A stretch of 41,899 bases of DNA from Paraclostridium ghonii (GTDB lineage: Bacteria; Bacillota; Clostridia; Peptostreptococcales; Peptostreptococcaceae): positions 1 through 41,899 of the forward strand of contig NZ_JAKEDR010000007.1 of assembly GCF_023653455.1 (NCBI RefSeq), in the 5' to 3' direction. Both the position numbers and the translations under genes were made by a program. Shown piece after piece: positions 1 to 41,899 of this stretch. The notes under the pieces are model-generated. The model saw only the letters and a program-made list of their open reading frames with translations. It searched no databases and had not been told where the DNA came from. Position 1 is the stretch's first letter, and the number at the start of each line of letters is the position of its first letter.

Positions 1-2
1 GT

Positions 3-1040
3 GATAGAAATAAGATTTATATGATCTTATCTAATATAAATGGCAATTACGGAATATTAAACTCTATAAGATTAGGTATGAAATTATCTGATAAAGAGTA
101 TAATGAAATTTTGCTTAAAGAAGATGAAATATATTATTCAGATATAATATATTATGCATTAAAAAATGGAAGTGATTTAGTAGATTTGTTGGAAGGGGTT
201 AAATATTTAAATGTAGATAGATACTTTGAATATTTAGTTTTATATAGAAAGAATTGTATATTAGAGCTTTACAATTACTTAGTTAAAGCTTCTAATACAA
301 TGGATTTAAATAAAATCATAATATACCAATGTCTGTCTAAACATTTACTGTTTAATGGTGGCTTAAAAGATAAAAAGTATGAACAGTTATTATATATGTA
401 CTTGGCATATAGTTGTGTATATATAAAACAAATATACAATGAATTATTAACGGATGAAGACTTGTTAAGGTTAGCTAAGGATGAAGATGATACAGTTTTA
501 ATAAGAATCAATTTAATAGAAAAAATTAAAAAAGATAATCCACTAAATTATGTAAAACAGATGAGAGAACTGTTAGTTAACAATAAAAAATATAAAAATC
601 CTATATCTTTATTGATTGATAAGTTTAAAGTTGAACTTGAAGAAAGTGAAGAACTTAAAACCCTAAAAAAACAATATAAAAAAATTATTGAAAATGACAT
701 AAATAAAGGGGATATAAAAAATGCTCAAATAAAAATAGATGAGTATCAAAGTTTATTTGAGTTTGAAGCAGAAATTTTGAATCTTAAAGCAATTACAAAG
801 ATTGCATCTTCAGAATTTATAGAAGCTGATAATATACTTAAAAAAGCTCATATAATTGATAGAAATAACTATGATATTATTTTTAATATAAGTTTTGTAA
901 AAGAGATGTTAGGGGAATTCAATGAGTCGGTTAAGTATTTGAACTATATAATAAAATACTGTGGTGATGAATCTATTATATATGAAGCAAAAGAGAAACT
1001 TACTGAAATTATTCAATATGAATCAAAAAGTAAATGGTAA
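3..1040 (+). CDS. TPR-like protein, 5' end outside the window (partial)
   Basis: The reading frame is open to the left edge, and the first ATG (position 21) has no ribosome binding site before it, so this is most likely the 3' part of a longer gene. About 345 residues are visible. The sequence is helical and rich in Leu, Lys and Glu. The last 110 residues look like tetratricopeptide-type helix pairs (for example the stretches around AEILNLKAITKIASSEFIEA and YDIIFNISFVKEMLGEFNES). No catalytic motif is visible. Proteins with such tails are often TPR-containing glycosyltransferases in flagellin glycosylation loci, and the genes downstream fit that setting, but the enzymatic part would lie upstream. 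The stop codon lies inside the left arm of a strong terminator, so this is the last gene of its transcript. Confidence 0.6.
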   Translation, partial: DRNKIYMILSNINGNYGILNSIRLGMKLSDKEYNEILLKEDEIYYSDIIYYALKNGSDLVDLLEGVKYLNVDRYFEYLVLYRKNCILELYNYLVKASNTMDLNKIIIYQCLSKHLLFNGGLKDKKYEQLLYMYLAYSCVYIKQIYNELLTDEDLLRLAKDEDDTVLIRINLIEKIKKDNPLNYVKQMRELLVNNKKYKNPISLLIDKFKVELEESEELKTLKKQYKKIIENDINKGDIKNAQIKIDEYQSLFEFEAEILNLKAITKIASSEFIEADNILKKAHIIDRNNYDIIFNISFVKEMLGEFNESVKYLNYIIKYCGDESIIYEAKEKLTEIIQYESKSKW

Positions 1041-1067
1041 AGTGAATACTTTACCATTTACTTTTTT
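1025..1067 (+). terminator. Rho-independent terminator of the upstream operon
   Basis: A perfect stem of at least 15 bp (arms 1029-1043 and 1048-1062, loop GAAT) is extended by a run of A on the left pairing with a run of T on the right. The left arm overlaps the stop codon of the preceding gene. It separates that gene from the glycan operon that follows. Confidence 0.9.
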
Positions 1068-1160
1068 GAATAGAATATAACTTATATGTATAACATTAAT
1101 TTGAACTTTTAAATATATAAAGTTTTTTAAAAATTTACAATATCTTATAAAGGCTAAAGT

Positions 1161-1193
1161 TTGGACAAAAAATGACGAAGAATATATTATAAT
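1161..1193 (+). promoter_or_regulatory. Probable promoter of the glycan operon
   Basis: TTGGAC at 1161-1166 and TATATT at 1183-1188 are separated by 16 nt and fit a sigma-A promoter. TATAAT at 1188-1193 overlaps this but is 21 nt from that -35. A second reading is a weak sigma-28 site: TAAA at 1155-1158, 15 nt, then GACGAAGA, which keeps only CGA of the usual GCCGATAT. The untranslated leader to the first ATG would be about 80 nt. I see no riboswitch or other structure in it. Confidence 0.45.
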
Positions 1194-1276
1194 GCTTTAT
1201 ATTGTAAAAAGAGTATATAAATATAATTCTAAGTTTTTATAGGGAGTTTATTTGCTACTTAAATTTAGGAGGGATT

Positions 1277-2041
1277 ATGGTAAGCACATTGATATTTGCA
1301 GGTGGAGTAGGGGTTAGAATGAATAACGACGCAAAACCTAAACAGTTTTTACGAATAAATGGTAAGTCAATATTATTACATACAATTGAAAAATTTGAAC
1401 AACACTCTCAAGTTGATAACATAGTTGTTGCTTGTATAGAAGACTGGATAGATTATTTAAAACTAGAGTTAAAAAAACATAAAATAAGAAAAGTAAAATG
1501 GATAGTTTCAGGAGGGAGAACGGGTCAAGAATCTATTTTAAACGGATTAAAAGAGCTAGAAAAACAATTAGGAATAAATGAAAATAATATAGTTCTTATA
1601 CATGATGGAGTAAGACCAATTATAGATAGTTATACCATAACAGAAAATATAAATAGTGTACGAAAGTATGGAAGTGCAATCACTGTAACACATGAGATAG
1701 AGACAATAGCGTCTGTTAATGAAGATGGGAAAATTGATAAATTGATAGATCGAAGTACTGTTAAAATAGCAAAAGCACCGCAAAGTTTTTACTTAAAGGA
1801 TATATTAAAAGCTCATAAAAAATCTATAGAAGATAAAAAAACTGACTTTATAGATTCAGCAACATTGATGAGTTACTATGGAAATAAATTACATACTGTA
1901 ATTGGACCGCCAGATAATATTAAAGTGACTACAGCTAAAGACTTTTTTATGTTAAAAGCTATGCTTGAATTAAGAGAGAATTTACATGAGTTAGAAAGAT
2001 TGGAGAGTTATGATGACGGAGAAAGAGTATATTATAAATAG
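1277..2041 (+). CDS. IspD/TarI-family cytidylyltransferase
   Basis: A 254-residue protein of the IspD/TarI family, which transfers CMP from CTP to a sugar or polyol phosphate. The N-terminal nucleotide-binding loop FAGGVGVRM is followed by KPKQFLRINGKSIL, and the family motif IHDGVRPII lies near residue 110; the C-terminal part has KAPQSF and IDSATL. The length fits the family (about 230-250). The start ATG follows GGAGGG with good spacing. IspD itself (isoprenoid synthesis) is usually found elsewhere. Sitting first in an operon with a TagF-like transferase, LicD and a TagD-like enzyme, this copy more probably makes a CDP-activated polyol (CDP-ribitol-like) for a phosphodiester-linked glycan. 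The substrate is inferred; the fold and reaction type are confident. The next gene begins inside its 3' end. Confidence 0.85.
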   Translation: MVSTLIFAGGVGVRMNNDAKPKQFLRINGKSILLHTIEKFEQHSQVDNIVVACIEDWIDYLKLELKKHKIRKVKWIVSGGRTGQESILNGLKELEKQLGINENNIVLIHDGVRPIIDSYTITENINSVRKYGSAITVTHEIETIASVNEDGKIDKLIDRSTVKIAKAPQSFYLKDILKAHKKSIEDKKTDFIDSATLMSYYGNKLHTVIGPPDNIKVTTAKDFFMLKAMLELRENLHELERLESYDDGERVYYK

Positions 2042-4139
2042 CTTTGAGAAAAATTTAAAAAAACTAAAAGATAAAAATATAGTTATTTATGGAATTGGAA
2101 AAAATACAAAAGTAGTATTAGATGAATTTCCAGATTTTAATTTTATAGGATTGATGGACCCTGTAAAAGAAGGGGATATTATATTTGGGAAACCAGTGTT
2201 ATCTGTTTCAGATATAAGCAATATGGATATTGATGCTATTGTTATTATAGCTAGATCTAGCAATCTATCAATCATATATCAAAGAATTGAGAATATATGT
2301 AAGGCTAAAAATATTGATGTTTATGATATAAATGGAAGTTTAATAGAAAATATCATAAGTGAAAATCAGCTAGAAAGTGATTATTTAAACAAAAGTATTT
2401 ATGATATAAAGAATGTGTATCAAAATTATGAATGTATAAGTTTTGATGTGTTTGATACTCTTATCATGAGAAAAACATTATATCCTATGGATGTTTTTCA
2501 AATAGTAGATAAAAAAGCAAAAGAAAATAATATTTATTTTGGGGATTTTTATTCTCTTAGAACAGAAGCTGAAAGAGAGCTTAACTTAGAGAAAAGCCCC
2601 AAAATAATTGATATATACAATAGATGTCAAGAAAAAGAACACTTTTCAGATGAAATTAAAGAAAAGTTAATGAAATTGGAAATTGAAACAGAACGTGAAG
2701 TACTTATTCCTAGAACTGAGATGGTAGAGTTATTAAAATGGTTAGTAAGTAAAGATGTTGATGTGTATTTAATTTCAGATATGTACTTAAGTAAAGAAAT
2801 TTTAGAGCCAATATTAAATAAATTTGGGATTCATGGATATAAGAGATTAATGGTATCGTGTGACTATGGAAAATCTAAGTGCAATGGATTGTATAATTAC
2901 TATTTAGATCTTACAAAAAAGGAAAACTATCTACATATTGGAGATAATTACGAAGCAGATGGAAATATGGCAAAACTAAATGGATTAGATACTTATTCAA
3001 TCAAATCTTCGATAGATATGATGGACTTATCTAATTTAAGAACACTTAAAAAATACGATAATGATTTTAGAAGTAGATGTATAATAGGTAACTTCATATC
3101 AAATGCCCTGAATAATCCATTTGCTTTTTATAAAACTGAAGGAAAAATAGCTATTGATAATAATTATGACTTTGGATATAGCTTAATCGGACCATTTATA
3201 TTTACTTTTATAGAGTGGATGTTAGGTCAAGTAAAAAAGGAAAAAATAGATACTTTATTATTGTCAGCAAGAGATGGATTTATAATTAATGAAATTTTAA
3301 AATCAAAAAAATTAGATTTAGATGAAAAGCTAGATATAATTTATTTTAAAACCTCGAGAATGAGTTCTGCGATAGCGGCAATTAAAAGTGAAGAAGATAT
3401 AAAATACATATCATCATTAGCTTTTTCAGGAAGTGTCGAAGAGATGCTACAAACTAGATTTTTTTTAGACGTACATGATATTAAAGATAAGGAATATGGA
3501 GAATCTGATGAAAAATATATTTTAAGACATAGGGATTTAATTTTCAATAAAGCAAAGGAAGCTAGAGCAAATTATTTAAAATATATTGAATCATTTAAAT
3601 TAAAAGATGATGCAAATATAGGATTTTTTGACTTTGTATCGTCTGGAACATGTCAAATGAATTTAGAAAAAATAATGAATAAAAATTTAAAAGGATTATA
3701 CTTTTTAAAAGTATTAGAAGACTATGAAGGTAAGTTAAACTTAAATGTGAGCACGCTACTTGAATCTAAATTTGTATATGAAAAACAAAGTTGTATGTTT
3801 GATAGCTACATTTTTTTAGAAAATATAATGACATCGTATGAACCATCTATAAAAAACTTTGACGAAGATGGGTTTCCTAAGTATCTTGATGAATCAAGGA
3901 GTGATTATCAAATAAAAAATATTAAAGACGTTCATAAGGGAATTTTTGATTTTTATTTTGATATGGACATTGTATCTAGTGGTAATGTATCCAACAATGA
4001 AATATTACTTGTAGATGAGGTTCTAAAGAATATTAAAAATGGATATAGTTTAATTTCAGCTAGTATATTTAAAGAAACTACTTTAAAGGATGAATTTTGT
4101 AGTAGAGAGTTCGATTCAGCAGCTTGTCTTGCATTATAG
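2010..4139 (+). CDS. Three-part protein: Rossmann-like module, HAD phosphatase domain, conserved C-terminal domain
   Basis: A 709-residue cytosolic protein. Residues 20-115 form a Rossmann-like module (KNIVIYGIGKN). Residues 140-335 form a HAD domain: motif I FDVFDTL with nucleophile Asp146 and Phe148 where many HAD enzymes have the second Asp (as Tyr in haloacid dehalogenases), motif II Ser256 in LISDMY, Lys288/Lys290, and motif IV GDNYEAD with Asp312 and Asp317. Residues 370-709 form a further domain containing LLLSARDGF that I cannot name. The HAD part looks active, so a phosphatase or phosphotransferase role on a glycan intermediate is likely. The start overlaps the previous gene by 32 nt, with GGAG just upstream of tandem ATGs. 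The gene at 7698 is a paralogue over the full length. In C. difficile the equivalent locus includes a HAD (phosphoserine phosphatase-like) protein for flagellin modification; equivalence is inferred. Confidence 0.75.
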   Translation: MMTEKEYIINSFEKNLKKLKDKNIVIYGIGKNTKVVLDEFPDFNFIGLMDPVKEGDIIFGKPVLSVSDISNMDIDAIVIIARSSNLSIIYQRIENICKAKNIDVYDINGSLIENIISENQLESDYLNKSIYDIKNVYQNYECISFDVFDTLIMRKTLYPMDVFQIVDKKAKENNIYFGDFYSLRTEAERELNLEKSPKIIDIYNRCQEKEHFSDEIKEKLMKLEIETEREVLIPRTEMVELLKWLVSKDVDVYLISDMYLSKEILEPILNKFGIHGYKRLMVSCDYGKSKCNGLYNYYLDLTKKENYLHIGDNYEADGNMAKLNGLDTYSIKSSIDMMDLSNLRTLKKYDNDFRSRCIIGNFISNALNNPFAFYKTEGKIAIDNNYDFGYSLIGPFIFTFIEWMLGQVKKEKIDTLLLSARDGFIINEILKSKKLDLDEKLDIIYFKTSRMSSAIAAIKSEEDIKYISSLAFSGSVEEMLQTRFFLDVHDIKDKEYGESDEKYILRHRDLIFNKAKEARANYLKYIESFKLKDDANIGFFDFVSSGTCQMNLEKIMNKNLKGLYFLKVLEDYEGKLNLNVSTLLESKFVYEKQSCMFDSYIFLENIMTSYEPSIKNFDEDGFPKYLDESRSDYQIKNIKDVHKGIFDFYFDMDIVSSGNVSNNEILLVDEVLKNIKNGYSLISASIFKETTLKDEFCSREFDSAACLAL

Positions 4140-4152
4140 AAAGGAAAATTAT

Positions 4153-6645
4153 ATGCGATTTTATATAAAAAAACAATTAATTCAAAGTTGTAAATTTCTA
4201 TTAGAAGTACATAAAAATATTAAAAGAAACTTAAATAAAATAGATGTGAATTTATTGGTAGAGTGTCAACAAACAGCTGTAAATATTGGAGAAAATATAT
4301 TGGAAGAAGATGGTTTTGAGGATGTTGTTTCCATCTTGGAGCAGTACTGTGAACTAGTTTACCAAGTCAATGATGAAAAAGTAGATAAAACTACTAAAAA
4401 AAATATATTGAAAAGTATGGACTTATTTATAGAGAATACGAAAAATTGTATTAAGTCAATACCTGAAAAGTATGAAATATTATTTTTGCCATATAAAGCG
4501 TCTATGTGGGATAGTATTGAGAGTATTTGGATTTCGGCAAGCCAAGATACTCGTTACGATGTTAAAGTTATGCCAATACCATATATAGAGAAAGATGATA
4601 ATGGGGGGAATGGAACTGTAAAATGGGAGGGAGATCAACTTCCTTCATATGTTGAGATAACTTCTTTTTTAAATTATGAAATTGAAAAATATCATCCTGA
4701 AATTATAATAATTCACAATCCGTGTGATGAATACAACACGGTAGCTTCGGTATTACCAAAATATTATTCTTATGAATTGAAAAAGAATACAGAAATATTA
4801 GCATATATTCCATATTACGTAACTGGAGGAAGTCAAGCTGATAGCTTTTATAATCTTCCTTCATATGAAAATATAGATTTTATATTTACACAAAATGATA
4901 ACTTTAAAGAGTATTTTCATAAGGACTTTATTAAGAAATTAGTACCATTGGGGTCTCCTAAGGTAGATAAATTAGTAAATAATAATTTGGAATTAGGTAC
5001 AATAGAGGGAAATTCAAAAAATACTGATAAGAAAGTAATTCTATACAATACAAGCATTTCAAGTCTTTTGCAAGAGCGTGAAAAAGCTATAGATAAAATG
5101 AAGTATGTGTTTGATTGTTTTAAAGTTAGAGAAGATATTAAGTTGGTATGGAGACCACATCCACTTACTGAGGCAACTATAAATTCTATGGCTAGAGAAC
5201 TAGAACCTAAGTATAAAAATTTAAAGAATATGTTTTTAAATGAAGATGTGGGTATTTTGGATATATCTTCAGATGTTACAAATGCAGTTAAAAGTGCAGA
5301 CGCATATATAGGAGAAGAAACTTCATCATTAGTACATTTATTTGGAGTTCAAGGCAAACCTATATTTCTTTTAGAAAACAAATTATCAAGTTATAGTAAT
5401 CAGATAATGGAAAACAACCTATGTTTTTCTGATTTTATAAAAATAGATAACAAATTATGGTTTGTACATAACTTTTTACCTGCATTATTTACTTATGATA
5501 TAGAGAATCAAAAGCTTGAATTCGTAAAGCAATTACCTTTTGAGTCAGGAAATACAGTGCGTTCATACTGTGAGATTATTAAATACAAAGAAAAATTAAT
5601 ACTTATACCTATGAGTTCAAGGGATATATGCGTTTACAATATTAAAACGAAAGAAATTTCAACTCAAGAAATAAAACAAGCTAAATACTGTAATTTTATG
5701 AGAGGTATTACTTATAATAATAAGTTGTTTATGATACCTACTGCATATGATGCTATAGTAGAATTTGATATGGAAGAAGAAAAAGTAAAATATCATAGTA
5801 AATGCATTACTAAATTAAAAAAAATTACTGGATACGATGGTGGGTACAACTTTATGTATGGTGTAGTTGAAATAGAAAATAAACTATACTTATCTTCCGT
5901 ACAATCAAATTACATTTTAGAATTTGATATGGATAATGGAAATTATAATATATATGAAGTAGGAGATAAAGGGCATACATACTGGGATATGGTATTTGAT
6001 GGTAAATACTTTTGGCTAAATCCATTTAAAGGAAAAGATATAGTACGTTGGAATAAAGAAACTAATGAAAACAAAGTATACAATTCTTATCCAGAGCATT
6101 TTAATGGAGATTCAGAATGTTTTTTAAGATTTATAGACTTTGATGAAAAAATTATTGCTGTTCCTAAAACGTCAAATATGTTTATATCTATAGATAAAAA
6201 AAGTGGAAAATTAGAACCAATAAATCTAAATTTACCAGAGGTGACAAATGAAAATATATTCTGGGGAAGTAATTATTACTTTGCTAAAAAAGAAGGAAAA
6301 ACAAAACTTTATACAATGGCAGCATATGATAATAAGCTTAGATTAATAGATTTAGAAAATAATTCTTGTGAAGTTATAAGTATAAATAATATAAATGATG
6401 AAACTGTTGAAAAACTTATAAAACAAGGATTTAATAAGATGGGAGACAATCTTCCATATGCAATCAGAGAATCTAATGTTTTTACACTTGATACATTTAT
6501 CAAGTACTTGTCTAATGATGAACATTTAGTTGAAGAACAAGTTAAAGAGTACTCAAAGGTTATAAACAATATAGATGGGACTTGCGGAGAAAAAATATTT
6601 TGCTTTTTAGATAAAGCTTTAGAGAGGGAAATACAAAAATTATGA
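4153..6645 (+). CDS. TagB/TagF-like CDP-glycerol glycerophosphotransferase fused to a beta-propeller
   Basis: An 830-residue protein. I chose ATG 4153, seven bases after AAAGGA and just past the previous stop, over an in-frame ATG at 4090 that would overlap the upstream gene by 50 nt. Residues 1-100 are helical. Residues 100-430 resemble the glycerophosphotransferase family: IIIIHNPCDEYNTVASVLP, YIPYYVTGG, LVWRPHPLT and a C-terminal IGEETSSLVHLFGVQGKP, all typical of TagB/TagF nucleotide and acceptor binding. Residues about 433-742 hold seven similar units of the form hydrophobic strand, short loop, hydrophobic strand ending in Asp (FTYDIE, CVYNIK, VEFDME, LEFDMD, VRWNKE, ISIDKK, LRLIDLEN), predicting a seven-bladed propeller. 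The protein would transfer a polyol phosphate to a glycan; the propeller probably binds substrate or partner. Confidence 0.75.
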   Translation: MRFYIKKQLIQSCKFLLEVHKNIKRNLNKIDVNLLVECQQTAVNIGENILEEDGFEDVVSILEQYCELVYQVNDEKVDKTTKKNILKSMDLFIENTKNCIKSIPEKYEILFLPYKASMWDSIESIWISASQDTRYDVKVMPIPYIEKDDNGGNGTVKWEGDQLPSYVEITSFLNYEIEKYHPEIIIIHNPCDEYNTVASVLPKYYSYELKKNTEILAYIPYYVTGGSQADSFYNLPSYENIDFIFTQNDNFKEYFHKDFIKKLVPLGSPKVDKLVNNNLELGTIEGNSKNTDKKVILYNTSISSLLQEREKAIDKMKYVFDCFKVREDIKLVWRPHPLTEATINSMARELEPKYKNLKNMFLNEDVGILDISSDVTNAVKSADAYIGEETSSLVHLFGVQGKPIFLLENKLSSYSNQIMENNLCFSDFIKIDNKLWFVHNFLPALFTYDIENQKLEFVKQLPFESGNTVRSYCEIIKYKEKLILIPMSSRDICVYNIKTKEISTQEIKQAKYCNFMRGITYNNKLFMIPTAYDAIVEFDMEEEKVKYHSKCITKLKKITGYDGGYNFMYGVVEIENKLYLSSVQSNYILEFDMDNGNYNIYEVGDKGHTYWDMVFDGKYFWLNPFKGKDIVRWNKETNENKVYNSYPEHFNGDSECFLRFIDFDEKIIAVPKTSNMFISIDKKSGKLEPINLNLPEVTNENIFWGSNYYFAKKEGKTKLYTMAAYDNKLRLIDLENNSCEVISINNINDETVEKLIKQGFNKMGDNLPYAIRESNVFTLDTFIKYLSNDEHLVEEQVKEYSKVINNIDGTCGEKIFCFLDKALEREIQKL

Positions 6646-7685
6646 TTACAGGTTTAGAACAAGTTTATAGATGGCTTTGTGATTTAGAATCGAAAGAAAT
6701 ATTTTTAAATAGATTAAATTATAATATTACTGGCGATTTTAGATACATTTCAAATATAGTAGATAATTATGTACAAAGAATATCAAGTAATTTTTCATGG
6801 GAAGAGCTAATATCAAGAATGAAAAATATTCCTCATGAAACTAAAATTGTAATTTATGGGGCAGGAGGAGAAGGGGATGCTCTTTACTGGATTTTGAAAT
6901 CATCAGGCATTACAGTTGATGTATTTTGTGATAGAAACACAAGGTTAGATGGAAGTAAGATAATTCCTGTAATTTCTCCGAAGGAGTTGTTTGATGATTA
7001 TAAATACAATAAAATTGCTATTGCTATTGGGACAGAAATGTACTTTGATGAGATATATAAATTCTTAATAGAAAATGGAATTAAAAAAGAAGATATATAC
7101 GGTGGAGCAGCTGATACTAAAAAACAGTACTTTGATAAGAAACTATTAAGTTTAACTGAAAAAGAGTATTTCGTTGATTGTGGAGCGCTTGATTTACAAA
7201 CAACAATGAATTTTTTGAGTGTATGTTGTGAAGGTAAATCATATGCATTTGAGCCAGATGTATCTAACTTTGAAAAATGTATGGAAATGAAAGAAAAATA
7301 TAAATTAAACAATATAGAAATATATAATCATGGTTGTGGATCAAAAAAAGAAATTGTAAAATTTACTTCAAGTCAAAATGGAAGCTCATATGTAAGTGAT
7401 AATGGGAATACAGAAATATCAATAGAAACATTAGATCAAATGCTAGGATTAAAAGAAATAACATTTATTAAAATGGATATTGAAGGTATGGAATTAGAAG
7501 CTTTAAAAGGTTCTACAGAAATTATTAAGAAGCATAGACCTAAATTGGCTATTTCTATATACCACAAAAATGATGATTTAATAAATATTCCTATCTTTAT
7601 TAAAAACTTAGTACCAGAATACAAACTTTATATAAGACATTATAGCATTTATCCTGCAGAAACTATTTTGTATGCAGTTATTTAA
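6642..7685 (+). CDS. FkbM-family methyltransferase with N-terminal Rossmann-like module
   Basis: A 347-residue protein. Residues about 65-145 repeat the Rossmann-like module seen in neighbouring genes (IVIYGAGGEGDALYWIL). Residues 170-347 are an FkbM-type SAM methyltransferase: FVDCGALDLQTT binds SAM, and KMDIEGMELEALKG is the family signature, followed by PKLAISIYH. FkbM enzymes O- or N-methylate sugars and peptides. The start overlaps the previous stop (ATGA), so translation is probably coupled. In C. difficile the type A flagellin glycan carries N-methyl-threonine linked through phosphate, so a methyltransferase is expected in such a locus. The exact acceptor here is unknown. Confidence 0.85.
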   Translation: MITGLEQVYRWLCDLESKEIFLNRLNYNITGDFRYISNIVDNYVQRISSNFSWEELISRMKNIPHETKIVIYGAGGEGDALYWILKSSGITVDVFCDRNTRLDGSKIIPVISPKELFDDYKYNKIAIAIGTEMYFDEIYKFLIENGIKKEDIYGGAADTKKQYFDKKLLSLTEKEYFVDCGALDLQTTMNFLSVCCEGKSYAFEPDVSNFEKCMEMKEKYKLNNIEIYNHGCGSKKEIVKFTSSQNGSSYVSDNGNTEISIETLDQMLGLKEITFIKMDIEGMELEALKGSTEIIKKHRPKLAISIYHKNDDLINIPIFIKNLVPEYKLYIRHYSIYPAETILYAVI

Positions 7686-7697
7686 GGAGAAGTTAAA

Positions 7698-9776
7698 ATG
7701 ATAGAGCAAGATTTAATCATAGAATCATTTAATAATATTTTTAGTGAATACAAAAAATATGATATCGTATTATATGGAACTGGGTTTAGAACAAAGTGTG
7801 TCATTGAAAACTTTCCAGAATATAATTTTGTAGGAGTGATAGATAAATTTTGTAAAGAAGATTCATTTTGTGGGATTCCTATAATTACAATGAAAGAGGC
7901 ATATAACAAAAAAGTTACATTAGTTATAATTATGGCACAGCCAAGTTCAACAAAAACTATATTTACAAGAATTGGCTATGATTGCTTAAAAAATGGTATA
8001 AAGGTATGTAATTTTCATGGAAGAGATTTATTCCAACTGTATAAATATAACAAGAAAAATATTCTTATGAACAACTATTTTGATATAAGCAAAGAGATAT
8101 TTATAAATCAAATAGATAACCATGATTCCATAAGTCTTAATATATCAGAAATTTTATTTACTACAAAATATTTAAATAGATTAGATTTTTATGAAATCTT
8201 GTCATGTAAATCAGAAGAAACTGGAATGCAAGAAGCAGCAAACTTTTTTCAATCAGCAAAAGAAGAATTAAATAGGAATATAAAATTAGATGAATTGTAT
8301 CTTAAACTAGCGAAAAAATTATCTATTCCAGAAGATAGATTACTAAAATTTAAACAATTTGAGGTTGAATCTTGGGCAACAATGATTGTTTTTAGAAATG
8401 ACATAGTAGATGGAATAAGATATTGTATAAATAAAAATAAAAAAGTATATTTATACAATGATACTGTATATTGTAATGAAGATATAAAAAAGTTTATTAT
8501 AAATAATTTAGAATTAAATTTAGGTAGTTTATATTTAATGGATAAAATATCATTTGAAAAAGTTGATAAAAATAATTTGTTTTTAGTAACAGATAAAAAT
8601 GAAAAAAATATAAAAAATAAATGTGATACTTTGAAAATTAAATCACCTATTGACATGGCGAATATATCAGGATATTCAGATTTATTATTTAATGCACATT
8701 CTGTTAATGAAAGAAGTATGTGCGCTATGTTTATAGCGTGTGCATTTAATAGTCCTTTTGCACTATATAAAAGCGATGGGCTATTAGTTGTCAATGATAT
8801 AAAAATATTTGGATATTTATTTATAAGTCCAATTGCAGTTAAGTTTGTTCTATGGATTATAGAGGAAACTAACAAAAACAAATACGATGCAATTTTATTT
8901 GCAGCTAGAGATGGATATTTAGTTCAACAACTATTTAATATTGCTAGGAAATATATTAAAGTAACCCCAGATGTAGAGGATTTATATTTTCAAACATCAC
9001 GTACTGTATGTATAAAATCTAATATAGAAAATAAAAATGATATTAAGTGGATATGTGAATCTCCATTTGCGTATTCTCCAGAACAAGTTCTTATAAGAAG
9101 ATTTGAATTAAATGAAGACAAAATAAAAAAGTATGATGAAAAAATATATAAAGATACATTTCAATATGCATTAGAATATGAGGATTATATATATAAAGAG
9201 TCAATACGAGTTAAAAACAACTATCTAAAATATATTGATAATTTAAAGCTAACAAAAGATAAAAAATATGCTTTTGTAGATCTTGCATCATCAGGGACGT
9301 GCCAGTATTTTTTAGAAAAAATTATGGATTTTAAATTAGATGGATTATATTTATGTAGATATATGAATTTAAATAAAGAAAGAAATAAACTTAATATAAA
9401 ATCTATATTTAATAATGGATTTTTATCTTATGGGTTTCAAAGTTTTTTAGCTGAAAATTATCTGTTACTAGAAACTATTTTTACTTCGTTTAACCCTACT
9501 CTCATAAGTTTTGATGATAATGGAACTCCAATATATGGAGAAGAGACTAGAAATACAAGTGAATTTATTTACTTAGATACATTACAAAGTTGTATTAAAA
9601 ACTATTTTGAAGACTTTATGGAAACTGTGTTTGTTGGTAGTGGGAATATAAGTTCAGAATTTATCGATTATATATATAGTTTAAGGAGCTATCCTCATAC
9701 ACGAGAAGGGTGTAATGAACTTAGTAATTTAATGCTAAGAGATGATTTAGGGCAAGGTATGATACCATTACAATGA
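7698..9776 (+). CDS. Catalytically degenerate paralogue of the HAD protein at 2010
   Basis: A 692-residue protein with the same three-part layout as the one at 2010. The N-terminal Rossmann-like module (YDIVLYGTGFRTKCVIENFP) and C-terminal domain (LFAARDGYLVQQL, VDLASSGTCQYFLEKIMD) are clearly conserved. The HAD region is eroded: FDVFDTL has become LNISEIL (nucleophile Asp replaced by Asn148), LISDMYL has become LYNDTVY, and GDNYEAD has become TDKNEKN. It is therefore predicted to lack phosphatase activity, while the shared C-terminal domain stays under constraint. There is a good ribosome binding site (AAGGAG) before ATG 7698. The frame is intact and full length, so this is not an ordinary pseudogene. 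It may be a structural partner of the active paralogue or act through its C-terminal domain. Confidence 0.75.
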   Translation: MIEQDLIIESFNNIFSEYKKYDIVLYGTGFRTKCVIENFPEYNFVGVIDKFCKEDSFCGIPIITMKEAYNKKVTLVIIMAQPSSTKTIFTRIGYDCLKNGIKVCNFHGRDLFQLYKYNKKNILMNNYFDISKEIFINQIDNHDSISLNISEILFTTKYLNRLDFYEILSCKSEETGMQEAANFFQSAKEELNRNIKLDELYLKLAKKLSIPEDRLLKFKQFEVESWATMIVFRNDIVDGIRYCINKNKKVYLYNDTVYCNEDIKKFIINNLELNLGSLYLMDKISFEKVDKNNLFLVTDKNEKNIKNKCDTLKIKSPIDMANISGYSDLLFNAHSVNERSMCAMFIACAFNSPFALYKSDGLLVVNDIKIFGYLFISPIAVKFVLWIIEETNKNKYDAILFAARDGYLVQQLFNIARKYIKVTPDVEDLYFQTSRTVCIKSNIENKNDIKWICESPFAYSPEQVLIRRFELNEDKIKKYDEKIYKDTFQYALEYEDYIYKESIRVKNNYLKYIDNLKLTKDKKYAFVDLASSGTCQYFLEKIMDFKLDGLYLCRYMNLNKERNKLNIKSIFNNGFLSYGFQSFLAENYLLLETIFTSFNPTLISFDDNGTPIYGEETRNTSEFIYLDTLQSCIKNYFEDFMETVFVGSGNISSEFIDYIYSLRSYPHTREGCNELSNLMLRDDLGQGMIPLQ

Positions 9777-9791
9777 AAGTAGGTGAAAGAA

Positions 9792-11417
9792 TTGTCAAAT
9801 TTACAAAAAAGTAGTTATGGTACTGATGATGTAAATTATAATCCTATGAACTTAATGATAAAAAATTACATTAATAATAATAATAAATCAGAGGACTTTG
9901 ATGAAATTCTTATCAAAGATAATAACTTTGAAGTCTTTTTAAATTTTAGTAAAACGAGGCAGTCTATTTTAAATTGGTATGATTTCAAAGAAGATGCAGA
10001 CTTACTTGAAATAGGTGGAGAATTTGGGGCACTTACAGGCATGCTTTGCGAAAAGTGTAAATCTGTTACATGTATTGAAAGGGATAAACTTAGAGCTGAA
10101 TCTATTTTAAAAAGATACGAAAATAGAAATAACTTAGAACTTTTTAATAGTGTGGAAAATATCATGAATTTTAATAAAAAATATGACTATATAGTTCTTA
10201 TAGGAACTATAGAACTTATAGAAAATATAGAAGAGTATTTAAAAAAAATAAAGGGATTGCTTAAATCTGAAGGAGCTATTTTGATAGCTACAGAAAATAG
10301 ATTAGGATTAAAATATTTTTGTGGGGCCTCTTACCCAACATTAGAAAATCCATTTGATGGTATAAATAAAAGGTTTAAAAAAAATGGAAGAACTTTATAT
10401 ACTAAGTCTGAGTTAGAAAATATTATCAAGAGTTCAGGATTAAAAATAAATAAATTTTATTATCCAGTTCCTGATTATAAATTTGCTCAAGAAATTTACT
10501 CGGACACATATTTACCAAAAGGAGCTTTAAAGGAAAGGATAATGCCTTATTATTTAAACTCAAAGTCACTTATTGCAGATGAGATGTATCTATATGATGA
10601 TATTATAGAAAATAATGTTTTTGAAGTATTTGCGAACTCATTTTTAATTGAATGTAGAGAAATAGATGTTGAATGCAAAATTGACTATATCGCAGTTTCT
10701 ACTGATAGAAAAGCAGAAAATGCATACGCTACAGTCGTTTACAGCAATAAAACAGTTAAAAAAAAGCCATTATTTTCTCAAGGGATACAAGGTATAAATG
10801 ATTCTTACAATAATATAAAAGCGTTGGAGTTAAGAGGTTTAAATACTGTAGATACAAAAATAAATAATAATGAATTAAACATGCCATTTTTAAAAGCCAA
10901 TACACTATCTAAGGTTTTACAAAATTATATAAAATATGATAGAGATAAGGCTTTAAATTTATTTGAATGTTTATATAAAGATATATTAAAGTCATCTGAA
11001 CATGTGAATCCAAATTTATGCTATTTAAATCAATTTAGTAAAAAAACTCTTGATATGGGAGTTATATTGAAACATGCATATATTGATATGGTTCCAGTAA
11101 ATTGTTTTTATGAATATGATAAATTAATTTATTTTGATCAAGAATTTAAAATGGATTATTTTCCTGCAAATTATGTAATGTTTAGATCAATTAAATATAC
11201 ATATCTTACTATTAAAGAAACAGATAATATAGCATTATCTGAAGGTGAATTAAAAGATAAATATGGATTAAATAATTTATGGGATTTTTACGAATCAATT
11301 GATATAAAATTTGTAGTGGAAAATAGGCAGTTTAAAATTTATAAAAACTATCTTTCATGGATAAATGTGGATCAAAATATAATAAACCAAAATTCAAAAT
11401 TATTAACAGGGATATAA
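9792..11417 (+). CDS. SAM-dependent methyltransferase with kinase-like C-terminal region
   Basis: About 541 residues. I favour TTG 9792, five bases after AGTAGGTGA; GTG 9783 overlaps that site and would be too close. Residues about 60-220 form a class I methyltransferase (LLEIGGEFGALTG SAM loop, CIERD acidic ribose contact, YDYIVLIGTIELIEN, ILIATENRLG). The remaining 300 residues are unlike a methyltransferase. They contain MPFLKANTLSKVLQNYI and DMVPVNCFYEYDKLIYFDQEF, which recall small-molecule or lipopolysaccharide-type kinases (an Asp...Asn and a later Asp-Gln-Glu pair). A two-step modification of one glycan residue is possible. The methyltransferase call is confident; the second domain is a suggestion from motif shape only. 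Confidence 0.75.
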   Translation: MSNLQKSSYGTDDVNYNPMNLMIKNYINNNNKSEDFDEILIKDNNFEVFLNFSKTRQSILNWYDFKEDADLLEIGGEFGALTGMLCEKCKSVTCIERDKLRAESILKRYENRNNLELFNSVENIMNFNKKYDYIVLIGTIELIENIEEYLKKIKGLLKSEGAILIATENRLGLKYFCGASYPTLENPFDGINKRFKKNGRTLYTKSELENIIKSSGLKINKFYYPVPDYKFAQEIYSDTYLPKGALKERIMPYYLNSKSLIADEMYLYDDIIENNVFEVFANSFLIECREIDVECKIDYIAVSTDRKAENAYATVVYSNKTVKKKPLFSQGIQGINDSYNNIKALELRGLNTVDTKINNNELNMPFLKANTLSKVLQNYIKYDRDKALNLFECLYKDILKSSEHVNPNLCYLNQFSKKTLDMGVILKHAYIDMVPVNCFYEYDKLIYFDQEFKMDYFPANYVMFRSIKYTYLTIKETDNIALSEGELKDKYGLNNLWDFYESIDIKFVVENRQFKIYKNYLSWINVDQNIINQNSKLLTGI

Positions 11418-11419
11418 GT

Positions 11420-12673
11420 ATGGATAAAAAATTTTTAAATTCAGAAATTAAAAGTGATTATCTAGATACATCTAATACTAAAAAGATATGGTATGTTCAA
11501 TTAAATTTATTAAAAAAATTTAAAGAAGTTTGTGAGAAGAATAATTTGAAATTTTATTTAACTTACGGTAGTCTATTAGGAGCTATAAGACATAGTGGAT
11601 ATATACCTTGGGATGATGATATTGATATTGCGATGCCAAGAGAAGATTATGATAAACTAAAGGAAATTGCTACAAAAGAGTTTAAAGATCCATACTTTTA
11701 CCAAACGCAAGAAAATGAAATTGATTTTTTTGGTGGCGGATTTTCAAGACTAAGAGATAGTAGAACTACAGGTTATGAACATATACACTATGGTCATGAT
11801 TTTAATGCTGGGATATGGATTGATATAACTTCGATAGATAATGTACCTAATTCTTATTTTTTTAGAAAACTACAAAGTAAAATGGTATGTTTTTATCAGC
11901 AAATTATGTTTGCAAAAATATATAGCAGAGATAATGATCGTTTTTTAGACATTTCTTTTTTAAAAATGAAATTATTAAAAAAGGTAGCTAACAGATTAAC
12001 GCATAAAGAAATTTGCTTTAGACTAAATAAGTGGTGCAGTATAGCTAAAAATAAAAAAACTGAAAATGTAGGAATATTAACTCAGTATAGGTGTTATGAA
12101 AAAGAATTATATAAATCTGAGTGGTTTAAAGATTTTAAGTACAAAACATTTGAGAATATAAAAGTAGTTATACCAATAGGATACGATGAATTTTTAAAAA
12201 AAACATTTGGAGATGACTACATGAAGTTGCCACCTTTAGAAGAAAGAAAGCCTCATCATAATGGATACTATAACAGTGAAAAATCATATATAGATATAAA
12301 TAAAGATATAGAATTAAGGTTTAAAAATATATTCAGAAATGTAAATCAAAAGCAAATTGTTATATTTGGAGCGGGAGAAATGCTTGATGCTTATATGAGA
12401 AGATATGGTAAAAAATTTAAACCCAGTTTTCTTATAGATAATGATTGTAATAAATGGGGAAATCAAAAGTATGGGCTTGATATAAAATCTCCAGATGAGT
12501 TATTAAGAAGGGGACAAAAACTACATATTATCATATGTAGCATTTATTTTCCAGAGATAAGTAAGCAGTTAAGTAACATGGGAATTAAAGATTATTATAT
12601 ATATTCAAAAAAGCGTGAATGGATATTAGAAAGATTATCAGAGTTGGAGGAATATGAAGTTGAAAAAGTATAA
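11420..12673 (+). CDS. LicD-family phosphotransferase with C-terminal Rossmann-like module
   Basis: The real start is probably ATG 11420 (417 residues), just after the upstream stop and preceded by AGGGAT. An in-frame ATG at 11357 would add 21 residues inside the previous gene. LicD proteins have a nucleotidyltransferase fold and move phosphocholine, phosphoribitol or similar groups from CDP carriers to glycans. The hallmark TYGSLLGAIRHSGYIPWDDD, then IDIAMPREDYDKL, is present near residues 40-75, with the acidic WDDDID cluster intact. Residues about 310-400 carry the Rossmann-like module again (QIVIFGAGEMLDAYM), here at the C-terminus. With two cytidylyltransferases in the operon it likely uses one of their CDP products. 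Confidence 0.85.
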   Translation: MDKKFLNSEIKSDYLDTSNTKKIWYVQLNLLKKFKEVCEKNNLKFYLTYGSLLGAIRHSGYIPWDDDIDIAMPREDYDKLKEIATKEFKDPYFYQTQENEIDFFGGGFSRLRDSRTTGYEHIHYGHDFNAGIWIDITSIDNVPNSYFFRKLQSKMVCFYQQIMFAKIYSRDNDRFLDISFLKMKLLKKVANRLTHKEICFRLNKWCSIAKNKKTENVGILTQYRCYEKELYKSEWFKDFKYKTFENIKVVIPIGYDEFLKKTFGDDYMKLPPLEERKPHHNGYYNSEKSYIDINKDIELRFKNIFRNVNQKQIVIFGAGEMLDAYMRRYGKKFKPSFLIDNDCNKWGNQKYGLDIKSPDELLRRGQKLHIIICSIYFPEISKQLSNMGIKDYYIYSKKREWILERLSELEEYEVEKV

Positions 12674-13097
12674 GAATGGATATATTGCAGGAGTTTTTGA
12701 CTTATTTCATATAGGGCATTTAAATGTATTAAAAAATGCAAAAGATAGATGTGAAAGCCTAAGGGTTGGAGTTTTATCGGATGAGTTAGTTGAATATTTT
12801 AAAGGTAAGAAGCCATATATACCAGATTTAGAAAGAATGGAAATAATTAAAAATATTAAGTGTGTAGATGCTGTGGTTAAAGTGACATTTGAAAATATTA
12901 ATAAAATGGATGCTTGGAATTTATATAATTTTGACTGTTTATTTTCGGGAGATGACTGGAAAGGAAATGAAAGTTGGAACATTGATAAACAAAAGCTTAA
13001 TGAAGTTGGATCTAATATAGAGTTTTTTAATTATACAAAGGGGACTAGCTCAACACAAATAAAAAAATTAATTTTAGAAGAAACAGGTATATGTTAA
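12654..13097 (+). CDS. TagD/GCT-type cytidylyltransferase
   Basis: A 147-residue protein, the usual length for bacterial glycerol-3-phosphate cytidylyltransferase-like enzymes. It has GVFDLFHIGHLNVLKNAK, with the HxGH nucleotide-binding motif, and a C-terminal GTSSTQI equivalent of the family ISTT/RTxxIS motif. It would make a CDP-activated alcohol (CDP-glycerol, CDP-ethanolamine or similar) from CTP. ATG 12654 overlaps the previous gene by 20 nt and is only three bases from GGAGG; TTG 12660 has better spacing and is a reasonable alternative start. It probably supplies the TagF-like or LicD transferase upstream. Confidence 0.85.
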   Translation: MKLKKYKNGYIAGVFDLFHIGHLNVLKNAKDRCESLRVGVLSDELVEYFKGKKPYIPDLERMEIIKNIKCVDAVVKVTFENINKMDAWNLYNFDCLFSGDDWKGNESWNIDKQKLNEVGSNIEFFNYTKGTSSTQIKKLILEETGIC

Positions 13098-14125
13098 GTA
13101 TGGAATATATGAATAGTAAATCGCAGATAAATGAAGGAACCTACTTTATAACAGGAATAACTGGATTTATTGGATCTATTATAACAAAATCTATAATTAA
13201 ATCTGATAGTTATAAAAATGGGAAAATTAAAATTATAGGTCTTGTTCGAGATATAGATAAAGCGTTAGAAATGTATTCTAACTTTAATTGCTCGAACTTA
13301 ACATTTATTAAAAGGGATTTAATGAATCTAGATGAATTAGATTTATTAACGATAAATGATATTAATGATATTGACTATATATTTCACTGTGCAGCTACAA
13401 CTAAATCATCTGATATGATTTTATATCCTGTAGAAACTGCGAATGGGATTGTTATAGGAACAAAATATATTTTAGATATAGCTAAAATATATAATGTAAG
13501 TAGTATAGTGTATATTTCATCTATGGAAGTGTATGGAGCTATAGATGATAATGAGTGTAAAAATGATGAAAGTAACATCGGAACTATAGATATATTATCT
13601 GAAAGAAGCTGTTATCCACTTGGAAAACAGATGGCAGAGAATTTTTGTTATTCTTATTATAAAGAGTATGATGTACCTGTTAAAATAGCTAGACTAGCTC
13701 AGACATTTGGGAAAGGAACATTAAAAAATGATACAAGAGTATTTTCTCAATTTGCCAGATGCGCTATCGATAATAAGGATATTGTACTTCACACAAAGGG
13801 GGATTCTGTTGGCAATTATATTGAATCAGAGGACGCAGTTCGTGCACTTTTCATTTTATTAAACTCGGGTGTAAATGGAGAAGCGTATAATATAGCAAAT
13901 GAAGAAGCTACTATGACTATACTTGAAATGGCAGAGCTTGTAGCTAATAAAATAGCAAATGGAAAAATTAAAGTTACATTTGATATTCCTAATAGCAATA
14001 TATATGGATATGCTAAAAAAACAAAATTGAGATTATCTTCATCGAAGATAAGGAAGCTTGGATGGTATCCAAAATATGGAATAGAAGATATGTATAAAAG
14101 AATGATTTATTATATAAAAAAATAA
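13091..14125 (+). CDS. NAD-dependent epimerase/dehydratase (extended SDR)
   Basis: A 344-residue extended short-chain dehydrogenase/reductase. The dinucleotide-binding motif TGITGFIG is near residue 22. The catalytic region is SSMEVYG followed by YPLGKQMAE (the Tyr-x-x-x-Lys pair). The C-terminal region has the sugar-nucleotide pattern (GDSVGNYIESEDAVRALFILL, YNIANEEATM). It probably epimerises or dehydrates a nucleotide-sugar or CDP-alditol used by the operon. It starts within the end of the cytidylyltransferase gene and is the last gene before a long hairpin. Start alternatives at ATG 13100 and 13109 cannot be excluded. Confidence 0.85.
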   Translation: MLSMEYMNSKSQINEGTYFITGITGFIGSIITKSIIKSDSYKNGKIKIIGLVRDIDKALEMYSNFNCSNLTFIKRDLMNLDELDLLTINDINDIDYIFHCAATTKSSDMILYPVETANGIVIGTKYILDIAKIYNVSSIVYISSMEVYGAIDDNECKNDESNIGTIDILSERSCYPLGKQMAENFCYSYYKEYDVPVKIARLAQTFGKGTLKNDTRVFSQFARCAIDNKDIVLHTKGDSVGNYIESEDAVRALFILLNSGVNGEAYNIANEEATMTILEMAELVANKIANGKIKVTFDIPNSNIYGYAKKTKLRLSSSKIRKLGWYPKYGIEDMYKRMIYYIKK

Positions 14126-14131
14126 TATATC

Positions 14132-14188
14132 CTAATAAACACACAATAAACCTAGATAAAATATCTAGGTTTATTGTGTGTTTATTAG
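14132..14188. terminator. Perfect 27-bp hairpin ending the glycan operon
   Basis: Arms 14132-14158 and 14162-14188 are exact reverse complements with a 3-nt loop. No clear T-run follows, so it is atypical as an intrinsic terminator, but it lies 6 nt after the epimerase stop and before the flagellar promoters. It may stop transcription in both directions or act as a processing or stability hairpin. Confidence 0.7.
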
Positions 14189-14273
14189 AAGGTTAAATCT
14201 TTATGTGAATGAGTAACAGTATATCAGAAAAAATAAAAAAATTTATAAATTTTAAAAAAATTTAAAAAAACTA

Positions 14274-14300
14274 TAAAGGTTAAAATTAAATTGCCGATAA
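14274..14300 (+). promoter_or_regulatory. Sigma-28 (FliA/SigD) promoter of the flagellar operon
   Basis: TAAA at 14274-14277, exactly 15 nt, then GCCGATAA at 14293-14300. This matches the sigma-28 consensus of Gram-positive bacteria (TAAA, 15 nt, GCCGATAT) at all but one position. Transcription from here would pass through the c-di-GMP aptamer. The operon encodes FliA, so this predicts positive autoregulation. Confidence 0.75.
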
Positions 14301-14376
14301 ATAAAATAAATATCATATTTTAGGGTAAAAAGTAAAAAAATAAAGATTTCTAATTATTAGAAATAAAAGTAAATAC

Positions 14377-14405
14377 TTGAAATAAGTGGAAAAATAATAT
14401 AAAAT
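14377..14405 (+). promoter_or_regulatory. Sigma-A promoter of the flagellar operon
   Basis: TTGAAA at 14377-14382, 17 nt, TAAAAT at 14400-14405. Transcription would start near 14412, about 12 nt before the c-di-GMP-I aptamer, as expected for a riboswitch promoter. Confidence 0.6.
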
Positions 14406-14423
14406 GTAAATGTAAGTCGAAAT

Positions 14424-14519
14424 GATATTTAAGGGCAAAACTAGGGAAATCTAGCTACGCAAAACTATAGGGGCTAAGGCTTTGAAAAGCTATGCTTGCC
14501 AGTTACCGAAGAGTTAATA
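14424..14519 (+). ncRNA. c-di-GMP-I riboswitch (GEMM-I) in the flgB leader
   Basis: The conserved GEMM-I landmarks occur in order: AAGGGCAAA (14431), a CTAG/CTAG hairpin closed by a GGGAAAT loop with a GNRA-type GAAA, ACGCAAA, GGGGCTAAGGC, a short GCTT-TGAA-AAGC hairpin, TATGCTTGCCAG and GTTACCGAA. In C. difficile the same class precedes flgB and lowers flagellar transcription when c-di-GMP is high; the same position and direction here make an OFF switch likely. P1 pairing is weak (TATT with AATA), so the exact ends are approximate. Confidence 0.92.
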
Positions 14520-14836
14520 AAACTTTTTGTTATCATTGCTAATATTAAGATTGTAAAGTTAGAACAAAAAGGATTAAGAAAATTTATAAATCATATAAAT
14601 ACAGATTGTTTGAGTGTGTGTTTTTTTATAATACACAAAATTTGCACATATTTTATTAAAATGATTAATATTGCAAAGGAATCAACAATTTTAGTATTAT
14701 GAGTAGCTTTCTTTTCTGATTTTGTTTTAATTTTCAAAATACATTAGTAATAATATTCCATAAAAGTGATGAACTACTCTTTCAGAGTAGTTTTTTTTAA
14801 TTCTAAGAAAAACATTTAAAGTATTGGAGGGGAAAA
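14520..14836 (+). other. Flagellar leader between the riboswitch and flgB
   Basis: Gene-free leader of about 320 nt. It holds a 9-bp inverted repeat (14523-14531 and 14563-14571), a GAGTAG at 14701-14706 that could pair with CTACTC in the terminator stem (14774-14779), and TAGCTTT at 14704-14710, which is complementary to AAAGCTA inside the aptamer (14486-14492). An open frame of 68 codons runs through it but starts inside the aptamer and has no ribosome binding site. Confidence 0.6.
14772..14798 (+). terminator. Leader terminator upstream of flgB
   Basis: A perfect 9-bp stem (14772-14780 with 14784-14792, loop TTC) is followed by T6-T8. It lies 38 nt before the flgB start and after the c-di-GMP-I aptamer, so it is the likely expression platform for premature termination. 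The distance of about 250 nt from the aptamer is long for a simple riboswitch. Confidence 0.85.
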
Positions 14837-15163
14837 ATGGAAGTATACGGTTTATTAAAATCAGGATTAGAGGCAACAGAATTAAGAAGTAGAGTTATTG
14901 CTAATAATATTGCAAATATTAACACTCCAAATTACAAAAGAAAATATGTAGAGTTCGAAGAAACTTTAAAAGATTCTATGGATAAAATTGCTAAACCTGA
15001 AATAAAAACAGATACAACATCTAAAGTAAGAGAAGATGGGAATAGTGTTGATTTAGAAAATGAAAAGGTTAACCAAGCAGCTACAACCCTTGAGTATAAT
15101 GCTCTTATAACTTTAACAAATATAAAAATTGGTATGAGTAGAAGTGTAATAACAGGGAGGTAA
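14837..15163 (+). CDS. flgB: Flagellar proximal rod protein FlgB
   Basis: 108 residues. FlgB forms part of the proximal rod of the flagellar basal body, outside the membrane. The N-terminal rod signature is clear: LKSGLEATELRSRVIANNIANINTP, the asparagine-rich helix shared by rod and hook proteins. The length is slightly short of the usual 120-135. A strong GGAGGGG precedes the ATG. It is the first gene of the flagellar operon, 4 nt ahead of flgC, and is controlled by the riboswitch leader. Confidence 0.95.
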   Translation: MEVYGLLKSGLEATELRSRVIANNIANINTPNYKRKYVEFEETLKDSMDKIAKPEIKTDTTSKVREDGNSVDLENEKVNQAATTLEYNALITLTNIKIGMSRSVITGR

Positions 15164-15167
15164 GTAA

Positions 15168-15572
15168 ATGAGTGTTTTTTCAGGAATGAGAATTAGTTCA
15201 AGTGCACTATCAGCAGAGCGATTAAGAATGGATGTTGTTTCAGGCAATATAGCGAATATGAAAACAACAAGAACACAAAATGGGGGAGCATACCGACGCA
15301 AGGTACCTGTGTTTGAAGAAAATTATGATAAAAAATTAGGGATGCTAGGAGTAAAGTCAACAGCTATAGAAGAGGATAAGTCACCACTGAGAAAGCTATA
15401 TGATCCAAATCATCCAGATGCAGATAAACAAGGATATGTTGAATATCCAAATGTAGATATTCTAGTAGAAATGACTGATTTAATGACGGCATCTAGAGCC
15501 TATGAATCAAATATAGATACACTAAATGCACAAAAAAATATGATTTCAAAAGCTTTAGAAATAGGTAGGTAA
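15168..15572 (+). CDS. flgC: Flagellar proximal rod protein FlgC
   Basis: 134 residues, typical for FlgC (about 135-150). It has the rod N-terminus ISSSALSAERLRMDVVSGNIAN and the C-terminal pattern YVEYPNVDILVEMTDLMTAS, then RAYESNIDTLNAQKNMISKALEIGR, which forms the paired coiled coil of axial proteins. It is exported without a cleaved signal by the flagellar type III system. It lies between flgB and fliE with short gaps. Confidence 0.95.
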   Translation: MSVFSGMRISSSALSAERLRMDVVSGNIANMKTTRTQNGGAYRRKVPVFEENYDKKLGMLGVKSTAIEEDKSPLRKLYDPNHPDADKQGYVEYPNVDILVEMTDLMTASRAYESNIDTLNAQKNMISKALEIGR

Positions 15573-15584
15573 AAGGAGTAGTTT

Positions 15585-15899
15585 ATGAGTGGGATAAGTT
15601 TTATAAATACAATAAGTAACATAGCTCCAAACAACAATTTACTCACAGGAACTAGTAAAGCAGGTAAGATTGAAAAAGAAAATAGTTTTGGAGATGTAAT
15701 AAAAGAAGCATTAGATAAAGTCAATGATAAGCAAGTACAATCAAATCAGAAAATTCAAGACCTTATAAAGGGAGAAAATGTCTCTATGCATGATGTAATG
15801 CTGTCAGCTCAAGAAGCACAATTATCAATGCAGCTGATGCTTGAGGTTAGAAATAAGATATATGAAGCTTATCAAGAGCTAAATAGAGTCCAATTATAA
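15585..15899 (+). CDS. fliE: Flagellar hook-basal body adaptor FliE
   Basis: 104 residues, the family length. FliE joins the MS ring (FliF) to the rod. The C-terminal half carries the family pattern: FGDVIKEALDKVNDKQVQSN, then VSMHDVMLSAQEAQLSMQLM and EVRNKIYEAYQELNRVQL. It has AAAAGGAG before the ATG, and its place between flgC and fliF is the standard Firmicute order. Confidence 0.95.
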   Translation: MSGISFINTISNIAPNNNLLTGTSKAGKIEKENSFGDVIKEALDKVNDKQVQSNQKIQDLIKGENVSMHDVMLSAQEAQLSMQLMLEVRNKIYEAYQELNRVQL

Positions 15900-15922
15900 C
15901 TTCATAGCAAGGAGAATTTTAG

Positions 15923-17497
15923 ATGAATATAAAGGAATTTCCACAAAAAACAAGAGATTTTGTGATAGTAAAAAAAGAACAGTTTATTGAACTTCCTAAG
16001 AAAAAGAAAATAATATTTGCAACTGCATTTATAACATTGATTTTAGCAGGATTATTTGCAATGAGTTATGCAAAAGCAAATAAGTATTCAGTGCTTTTTT
16101 CAGGACTAGATCCAAATGATGCTACAGCAGTAACTAAAGATTTAGAGTCTAGAAAAGTAGAAACTAAAATAAAAGGTGATAGTATTTTAGTGCCCAAAGG
16201 AGATGTAGATAAACTTAGAATGGAATTATCCAATAATATTTCAAATGGATCAAAAGGATTTGAAATAATGGATAGCGGATCATCATTTGGTATGACAGAT
16301 GAAGAGTTTCTAATAAAAAAACAAAGAATGATTCAAGGTGAAATAGAAAAGACTATAAAAGTTTTCCCTCAAGTACAAGGTGCTAGAGTACATATAACAC
16401 AAGGTGAAGAATCAGTATTTGCAAATGAAACAGTACCAGGAAAAGCTGCAGTTTACTTAGAGTTAAAGCCAGGGCAAAATTTAAAACCAGATCAAGTAAT
16501 ATCTATAATGTCGCTTGTTTCAGCAAGTACACAAAATATACCTAAACAAAATGTTGAAGTAATAGATCAAAATATGAAGTTATTGTCAGATGGATTAATA
16601 GATGATAAAGGGAATGTGCATACAAATAGCTTAAGTGAAGTAGATGAAGCTATGAAAGCTCAAAAAGATCTAGGTAAAGATTTGGAAAGGTCAATATTAG
16701 GACTATTAGAACCTATATTTGGACAAGGAAACATAAAAGCTAGTGTCAATGCAGATTTGAATTTTGATTCAAGTGAAAAAACTGAAATCATAATAGATCC
16801 AAATAAAGTAATTACAAAGGAATCAAAGTCAACTAGTAAATCTAGTAAAAGAGAAAATACAGGTGGACCTGTAGATAACAATATGAACAACCTTAGTCAA
16901 AATGGGCAAGGAACTGATGAAGACACTCAACAAGAAATAGAATATAATACAGGAAAAACAGAAACTAAAACAATACAAGCTAAAGGTGGTATAAATAAAA
17001 TAACTGCTTCAGTTGCTATAAATGGGACACTTACTAGTGCAGAACTAAGAAATGTTGAAGATATGGTAGCAAATGCTGTAGGTATGCAAGCTAAAAGAGG
17101 AGATAGTATAAAGGTAGTTTCTATGGGCTTTGGATCAGAAAAAGAAGATAACTCTACATTTGGAGTTATAAAGAGTGCTATAAGTAAAGACAAATCATTA
17201 GGAACTGTATTAATTATAGCAGGAGTATTAAGTGTAATTATTTTACTTTTATTAATAGGTACAATAATTCACATGATTATAAAGAAAAAGAAAGAAACTA
17301 GTGAATTAGCTTATGTAGATGAAGAAGATGAAGTAGAACTAATCAACAGAAAACTAGAAGAGCTAGAGAAAAATAGATTAAACAGCAATGAGGAAGAAGA
17401 TGAAGAAAGTATAAGTTTAGAAGACGAAGTTAAACAATTTGCTGCTGAAAATCCAGATCAAGTTACAGATCTAGTTAATAGTTGGTTAAATGAGTAA
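15923..17497 (+). CDS. fliF: Flagellar MS-ring protein FliF
   Basis: 524 residues. FliF builds the MS ring in the cytoplasmic membrane. Transmembrane helices are visible at about residues 28-48 and 426-450. Between them are the YscJ/FliF ring-building motif (YSVLFSGLDPNDATAVTKDLESR and GFEIMDSGSSFGMTDEEFLIKKQRMIQGEIEKTI) and an acidic, polar linker. The C-terminal tail (EEDEESISLEDEVKQFAAENPDQVTDLVNSWLNE) is the conserved FliG-binding segment. All landmarks are intact. Confidence 0.97.
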   Translation: MNIKEFPQKTRDFVIVKKEQFIELPKKKKIIFATAFITLILAGLFAMSYAKANKYSVLFSGLDPNDATAVTKDLESRKVETKIKGDSILVPKGDVDKLRMELSNNISNGSKGFEIMDSGSSFGMTDEEFLIKKQRMIQGEIEKTIKVFPQVQGARVHITQGEESVFANETVPGKAAVYLELKPGQNLKPDQVISIMSLVSASTQNIPKQNVEVIDQNMKLLSDGLIDDKGNVHTNSLSEVDEAMKAQKDLGKDLERSILGLLEPIFGQGNIKASVNADLNFDSSEKTEIIIDPNKVITKESKSTSKSSKRENTGGPVDNNMNNLSQNGQGTDEDTQQEIEYNTGKTETKTIQAKGGINKITASVAINGTLTSAELRNVEDMVANAVGMQAKRGDSIKVVSMGFGSEKEDNSTFGVIKSAISKDKSLGTVLIIAGVLSVIILLLLIGTIIHMIIKKKKETSELAYVDEEDEVELINRKLEELEKNRLNSNEEEDEESISLEDEVKQFAAENPDQVTDLVNSWLNE

Positions 17498-17510
17498 AGG
17501 GTGAGGTTAT

Positions 17511-18563
17511 TTGCAGACAGAAGGTATAAGAGGCAATGCATTTGACTTGGGAGATATACCTAAGTTTAGAAGAGTCACAGGAGCAAGAAAAGCAGCCATA
17601 CTTTTAATGACATTAGGTCCTGAGATTTCTTCAAGTGTGATAAAGAATCTTTCAGATAGAAAAATTCAAAAAATAGGTGTTGAAATAGCAAATATAAACA
17701 CTGTAAAGCCAAGAGAAAGAAGAGAGGTTTTACAAGAATTTATAGAGCTAAACAAAGGAAAAGAATTTGTAATAGAAGGTGGAATTGACTGTGCAAAATC
17801 TCTGCTTAATGGAGCATTAGGAAGTCAAAGAGCTACTAAGCTGTTAGAAGGAATAAAATATGATGCATATACAAAGTTGTTTATATCAGCTAGAAAAGCT
17901 GAGCCAGAGCAAATATTAGCATGTATACAAGGAGAGAGTCCTCAGGCAATAGCAATAATATTAGCACATATTCAACCGGATAAAGCAGCCATAGTATTAT
18001 CTGAATTACCTGATGAACTTAAGCTTGAAATTGCATTGAAAATAGGAACTACATCAAATATATCACCGGCTGTAATAAAATCTATAGACAAAGCTATAGA
18101 AGAAAAATTAAATAGCTTAGGTAAATTAGAAATGGAAAGTGCTGGTGGGGTTAATAGTTTAGTAGATATATTAACAAATGTTGATAGAAAGACAGAAAAA
18201 CATATTATTAAGTTTATTGAAGCTAAAAATGAAGATTTGGCTGAAGAAATTAAATCTAATATGTTCATCTTTGATGATATTATCAGACTTGATAATATGG
18301 CTATCCAAAGAATTCTAAAAGAAGTTAATGTTAAAGACCTTGCATTTGCACTTAAGGGAGGATCCCAAGATGTTTCAAGTGCTATATTTAGAAATCAATC
18401 TCAAAGAGCATCACAAGCTTTACGAGAAGAGATTGATTTACTTGGTAGGGTGAAGATATCTCAAGTAGAAGAAGCACAACAAGCTATTGTAAATGTTGTT
18501 AGAAGACTTGAGGATTCTGGAGAAATAACGTTATCTAGAGGTTCAGACGATGAGTTTATTTAA
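17511..18563 (+). CDS. fliG: Flagellar motor switch protein FliG
   Basis: 350 residues, close to the usual 330-340. The start is a TTG codon after GGGTGAGG with good spacing; no better ATG is nearby. FliG sits on the MS ring and converts stator force into rotation. ARKAAILLMTLGPEISSSVIKNLSD is the N-terminal FliF-binding domain; the middle domain has EPEQILACIQGESPQAIAIIL; the C-terminal motor domain has IFDDIIRLDNMAIQRILKEV and a long charged helix, ending RRLEDSGEITLSRG. It overlaps fliH by 14 nt. Confidence 0.96.
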   Translation: MQTEGIRGNAFDLGDIPKFRRVTGARKAAILLMTLGPEISSSVIKNLSDRKIQKIGVEIANINTVKPRERREVLQEFIELNKGKEFVIEGGIDCAKSLLNGALGSQRATKLLEGIKYDAYTKLFISARKAEPEQILACIQGESPQAIAIILAHIQPDKAAIVLSELPDELKLEIALKIGTTSNISPAVIKSIDKAIEEKLNSLGKLEMESAGGVNSLVDILTNVDRKTEKHIIKFIEAKNEDLAEEIKSNMFIFDDIIRLDNMAIQRILKEVNVKDLAFALKGGSQDVSSAIFRNQSQRASQALREEIDLLGRVKISQVEEAQQAIVNVVRRLEDSGEITLSRGSDDEFI

Positions 18564-19320
18564 GAATAATTGTATTATAAAATCTGACGGAATAGTGTTT
18601 AAAGGCGTTAAGCCTTTAAACACTATTACCAAAGAAAGTGCTAAAAAAGAACAAACTAGTGATGAAAATGAAGAAGAAAAAGTTAAAGAAGAAATTCAAG
18701 AACAATTAAAACAAGCAAAAAACACTTATGATGAAGTAGTAGAAAAAGCACAACTAGAAAGTGAAAAAATTATTCAAGATGCATATAAGGAATGTGATGA
18801 AATAAAAAAGAGAGCCTATGAAGAAGGCCATAATTTAGGTGTAAAAAACGGTTATGAGGATGGATACAAAGAATCATATGAGGATAATATTGAAAAAGCA
18901 AAACAAGAATCAGAAGATATTATAAACAAATCCAATAGCATTTTAATAGAATCTAAAAATCAAGTTTTAAATTATTTAAAAGATAATAAGAAGGAAATTA
19001 TTAGTTTAAGTATATTTATAGCAGAAAAAGTGCTTAAAGAAAAATTTGAAGATATGGATTCTATGAATAAAATAATTGAAAATACTATAAAAGAATATGA
19101 AATTAAAGAAAACTTTGTTATTAGAAGCAATGCAATGTATATAGAAAGTATTAATGAACAATTAAATGATTTAAAAAGCAAACAATTAATAAAAGGTGAA
19201 GCATTTGTACTAGCCGATGAATTTATAGAACCAGGTAATGCAGTTATCGAAACAAATAAAGGAAGATTGATAGTAGGCGTTGACTGTGTTTTAGATAAGA
19301 TTAAAGAGGAACTTTTATGA
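18550..19320 (+). CDS. fliH: Flagellar export ATPase regulator FliH
   Basis: 256 residues. FliH binds and restrains the export ATPase FliI and links it to the C ring. The sequence shows a long charged coiled coil (about residues 25-130), with a glycine-containing repeat typical of FliH (KKRAYEEGHNLGVKNGYEDGY, GxxxG-type spacing). A C-terminal globular domain follows (IFIAEKVLKEKFED, AFVLADEFIEPGNAVIETNKGRLIVGVDCVLDKI), as in the FliH/YscL family. It overlaps fliG and fliI by a few bases, suggesting translational coupling. Confidence 0.9.
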   Translation: MSLFKNNCIIKSDGIVFKGVKPLNTITKESAKKEQTSDENEEEKVKEEIQEQLKQAKNTYDEVVEKAQLESEKIIQDAYKECDEIKKRAYEEGHNLGVKNGYEDGYKESYEDNIEKAKQESEDIINKSNSILIESKNQVLNYLKDNKKEIISLSIFIAEKVLKEKFEDMDSMNKIIENTIKEYEIKENFVIRSNAMYIESINEQLNDLKSKQLIKGEAFVLADEFIEPGNAVIETNKGRLIVGVDCVLDKIKEELL

Positions 19321-20624
19321 TAGATATAGATTTTGAGAGGTTAAAAAATAAAGTTTCAGAAATAAAAGAAGTAATATCTGAAGGTAAAGTAACTAAGATA
19401 ATAGGTCTTACTGTTGAAGTAGAAGGTATAAAGGCTTTTGTAGGAGAGCTATGCACAGTTTACAATTATGCAGATGAACCTATAAACTGCGAAGTTGTTG
19501 GATTTAAAGATAAAAATGTAATTTTAATGCCACTAGGAGAACTTGCAGGAGTAGCCCCTGGATGTAGTGTTGTGGCTAGAGGGATACCACTTAGTGTTAA
19601 ATGCAGTTATGATCTATTAGGAAAAGTACTAGATGGAATAGGAAATCCTATAGATGATGTTGAGGTATTGGGTGGTGAAAGATATAGCCTTTCAAATGAG
19701 CCACCAGATCCTATGAAAAGACCAAGAATAAAAAATATAATGTCAACAGGAGTTAGAGCAATTGATGGGTTCTTAACTTGTGGAGAAGGGCAAAGAATAG
19801 GAATATTTGCAGGAAGTGGTGTTGGTAAAAGTACAACTTTAGGAATGATAGCAAAAACAGCAAGAGCTGATGTAAATGTTATTGCACTTATAGGTGAGAG
19901 AGGTAGAGAAGTACTGGACTTTATAGAGAGAGACCTAGGAGAAGAAGGTATGAAAAAATCTGTAGTAGTTTGTGTAACTTCTGATAAATCACCACTACTT
20001 AGATTAAAAGGAGCATTAACAGCAACTGCTATAGCTGAATATTTTAGGGATCAAGGTAAAAAAGTTATCTTAATGATGGACTCTGTAACTAGATTTGCAA
20101 TGGCTCAAAGAGAAGTTGGATTAGCTATAGGAGAACCACCTGCACAAAAAGGATATACACCATCGGTTTTTGCACTACTGCCGAAACTCATGGAAAGAAG
20201 TGGAATGTCTGATAAAGGATCAATAACTGCTTTTTATACAGTGTTAGTTGATGGGGATGATTTCAATGAACCAATTGCAGACACTGTAAGGGGGATACTT
20301 GATGGGCATATAGTTTTATCTAGAGACCTTGCACATAAAAATCATTATCCAGCTATAGATATATTAAATAGTGTAAGCAGGCTTATGAAAGAGATTTGTG
20401 AGGATCAACATCAAGAGTGTGCATCTTTAGCTAGAGATATATTAGCTACATACAAAGAAGCAGAAGACTTGATAAATATAGGGGCTTATGAACATGGATC
20501 AAATAAAAAGATAGACATGGCTATTGAATATATAGATAAACTTAATTCATTTTTAAAGCAAGATGTAAATGAAAAAACTAAATTTGAAGAAAGTATAAAT
20601 GAATTAAAAAACATATTCAAATAA
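19317..20624 (+). CDS. fliI: Flagellar type III export ATPase FliI
   Basis: 435 residues, as expected. FliI is the F1-beta-like ATPase of flagellar export at the cytoplasmic face. Walker A is GSGVGKST at 166-173; Walker B ends at Asp255 in VILMMDSVTRF; the arginine-finger region and the family signature PSVFALLPKLMERSG are present. The start overlaps the fliH stop (ATGA). Confidence 0.97.
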   Translation: MIDIDFERLKNKVSEIKEVISEGKVTKIIGLTVEVEGIKAFVGELCTVYNYADEPINCEVVGFKDKNVILMPLGELAGVAPGCSVVARGIPLSVKCSYDLLGKVLDGIGNPIDDVEVLGGERYSLSNEPPDPMKRPRIKNIMSTGVRAIDGFLTCGEGQRIGIFAGSGVGKSTTLGMIAKTARADVNVIALIGERGREVLDFIERDLGEEGMKKSVVVCVTSDKSPLLRLKGALTATAIAEYFRDQGKKVILMMDSVTRFAMAQREVGLAIGEPPAQKGYTPSVFALLPKLMERSGMSDKGSITAFYTVLVDGDDFNEPIADTVRGILDGHIVLSRDLAHKNHYPAIDILNSVSRLMKEICEDQHQECASLARDILATYKEAEDLINIGAYEHGSNKKIDMAIEYIDKLNSFLKQDVNEKTKFEESINELKNIFK

Positions 20625-20639
20625 CGAGGGGATGTTTAC

Positions 20640-21080
20640 GTGATTAAATTTAAATTTAAGCTACAAAAGTTATTAGATATAAAGATAAAAGAAGAAGAAG
20701 AAAGTAAACTAGAATATACAAAAGCTCAAAATGATAAAAAAGTAGTAGAAGATAATATAAAAAAATTAGACTTAAGTTACAAAAAATATGCTCAATTTAC
20801 TGATTCAGAAGATGCTGTAAGTCAGAAAGTTAGATTAAACTATCTTCATTCAATAAGTCAAACTATAGAGCAAAGTAATAAAATCTTAGAAGAAAAAGAA
20901 AAAATAGTAATAGAGTCAAAAGATAAATTTATTGAAAAACAAATAAATAGAAAATCTTTAGAGACATTAAAAGAAAATAAATTTATAAAAATAAGAAAAG
21001 AAGAAGCGAGAAAAGAGCAAATCGAAAATGATGAATTTGCTTTATATACATACATAAGAAATAAAAAGAATATATCATAA
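20640..21080 (+). CDS. fliJ: Flagellar export chaperone/stalk protein FliJ
   Basis: 146 residues, almost entirely a charged coiled coil, starting FKFKLQKLLDIKIKEEEESK as in FliJ proteins. FliJ is the central stalk of the FliI ring and a general export chaperone. The start is GTG after GAGGGGA; an ATG eight bases earlier runs straight into a stop. Position between fliI and fliK supports the call, since coiled-coil similarity alone is weak. Confidence 0.88.
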   Translation: MIKFKFKLQKLLDIKIKEEEESKLEYTKAQNDKKVVEDNIKKLDLSYKKYAQFTDSEDAVSQKVRLNYLHSISQTIEQSNKILEEKEKIVIESKDKFIEKQINRKSLETLKENKFIKIRKEEARKEQIENDEFALYTYIRNKKNIS

Positions 21081-21094
21081 GGGATGATTGAGAT

Positions 21095-22312
21095 ATGAAT
21101 TTAAACCTGAATTTTTCCTTGGACTTAGTTAACTTGGTGCTTGGGAAAACTAATTCAAATATAAAGCTTACAGATAAAGGTGGGTTTGAGGAATTGCTAG
21201 CTTCTTTAGGTATGGACAATGAACTTGTAAGTACAGAGCAAATTAATGAAGAAAGTGATTTAATTGTTGAGTTAATTCAAAATCTTTTTTCAAATTTAAA
21301 TAAATTAAATGAAATAGAGGTTGAAGATACAGATTCAAATTTAAAAAAAGAAGAAATTTTAAAGTCAATAAATGATCTTATCGAAAATATTAACAGCAAA
21401 TCAAATCTAAATCTACAAAAACTAGATATAGATAATATGATGGAATTAAGCAGTGATGAGATAAGTGAATATATGGATTTAAACTTTAACTTAGATAAAT
21501 TTAATAAAAATACTAAGTTAGAATTAGATACTGATAAAGAAATTGTTTTAAGTAGCGCTTTAAGTAAAGAACACTTGTCGAAAAAAGTTGATGAAAAAAT
21601 AGCTAAATTGCCAGAAAATATAAATACGCAGAATACAAAACCCAAAGAAGAGATTCAAAAGGTAGACAGTGAAATAAAATCTTTAAAATCTTATGAAGAA
21701 TTAAATGTAGCAACAAATATTAATAAAAACAACGTTGTCGATATAAAGCAAAAAGAAGAAGTTAAAGATAAAGACTTAGATATTCTAGAAAATATAGCAG
21801 ATAAAAATGTAAGTGATTTACCTATTGTGAATAATAAATTATTTACAAAAGAATCACCTATAAATAAAAATATAAGTGAAGTTACTGTACGTGCAAGTAA
21901 TATGGGTGATGACTTTATAAAGATGGTTAAGTATTTAAAAAATAATAATATAGAAGAAATTAAAGTAAATATAAATCCTAAAGAGTTAGGAGATATGACT
22001 ATAAAACTTTTAAAAGATAATGAAACTACGAAAATATTTATAAATGTAGGAAAAGAAGAAACATTTAATATGTTAAACAAAAACTTATACGATATAAACA
22101 AGCACTTAGCAGACTTAGGAATAAAAGCTAAAGACATTGTTGTTGAGATGAAGTCAAATGATCAAAATTTCTTTTCGGATAACCTAAGTCAAGAGTTTAG
22201 CAAAAAAGAAGAAAGTAGAAAACATAAAAAAAATAACAATAGAAAATTAAATTCTATAGAAGAGTTAGAAGAAAATAACATTGATGAATCAAATTTAAAT
22301 ATATTAGCTTAA
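21095..22312 (+). CDS. fliK: Flagellar hook-length control protein FliK
   Basis: 405 residues. FliK measures hook length and switches export specificity through FlhB. The first 280 residues are low-complexity, rich in Lys, Asn, Glu and Asp, as is common for the ruler part. The C-terminal domain (about 275-355) has the family signature IKVNINPKELGDMTIKLL, then NMLNKNLYDINKHLADLGIKA. A basic, disordered tail follows. Located between fliJ and flgD, as usual. Confidence 0.92.
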   Translation: MNLNLNFSLDLVNLVLGKTNSNIKLTDKGGFEELLASLGMDNELVSTEQINEESDLIVELIQNLFSNLNKLNEIEVEDTDSNLKKEEILKSINDLIENINSKSNLNLQKLDIDNMMELSSDEISEYMDLNFNLDKFNKNTKLELDTDKEIVLSSALSKEHLSKKVDEKIAKLPENINTQNTKPKEEIQKVDSEIKSLKSYEELNVATNINKNNVVDIKQKEEVKDKDLDILENIADKNVSDLPIVNNKLFTKESPINKNISEVTVRASNMGDDFIKMVKYLKNNNIEEIKVNINPKELGDMTIKLLKDNETTKIFINVGKEETFNMLNKNLYDINKHLADLGIKAKDIVVEMKSNDQNFFSDNLSQEFSKKEESRKHKKNNNRKLNSIEELEENNIDESNLNILA

Positions 22313-22322
22313 GAGGTGGAAT

Positions 22323-22910
22323 ATGAATGATTATATGAATATAAAACCGCAACAGGAAAGCATTAATCCTTTGTCCAATACAAAATCTGCAAATAAGACA
22401 GAAAATGGAACTCCGATAGTTATGCCTGGAGAAGAAAATAATAAAGATTTATTTTTAAAATTATTAGTAGCTCAAATGAGCAATCAAGATCCTTTAAATC
22501 CACAGGATCCAACTCAATATGTAACACAACTAGCTCAATTTAGTATGTTAGAGCAGATGCAAAGTTTTAATGAAGGAATGGAGTACCTAGTAGGGTTAAC
22601 TAATGGAGTTTTAGTAAACTCTGCAATGAGTACAGCTTCAGCATTAATAGGTAAAAAAATAGAAGCTTATGCTCCAGAAGACGAAACTACTGAGGAAACT
22701 AACAATGTAGCCAAAGATGATAACAAGACAGATGATAAAAAAACTATTACAGGAGTAGTAGAGGGCATAAAAATTAAAGACGGTATTGTTTATATGGAAG
22801 TAAGGTTAGATGAAACTGGGGAATTAAAATCTATACCATATGGATCTCTTATAAAAGCAACTGAAAATAAAGATCTTATAGATTTAAATACAAATAAAAA
22901 GGGAGTGTAA
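22323..22910 (+). CDS. flgD: Flagellar hook assembly scaffold FlgD
   Basis: 195 residues. FlgD caps the growing hook. The family signature KDLFLKLLVAQMSNQDPLNP, then PTQYVTQLAQFSMLEQMQSFNE, is near residues 40-80. SALIGKKIEAYAPED is the link to the C-terminal beta domain, here with an acidic insert (about residues 120-140). The C-terminal tudor/fibronectin-like part is short, as in Firmicute FlgD. Confidence 0.95.
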   Translation: MNDYMNIKPQQESINPLSNTKSANKTENGTPIVMPGEENNKDLFLKLLVAQMSNQDPLNPQDPTQYVTQLAQFSMLEQMQSFNEGMEYLVGLTNGVLVNSAMSTASALIGKKIEAYAPEDETTEETNNVAKDDNKTDDKKTITGVVEGIKIKDGIVYMEVRLDETGELKSIPYGSLIKATENKDLIDLNTNKKGV

Positions 22911-22914
22911 ATGT

Positions 22915-23748
22915 ATGTTAAAGTCAATGTATTCAGGAATAAGTGGAATGAAATCAAATCAAACCAAAATGGACGTTGTTGGGAACAATGTTGCTAACGT
23001 TGGAACAACAGCTTTTAAAAAATCGACTACAAGATTTTCAGATGCATTAAATCAAACAATAATATATTCAAGTGTCCCAGGAGGAAAGGCTGGAGATCCT
23101 GATGTACTAGGTGGAGTTAATCCAGGGCAAGTAGGTATTGGTACAAAGGTAAGTGGAATATTTAGAAATATGCTTCAAGGAGCAATACAGCCAACAGGAA
23201 GACCAACAGATATAGCAATAGATGGAGATGGGTTCTTTGTTGTAAGTGTAGGTCCTAATCAAGATGCTTATACAAGAGATGGCTCATTTACATTAGATAA
23301 AAATGGTAACTTAGTAACTTCAGATGGATATAAAGTTTTAAATGCAGAAAGAAAACCTATAGAAATACCTAAAGAAAAACCTAACCAAAGTGGAGAGATG
23401 CAAAAGGTTTTATCTTTTAATATATCAAAAGAAGGTGGAATCTCATATTTATTAGCAGATGGATCAAAAATTGACAATGAGCAAGCATTAAAAATAGCAG
23501 TATTTCAAAACCCAGAAGGATTAGAATCTTTAAGCGGAAACCTTTACGGTGAAACAGCCAACTCAGGAAACGCAATGTATGGAGTAAAATATGGAATTAT
23601 AAAACAAGGGGCAGTAGAAATGTCAAATGTAGACTTATCAGAAGAATTCACAGAAATGATAGTAACAACTAGAGCCTTTCAAGCAGCAGGTAAAGTTATA
23701 ACAACAAGCGATGAACTATTACAGGAAATAATAAACTTAAAAAGATAA
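22915..23748 (+). CDS. flgE: Flagellar hook protein FlgE
   Basis: 277 residues with an axial-protein N-terminus (LKSMYSGISGMKSNQTKMDVVGNNVANVGT), the central IAIDGDGFFVV signature and the C-terminal helix VDLSEEFTEMIVTTRAFQAAGKVITTSDELLQEIINLKR. It is the compact form also seen in Bacillus (about 264 residues), without the large D2/D3 inserts of enterobacterial hooks. Placement after flgD supports FlgE over FlgF/FlgG. flbD, which often follows flgE, is absent; motA starts 13 nt later. Confidence 0.93.
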   Translation: MLKSMYSGISGMKSNQTKMDVVGNNVANVGTTAFKKSTTRFSDALNQTIIYSSVPGGKAGDPDVLGGVNPGQVGIGTKVSGIFRNMLQGAIQPTGRPTDIAIDGDGFFVVSVGPNQDAYTRDGSFTLDKNGNLVTSDGYKVLNAERKPIEIPKEKPNQSGEMQKVLSFNISKEGGISYLLADGSKIDNEQALKIAVFQNPEGLESLSGNLYGETANSGNAMYGVKYGIIKQGAVEMSNVDLSEEFTEMIVTTRAFQAAGKVITTSDELLQEIINLKR

Positions 23749-23761
23749 GTAGGAGGATAAT

Positions 23762-24577
23762 ATGAAAAAAAATGATATGTTAACTCCCGTAGGTCTTGTA
23801 TTAGCTATTGGATTTGTTTTATATGGTATATCACTAGGAAAAACAGGGATTGGTGCATTTATACATGCACCATCCTTTGCAATTACAGTAGGGGGATCTT
23901 TTGCAGCGGTACTTATAACATTTTCCATGGATGATTTAAAAACGGGATTAAAGATAACTAAAGAAACATTAAGATCTGGAAATGTAAATAAAGTAGATTT
24001 AGTAGATCAATTTAAAGAAATAGCTAGAAAGGTTAGAAAAGATGGACCTTTAGCTATAGAAAAAGAAGTTTCTGAAATAGAAGATGATTTTTTAAGAAAA
24101 GGGCTAGAACTATCTATAGATGGTATTGATATAGAAGATATAAAAGAGATATTAGAAATTGAGATAGAAGAAGTAGAAATTAAATATAGTACAGGAGCTA
24201 AGATATACAAAATATGGGGATCTTATGCACCTGCATTTGGTATGGTTGGTACATTAATAGGATTAATCCAAATGTTATCTGCTGATATGGGGAATCCAGC
24301 AACAATAGCAAGTGGTATGGCATCAGCCCTTATAACTACATTCTATGGAGCATTAATGGCAAATATTGTGTTAAATCCGCTGGGGTTTAATATTCAAATA
24401 AAATGTGAAAAAGAATGTGAACGTATGGATATGATGATTTGTGGAATCATGAGTATTCAAAATGGAGATAGCACTAGAGTTATTGAAGAAAAATTAGTGA
24501 ATTTTTTAACTCCAAGAGAAAAAAGATCTTATTACACTAGAGACATGATAGAAGGTGAAGAAGTAAATGTCGCGTAG
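23762..24577 (+). CDS. motA: Flagellar motor stator protein MotA
   Basis: 271 residues. MotA forms the stator with MotB and couples ion flow to torque. Four membrane helices are visible (about residues 8-28, 31-52, 150-172, 180-202). A cytoplasmic loop carries charged residues for FliG contact, and PAFGMVGTLIGLIQML holds the conserved Pro and Gly of the third helix. A consensus AGGAGG precedes the ATG. In-operon motAB next to flgE matches clostridial loci. Confidence 0.96.
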   Translation: MKKNDMLTPVGLVLAIGFVLYGISLGKTGIGAFIHAPSFAITVGGSFAAVLITFSMDDLKTGLKITKETLRSGNVNKVDLVDQFKEIARKVRKDGPLAIEKEVSEIEDDFLRKGLELSIDGIDIEDIKEILEIEIEEVEIKYSTGAKIYKIWGSYAPAFGMVGTLIGLIQMLSADMGNPATIASGMASALITTFYGALMANIVLNPLGFNIQIKCEKECERMDMMICGIMSIQNGDSTRVIEEKLVNFLTPREKRSYYTRDMIEGEEVNVA

Positions 24578-25331
24578 AAATAGAAGAAGAGGAAAAGATG
24601 ATGATGTAAGTACTAGTTCTTGGATGGATACATATGCTGATACAATTACATTGCTTCTTGCTTTCTTTATCCTACTATATTCAATATCGGCAGTAGATAG
24701 TCAAAAGTTAAGTGAATTATCAAAAGCTTTACAAAGTTCTTTAGGAGGAAACGCATCTATAGAAAATGTTGAGAATATAGATGATTTAAAAGTTCAAGTT
24801 AATGATAAAATTCTCGAAAAAGAAGATTTAGCAGAAAAGGTAAACAAGGCAGTACAAGAAAATAATCTTCAAGATGTAGTTAAAGTAAGAGAAGAAGACA
24901 GAGGTGTAGTTCTTCAGTTAGATGAAAATATACTATATGACTTAGGGAAAGCAGATTTAAAAGATACAAGTATAAAAGCACTAGACACTATAACTAAATT
25001 AGTTAAAGATATGGACAATGATGTTTTAGTAGAAGGGCATACAGACAATGTTCCTATCCAAAATTTAGAGTATGCATCTAACTGGGAATTATCAACAGCT
25101 AGAGCGGTAAGTGTTGTAAGATATTTTGTTGAGACGAAAGATGTTCAACCAACAAGGTTTGCAGTAAAAGGATATGCAGAATTTAGACCATTAGTAGATA
25201 ACTCTACTCCAGAAAATAGATCTACAAACAGGAGAGTTGATATATTAATTGTAGATAAAAATGAAAAAATAAAACAACAAGATAATAATAAAAGTCAAGA
25301 GCCACAACAAAGTCAAGGCACAAAGGAGTAA
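24567..25331 (+). CDS. motB: Flagellar motor stator protein MotB
   Basis: 254 residues; overlaps motA by 11 nt. A short, very basic N-terminus precedes one membrane helix beginning WMDTYADTITLLLAFFILLY; Asp25 is the ion-binding aspartate. The C-terminal OmpA-like peptidoglycan-binding domain has VLVEGHTDNVPI and NWELSTARAVSVVRYF, then NRSTNRRVDILI. A Gln-rich tail follows. All key residues are present. No fliL gene separates it from the fliO-like gene. Confidence 0.96.
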   Translation: MSRRNRRRGKDDDVSTSSWMDTYADTITLLLAFFILLYSISAVDSQKLSELSKALQSSLGGNASIENVENIDDLKVQVNDKILEKEDLAEKVNKAVQENNLQDVVKVREEDRGVVLQLDENILYDLGKADLKDTSIKALDTITKLVKDMDNDVLVEGHTDNVPIQNLEYASNWELSTARAVSVVRYFVETKDVQPTRFAVKGYAEFRPLVDNSTPENRSTNRRVDILIVDKNEKIKQQDNNKSQEPQQSQGTKE

Positions 25332-25342
25332 GATAATTTATT

Positions 25343-25747
25343 ATGTATGATACGTTAAGATACTTAGTCAATTTAAGTGCATTTATAATTTTGATGATAG
25401 GGGTAATTGTTATAGCTTATAAAATGAATGGGCTTAATTTACAAAATGTTGGAATGTATAGATATGCAAAAATCTTAGAGAAAGTTGGAATTAGTAAAGA
25501 TACATATTTATTAGTTTTAAAAACAGGAGAAGATGGATGCGTGTTGCTGGTTTCAAGTAATAACATAGAAAAAATAAAAGATTTAACTCCAGATGACATA
25601 AAAGATATAGAAAATAATAGACAAAATAATAATTTATTAAAAAGTGATAAATTTAAATTTAGTAAACTAAATTTAAAAAAAGATATACAGAATCCTATAA
25701 ATTTAATAGGGAAGCTAAAGGAGAAGAAAGATGCAAACATTAAGTGA
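25343..25747 (+). CDS. fliO: FliO/FliZ-like flagellar export membrane protein
   Basis: 134 residues with one membrane helix at about 10-28 and a cytoplasmic tail. The region after the helix (YRYAKILEKVGISKDTYLLVLKTGEDGCVLLVSSNNIEKIKDL) resembles the FliO beta domain. FliO is needed for stable assembly of the FliP ring. Sequence conservation in this family is low, so the call rests mainly on the single N-terminal helix and the place directly before fliP, whose start it overlaps by 17 nt. Confidence 0.75.
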   Translation: MYDTLRYLVNLSAFIILMIGVIVIAYKMNGLNLQNVGMYRYAKILEKVGISKDTYLLVLKTGEDGCVLLVSSNNIEKIKDLTPDDIKDIENNRQNNNLLKSDKFKFSKLNLKKDIQNPINLIGKLKEKKDANIK

Positions 25748-26396
25748 TATAACACCGTATTTAAGCGATTACACTCCTTTAATGAAAATGTTTATAGTTT
25801 TAACAGGTTTGATGTTTTTAGGTGCGATAGTTTTTATGATGACAAGCTTTGTAAGACTTATAATAACATTTTCTTTTATAAAGTCTGCACTAGGAGCTCA
25901 ACAAAGTATACCTAACCAAGTATTAGTTGGACTTGCCATATGTCTGACGATGTTTATTATGGCACCCACTGTAAAACAAATAAATGATCAAGCATTAAAA
26001 CCCTATATGAATCATGAAATTAAATTTGAGGAAGCCATAGAAAAAGCAGAAAAGCCTATAAGAAAATTTTTATTAAAACAGACTAGACAAGAAGATATTA
26101 AACTATTTGTTGAAAACTCAGACATAAATGAAAAAGATTTAACTAGAGAAAATATACCTTTATATATATTAATTCCAGCGTTTTCTATTAGTGAATTAAA
26201 AACAGCTTTCCAAATAGGATTTTTAATATACTTACCATTCCTACTGATAGACTTAGTAGTATCGAGTGTACTTATGTCTATGGGTATGTTTATGCTACCA
26301 CCTGTTATGATTTCTCTACCATTTAAACTATTACTATTTATTATGGTAGATGGATGGAATTTATTAATTAAATCTTTATTGCTAAGTTTTCAATAA
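25731..26396 (+). CDS. fliP: Flagellar export gate protein FliP
   Basis: 221 residues, one of the core membrane proteins of the export gate. It carries FLGAIVFMMTSFVRLIITFSFIKSALGAQQ, then PNQVLVGLAICLTMFIMAP, and the C-terminal signature IPAFSISELKTAFQIGFLIYLPFLLIDLVVSSVLMSMGMFMLPPV. Four hydrophobic helices are visible. There is no long N-terminal signal peptide; Firmicute FliP is often like this. fliQ follows after 17 nt. Confidence 0.97.
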   Translation: MQTLSDITPYLSDYTPLMKMFIVLTGLMFLGAIVFMMTSFVRLIITFSFIKSALGAQQSIPNQVLVGLAICLTMFIMAPTVKQINDQALKPYMNHEIKFEEAIEKAEKPIRKFLLKQTRQEDIKLFVENSDINEKDLTRENIPLYILIPAFSISELKTAFQIGFLIYLPFLLIDLVVSSVLMSMGMFMLPPVMISLPFKLLLFIMVDGWNLLIKSLLLSFQ

Positions 26397-26413
26397 TTGA
26401 GGAGAGTATTCAA

Positions 26414-26683
26414 ATGAGTGAAAGTGTAGTAGTCAACATAATAAAAGAAACTTTATATACCGGAATGTTAATAGGAGGGCCCATTTTAATACTATCTTTA
26501 GTAGTCGGGTTACTTATAAGTATATTTCAAGCAACCACTCAAATTCAAGAACAAACATTAACTTTTATACCAAAGCTAATTGTTGTGGCAATTACATTAG
26601 CAATTGGAGGAGCTTGGATGCTAAATGAGCTGATCCAATTTACTAATAAAATCATGAATATGATTGCAAATATAAAAGGATAA
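26414..26683 (+). CDS. fliQ: Flagellar export gate protein FliQ
   Basis: 89 residues, exactly the family size. Two membrane helices (about 15-40 and 52-75) flank the conserved linker QATTQIQEQTLTFIPK. FliQ packs with FliP and FliR in the export gate. It starts after a GAGGAGAG site and is followed by the fliR-flhB fusion 8 nt later. Confidence 0.97.
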   Translation: MSESVVVNIIKETLYTGMLIGGPILILSLVVGLLISIFQATTQIQEQTLTFIPKLIVVAITLAIGGAWMLNELIQFTNKIMNMIANIKG

Positions 26684-26691
26684 TTTATAAA

Positions 26692-28524
26692 TTGATATTT
26701 GTATTTTTAAGATTAATTGCATTTTTCTCATGTATAAATATAATTTTTCCGAGTGGAACGCCAAATGTATTTAAAGTTACTTTCACATTATTTATGTCGG
26801 TAATAATTTCTTCTACGATAAATGTTTCAGTAGAAGTAAAAAATGTATATGAACTAGTTAATATAGCAGTAATGGAAACTATAACAGGATTAGTTTTAGG
26901 TTATATAACAAGTATATGTATAAATAGCTTGAAAATAGCTGGAAGCTTGATAGATCAACAACTTGGATTATCAATGATAAATATTTATGATCCAAGTAGT
27001 CATGAAAGCAACACTTTAATTGAGAATGTAATTTATTGGATTGGAATAATGGTGTTCTTCAGTATAAATGGTCATCATGAGCTTATAAAAGGTATAAGTC
27101 GAAGTTTTAAACTAATAGAAGTTGGAAGCTACATATTAAAAGATAATTATACTTATGTTGTTAACATATTTATTCAGTGTTTTATAATTGGATTTAAGAT
27201 AGCTGTTCCAATAATACTAGCACTTATAATAACAGATTTTATAATGGGGTTGATTTCTAGAAGTGTACCTCAATTAAATGTAATGATAATAGGAATGCCT
27301 TTAAAGGTGATAGTTGGAATAATGTTCTTTATAGTATCACTGCCATTTATATTAAATGAGTTACACAATTTATTAATCAATATGACTGATATTTTAGATG
27401 GAACTTTTAAAGCTACTAGTAAAATGCATTTAACATCAATGACACCTTTAGGATTTATGTTATCAACTGATGATAAAACAGAGGAGCCGTCATCTAAAAA
27501 AATAAAAGATGCAAGAAAAAGTGGAAATATAGCAAAAAGTAAAGAAGTTGTAACAACTGTAACTTTGTTAGGGGTACTAATGATAATTTATGCTATGTCA
27601 GACTTTATAATTGGAGAGTTACAAAATTACATAGTTAAATATTTAAACACTGGATTTACAAACGAATTTTCGATAGTTATGGTAAGAGATTTACTAATGA
27701 TTCTTTTAATGGGATTTATGAAAATTATAATACCTGTTGGAATGATTATAATATTGTTCTCATCAATAGGAAATCTTATGCAAAGTGGTTTCTTAATGAC
27801 AACAGATCCATTAAAGCCAAAGATATCTAAACTAAATCCAATAAGTGGGTTTAAAAATATGTTTTCTAAAAAATCATTAGGAAATTTAATCAAAAGCATA
27901 CTTGTTATAGTTGTTCTTTTTAATGTGGGATACTCATTTATGGAGAAAAATTTTATGGGGATAATGAAAACTGGAGATATTTATCTTCCATATCTAATGA
28001 AAACAATAGTTGAACTAATTAGGGATTTAATACAAAACATAATTTTAGTTTTAGTTTTGGTATCCACTTTAGATTTTGCATACCAAAAATACGTACATAA
28101 AAAAGAGTTAAAAATGACAAAGCAAGAATTAAAAGAAGAATACAAACAAATGGAAGGTAATCCAGAAATAAAAGGTAAGATAAAGCAAAAGCAAAGAGAG
28201 ATATCATCAAGGAGAATGATGGAATCTGTACCATTAGCTAGCGTGATTGTAACAAATCCTACTCATATATCTATAGCTATAAAATATGAAAAAGGAAGTG
28301 ACTCAGCACCTAGAGTTGTAGCAAAAGGTGCAGATTTAATAGCCTTTAAAATAAGAGAAATAGCAAAAGAGCATGATATACCTATTATAGAAAATAAGCC
28401 TTTAGCAAGACTTATTTACAAAGAAGTAGAGATTGAACAAGAGGTACCTGAAAAAATGTATCAAGAAGTAGCAGAGGTATTAGTTGCTGTTTACAAAATA
28501 AAAAATAGATATAAAAAAATATAA
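26692..28524 (+). CDS. fliR-flhB: Fused flagellar export proteins FliR-FlhB
   Basis: 610 residues joining FliR (about 1-250, six helices) to FlhB (about 255-610) in one unbroken frame. The junction is near LTSMTPLGFMLSTDDKTEEP, where FlhB proper starts (KTEEPSSKKIKDARKSGNIAKSKEV). FlhB has four membrane helices and a cytoplasmic domain with the autocleavage motif NPTH at 522-525. The start is TTG 26692. Such fusions are known from some Clostridia, including C. difficile. The fusion fixes a 1:1 ratio of gate and switch subunits. Cleavage at NPTH would still release the C-terminal FlhB fragment. Confidence 0.96.
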   Translation: MIFVFLRLIAFFSCINIIFPSGTPNVFKVTFTLFMSVIISSTINVSVEVKNVYELVNIAVMETITGLVLGYITSICINSLKIAGSLIDQQLGLSMINIYDPSSHESNTLIENVIYWIGIMVFFSINGHHELIKGISRSFKLIEVGSYILKDNYTYVVNIFIQCFIIGFKIAVPIILALIITDFIMGLISRSVPQLNVMIIGMPLKVIVGIMFFIVSLPFILNELHNLLINMTDILDGTFKATSKMHLTSMTPLGFMLSTDDKTEEPSSKKIKDARKSGNIAKSKEVVTTVTLLGVLMIIYAMSDFIIGELQNYIVKYLNTGFTNEFSIVMVRDLLMILLMGFMKIIIPVGMIIILFSSIGNLMQSGFLMTTDPLKPKISKLNPISGFKNMFSKKSLGNLIKSILVIVVLFNVGYSFMEKNFMGIMKTGDIYLPYLMKTIVELIRDLIQNIILVLVLVSTLDFAYQKYVHKKELKMTKQELKEEYKQMEGNPEIKGKIKQKQREISSRRMMESVPLASVIVTNPTHISIAIKYEKGSDSAPRVVAKGADLIAFKIREIAKEHDIPIIENKPLARLIYKEVEIEQEVPEKMYQEVAEVLVAVYKIKNRYKKI

Positions 28525-28536
28525 AAGAGGTTTTAA

Positions 28537-30594
28537 ATGGATAAATTAGGACTTAAAAAAAGAGCTGATATATTAGTTGGATTTGGGATAATTGGAATTA
28601 TACTTATGATAATAATTCCACTACCACCTTTTTTACTAGATATAATGCTAGCTATAAATATAGGACTTTCAGTTCTTATATTACTAATGACAATATTTTC
28701 AACTAGTATATTAGAATTATCAATATTTCCAACTATACTTCTAGTGACAACTTTATTTAGGCTAGGTCTTAATCTGTCATCTACAAGACTTATACTAGGT
28801 CAAGGTTATGCAGGCAATGTTATAGAGTCTTTTGGAAGTTTCGTTGTTGGAGGAAATTATGTAGTTGGGATAATCATATTTTTAATTATTGTAATAATTC
28901 AATTTGTTGTTATAACAAATGGATCTAGTAGAGTATCTGAAGTATCTGCAAGATTCACTTTAGATGCAATGCCAGGAAAGCAAATGAGTATAGATGCAGA
29001 TTTAAATGCAGGCATGATAGATGAAAAAATAGCTAGAAATAGAAGAAAAGAATTGCAACAAGAAGCTGAGTTTTATGGTTCTATGGATGGAGCATCTAAG
29101 TTTGTAAAAGGAGATGCAATAGCCGGGATAATAATAACTACAATAAATATACTTGCAGGAATAGTTATCGGGGTTGTAATGCTTGATATGGATTTTATGG
29201 AATCTATTCAAACATATACAAGACTTACAATAGGAGATGGTTTAGTAAGTCAGATTCCTGCACTAATTATCTCAACATCTGCAGGTATATTAGTTACTAA
29301 AGTTAATGGCGATGAAAACTTTAGTAAGGAGTTAGGCAAACAATTAATATCTATTCCTAAAGCGGTAATTATGACAGGCATAGTTTTAATATTATTAGGA
29401 TTCTTACCAGGAATTCCTAAATTATCATTTTTCACTTTAGGAGCAGGAGCTATATTTATAGGATATATGCTTAAAAAAGAAGAAAAAGAAACTCAAGAGG
29501 AATCTTTATATGAACTTGAAGCTGCTCCAACAGCAGAGGAAAGTTTGGAAAATGCAGAAGATGTTTCGTCTCTTCTAAATGTAGAACCTATAGAGATTGA
29601 AATAGGATATGGAATAATTCCTTTAGCTGATGAAAGTAGTGGTGGAGATTTATTACAAAGGATTGTATCAGTTAGAAGACAATGTGCAATAGATATGGGG
29701 ATAATAGTTCACCCAATAAGAATAAGAGATAATCTACAATTAAATCCTAATCAATACACTATAAAGATAAAAGGTATACCAGTTACAACATATGAGCTTA
29801 TGCCAAATATGCTATTATGCATGAACCCAATGGGTATGGATGTAGATTTAGATGGGATATCAACTAAAGAGCCTACATTTGGGTTAGATGCATTATGGAT
29901 AGAAAAAGATAAAGCAGAAGAGGCAGAATTATATGGATTTACTGTTGTAGACCCTACAACTATATTAGTAACTCATTTACTTGAAACTATAAAATCTAAA
30001 TCTCATGATCTTATGGGACGTCAAGAAGTAAAAGCAATAATAGATGCTACAAGAGAAAAATACAGTGCAGTTGTAGAGGAGTTAATACCAGATTTAATGA
30101 CACTAGGAGAAGCTCAAAAAGTATTCCAAAATCTATTAAAAGAAAAAGTATCTATAAAAGATAGAGTAACTATACTAGAAACTTTAGCTGATAATGCAAG
30201 AAATACTAAAGATTTAGAGCTACTTACCGAATATGTAAGAATGGCTATGAGTAGAAGTATATGTTTTGAATTAATAGATGAAAACAACTCAATAGTAGTT
30301 ACAACGCTATCTATGGAGATTGAAAACTTAGTAGCTAACAGTCTACAAAGATCTGTAAATGGAACATATCCAGCTATAGATCCAGACACTACTAATAAAA
30401 TATTTAAAGGAATACAATCAACTATAGAATCTATAAACTTTAATAATAATAGACCAATAGTATTAGTTTCTCCTAAGATAAGAGCACCGTTTAGAAAATT
30501 AGTAGAAATGGTGTTTACAAATTTAACTATATTGTCATTAAATGAAATACCTAACGATGTACAAATAAAATCTCAAGGGGTAATTAATATATAG
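28537..30594 (+). CDS. flhA: Flagellar export gate protein FlhA
   Basis: 685 residues, as in the family. The first 330 residues hold about eight membrane helices and the FHIPEP signature RFTLDAMPGKQMSIDADLNAG (about 150-170). The rest is the cytoplasmic nonameric ring domain that receives export substrates. In most Firmicutes flhF and flhG follow; here the next start codon is within or just after the flhA stop and belongs to the sigma factor gene. Confidence 0.97.
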   Translation: MDKLGLKKRADILVGFGIIGIILMIIIPLPPFLLDIMLAINIGLSVLILLMTIFSTSILELSIFPTILLVTTLFRLGLNLSSTRLILGQGYAGNVIESFGSFVVGGNYVVGIIIFLIIVIIQFVVITNGSSRVSEVSARFTLDAMPGKQMSIDADLNAGMIDEKIARNRRKELQQEAEFYGSMDGASKFVKGDAIAGIIITTINILAGIVIGVVMLDMDFMESIQTYTRLTIGDGLVSQIPALIISTSAGILVTKVNGDENFSKELGKQLISIPKAVIMTGIVLILLGFLPGIPKLSFFTLGAGAIFIGYMLKKEEKETQEESLYELEAAPTAEESLENAEDVSSLLNVEPIEIEIGYGIIPLADESSGGDLLQRIVSVRRQCAIDMGIIVHPIRIRDNLQLNPNQYTIKIKGIPVTTYELMPNMLLCMNPMGMDVDLDGISTKEPTFGLDALWIEKDKAEEAELYGFTVVDPTTILVTHLLETIKSKSHDLMGRQEVKAIIDATREKYSAVVEELIPDLMTLGEAQKVFQNLLKEKVSIKDRVTILETLADNARNTKDLELLTEYVRMAMSRSICFELIDENNSIVVTTLSMEIENLVANSLQRSVNGTYPAIDPDTTNKIFKGIQSTIESINFNNNRPIVLVSPKIRAPFRKLVEMVFTNLTILSLNEIPNDVQIKSQGVINI

Positions 30595-30614
30595 TGATTG
30601 GAGTTGTTGACATT

Positions 30615-31319
30615 ATGATTAGTAAAGAAGAACTTATAAATCAAAATATGCCTATTGTTAGAAGTATTGCTTCTAAATATTATACAAACAAAATAGGAAT
30701 GGAATACGAGGACTTAGTAAGTTATGGGGTTATGGGGTTGTTAGATGCTAGTGATAAGTTTGATGAAGAAAAGGGAGTTAAATTTTCTACGTATGCTTCT
30801 ATAAGAATAACATCTTATATAATAGATGAAATTAGAAAACAATCACCAGTATCGAGAGGATGTATAAGTAAAGTAAGATCATATAAAAATTGTATAGAAA
30901 ATTTACAACATAAACATTTTAGAGAACCTACAGTAAATGAAATAGCAGATTTTATGGAAATATCCAAAGAAGAAGTTCATAAAATAAGAAAAAGTACTTT
31001 AAATTTAAGTACAAGCTCTCTTGATAACATGGTTTTAGATAATGAAAATGATTTAAAGCTTATAGATATAGTAAAAGATGATTGTATAAATGTAGAGGAA
31101 TCAATAGAAAAAGAAGAACTTATAGAAACAGTAGCTAAAGCTTTAGATATGTTAAAGGAAAAAGATAGACTTGTACTGTCATTATATTATTATGAAGAGT
31201 TAACACTTAAGGAAATTGGTGAAGTATTAGGAGTTACAGAATCTAGAATTTCACAACTAAGTAAAAAAGCTATCTCAAATTTAAGAGGTATGATGAAAAA
31301 ATTAAAATACCTGGATTAG
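30615..31319 (+). CDS. fliA: Flagellar sigma factor sigma-28 (FliA/SigD)
   Basis: About 234 residues from ATG 30615 (GGAG 11 nt upstream); an in-frame GTG at 30594 would add seven residues and overlap the flhA stop. Regions 2, 3 and 4 are intact: EYEDLVSYGVMGLLDASDKFD, VKFSTYASIRITSYIIDEIRKQ and SPVSRG in region 2/3, and TLKEIGEVLGVTESRISQLSKKA as the -35 binding helix-turn-helix. It directs late flagellar genes. A consensus sigma-28 site precedes the operon, so it probably promotes its own synthesis. No anti-sigma flgM is in the window. Confidence 0.95.
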   Translation: MISKEELINQNMPIVRSIASKYYTNKIGMEYEDLVSYGVMGLLDASDKFDEEKGVKFSTYASIRITSYIIDEIRKQSPVSRGCISKVRSYKNCIENLQHKHFREPTVNEIADFMEISKEEVHKIRKSTLNLSTSSLDNMVLDNENDLKLIDIVKDDCINVEESIEKEELIETVAKALDMLKEKDRLVLSLYYYEELTLKEIGEVLGVTESRISQLSKKAISNLRGMMKKLKYLD

Positions 31320-31327
31320 GAGGAAAT

Positions 31328-32101
31328 ATGATAAGAGGACTATATGCATCTGTATCTTCTATGTTAAATTTACAATCAAGACAAAGTATGATAACAAATA
31401 ATATAGCAAATATAAAAACTAATGGATATAAAGAAGACAAGTTAATATCTAAAAGTTTTGATGAAATGACTTTATCAAATAATGATAACTATCAAAACGG
31501 AATAGCACATCAACAAGTTCTAGGTGGAGCAAGTTTTGGAACTAGAATGGATGAAGTTAATACAAATTTTAAACAAGGTACATTTGTATCAACTGACAAT
31601 CAGTCAGATTTTGCAATAGATGGAAGTGGTTTTTTTCAAATAAGAGACTTTGGAGGAAACACATTTTATTCTAGAGATGGATCATTTAAGGTAAACTCTC
31701 AGGGATATCTTGTAACAAATGGTGGACATAATGTTATGGGAAAAAACCAATCTACAGGGGCTACTGAACCGATATATATAGGAAATGGTAAAATGACTGT
31801 TACACCATCAAATGAAATACTGGTAGAAGGCGGAGCTAGTTATAAGTTTAATATTGTAGATTTTAATGATTATAAAAATCTTAAGAAAGTTGGAGATAAC
31901 TTATACTCAGGAAATAACCCTATAAATTCAAATAATTACTACATAAAACAAGGGTATGTAGAGGGATCAAATGTAGATTATATAAGCTCAGTTACAGAGA
32001 TGATGGAAACTGTAAAAGAATTTGAAGCTAATCAAAAAGTTATACAAACTATAGATTCAACATTAAGACAAATAGCTAATGAAATTGGAAATGTAAGGTA
32101 G
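31328..32101 (+). CDS. flgF: Flagellar rod protein FlgF-like
   Basis: 257 residues with the axial N-terminus IRGLYASVSSMLNLQSRQSMITNNIANIKT, central FAIDGSGFFQIRD and C-terminal VDYISSVTEMMETVKEFEANQKVIQTIDSTLRQIANEIG. It is the first of a pair of FlgF/FlgG-type genes next to fliA (flhO/flhP arrangement of Bacillus; called flgG1/flgG in C. difficile). Distinguishing FlgF from FlgG here depends on order; the pair is certain. Confidence 0.88.
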   Translation: MIRGLYASVSSMLNLQSRQSMITNNIANIKTNGYKEDKLISKSFDEMTLSNNDNYQNGIAHQQVLGGASFGTRMDEVNTNFKQGTFVSTDNQSDFAIDGSGFFQIRDFGGNTFYSRDGSFKVNSQGYLVTNGGHNVMGKNQSTGATEPIYIGNGKMTVTPSNEILVEGGASYKFNIVDFNDYKNLKKVGDNLYSGNNPINSNNYYIKQGYVEGSNVDYISSVTEMMETVKEFEANQKVIQTIDSTLRQIANEIGNVR

Positions 32102-32110
32102 GGATAAAAT

Positions 32111-32866
32111 ATGTATAATATAATGCATAATAGTAAGTCTGGCATGCTATCAAGTCAATCTAATATAGATATAATATCTAACAATATAACAAATGCACAG
32201 ACTGTAGGATATAAAAAATTAGATATTAATTTTTTAGAATTATATCAAGAATCATTACATAAAAACTCGTACCCAACTAACTCTACAAATCTTAGAACAG
32301 GCACTGGAAGTAGAGTATCTCAAACAACGAGAAATTATTCTCAAGGATCAATTAAAGAAACTAAAATAAACACTAATTTAGCAATAGATGGGGATGGTTT
32401 TTTTAGAGTTAGAAGGTCTGATGGAAGCTATGCATATACTAGAAGTGGGGAATTTAATTTAGATTTAAATGGTAAATTAGTAGATGATAATGGCAATGTA
32501 TTAGATATACAACCATTGAATGGTAATTCTAAGGATATTAATTTAAAAAATGGAGATTTAAATATAAATAAATTTGGAGAAGTATACTTAAATAACAACA
32601 AAGTTGGAGTTATTAATTTATATCAGCCTAAAGGAGATACGGATTTTGTATCTGTAGGAGATAGTTTATTTACTGCAAATCAAGCAAATGTTGAAGATGT
32701 TCAAAATAAAAATATAATTCAAGGTCATATAGAAATGTCTAATGTAAATATGCAAAATGAGATGGCAGATTTAATAATGACTCAAAGAGCATTTCAGTAC
32801 AATAGTAAAGGTATACAAGCAGGCGACGATATGTGGTCAATGGTAAATAATCTTCAAAGTAGGTAG
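32111..32866 (+). CDS. flgG: Flagellar distal rod protein FlgG
   Basis: 251 residues. Same family as the preceding gene: KSGMLSSQSNIDIISNNITNAQT at the N-terminus, LAIDGDGFFRVRR centrally, and VNMQNEMADLIMTQRAFQYNSKGIQAGDDMWSMVNNLQ at the C-terminus, the classical FlgG ending with a QRAFQ motif. It forms the distal rod. It shares the usual layout but has only moderate similarity to the upstream copy. Confidence 0.9.
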   Translation: MYNIMHNSKSGMLSSQSNIDIISNNITNAQTVGYKKLDINFLELYQESLHKNSYPTNSTNLRTGTGSRVSQTTRNYSQGSIKETKINTNLAIDGDGFFRVRRSDGSYAYTRSGEFNLDLNGKLVDDNGNVLDIQPLNGNSKDINLKNGDLNINKFGEVYLNNNKVGVINLYQPKGDTDFVSVGDSLFTANQANVEDVQNKNIIQGHIEMSNVNMQNEMADLIMTQRAFQYNSKGIQAGDDMWSMVNNLQSR

Positions 32867-32884
32867 AATTAGGAGGAATATAAA

Positions 32885-33766
32885 GTGAAAATGACAATCA
32901 GAGATTATGATTTTAAAAAACCTCAAAGATATTCTACTGATAATATGAGATTTTTATCACTTATAGCTGAAGACTTTTGTAAATATATGAATTTACACAT
33001 AACATATGAATTAAAACAGCTAAGTATAAATGCCAAACTTGAAAAAATAAGTCAAACTAATTTTGAAGAATTTATGGAATCAATCAATCATGACTCAATA
33101 ATGATAGAACACGACATACTACCTTTAGTAAAGGGACTTATATATCAAATGGATAAAACAGTAGCTCTTACACTTATAGATTTAATGTTAGGCGGAGATG
33201 GTAGTTTTAAAGATGAAAATAGAGAATTAACAGAAATTGATAAGCATTTAATTTTAAGTATTGCTACATCTTTTATAACTAGGTTACACATAGTAGATGG
33301 ATGCAACAAAAGAGAAATTTCAAGTATTTATACCAACGTTGAATCAAGTAATAAGTTTTCAGTAAGTGAGTCTGTACTTATTGCACAAATGACTATGTAT
33401 AATGGTAAAGACGAAATTGGAAAGATGCGCTTTTGCAATCCTTATTGTTGTATGGAACCAGTACTTGAACAATTAGAAACAAAAAAACTTCTAAAAACTA
33501 GAGATATAGAAGGTCAATATGAATTTACCAACACTATATATCAAAACATTTGTAATGTAAAGTCTGATATGACTGCAACACTAGGGAAAACAAACATATC
33601 TGTAAGAGACCTTATAAATTTAAATGTAGGAGATGTTTTGAAACTAGACACTAAAGCTAATGGAGTTGCACTACTTAGCGTAAATGGATATAATGTTTAT
33701 GAGTGCAAACCAGGGCTTATAAAAAATAAAAAAGGACTTATTATAGTAGACACAATAGATAAATAA
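32885..33766 (+). CDS. fliM: Flagellar motor switch protein FliM, lacking the N-terminal CheY-binding segment
   Basis: 293 residues from GTG 32885 (eight nt after AGGAGG). The middle domain (about 25-200; AVALTLIDLMLGGDG, LTEIDKHLILSIATSF) and the C-terminal SpoA domain (about 215-290; ISVRDLINLNVGDVLKLDTKANGVALLSVNG, GLIIVDTID) are those of FliM. Usual FliM proteins begin with an LSQxEIDALL peptide that binds phosphorylated CheY; here the protein begins directly with DYDFKKPQRYSTDNMRFL. An upstream in-frame stop (TAG 32870) rules out a longer start. fliN, normally next, is absent from the window. Confidence 0.9.
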   Translation: MKMTIRDYDFKKPQRYSTDNMRFLSLIAEDFCKYMNLHITYELKQLSINAKLEKISQTNFEEFMESINHDSIMIEHDILPLVKGLIYQMDKTVALTLIDLMLGGDGSFKDENRELTEIDKHLILSIATSFITRLHIVDGCNKREISSIYTNVESSNKFSVSESVLIAQMTMYNGKDEIGKMRFCNPYCCMEPVLEQLETKKLLKTRDIEGQYEFTNTIYQNICNVKSDMTATLGKTNISVRDLINLNVGDVLKLDTKANGVALLSVNGYNVYECKPGLIKNKKGLIIVDTIDK

Positions 33767-33811
33767 CAACCATAGATAACAAAGTTCATTTGTAAAGGGT
33801 GAAAATTATAT

Positions 33812-34954
33812 ATGACAAAGATACTAAAAAGTAAATATAATAGTAGCGGCGAACGATGTGTTGATGCATGCTTGAATTATGGTGAATTAAGATTTGTAAA
33901 TGAAGATGGCTCACCTATAAGTATTGAAATACCTCTAGATAAATATGAAGAAGCTGTAGCAGATTTTGAAGATAGAATAAAGGAAGGTATGACACATGCA
34001 ACATTAGAGCCAAAAGAAATATTAAAAAGAGGAGCTTTCACGTACAATCAAGTTAGAATAATAGCTAATGAAGGTAAATTAAGAGGTATAGAATTTTTTG
34101 AAATTGATGGAAGTGTAGAAACAGAACACATATTAGGTATGTCAGGATGTATAGAATATGCACTATCTATATGGAATGGAGATTCTAAGAACGAAGCTCT
34201 TATTAAAGCTATATTAAGAAGTATAAAAATTTATGGAGATAAATTTATTGAAAGTATAAATTTGGATAATACTGTGGATAAAAGTGAATACAGTAGATTT
34301 GCTAAAAATCTACACTCTACGAATAGTTCATTTGATATAGATTTATATAGATATAGAAATCATACAATAGAAGATGATTTTTATTTAGAAGATGAAAAAA
34401 ACTATCAAAAAATTAACAATGTAAAACTTATATTAGGTATTTTAGGAGGGACTTTAGCATTTTCCATATTAGCGCTTGTTACTGATTTTGGGAAAATATT
34501 AAATAACTATTATATATACGTATTGTTAAACATAGTAGGCATAGGTTTAGGAGGATTTGTAACTGCACGATTATCTAAATTAATACTTGATAATTACATA
34601 AAAAATACAAATCAGGAAGTTATGGAAATGTTTAACGAAGAAGTTGAAAGAGTATCAAGAGATAACCTGTTAACTGAAAAAGAAATTTACATAATATTAA
34701 AAAACATAACTAAAGGAGAATTTTCTAAACTGCTTTTAGATATGAAAGGCAGTGTAAATAAGAAAATTTCTAGTGTTAATATAGTTAACAAAGAAAGTAA
34801 ATTTATATTAGATGCAAGAAGATATGTAATATTACCAAGTGAATACGAAATAAAACAAGAATTAGATTCACTAGTAAATGGATATAAAGAAAAACTTCAC
34901 ACTGAGTATAATGTAGAAAATATAGAGCAACATGAAAAAAGAGCTAATAATTAG
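33812..34954 (+). CDS. Unrecognised membrane protein at the end of the flagellar operon
   Basis: 380 residues that I do not recognise. The first 200 residues are soluble and mixed alpha/beta (GELRFVNEDGSPISIEIPLD, ILGMSGCIEYALSIWNGDSK). Two membrane helices lie at about 206-224 and 232-254 (LILGILGGTLAFSILALV, then YVLLNIVGIGLGGFVTA), followed by a charged helical tail of about 120 residues. The topology suggests both ends on the same side of the membrane. Good ribosome binding site (AAAGGGTGA). It lies 45 nt after fliM with no terminator between, so co-transcription is likely; its stop codon lies inside a terminator hairpin. A role in motility is suggested only by position. Confidence 0.75.
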   Translation: MTKILKSKYNSSGERCVDACLNYGELRFVNEDGSPISIEIPLDKYEEAVADFEDRIKEGMTHATLEPKEILKRGAFTYNQVRIIANEGKLRGIEFFEIDGSVETEHILGMSGCIEYALSIWNGDSKNEALIKAILRSIKIYGDKFIESINLDNTVDKSEYSRFAKNLHSTNSSFDIDLYRYRNHTIEDDFYLEDEKNYQKINNVKLILGILGGTLAFSILALVTDFGKILNNYYIYVLLNIVGIGLGGFVTARLSKLILDNYIKNTNQEVMEMFNEEVERVSRDNLLTEKEIYIILKNITKGEFSKLLLDMKGSVNKKISSVNIVNKESKFILDARRYVILPSEYEIKQELDSLVNGYKEKLHTEYNVENIEQHEKRANN

Positions 34955-34966
34955 CTCTTTTTTATT
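34935..34966. terminator. Bidirectional terminator between the flagellar operon and a convergent small gene
   Basis: A perfect 13-bp stem (34935-34947 with 34951-34963, loop TAA) with A6 on the left and T6 on the right. It contains the stop codon of the + strand gene and lies 10 nt after the end of the - strand gene, so it can serve both. Confidence 0.92.
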
Positions 34967-34972
34967 TAACTT

Positions 34973-35158
34973 TTAATTGTCGAATCCCTTTTTTACTGGA
35001 GAGAATACTAACCCTGAAAAAATAAGTCCGCATAAAGCGCAACATACATAAAGTACAGGAGTTAATATAGGTTTATCTAGTAAACTACCAGATATACCAC
35101 AGATTAGTCCTAATAATAAGAACATAACCATATTATAACTTCTTCTCAACCGATCCAT
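34973..35158 (-). CDS. Small two-helix membrane protein
   Basis: 61 residues from ATG 35158 on the - strand; an upstream TTG (35170) would directly abut the AAAGGGGG site and is unlikely. Two hydrophobic helices (VMFLLLGLICGISGSLL and VLYVCCALCGLIFSGLVF) are separated by a short polar loop, with a basic N-terminus and a KK near the end. No family is recognised. Support comes from the ribosome binding site, the coding-like hydrophobic pattern and the shared terminator downstream. It could be a small regulator or simply an uncharacterised membrane peptide. Confidence 0.65.
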   Translation of the reverse strand: MDRLRRSYNMVMFLLLGLICGISGSLLDKPILTPVLYVCCALCGLIFSGLVFSPVKKGFDN

Positions 35159-35417
35159 TGCTGAATACAACCCCCTTTAAATTTACGAAACGTAGGAAGT
35201 AAAATACTATGTAATCAATTAAACAATAATTGACCACATATATATATTAACACAAATTCGATTTCAAACCAATATAACGAAGAATTTTACTGAATTTGTT
35301 AATAAATTTTAACAATAAAAAATCAATTGGTACATAACAGTAGTATGTATTTAAAGCTGTACTTTGATTATGGAGCAAAGCGTGTATATACGCCTCTATC
35401 TTAGAGTTATGATATAC

Positions 35418-35425
35418 TAAATATA
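35418..35425 (+). promoter_or_regulatory. Possible extended -10 promoter of the MazG-like gene
   Basis: TGATATACT around 35409-35417 has the TG-n-TATACT form of an extended -10 element, 40 nt before the MazG-like start. No good -35 is visible. The upstream 250 bases (35171-35420) hold no gene; a small GCGT/ACGC hairpin at about 35380-35393 is the only structure I see. Confidence 0.3.
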
Positions 35426-35455
35426 TTAGATTAATTAAAGAAAAGAGGAATATAA

Positions 35456-35782
35456 ATGAATTACAACACATTAGTAGATTTTGAAGAAATTCAAAGACTA
35501 ACAGATATAGATGAAAAAACAATAGAACAAAGAACTTTAAAATTAACAGAAGAAGCTGGAGAATTAGCGCAAGCTATACTTAGCCAAACAAATGCGTGCG
35601 GATGTGGATATAAAAATAAATCAAAACAGGATATAACAGAAGAATGCCTAGATGTTATAATAGTTGCAAGTTCAATAATAAGCCAAAATTATAATAATAA
35701 AGTAGATATTGAACTTATAAAAAATATATATAATAAAAAATTACAAAAGTGGAAAGAAAAATGCGAAAAAAATAAAAGTTAA
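35456..35782 (+). CDS. MazG-like nucleotide pyrophosphohydrolase
   Basis: 108 residues, a small all-alpha MazG-type protein. It has the metal-binding EExxE pattern (LKLTEEAGELAQAIL) and the second acidic motif EECLDVIIVAS. Such proteins hydrolyse (d)NTPs or related nucleotides to monophosphates and clear damaged nucleotides. An unusual NACGCGYKNKSK loop between the two motifs has two Cys. It stands alone between two terminators, with AGAGGAA before the ATG, and is not part of either neighbouring operon. Confidence 0.82.
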   Translation: MNYNTLVDFEEIQRLTDIDEKTIEQRTLKLTEEAGELAQAILSQTNACGCGYKNKSKQDITEECLDVIIVASSIISQNYNNKVDIELIKNIYNKKLQKWKEKCEKNKS

Positions 35783-35814
35783 CTCATAAAAATATGAGTT
35801 AACTTTTATTTTTT
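35767..35814. terminator. Long intrinsic terminator after the MazG-like gene
   Basis: A perfect 22-bp stem (35767-35788 with 35793-35814, loop AAAA) rich in A on the left and ending in T6. The MazG-like stop codon lies within the left arm. A 19-bp AT palindrome (35815-35833) follows at once and could be coincidence in such AT-rich DNA. Confidence 0.92.
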
Positions 35815-35853
35815 ATATTATTTAAAATAATATTTCTTAAAAATAAAAATATA

Positions 35854-35882
35854 TTGAAATGTTATTTCAAACATGATAATAT
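35854..35882 (+). promoter_or_regulatory. mur operon promoter with operator-like dyad
   Basis: TTGAAA (35854-35859), 17 nt, TAATAT (35877-35882) form a sigma-A promoter. A perfect dyad TTGAAAT-GTT-ATTTCAA (35854-35870) covers the -35 and half of the spacer. This is where a repressor would block RNA polymerase; the RpiR-type regulator encoded at the operon end is the natural candidate. Confidence 0.7.
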
Positions 35883-35933
35883 AAAATTATAAACAAAAAA
35901 ACGAATTCATAATATAAATATGGAGGTATAAAA

Positions 35934-36839
35934 ATGGATAAATTAAATTTATCGAAATTAACAACAGAAAGTAGAAACCAAGATACATTAAATATAGATA
36001 AAGTATCAACACTAGAAATGGTTAAAATGATAAACGAAGAAGACAAAAAGGTAGCACAAGCAATAGAAAAAGAATTGACTCAAATAGCAAAAGCAATAGA
36101 TGAAATAGTAGATAGGATCCAACGAGGAGGAAGACTAATATATATAGGGGCAGGAACTTCAGGAAGATTAGGAATACTAGATGCATCAGAATGCCCTCCC
36201 ACATATGGAGTGTCAGAAGAATTAGTTCAAGGTCTAATTGCAGGAGGTCAAGAAGCTATATTTAGAGCTAAAGAAGGAGCAGAAGATTCAAAAGAATTAG
36301 CTGTAATAGATTTAAAAGATAAAAATTTAAATGAAAATGATACCGTAGTAGGTATAGCTGCATCAGGAAGAACTCCATACGTAATAGGAGGACTAGAGTA
36401 TGCAAATCAAATAGGAGCTCTAACGGTTTCAGTTACATGCAATGCAGATTCGCAAGTTGCAAAAGAAGCTAAAATAGCAATATCACCAGTAGTTGGACCA
36501 GAAGTAGTAACAGGATCTACAAGGTTAAAATCAGGAACAGCTCAAAAACTAGTATTAAATATGTTATCAACAGGCAGTATGATAAAAATGGGTAAAGTAT
36601 ATGGGAACTTAATGGTAGATGTAAAAGCTACAAATGAAAAACTGGTAGAAAGGTCTAAAAAGATTGTATGTGAAGCAACCGGAGCAACGTTTGAGGAAGC
36701 ATCAAAAATATTAAATGAAACAAATTTTGATGTGAAACTATCTATATTCATGATTTTATCAAATTTAGAAAAAGAAGAAGCAAAGATAAAGTTAGAACAA
36801 CATAAAGGATATATAGCAAAAGCTCTTAAAAATATATAA
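35934..36839 (+). CDS. murQ: N-acetylmuramic acid 6-phosphate etherase MurQ
   Basis: 301 residues, the usual length. MurQ cleaves the lactyl ether of MurNAc-6-phosphate to give GlcNAc-6-phosphate and D-lactate in the cytosol, the central step of MurNAc recycling. It has the SIS sugar-phosphate domain with [23 protein letters not shown] (about 70-92; Glu86 is in the catalytic position) and RAKEGAEDS (second conserved Glu). [18 protein letters not shown] is also typical. GGAGG precedes the ATG. First gene of the four-gene mur operon. Confidence 0.97.
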
Positions 36840-36861
36840 AAAATAGATAGGAGGAACTGCA

Positions 36862-38223
36862 ATGACAAATCAAGAAATAGCAAAAAATTTAGTTGAATTA
36901 GCTGGTGGGAAAGAAAATATCAAAAGTGTACAAAACTGTATGACACGTTGTAGATTAGAACTTCTAGATTACTCAAAAGTTAAAATGGAAGAACTAAAAA
37001 AATCAGAGGGTGCACTTGGAGTAGTTCAAGCTGAGGGGCAATTACAAATAATATATGGCCCAGGTAAAGTAAATAAAGTGACTGAAGAAGTAAATAAGAT
37101 AGTAGGAAAAAAAGTACTATTAGGAGATGAAGCAATAAAAGAAACAAAAGACAAATTGAAAGAAAAAAATAATACGAAATTTAAAAATGCACTTAAAAAA
37201 GTTGGAAACATATTTATACCATTAATACCATTATTTGTAGCATGTGGATTAGTTTTAGCAGTAAATAATATTGCTGGCGTATACTTTGGAGAAGCTTATA
37301 CAAGTACAACATCAGCTAAAATAATAGGTTTAATAGGAAGTGGAGTTTTCTCGGTATTATCTATATTAGTCGGGGTAAATGCAGCAAAAGAATTTGGATC
37401 TCAAATGCCAATGATGGGTGGGGTACTTGGAGGTATTTTATCTTCTCCAGCTCTTGCTGATATAAATTTATTTGGAATGACATTAACACCAGGCAGAGGT
37501 GGAATAATATCAGTAATATTAGTTGCATTATTAGCAGTTTATATTGAAAAAGCATGTCAAAAAGTAGTACCGGATGTGTTAGACTTATTTATAACACCAT
37601 TAGTTACATTAATAATTTCAGTTTTAATAGCATTATTAGTATTACAACCAGTGGGTGGGTTTATATCAGACTCAATAGGTGTGGTAGTAGCAAATACTAT
37701 AGCCTCAGAGAATATGATACTTTCTGTTATGTCAGGAGCTATATCAGGAGCACTATTCTTACCATTAGTTATGACAGGAATGCACCAAGCTTTAACACCT
37801 ATACATGCAGATTTGATAGCAAGTACAGGATCAACAGTTTTACTTCCAATATTAGCAACAGCTGGTATGGCTCAAGTTGGAGCTACAATAGCAGTTTTTA
37901 GAAAGACTAAAAATAAAAGATTAAAAGAAACAGCAAAAAATGGATTAGTACCAGGGTTTTTGGGAATAGGAGAACCTTTAATATATGGAGTAACACTACC
38001 TCTTGGAAAACCATTCTTAGCAGCTTGTCTAGGAGCTGGGGTAGGTGGAGCAGTAATGGCATTTTTCAAAGTTGGAGCAGTAGCCATGGGGGTATCAGGA
38101 TTACCACTTGCACTATTAATAGCTGACGGAAAAATGTTTGTGTTCTTGATTGGAGTTTTAACTTCATATATAGCAGGATATTTCTTTACAGAATTACTAG
38201 GTTTTGAAGATCCAATAGAATAA
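36862..38223 (+). CDS. murP: PTS EIIBC transporter for N-acetylmuramic acid
   Basis: 453 residues. An N-terminal EIIB domain (1-80) holds phosphorylatable Cys26 in QNCMTRCRLEL; a linker (about 85-110) leads to an EIIC domain with about ten membrane helices (from NIFIPLIPLFVACGLVLAV) and the family GIGEPLIYGVTLPLG motif. No EIIA domain is present, so phosphate must come from a shared glucose-type EIIA, as for E. coli MurP. The sugar is assigned from its place between murQ and mupG. It probably brings in MurNAc (or MurNAc-GlcNAc) as the 6-phosphate. Confidence 0.92.
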   Translation: MTNQEIAKNLVELAGGKENIKSVQNCMTRCRLELLDYSKVKMEELKKSEGALGVVQAEGQLQIIYGPGKVNKVTEEVNKIVGKKVLLGDEAIKETKDKLKEKNNTKFKNALKKVGNIFIPLIPLFVACGLVLAVNNIAGVYFGEAYTSTTSAKIIGLIGSGVFSVLSILVGVNAAKEFGSQMPMMGGVLGGILSSPALADINLFGMTLTPGRGGIISVILVALLAVYIEKACQKVVPDVLDLFITPLVTLIISVLIALLVLQPVGGFISDSIGVVVANTIASENMILSVMSGAISGALFLPLVMTGMHQALTPIHADLIASTGSTVLLPILATAGMAQVGATIAVFRKTKNKRLKETAKNGLVPGFLGIGEPLIYGVTLPLGKPFLAACLGAGVGGAVMAFFKVGAVAMGVSGLPLALLIADGKMFVFLIGVLTSYIAGYFFTELLGFEDPIE

Positions 38224-38234
38224 AAAATAAAAAA

Positions 38235-38363
38235 GGACTGACCTAAGATTTGGGTATTCTGGATATAATAATAAGTTTTGCTCCCAAAGCTTAAAAGACG
38301 CTTTGAAATTCGCTAAAACTTGTTATAATACCTTTACCTATTAATAAGGTCGGTCCATTTTTT
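38235..38363 (+). other. Folded intergenic element between murP and mupG
   Basis: About 125 nt with nested pairing: outer stem 38235-38244 with 38347-38356 (ten pairs, one G-U), then GGTATT with AATACC, then AAGTTTTGC with GCTAAAACTT, then CAAAGC with GCTTTG. A run of T follows the outer stem and A-rich sequence precedes it. It could be a decayed MITE-like hairpin, a terminator, or a structured regulatory RNA; it matches no riboswitch class I know. Confidence 0.6.
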
Positions 38364-38404
38364 ACGCTTAAGGATATTACATTTATTAAAAAAACTATAC
38401 ATAG

Positions 38405-38428
38405 TCGCTCAAGCGAAGCGAATTTTTT
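38405..38428 (+). terminator. Small terminator-like hairpin just before mupG
   Basis: TCGCT (38405-38409) can pair with AGCGA (38417-38421) or with the nearer AGCGA (38412-38416), followed by T6. It lies 22 nt before the mupG start. It would reduce read-through into mupG and murR unless overridden. Confidence 0.5.
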
Positions 38429-38449
38429 ATATAAGAGGAGGTAGATATT

Positions 38450-39523
38450 ATGAGCTTAGGTTTTTCAGTTTACTTTGGGTTAGACAACACAAAAGATGAG
38501 AATATTCAATTATTAAAAGATGCATATGAATTGGGGTTTACTAGGATTTTTACATCACTTCATATTCCAGAAGCTAATTATGAGATTTTAAAAGTTGAGG
38601 TAAGGGATTTTTTTAAAATAGCAAAAAAATATGATATGGATATAATTAGCGACATATCTCCTAATACTTTTAAGTTTTTGGATTTAGAAAATGTGGATTT
38701 AAAAGGTTTAAGAGATATGGGAGTGAAAACTATAAGAATAGATTTTGGATATATAGAAGAAGAAATAGCTATCATGAGTAAAAATAATTATGGGATACAG
38801 ATACAATTAAATGCTTCTACAATAAGCGCAGATTTCTTTGAAAACTTGGATAAGTTTTCTCCAAACTATAAAAATATAGATGCTCTTCATAATTTTTACC
38901 CAAGAGTTGGGACAGGTATATCAGAAGAATGTATGATAGAAAAAAATAAAATATTAAGTGGCAAAGGTATAAAAGCATGTGCATTTGTTCAGTCTAATAA
39001 CAGGAAAAGAAGTCCTTTAAAGGATGGATTGCCAACATTAGAAGACCACAGAAATAAAGAGGTAAGACAAGCTGCTAATCATTTATTTGCAATAGGAAAT
39101 AAATCAGTATTTATAGGAGACTCACTTCCAAGTAAGCAAGAATTAAAGGAATTATCAAGTCTTTTCACAGAAGGAGTAGAGTTAAGAATAAAAGTAGATA
39201 CTAAAGATGAAGTATCTACAAATTTACTAGATGAAATATATAGTTCACGAATTGATGAAGCAAGAGATGCTATAAGGGCTAGTGAAAGCAGGTTAATTTT
39301 AAATGAAAAAGAAATAAAACCTGAAAATACAGTAAATAAAAAGTATGGAGATGTAACAATAGACAATAATGGATATCAAAGGTATATGGGAGAACTTCAA
39401 ATTTTGACTATTGATCAAGAGAAAGACCCTAGAATAAATAAAGTAGCATCAGTTTTACAAGATGACTTTTATCTATTAAAATATATAAAGGATGGTAAAA
39501 AGTTTTATTTTAGGAAGGTTTAG
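38450..39523 (+). CDS. mupG: 6-phospho-N-acetylmuramidase MupG (DUF871 family)
   Basis: 357 residues of the DUF871 family: N-terminal TIM-barrel part beginning LGFSVYFGLDNTKDENIQLLKDAYELGFTRIFTSLHIPE, with DISPNTFKFLD and IRIDFGY, and a small C-terminal domain ending in YLLKYIKDGKKFYFRKV. MupG, described in Staphylococcus aureus, splits MurNAc-6-phosphate-GlcNAc inside the cell. Its presence suggests that the PTS system takes up the MurNAc-GlcNAc disaccharide rather than only MurNAc. AGAGGAGG precedes the ATG. Confidence 0.9.
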   Translation: MSLGFSVYFGLDNTKDENIQLLKDAYELGFTRIFTSLHIPEANYEILKVEVRDFFKIAKKYDMDIISDISPNTFKFLDLENVDLKGLRDMGVKTIRIDFGYIEEEIAIMSKNNYGIQIQLNASTISADFFENLDKFSPNYKNIDALHNFYPRVGTGISEECMIEKNKILSGKGIKACAFVQSNNRKRSPLKDGLPTLEDHRNKEVRQAANHLFAIGNKSVFIGDSLPSKQELKELSSLFTEGVELRIKVDTKDEVSTNLLDEIYSSRIDEARDAIRASESRLILNEKEIKPENTVNKKYGDVTIDNNGYQRYMGELQILTIDQEKDPRINKVASVLQDDFYLLKYIKDGKKFYFRKV

Positions 39524-39526
39524 ATT

Positions 39527-40372
39527 ATGAATATTTTAGAATATATAAAACAAAATTATGAAGACTTTACAGATAGGGAAAAACTTATAGCTGATTACTT
39601 ACTTACTAACAATGAGAGTATAATAAATTTATCGGCTAAAGATATAGGAGAGTTAACAAATACTTCAGCTGCAACATTAATTAGATTTTCAAAAAAGTTA
39701 GGATTTGAAAGCTTAAACGAAATGAAGTTAAAGTTATCTATAAGTTTAAGAGATAAAAAAGATAATACTGATTTTGAATATATAAATAAAAAACTTGAAA
39801 CAACAGACATTATATATGGTATAAAAAAATCAATAGATACAGTAATGGAGAAGACTGTAAATCTTATACAAGAAGAAGATTTAGAAAAAGCAATAGAGTT
39901 ACTTTCTAAAGCTAAGAATATATATATTTATAGTGTAGGGGTTTCAGGATTAGTAGGACAAGATTTTTATTATAAACTAAGTAGAATAAACAAAAGATGT
40001 GTAGCTCACGTTGATACTCACTTACAAATTACTTCATCAATATTAATGGAACCTGGAGACGTAGCAGTTGCTATATCATACTCAGGAACTACAAAAGAAG
40101 TAATTAAGTGTATAGAAAATGCAAATAAAAACAATGTACCAGTAATATGTATAACAAAAGCTAGTATAAATAATAAATTAGAAGATTTATCAGATATAAC
40201 ATTGAAAGTTCCATACGTAGAAAAATCATTAAGAGAAGGTGCTATGAGTTCGAGAATATCTCAACTAGCAGTAATAGATATGTTATTTATAGGTATGGCA
40301 AAAGGAAATTTAGAGGAAATAGAAGATAAATTAATAGTAACACGAGAAGCAGTAAAAGATTTAAAGTTATAA
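39527..40372 (+). CDS. murR: RpiR-family regulator of the mur operon
   Basis: 281 residues. Residues 1-77 form the RpiR helix-turn-helix (LTNTSAATLIRFSKKLGFESLNEMKLKL); residues about 110-250 form a SIS domain that senses a phosphosugar (NIYIYSVGVSGLVGQDFYYKL, VAVAISYSGTTKEVIKC). It begins 3 nt after mupG. The ligand is probably MurNAc-6-phosphate, as for E. coli MurR. The dyad over the murQ promoter is the likely binding site. Whether it represses or activates cannot be read from the sequence. Confidence 0.88.
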   Translation: MNILEYIKQNYEDFTDREKLIADYLLTNNESIINLSAKDIGELTNTSAATLIRFSKKLGFESLNEMKLKLSISLRDKKDNTDFEYINKKLETTDIIYGIKKSIDTVMEKTVNLIQEEDLEKAIELLSKAKNIYIYSVGVSGLVGQDFYYKLSRINKRCVAHVDTHLQITSSILMEPGDVAVAISYSGTTKEVIKCIENANKNNVPVICITKASINNKLEDLSDITLKVPYVEKSLREGAMSSRISQLAVIDMLFIGMAKGNLEEIEDKLIVTREAVKDLKL

Positions 40373-40382
40373 GGTGAAATAA

Positions 40383-40431
40383 AAAATGGGAGAGGAGTGT
40401 TTTGCTACACATCTCTCCTATTTTCCATTTT
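40383..40431 (+). terminator. Terminator-like hairpin after the mur operon
   Basis: Interrupted stem: AAAATGG (40383-40389) with CCATTTT (40425-40431), an inner GAGAG with CTCTC, and GTGT with ACAC closing a TTTGCT loop. The T-run is weak. It follows the murR stop by 10 nt. Confidence 0.65.
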
Positions 40432-40948
40432 ATCTTATATTAGAGAGAAGGCTGTAGGTAAGTGATTATAAAACAAATCCACAAATTATGACTATCTAAT
40501 GAAAAAATATGAAAGAATTTAACTAAAGGATAACTAGTAAATTTAAGTGAATAGATAATATACTCATCAGTTAACCCAGAATAACTCACAATTCTAGAAT
40601 TATCAAAAGATTAAAATAGATAAAAATGAACAATTTAGTTTTCAAGAAAAATAAGAACTTAATTTATTAGGATTATATTAAATTAAAAAGTATATTTAAA
40701 TTTAAATAGCCTACTTTGATGAATGTAAGCAATGGTTAATTCATCAAAAGTAGGTTGTTTTTTATTAAAACTAATGAGTTATGGGTATATCAAAGGTGTA
40801 AATTTTTAATAGATGTTAAAGAATAACTGTTAAAAACATAATAGACAAGTATAACAAAAAGTATTAATTAAGGAGAATTATTAGAATATAAGAGACTTTT
40901 TTATATTTAGCATATAAAATTTGCAATAAAATGGCGAATGGAAAAAAT
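40432..40948. other. Long gene-free region with an orphan terminator
   Basis: No convincing open frame on either strand and no recognised RNA family. It is about 75-80 percent A+T with stops in every frame. The one clear feature is the + strand terminator at 40710-40766. It may be the remnant of a lost gene or hold a short non-coding transcript. Confidence 0.5.
40710..40766 (+). terminator. Orphan intrinsic terminator
   Basis: A 15-bp stem (40710-40724 with 40739-40754, one bulged base) with a 14-nt loop, followed by TTGTTTTTTATT. No gene lies directly upstream on the + strand; murR ends 340 nt earlier and has its own hairpin. Confidence 0.85.
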
Positions 40949-40976
40949 AGTATACTAAAGTATACTGTGGTAGAAT
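40949..40976 (+). promoter_or_regulatory. Promoter and operator-like dyad of the c-di-GMP-II transcript
   Basis: TGGTAGAAT (40968-40976) is an extended -10 element, with a start predicted near 40983, 16 nt before the aptamer. Directly upstream is a perfect dyad AGTATAC-TAAA-GTATACT (40949-40966) covering the -35 region, where no good -35 hexamer exists. This fits an activator or repressor site. Confidence 0.5.
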
Positions 40977-40998
40977 TATTTTTGATTAATATATTGGG

Positions 40999-41075
40999 TA
41001 GGAAGAGGCGTAGAAATATATCCTTTATTTGGGCGCTTGGGATATATGGAGCTAGTAGCGCAACCGGTTTTTCTA
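40999..41075 (+). ncRNA. c-di-GMP-II riboswitch
   Basis: The conserved core reads GGGCGC-TTG ... GCTA-GTA-GCGC-AACCGG, as in the Clostridium aptamers of this class. Pairings: P1 40999-41006 with 41068-41075 (8 bp with G-U pairs); the pseudoknot 41016-41023 (ATATATCC) with 41040-41047 (GGATATAT), perfect; and GCGC 41033-41036 with GCGC 41058-41061. The helices differ in sequence from the textbook aptamer but keep pairing, which is strong support. It controls the LuxR-type gene 48 nt downstream. Confidence 0.9.
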
Positions 41076-41122
41076 ATCATTACAATTTAATTTATTGTTG
41101 AAAAGAAAAGGGGAAATATATT

Positions 41123-41728
41123 ATGAATATTTTAGTTGTGTCAGCCTCATTTATAACAAGAGAATCTTTAGAGAATGTATTTAAATATACATTAAACATA
41201 GGGGATGTAGTATTAAAAGAAAGATTATCAGATTTAACTAAAGAAGAGTTATTAAATGCTAAATTGATATTTATAGAGCTTGAAGAACGGACAACAATTG
41301 AATTGGATTTAATAAAATACGTTAAGCTATATTCAAAAAATACGAAAGTAATTGTCTTAGATCGAAACAAAAGTGAATTTATATTCACAGAATTAATTCA
41401 AAGTAACGTAGATGGATATATCTTCAATGTAAAAGACAAATCTGAGTTTATACACAATATAGAAAATATATTAAGAGGAAAAAAAGTATTTGAGTCGGAT
41501 TTAATTGAAAATATAGTACACAATAAATATATAAACAATATGAAGTTACTTACGAAAAGAGAGAATGAGGTATTGGAAGAAATGGCTAAAGGCCTTAACA
41601 ATAAAGAAATTGCTAATAATCTTTATATAACAGAATATACGGTAAAAAAGCATGTAAGCAATATATTCGCTAAACTAGGGTTTAAAAATAGACAAGAAGC
41701 CATAATATCAATAGCAAGTATGCTATAA
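41123..41728 (+). CDS. LuxR/NarL-type regulator with pseudo-receiver domain
   Basis: 201 residues. Residues 1-120 have the response-regulator fold (LVVSASFITRESLENVF; LIFIELEERTTIELDLIKYVK; GYIFNVKD keeps the Lys). The acidic pair near the N-terminus is replaced by Ser-Ala-Ser, and the phospho-acceptor Asp is replaced by Glu52, so phosphorylation is unlikely. Residues 137-201 are a standard LuxR helix-turn-helix (LTKRENEVLEEMAKGLNNKEIA, TVKKHVSNIFAKLGFKNRQEA). No histidine kinase gene is adjacent. AAGGGG precedes the ATG. Control appears to lie in the c-di-GMP-II riboswitch in its leader. Targets are unknown. Confidence 0.88.
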   Translation: MNILVVSASFITRESLENVFKYTLNIGDVVLKERLSDLTKEELLNAKLIFIELEERTTIELDLIKYVKLYSKNTKVIVLDRNKSEFIFTELIQSNVDGYIFNVKDKSEFIHNIENILRGKKVFESDLIENIVHNKYINNMKLLTKRENEVLEEMAKGLNNKEIANNLYITEYTVKKHVSNIFAKLGFKNRQEAIISIASML

Positions 41729-41847
41729 TGGGCTGTTTCAAAATAAGTAGGAAGGATAAATACATAAATTTTAGATGCATTTGAAGTATCTGGAAGTGAT
41801 ATTTGTATATTTATCTTAATAATTCTGCTATTTTGAAACAGCCCATT
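41727..41847. repeat. MITE-like long hairpin with 19-bp inverted ends
   Basis: Ends 41727-41745 and 41829-41847 are exact 19-bp inverted repeats beginning AATGGGCTGTTTCAAAATA. The core also folds imperfectly (GATAAATACATAAAT with ATTTGTATATTTATC). GGGCTGTTTCAAAA-type ends resemble terminal repeats of some Gram-positive insertion sequences. There is no coding capacity, so it would be a non-autonomous element. It begins in the stop codon of the LuxR-type gene and, with following T-rich sequence, could serve as its terminator. No clear target duplication is seen. Confidence 0.65.
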
Positions 41848-41899
41848 TTTATATTTTTAGATAATACTTTTAGGTAACTATATAATACTGATAGATAAG

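Follow-up and report, generated by a model that had tools for sequence, protein, structure and literature searches.

C. difficile belongs to the same bacterial family as Paraclostridium ghonii, the host of the DNA analysed here. Among the literature matches listed, its CmrRST system is the closest known system to this locus: a c-di-GMP-II switch raises two OmpR-family regulators and a kinase, and CmrT is a likely aspartate-less pseudoreceiver, carrying Glu53 (PMC8844915, PMC12548384). In C. difficile, c-di-GMP raises expression of the genes controlled by each of the four class II switches, and riboswitch-controlled regulators have already been proposed as a c-di-GMP relay (PMC6200980). In Paraclostridium, tandem c-di-GMP-II riboswitches precede surface-anchor genes (PMC9481103), and in the C. 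perfringens sipW-bsaABCRSD locus a SipW-type peptidase and BsaA-family matrix proteins lie beside regulators (PMC7395162).

Here, we describe a c-di-GMP-II riboswitch placed before a NarL/LuxR-type regulator at the 3' end of the window, by which we mean the whole 41,899-nt stretch analysed (Table 1). With a GerE output domain, and with no kinase found to adjoin either the gene in the window or its paralogues on contig C335 of the same genome, the locus falls outside CmrRST. Our computations establish the aptamer, a degenerate receiver, a repeated pairing of this riboswitch with such regulators, a linkage to SipW/BsaA genes, and the recurrence of a promoter dyad.

Table 1. Features at the regulator locus, in window coordinates.
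Feature	Position	Strand	Basis
Weak sigma-70-like promoter	40939-40966	+	TGGAAA, 16 nt, TATACT; 9/12
Inverted repeat AGTATACTAAAGTATACT, candidate operator	40949-40966		overlaps -10-like TATACT 40961-40966
c-di-GMP-II riboswitch aptamer (RF01786)	40996-41078	+	cmscan above cut-off, covariation
Proposed ligand-free helix	41064-41113	+	inferred from the MFE fold; its 7-bp part also in the centroid
NarL/LuxR-type transcription regulator, 201 aa, degenerate receiver	41123-41728	+	frame, domain scan, alignment, structure model
Long, very stable hairpin	41727-41847	+	directly after the stop codon, T-rich stretch next

The aptamer and its leader

A cmscan of the whole window returned two riboswitches, a c-di-GMP-I at 14424-14510 and the c-di-GMP-II before the regulator gene, the latter scoring 68.3 bits (gathering score 53.5; E 2.3e-13 over the whole window), spanning model positions 1-84 of 84, and ending 44 nt 5' of the regulator ATG. 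The preliminary description had recognized a near-complete aptamer and proposed a covariance-model search; run with RF01786, that search recovers the full-length model above the curated cut-off. One further RF01786 match exists in the whole 3.53-Mb genome (C335:793-877, 76.8 bits).

Covariation was assessed by counting the Rfam structure in 19 aptamers preceding such regulators, 15 from the family and four from Clostridium. In these leaders, 83.1% of cells are paired and two-sided changes occur at 19 pairs, and the covariation score of 0.392 exceeds those of shuffles (0.208) and of slid controls (no higher than 0.156). P3 is paired in 98.7% of cells, with both sides changing at 8/8 pairs, and the pseudoknot is paired in 19/19 leaders (100%), one of its pairs being A-U in 15 and G-C in four, the window among the latter. 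P1 is poorly conserved (58.9% paired), which would be expected of a stem whose 3' strand also serves elsewhere.

In the proposed ligand-free helix, CC 41064-41065 and UUUUUCU 41068-41074 from the 3' side of the aptamer would pair with AGAAAAG 41104-41110 and GG 41112-41113 and thereby mask the Shine-Dalgarno sequence AAGGGG (41108-41113). This helix is no better than those of shuffled window leaders (duplex p 0.38, whole-fold z 0.16), and the duplex test likewise gave p >0.2 for 12 of 15 leaders, many of these having their strongest alternative helix over the Shine-Dalgarno sequence or start codon, though at a strength no better than shuffles. A switch is backed by this test only in G074, G016 and G048:C190. 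In the first two, which belong to one genus, AACCGGCAUCUCU of the aptamer 3' side pairs with the leader segment GGGAUUGCCGGUU, followed by a U run (-17.6 kcal/mol, p 0.004), and since the folded aptamer would break this intrinsic terminator, their switch would be ON; the G048:C190 leader has a significant alternative helix (p 0.026). By analogy with these relatives and with the C. difficile switches, the window switch probably turns the regulator gene ON.

Directly beyond the stop codon, the 121-nt hairpin (-50.7 kcal/mol, z -8.4, 0/200 shuffles as stable) is the likely terminator of the regulator gene. A mobile-element origin of this downstream inverted repeat was considered and rejected, its 16-nt arm being unique in the genome at up to one mismatch.

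The regulator and its receiver domain

The regulator (MNILVVSASFITRES...LIFIELEE) carries a GerE/LuxR helix-turn-helix at its C-terminus (PF00196, 72 bits, cut-off 23.5), and no match to Pfam Response_reg is listed for its 201 residues. Its AlphaFold2 model nonetheless displays five strands with alternating helices, the receiver fold, at a mean pLDDT of 90.5, and the best PDB matches of the model are VraR, LiaR and spr1814 (E 4e-12 to 3e-11). All five phosphorylation residues (DD, D, T/S and K) are replaced (S-A, E, D, N): Ser7-Ala8-Ser9 stands where the acidic pair is expected, Glu52 replaces the acceptor Asp, Asp80 occupies the Thr/Ser position, and Asn102 the Lys position. The loss of phosphorylation residues first noticed as Ser-Ala-Ser and Glu52 is therefore confirmed and extends to two further positions. 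A pseudoreceiver is defined by the absence of at least one of the five residues (PMC12548384); with all five replaced, the acceptor Asp included, the regulator is a pseudoreceiver of the aspartate-less kind. No kinase was matched among the ten scanned proteins reaching back to 32111, in agreement with the initial impression that no partner kinase lies nearby, and in the last 5 kb they comprise a MurNAc-6-P etherase, PTS IIBC, MupG and an RpiR/MurR-type regulator.

Relatives were collected in 71 genomes of the bacterial family with a profile of 18 regulators (A1) at a threshold of at least 182 bits, the next best match scoring 135 bits; the resulting clade comprises 37 genes in 16 of the 71 genomes. 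In an alignment with outgroups, the first acidic residue is Ser (Ser7) and the Lys is absent in 37/37 clade proteins, Ser9 is kept in 35/37, and the Thr/Ser position holds Asp in 35 and Asn in two. Of eight outgroup control regulators, all have the first D, acceptor D and K, and seven each have the second D and the T/S. The acceptor position is more variable, with Asp in 26 clade proteins, Glu in five and other residues in six. Glu52 is kept in 11/11 homologues at 60% identity or more (P0002-P0012), among them the nearest named orthologue, a Paraclostridium bifermentans protein (P0011, 77%), and a Romboutsia sp. protein (P0012); the next 25 homologues (P0013-P0037) have Asp in 19 and Glu in six. 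The supposition that close homologues lack the acceptor Asp consequently holds down to 60% identity but not for the clade at large, most of which retains it. Judged by the residues present, phosphorylation chemistry is lost across the clade, including those members that retain the acceptor Asp. The replacements are uniform, which suits a receiver put to a new use better than one that is simply dead or decaying.

Pairing of clade and riboswitch

c-di-GMP-II aptamers occur in 34 of the 71 family genomes. Of the 37 clade genes, 15 are preceded on the same strand by an aptamer at a distance of 15-67 nt, as opposed to 0/47 other NarL-type genes in the same genomes, a crossing that used 113 of 117 aptamer rows, the four below the curated cut-off being left out. 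The search in other Peptostreptococcaceae that had been suggested at the outset thereby yields a family of regulators, a part of which shares the riboswitch; the other 22 clade genes have no c-di-GMP-II switch of their own.

Clade genes often stand in tandem. For example, a four-gene array in G012 consists of an orthologue of the window protein (51% identity), a counterpart of paralogue A on C335 (see below), and two genes of the paralogue B type, each of the latter two behind its own aptamer. No aptamer at cut-off precedes the window-gene orthologue in G012 or G076, so that the switch is not fixed even in the window orthologue group. On the tree, the riboswitch label changes six times, at least four of which are forced by well-supported branches, the label being counted on 41 of 56 rows and several long branches leaving single placements unsure. 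The topology points to a riboswitch gained or lost repeatedly within the clade.

Similar pairings are found in Clostridium. C. oryzae and C. muellerianum each have one aptamer before the first of two related regulator genes, and these pairs adjoin exopolysaccharide-type genes; in C. rhizosphaerae, two aptamers precede two regulators whose receivers are near-intact save for loss of the second acid and which adjoin SipW-type matrix genes, all of these neighbours being named by eye. Behind the same riboswitch class there is hence a natural series from near-intact receivers (C. rhizosphaerae) to degenerate ones (C. oryzae, C. muellerianum and the Peptostreptococcaceae), which lets one ask how a phosphorelay protein becomes a dose-controlled regulator. 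A class-wide survey found a c-di-GMP-II match in 52 of 391 genomes. At 27 surveyed loci outside the family (roughly 1.5 kb of flank either way, shorter where a contig ended), a sample skewed to high-scoring aptamers, no full-length NarL-type frame was found, and two of them (L228 and L235) gave partial receiver matches only.

A probable array and its matrix-gene neighbourhood

The second aptamer of the host genome belongs to an ordered locus on C335: paralogue A, riboswitch, paralogue B, a fibro-slime/PA14 surface protein (TIGR02148), two BsaA-family SipW-dependent matrix proteins (TIGR04090, 64.9 and 70.3 bits, cut-off 60), and a SipW-like peptidase. The peptidase scores 100.5 bits with TIGR02228 (cut-off 51.85) and 90 with the SipW equivalog model NF046067 (cut-off 190), and a possible sortase substrate accompanies the matrix genes. 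Having both a SipW-type peptidase and SipW-dependent matrix proteins, C335 is confirmed as a BsaA/SipW matrix locus. No kinase adjoins its two paralogues, the single kinase found lying about 10 kb away.

The window contig (C342) ends at 41899, 171 nt 3' of the regulator gene, and the gene order of the G012 array suggests that C342 runs into C335 in the chromosome. The window gene is most likely the first of a three-regulator array, two members of which lie behind their own c-di-GMP-II aptamer. The one-component circuit initially envisaged thus retains its aptamer and its kinase-free receiver but most likely does not stand alone.

Across the family, TIGR02228-type peptidases are rare, with 14 matches at E 1e-8 in 13 of the 71 genomes; half of them, seven, have a clade gene no more than 3.2 kb away (G000, G001, G013, G016, G048, G073 and G074; four genera). 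Of the remaining seven, two (G001, G004) follow a c-di-GMP-II aptamer at a distance of 0.8-0.9 kb, and in both cases the first gene behind the aptamer encodes a 206-aa protein whose leader is, by eye, of the SipW type. By these seven plus two of 14 placements, an operon of this kind is found either behind a switch or beside a switch-controlled regulator. G012 and G076, which have arrays, gave no TIGR02228 match at E 1e-8, so their arrays would have to serve other targets. Adjacency of clade genes and matrix genes is not in itself regulation; the surface and matrix neighbourhood fits the relay to a c-di-GMP-high regulon that the preliminary description had put forward.

A candidate operator

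Within the inverted repeat at the promoter lies an inner repeat, TATACTAAAGTATA, at 40951-40964. The promoter call itself is weak, as 11 such sites occur in the region vs 12.1 in shuffles. The motif TATACTNNAGTATA is present at two places in the host genome, the window and C335, where it stands 136 nt before the fibro-slime start (a site noticed by eye before the count was made), and its reversed control pattern at three. Allowing one mismatch, the dyad has 11 matches in 10 of the regions upstream of the 37 clade genes (400 nt each, two being shorter at contig starts), vs a mean of 0.48 and a maximum of 3 in 300 dinucleotide shuffles and four for the reversed pattern; none was found upstream of the 14 of 47 other NarL genes tested. 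A second dyad count, 29 of 389 ORFs, is unsuited as a control, since it takes in loci that had been picked for their dyads.

The 16 clade genomes contain 21 exact sites with the TT/AA spacer. Five lie shortly upstream of an aptamer (the own gene, the G076 regulator, and pilins in G007, G016 and G048), three before matrix or secreted surface genes (the own fibro-slime gene, a TasA-like gene in G048, and an 809-aa protein in G007 with a leader peptide judged by eye), and 13 elsewhere, before or inside other genes. With up to one mismatch, the dyad precedes riboswitch-controlled pilin genes in G013, G007, G016 and G048. Counting exact sites of all spacers, those within 150 nt of an aptamer make up 5/43 in clade genomes vs 0/39 in a comparison group of 20 genomes with a riboswitch and without the clade, with a Fisher p of 0.035, or 0.067 without the window site, from which the motif was drawn; in the clade-less genomes, the exact site nearest to an aptamer is 28 kb away.

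Counted by riboswitch locus, the contrast weakens, with the dyad at 9/38 loci in clade genomes vs 1/20 in others (Fisher p 0.07); the single clade-less locus is a pilin gene from a genome of the same genus as G016. The reversed pattern occurs at 5/38 and 0/20, respectively; for regulator leaders, the figures are 4/14 for the reversed pattern vs 5/14 for the dyad. The 38 loci comprise 14 of the 15 regulator leaders and 24 others, G048:C2 being omitted because its contig reaches just 167 nt 5' of the aptamer, and among the 20 clade-less loci, G045 stands for eight g17 genomes. Loci G071:C154, G077:C93, G078:C35, G019:C54, G081:C5 and G079:3043708 were left out; of the loci below cut-off, L197 (G074:C11) was kept, and G076:27346 and G007:C119 were not. 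At matrix operon starts, tested for six of the seven operons beside clade genes (the G073 start was not located), an exact dyad is present in two (own, G048 TasA-like), and none with up to one mismatch in the other four.

These counts make the dyad a good candidate operator, as a statistical lead. Of the autoregulation that had been read from it, the recurrence upstream of clade genes lends support, whereas the operator role keeps the standing of such a lead; the suggested search for the AGTATAC dyad upstream of other genes placed it also before two matrix operons and riboswitch-controlled pilin genes.

Proposed mechanism and alternative readings

We assign a probability of roughly 0.58 to a riboswitch-dosed, phosphorylation-independent NarL/LuxR regulator that drives itself together with matrix and pilus genes. 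In this mechanism, the c-di-GMP-II riboswitch would set the amount of the regulator: at high c-di-GMP, the aptamer would fold P1, freeing the ribosome-binding site and raising regulator production, while in some relatives the folded aptamer would prevent an intrinsic terminator. The regulator would act without need of a kinase, its receiver fold being kept and its phosphorylation residues traded for the Ser7/Ser9/Asp80 set. As a dimer, it would bind the inverted repeat TATACTttAGTATA (TATACTTTAGTATA) at its own promoter and at surface-gene promoters, its putative targets being the adjoining fibro-slime gene and BsaA/SipW matrix operon, together with those type IV pilin genes of relatives that have their own c-di-GMP-II switch. 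The three-regulator array would be a Gram-positive counterpart of CsgD that couples matrix and pilus production to c-di-GMP, in part through a feed-forward loop. Ligand binding, DNA binding, activation and matrix output of this relay are what we infer. A more elaborate version is a long shot: the multiply recruited switches and the switches on target mRNAs would together form a coherent feed-forward loop, in which c-di-GMP would switch on synthesis of the activator at the RNA level and likewise open the mRNAs of its targets (type IV pilin, BsaA/SipW), with the Ser7/Ser9/Asp80 pocket reading a second signal.

The output of the regulator may also be read differently. The riboswitch could set the regulator level for a role in neither matrix nor pili, with SipW/BsaA an old co-location and the dyad used by another factor. 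Such an account would explain why the dyad holds a -10-like TATACT on both strands, why 13 of the 21 exact TT/AA sites fall before or inside other genes, why the reversed palindrome also appears upstream of clade genes (four), and why the G012 and G076 arrays lack a TIGR02228 match at E 1e-8; moreover, two paralogues would separate the window regulator from the matrix operon. It sits poorly with the seven of 14 SipW-type peptidases beside clade genes, spread over seven genomes and four genera, and with dyads that recur upstream of clade genes and in 0/14 other NarL genes, and we consider it rather unlikely. The direction of the switch raises another doubt, namely that the leader is broken or OFF, leaving the regulator independent of c-di-GMP or lowered by it. 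The unremarkable fold of the window leader, with no significant alternative helix, is what this would predict, but the aptamer is well above cut-off, its pseudoknot is kept with a compensatory pair, and the class II switches of C. difficile are of the ON type, which together render it very improbable.

For the receiver, two further proposals compete with regulation by amount only. Ser7-x-Ser9 and Asp80 may form a ligand pocket that senses some other signal, c-di-GMP then setting amount and a second input activity, in AND logic. The conservation of Ser7 (37/37), Ser9 (35/37) and Asp80 (35/37, Asn in two) is uniform, unlike free decay, and the receiver fold is predicted with high confidence; that conservation could however be structural, the acceptor is still Asp or Glu in 31/37, and we know of no ligand for a receiver of this Ser7/Ser9/Asp80 type, which counts against the idea, so that we hold it to be unlikely. 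Alternatively, the regulator protein might itself bind c-di-GMP as VpsT does, the riboswitch only adding to this. VpsT (3klo) indeed ranks 15th among the fold matches (E 2.3e-9), 3kln is a sequence match (E 6e-10), and the CsgD model matches at 68 bits vs a cut-off of 250. VraR, LiaR and spr1814 outrank VpsT, and W[FLM][TS]R, a motif of VpsT, occurs in 0/37 clade proteins, the matched stretches being without any Trp; VpsT-like ligand binding was rejected on this ground, and its residual chance is the slightest of all.

Comparison with known systems

CmrRST resembles the window locus in placing the same riboswitch class before regulators and in having Glu for Asp in a receiver, and the likeness extends to CmrR controlling its own expression through a specific DNA site and to surface and biofilm phenotypes (PMC8844915, PMC12548384). 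It differs in its OmpR-family output, its kinase and its invertible switch, and in CmrT keeping T/S and K, whereas the clade has lost the first acid, T/S and K in 37/37 proteins; the window system is of the NarL/LuxR type, occurs in tandem arrays, is linked to SipW/BsaA, and had no kinase found beside the gene. The C. perfringens operon carries the two-component pair bsaR/bsaS where riboswitch-controlled pseudoreceiver regulators adjoin here, and the paper on it mentions c-di-GMP once, within a cited title (PMC7395162). Furthermore, the tandem switches of Paraclostridium are of the same class and come from a related host group, yet they drive a surface protein directly rather than a regulator (PMC9481103).

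Given these precedents (CmrRST, PMC6200980, PMC9481103), the relay idea is not new. Among the open-literature matches listed, with subscription journals and preprints outside the scope, no NarL/LuxR regulator behind a c-di-GMP-II switch was found; within that scope, what is new is the family of regulators, their kinase-free arrangement in an array, the recruitment of switches on several occasions, and the tie to a matrix operon. The regulator, array, candidate operator and targets are short and cloneable, which makes the relay directly testable.

CsgD and VpsT, Gram-negative biofilm regulators with atypical receivers, resemble the window regulator in their NarL/LuxR output family and in the role proposed here, VpsT sharing its fold and CsgD being a weak HMM match. 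c-di-GMP acts on the VpsT protein and on the transcription of csgD; for the window regulator, by contrast, it would act on the mRNA leader, and the VpsT motif is absent. If the proposed relay is true, Gram-positive anaerobes would possess a master switch for matrix and pili that is read on the mRNA of the regulator rather than on the protein, a kinase-free counterpart of CsgD and VpsT.

Flanks of the regulator

Upstream of the inverted repeat (dyad) that precedes the regulator and its aptamer, a cluster (see table) looks made for N-acetylmuramic acid use. Between its RpiR/MurR-type regulator and the dyad, about 570 nt (40373-40938) contain no ORF of 80 aa. Inspection by eye shows repeats there that resemble hairpins, near 40385-40425 and near 40705-40770, with T runs after them. 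The hairpin on the 3' side of the regulator has a 16-base arm, GGGCTGTTTCAAAATA, with no second copy in the genome; it resembles either an unusually long terminator or an isolated element.

Features of the window discussed in this part
Feature	Position	Details	Score
c-di-GMP-I riboswitch (RF01051)	14424-14510		74.3 bits
FlgF/G-like and FliM genes	32111-33766		
Putative N-acetylmuramic acid use cluster	35934-40372	MurNAc-6-P etherase, PTS IIBC, MupG-type 6-phospho-N-acetylmuramidase, RpiR/MurR-type regulator	
Near-perfect hairpin	41727-41847	121 nt, immediately 3' of the regulator stop codon	z -8.4

Class II aptamers and signalling genes elsewhere

In two genomes (loci L200, G004:C84, and L181, G001), the gene immediately after a c-di-GMP-II aptamer encodes a 206-aa protein whose leader looks SipW-type by eye, and a SipW-type peptidase gene lies 0.8-0.9 kb from the aptamer; these would be matrix-type operons under direct riboswitch control. 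At L190 (G048), L193 (G013) and L198 (G076), the gene behind the c-di-GMP-II aptamer resembles, on inspection by eye, one for an EAL phosphodiesterase and may close a negative feedback loop. Outside the family, frames lie shortly 3' of c-di-GMP-II aptamers at L228 (G166) and L235 (G361), and their match to the regulator profile is limited to the receiver part. On C335, the contig with two regulator paralogues, L087:12061-16956 holds a two-component-propeller histidine kinase and a solute-binding-domain/EAL protein, the latter incomplete at the contig end; both lie at distances of about 10 kb or more from the regulators.

A possible division between riboswitch classes

Downstream of the window's c-di-GMP-I riboswitch runs a long series of plus-strand ORFs, which includes the FlgF/G-like and FliM genes. 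Motility would then be assigned to class I and surface genes to class II, the same division that papers describe for C. difficile.
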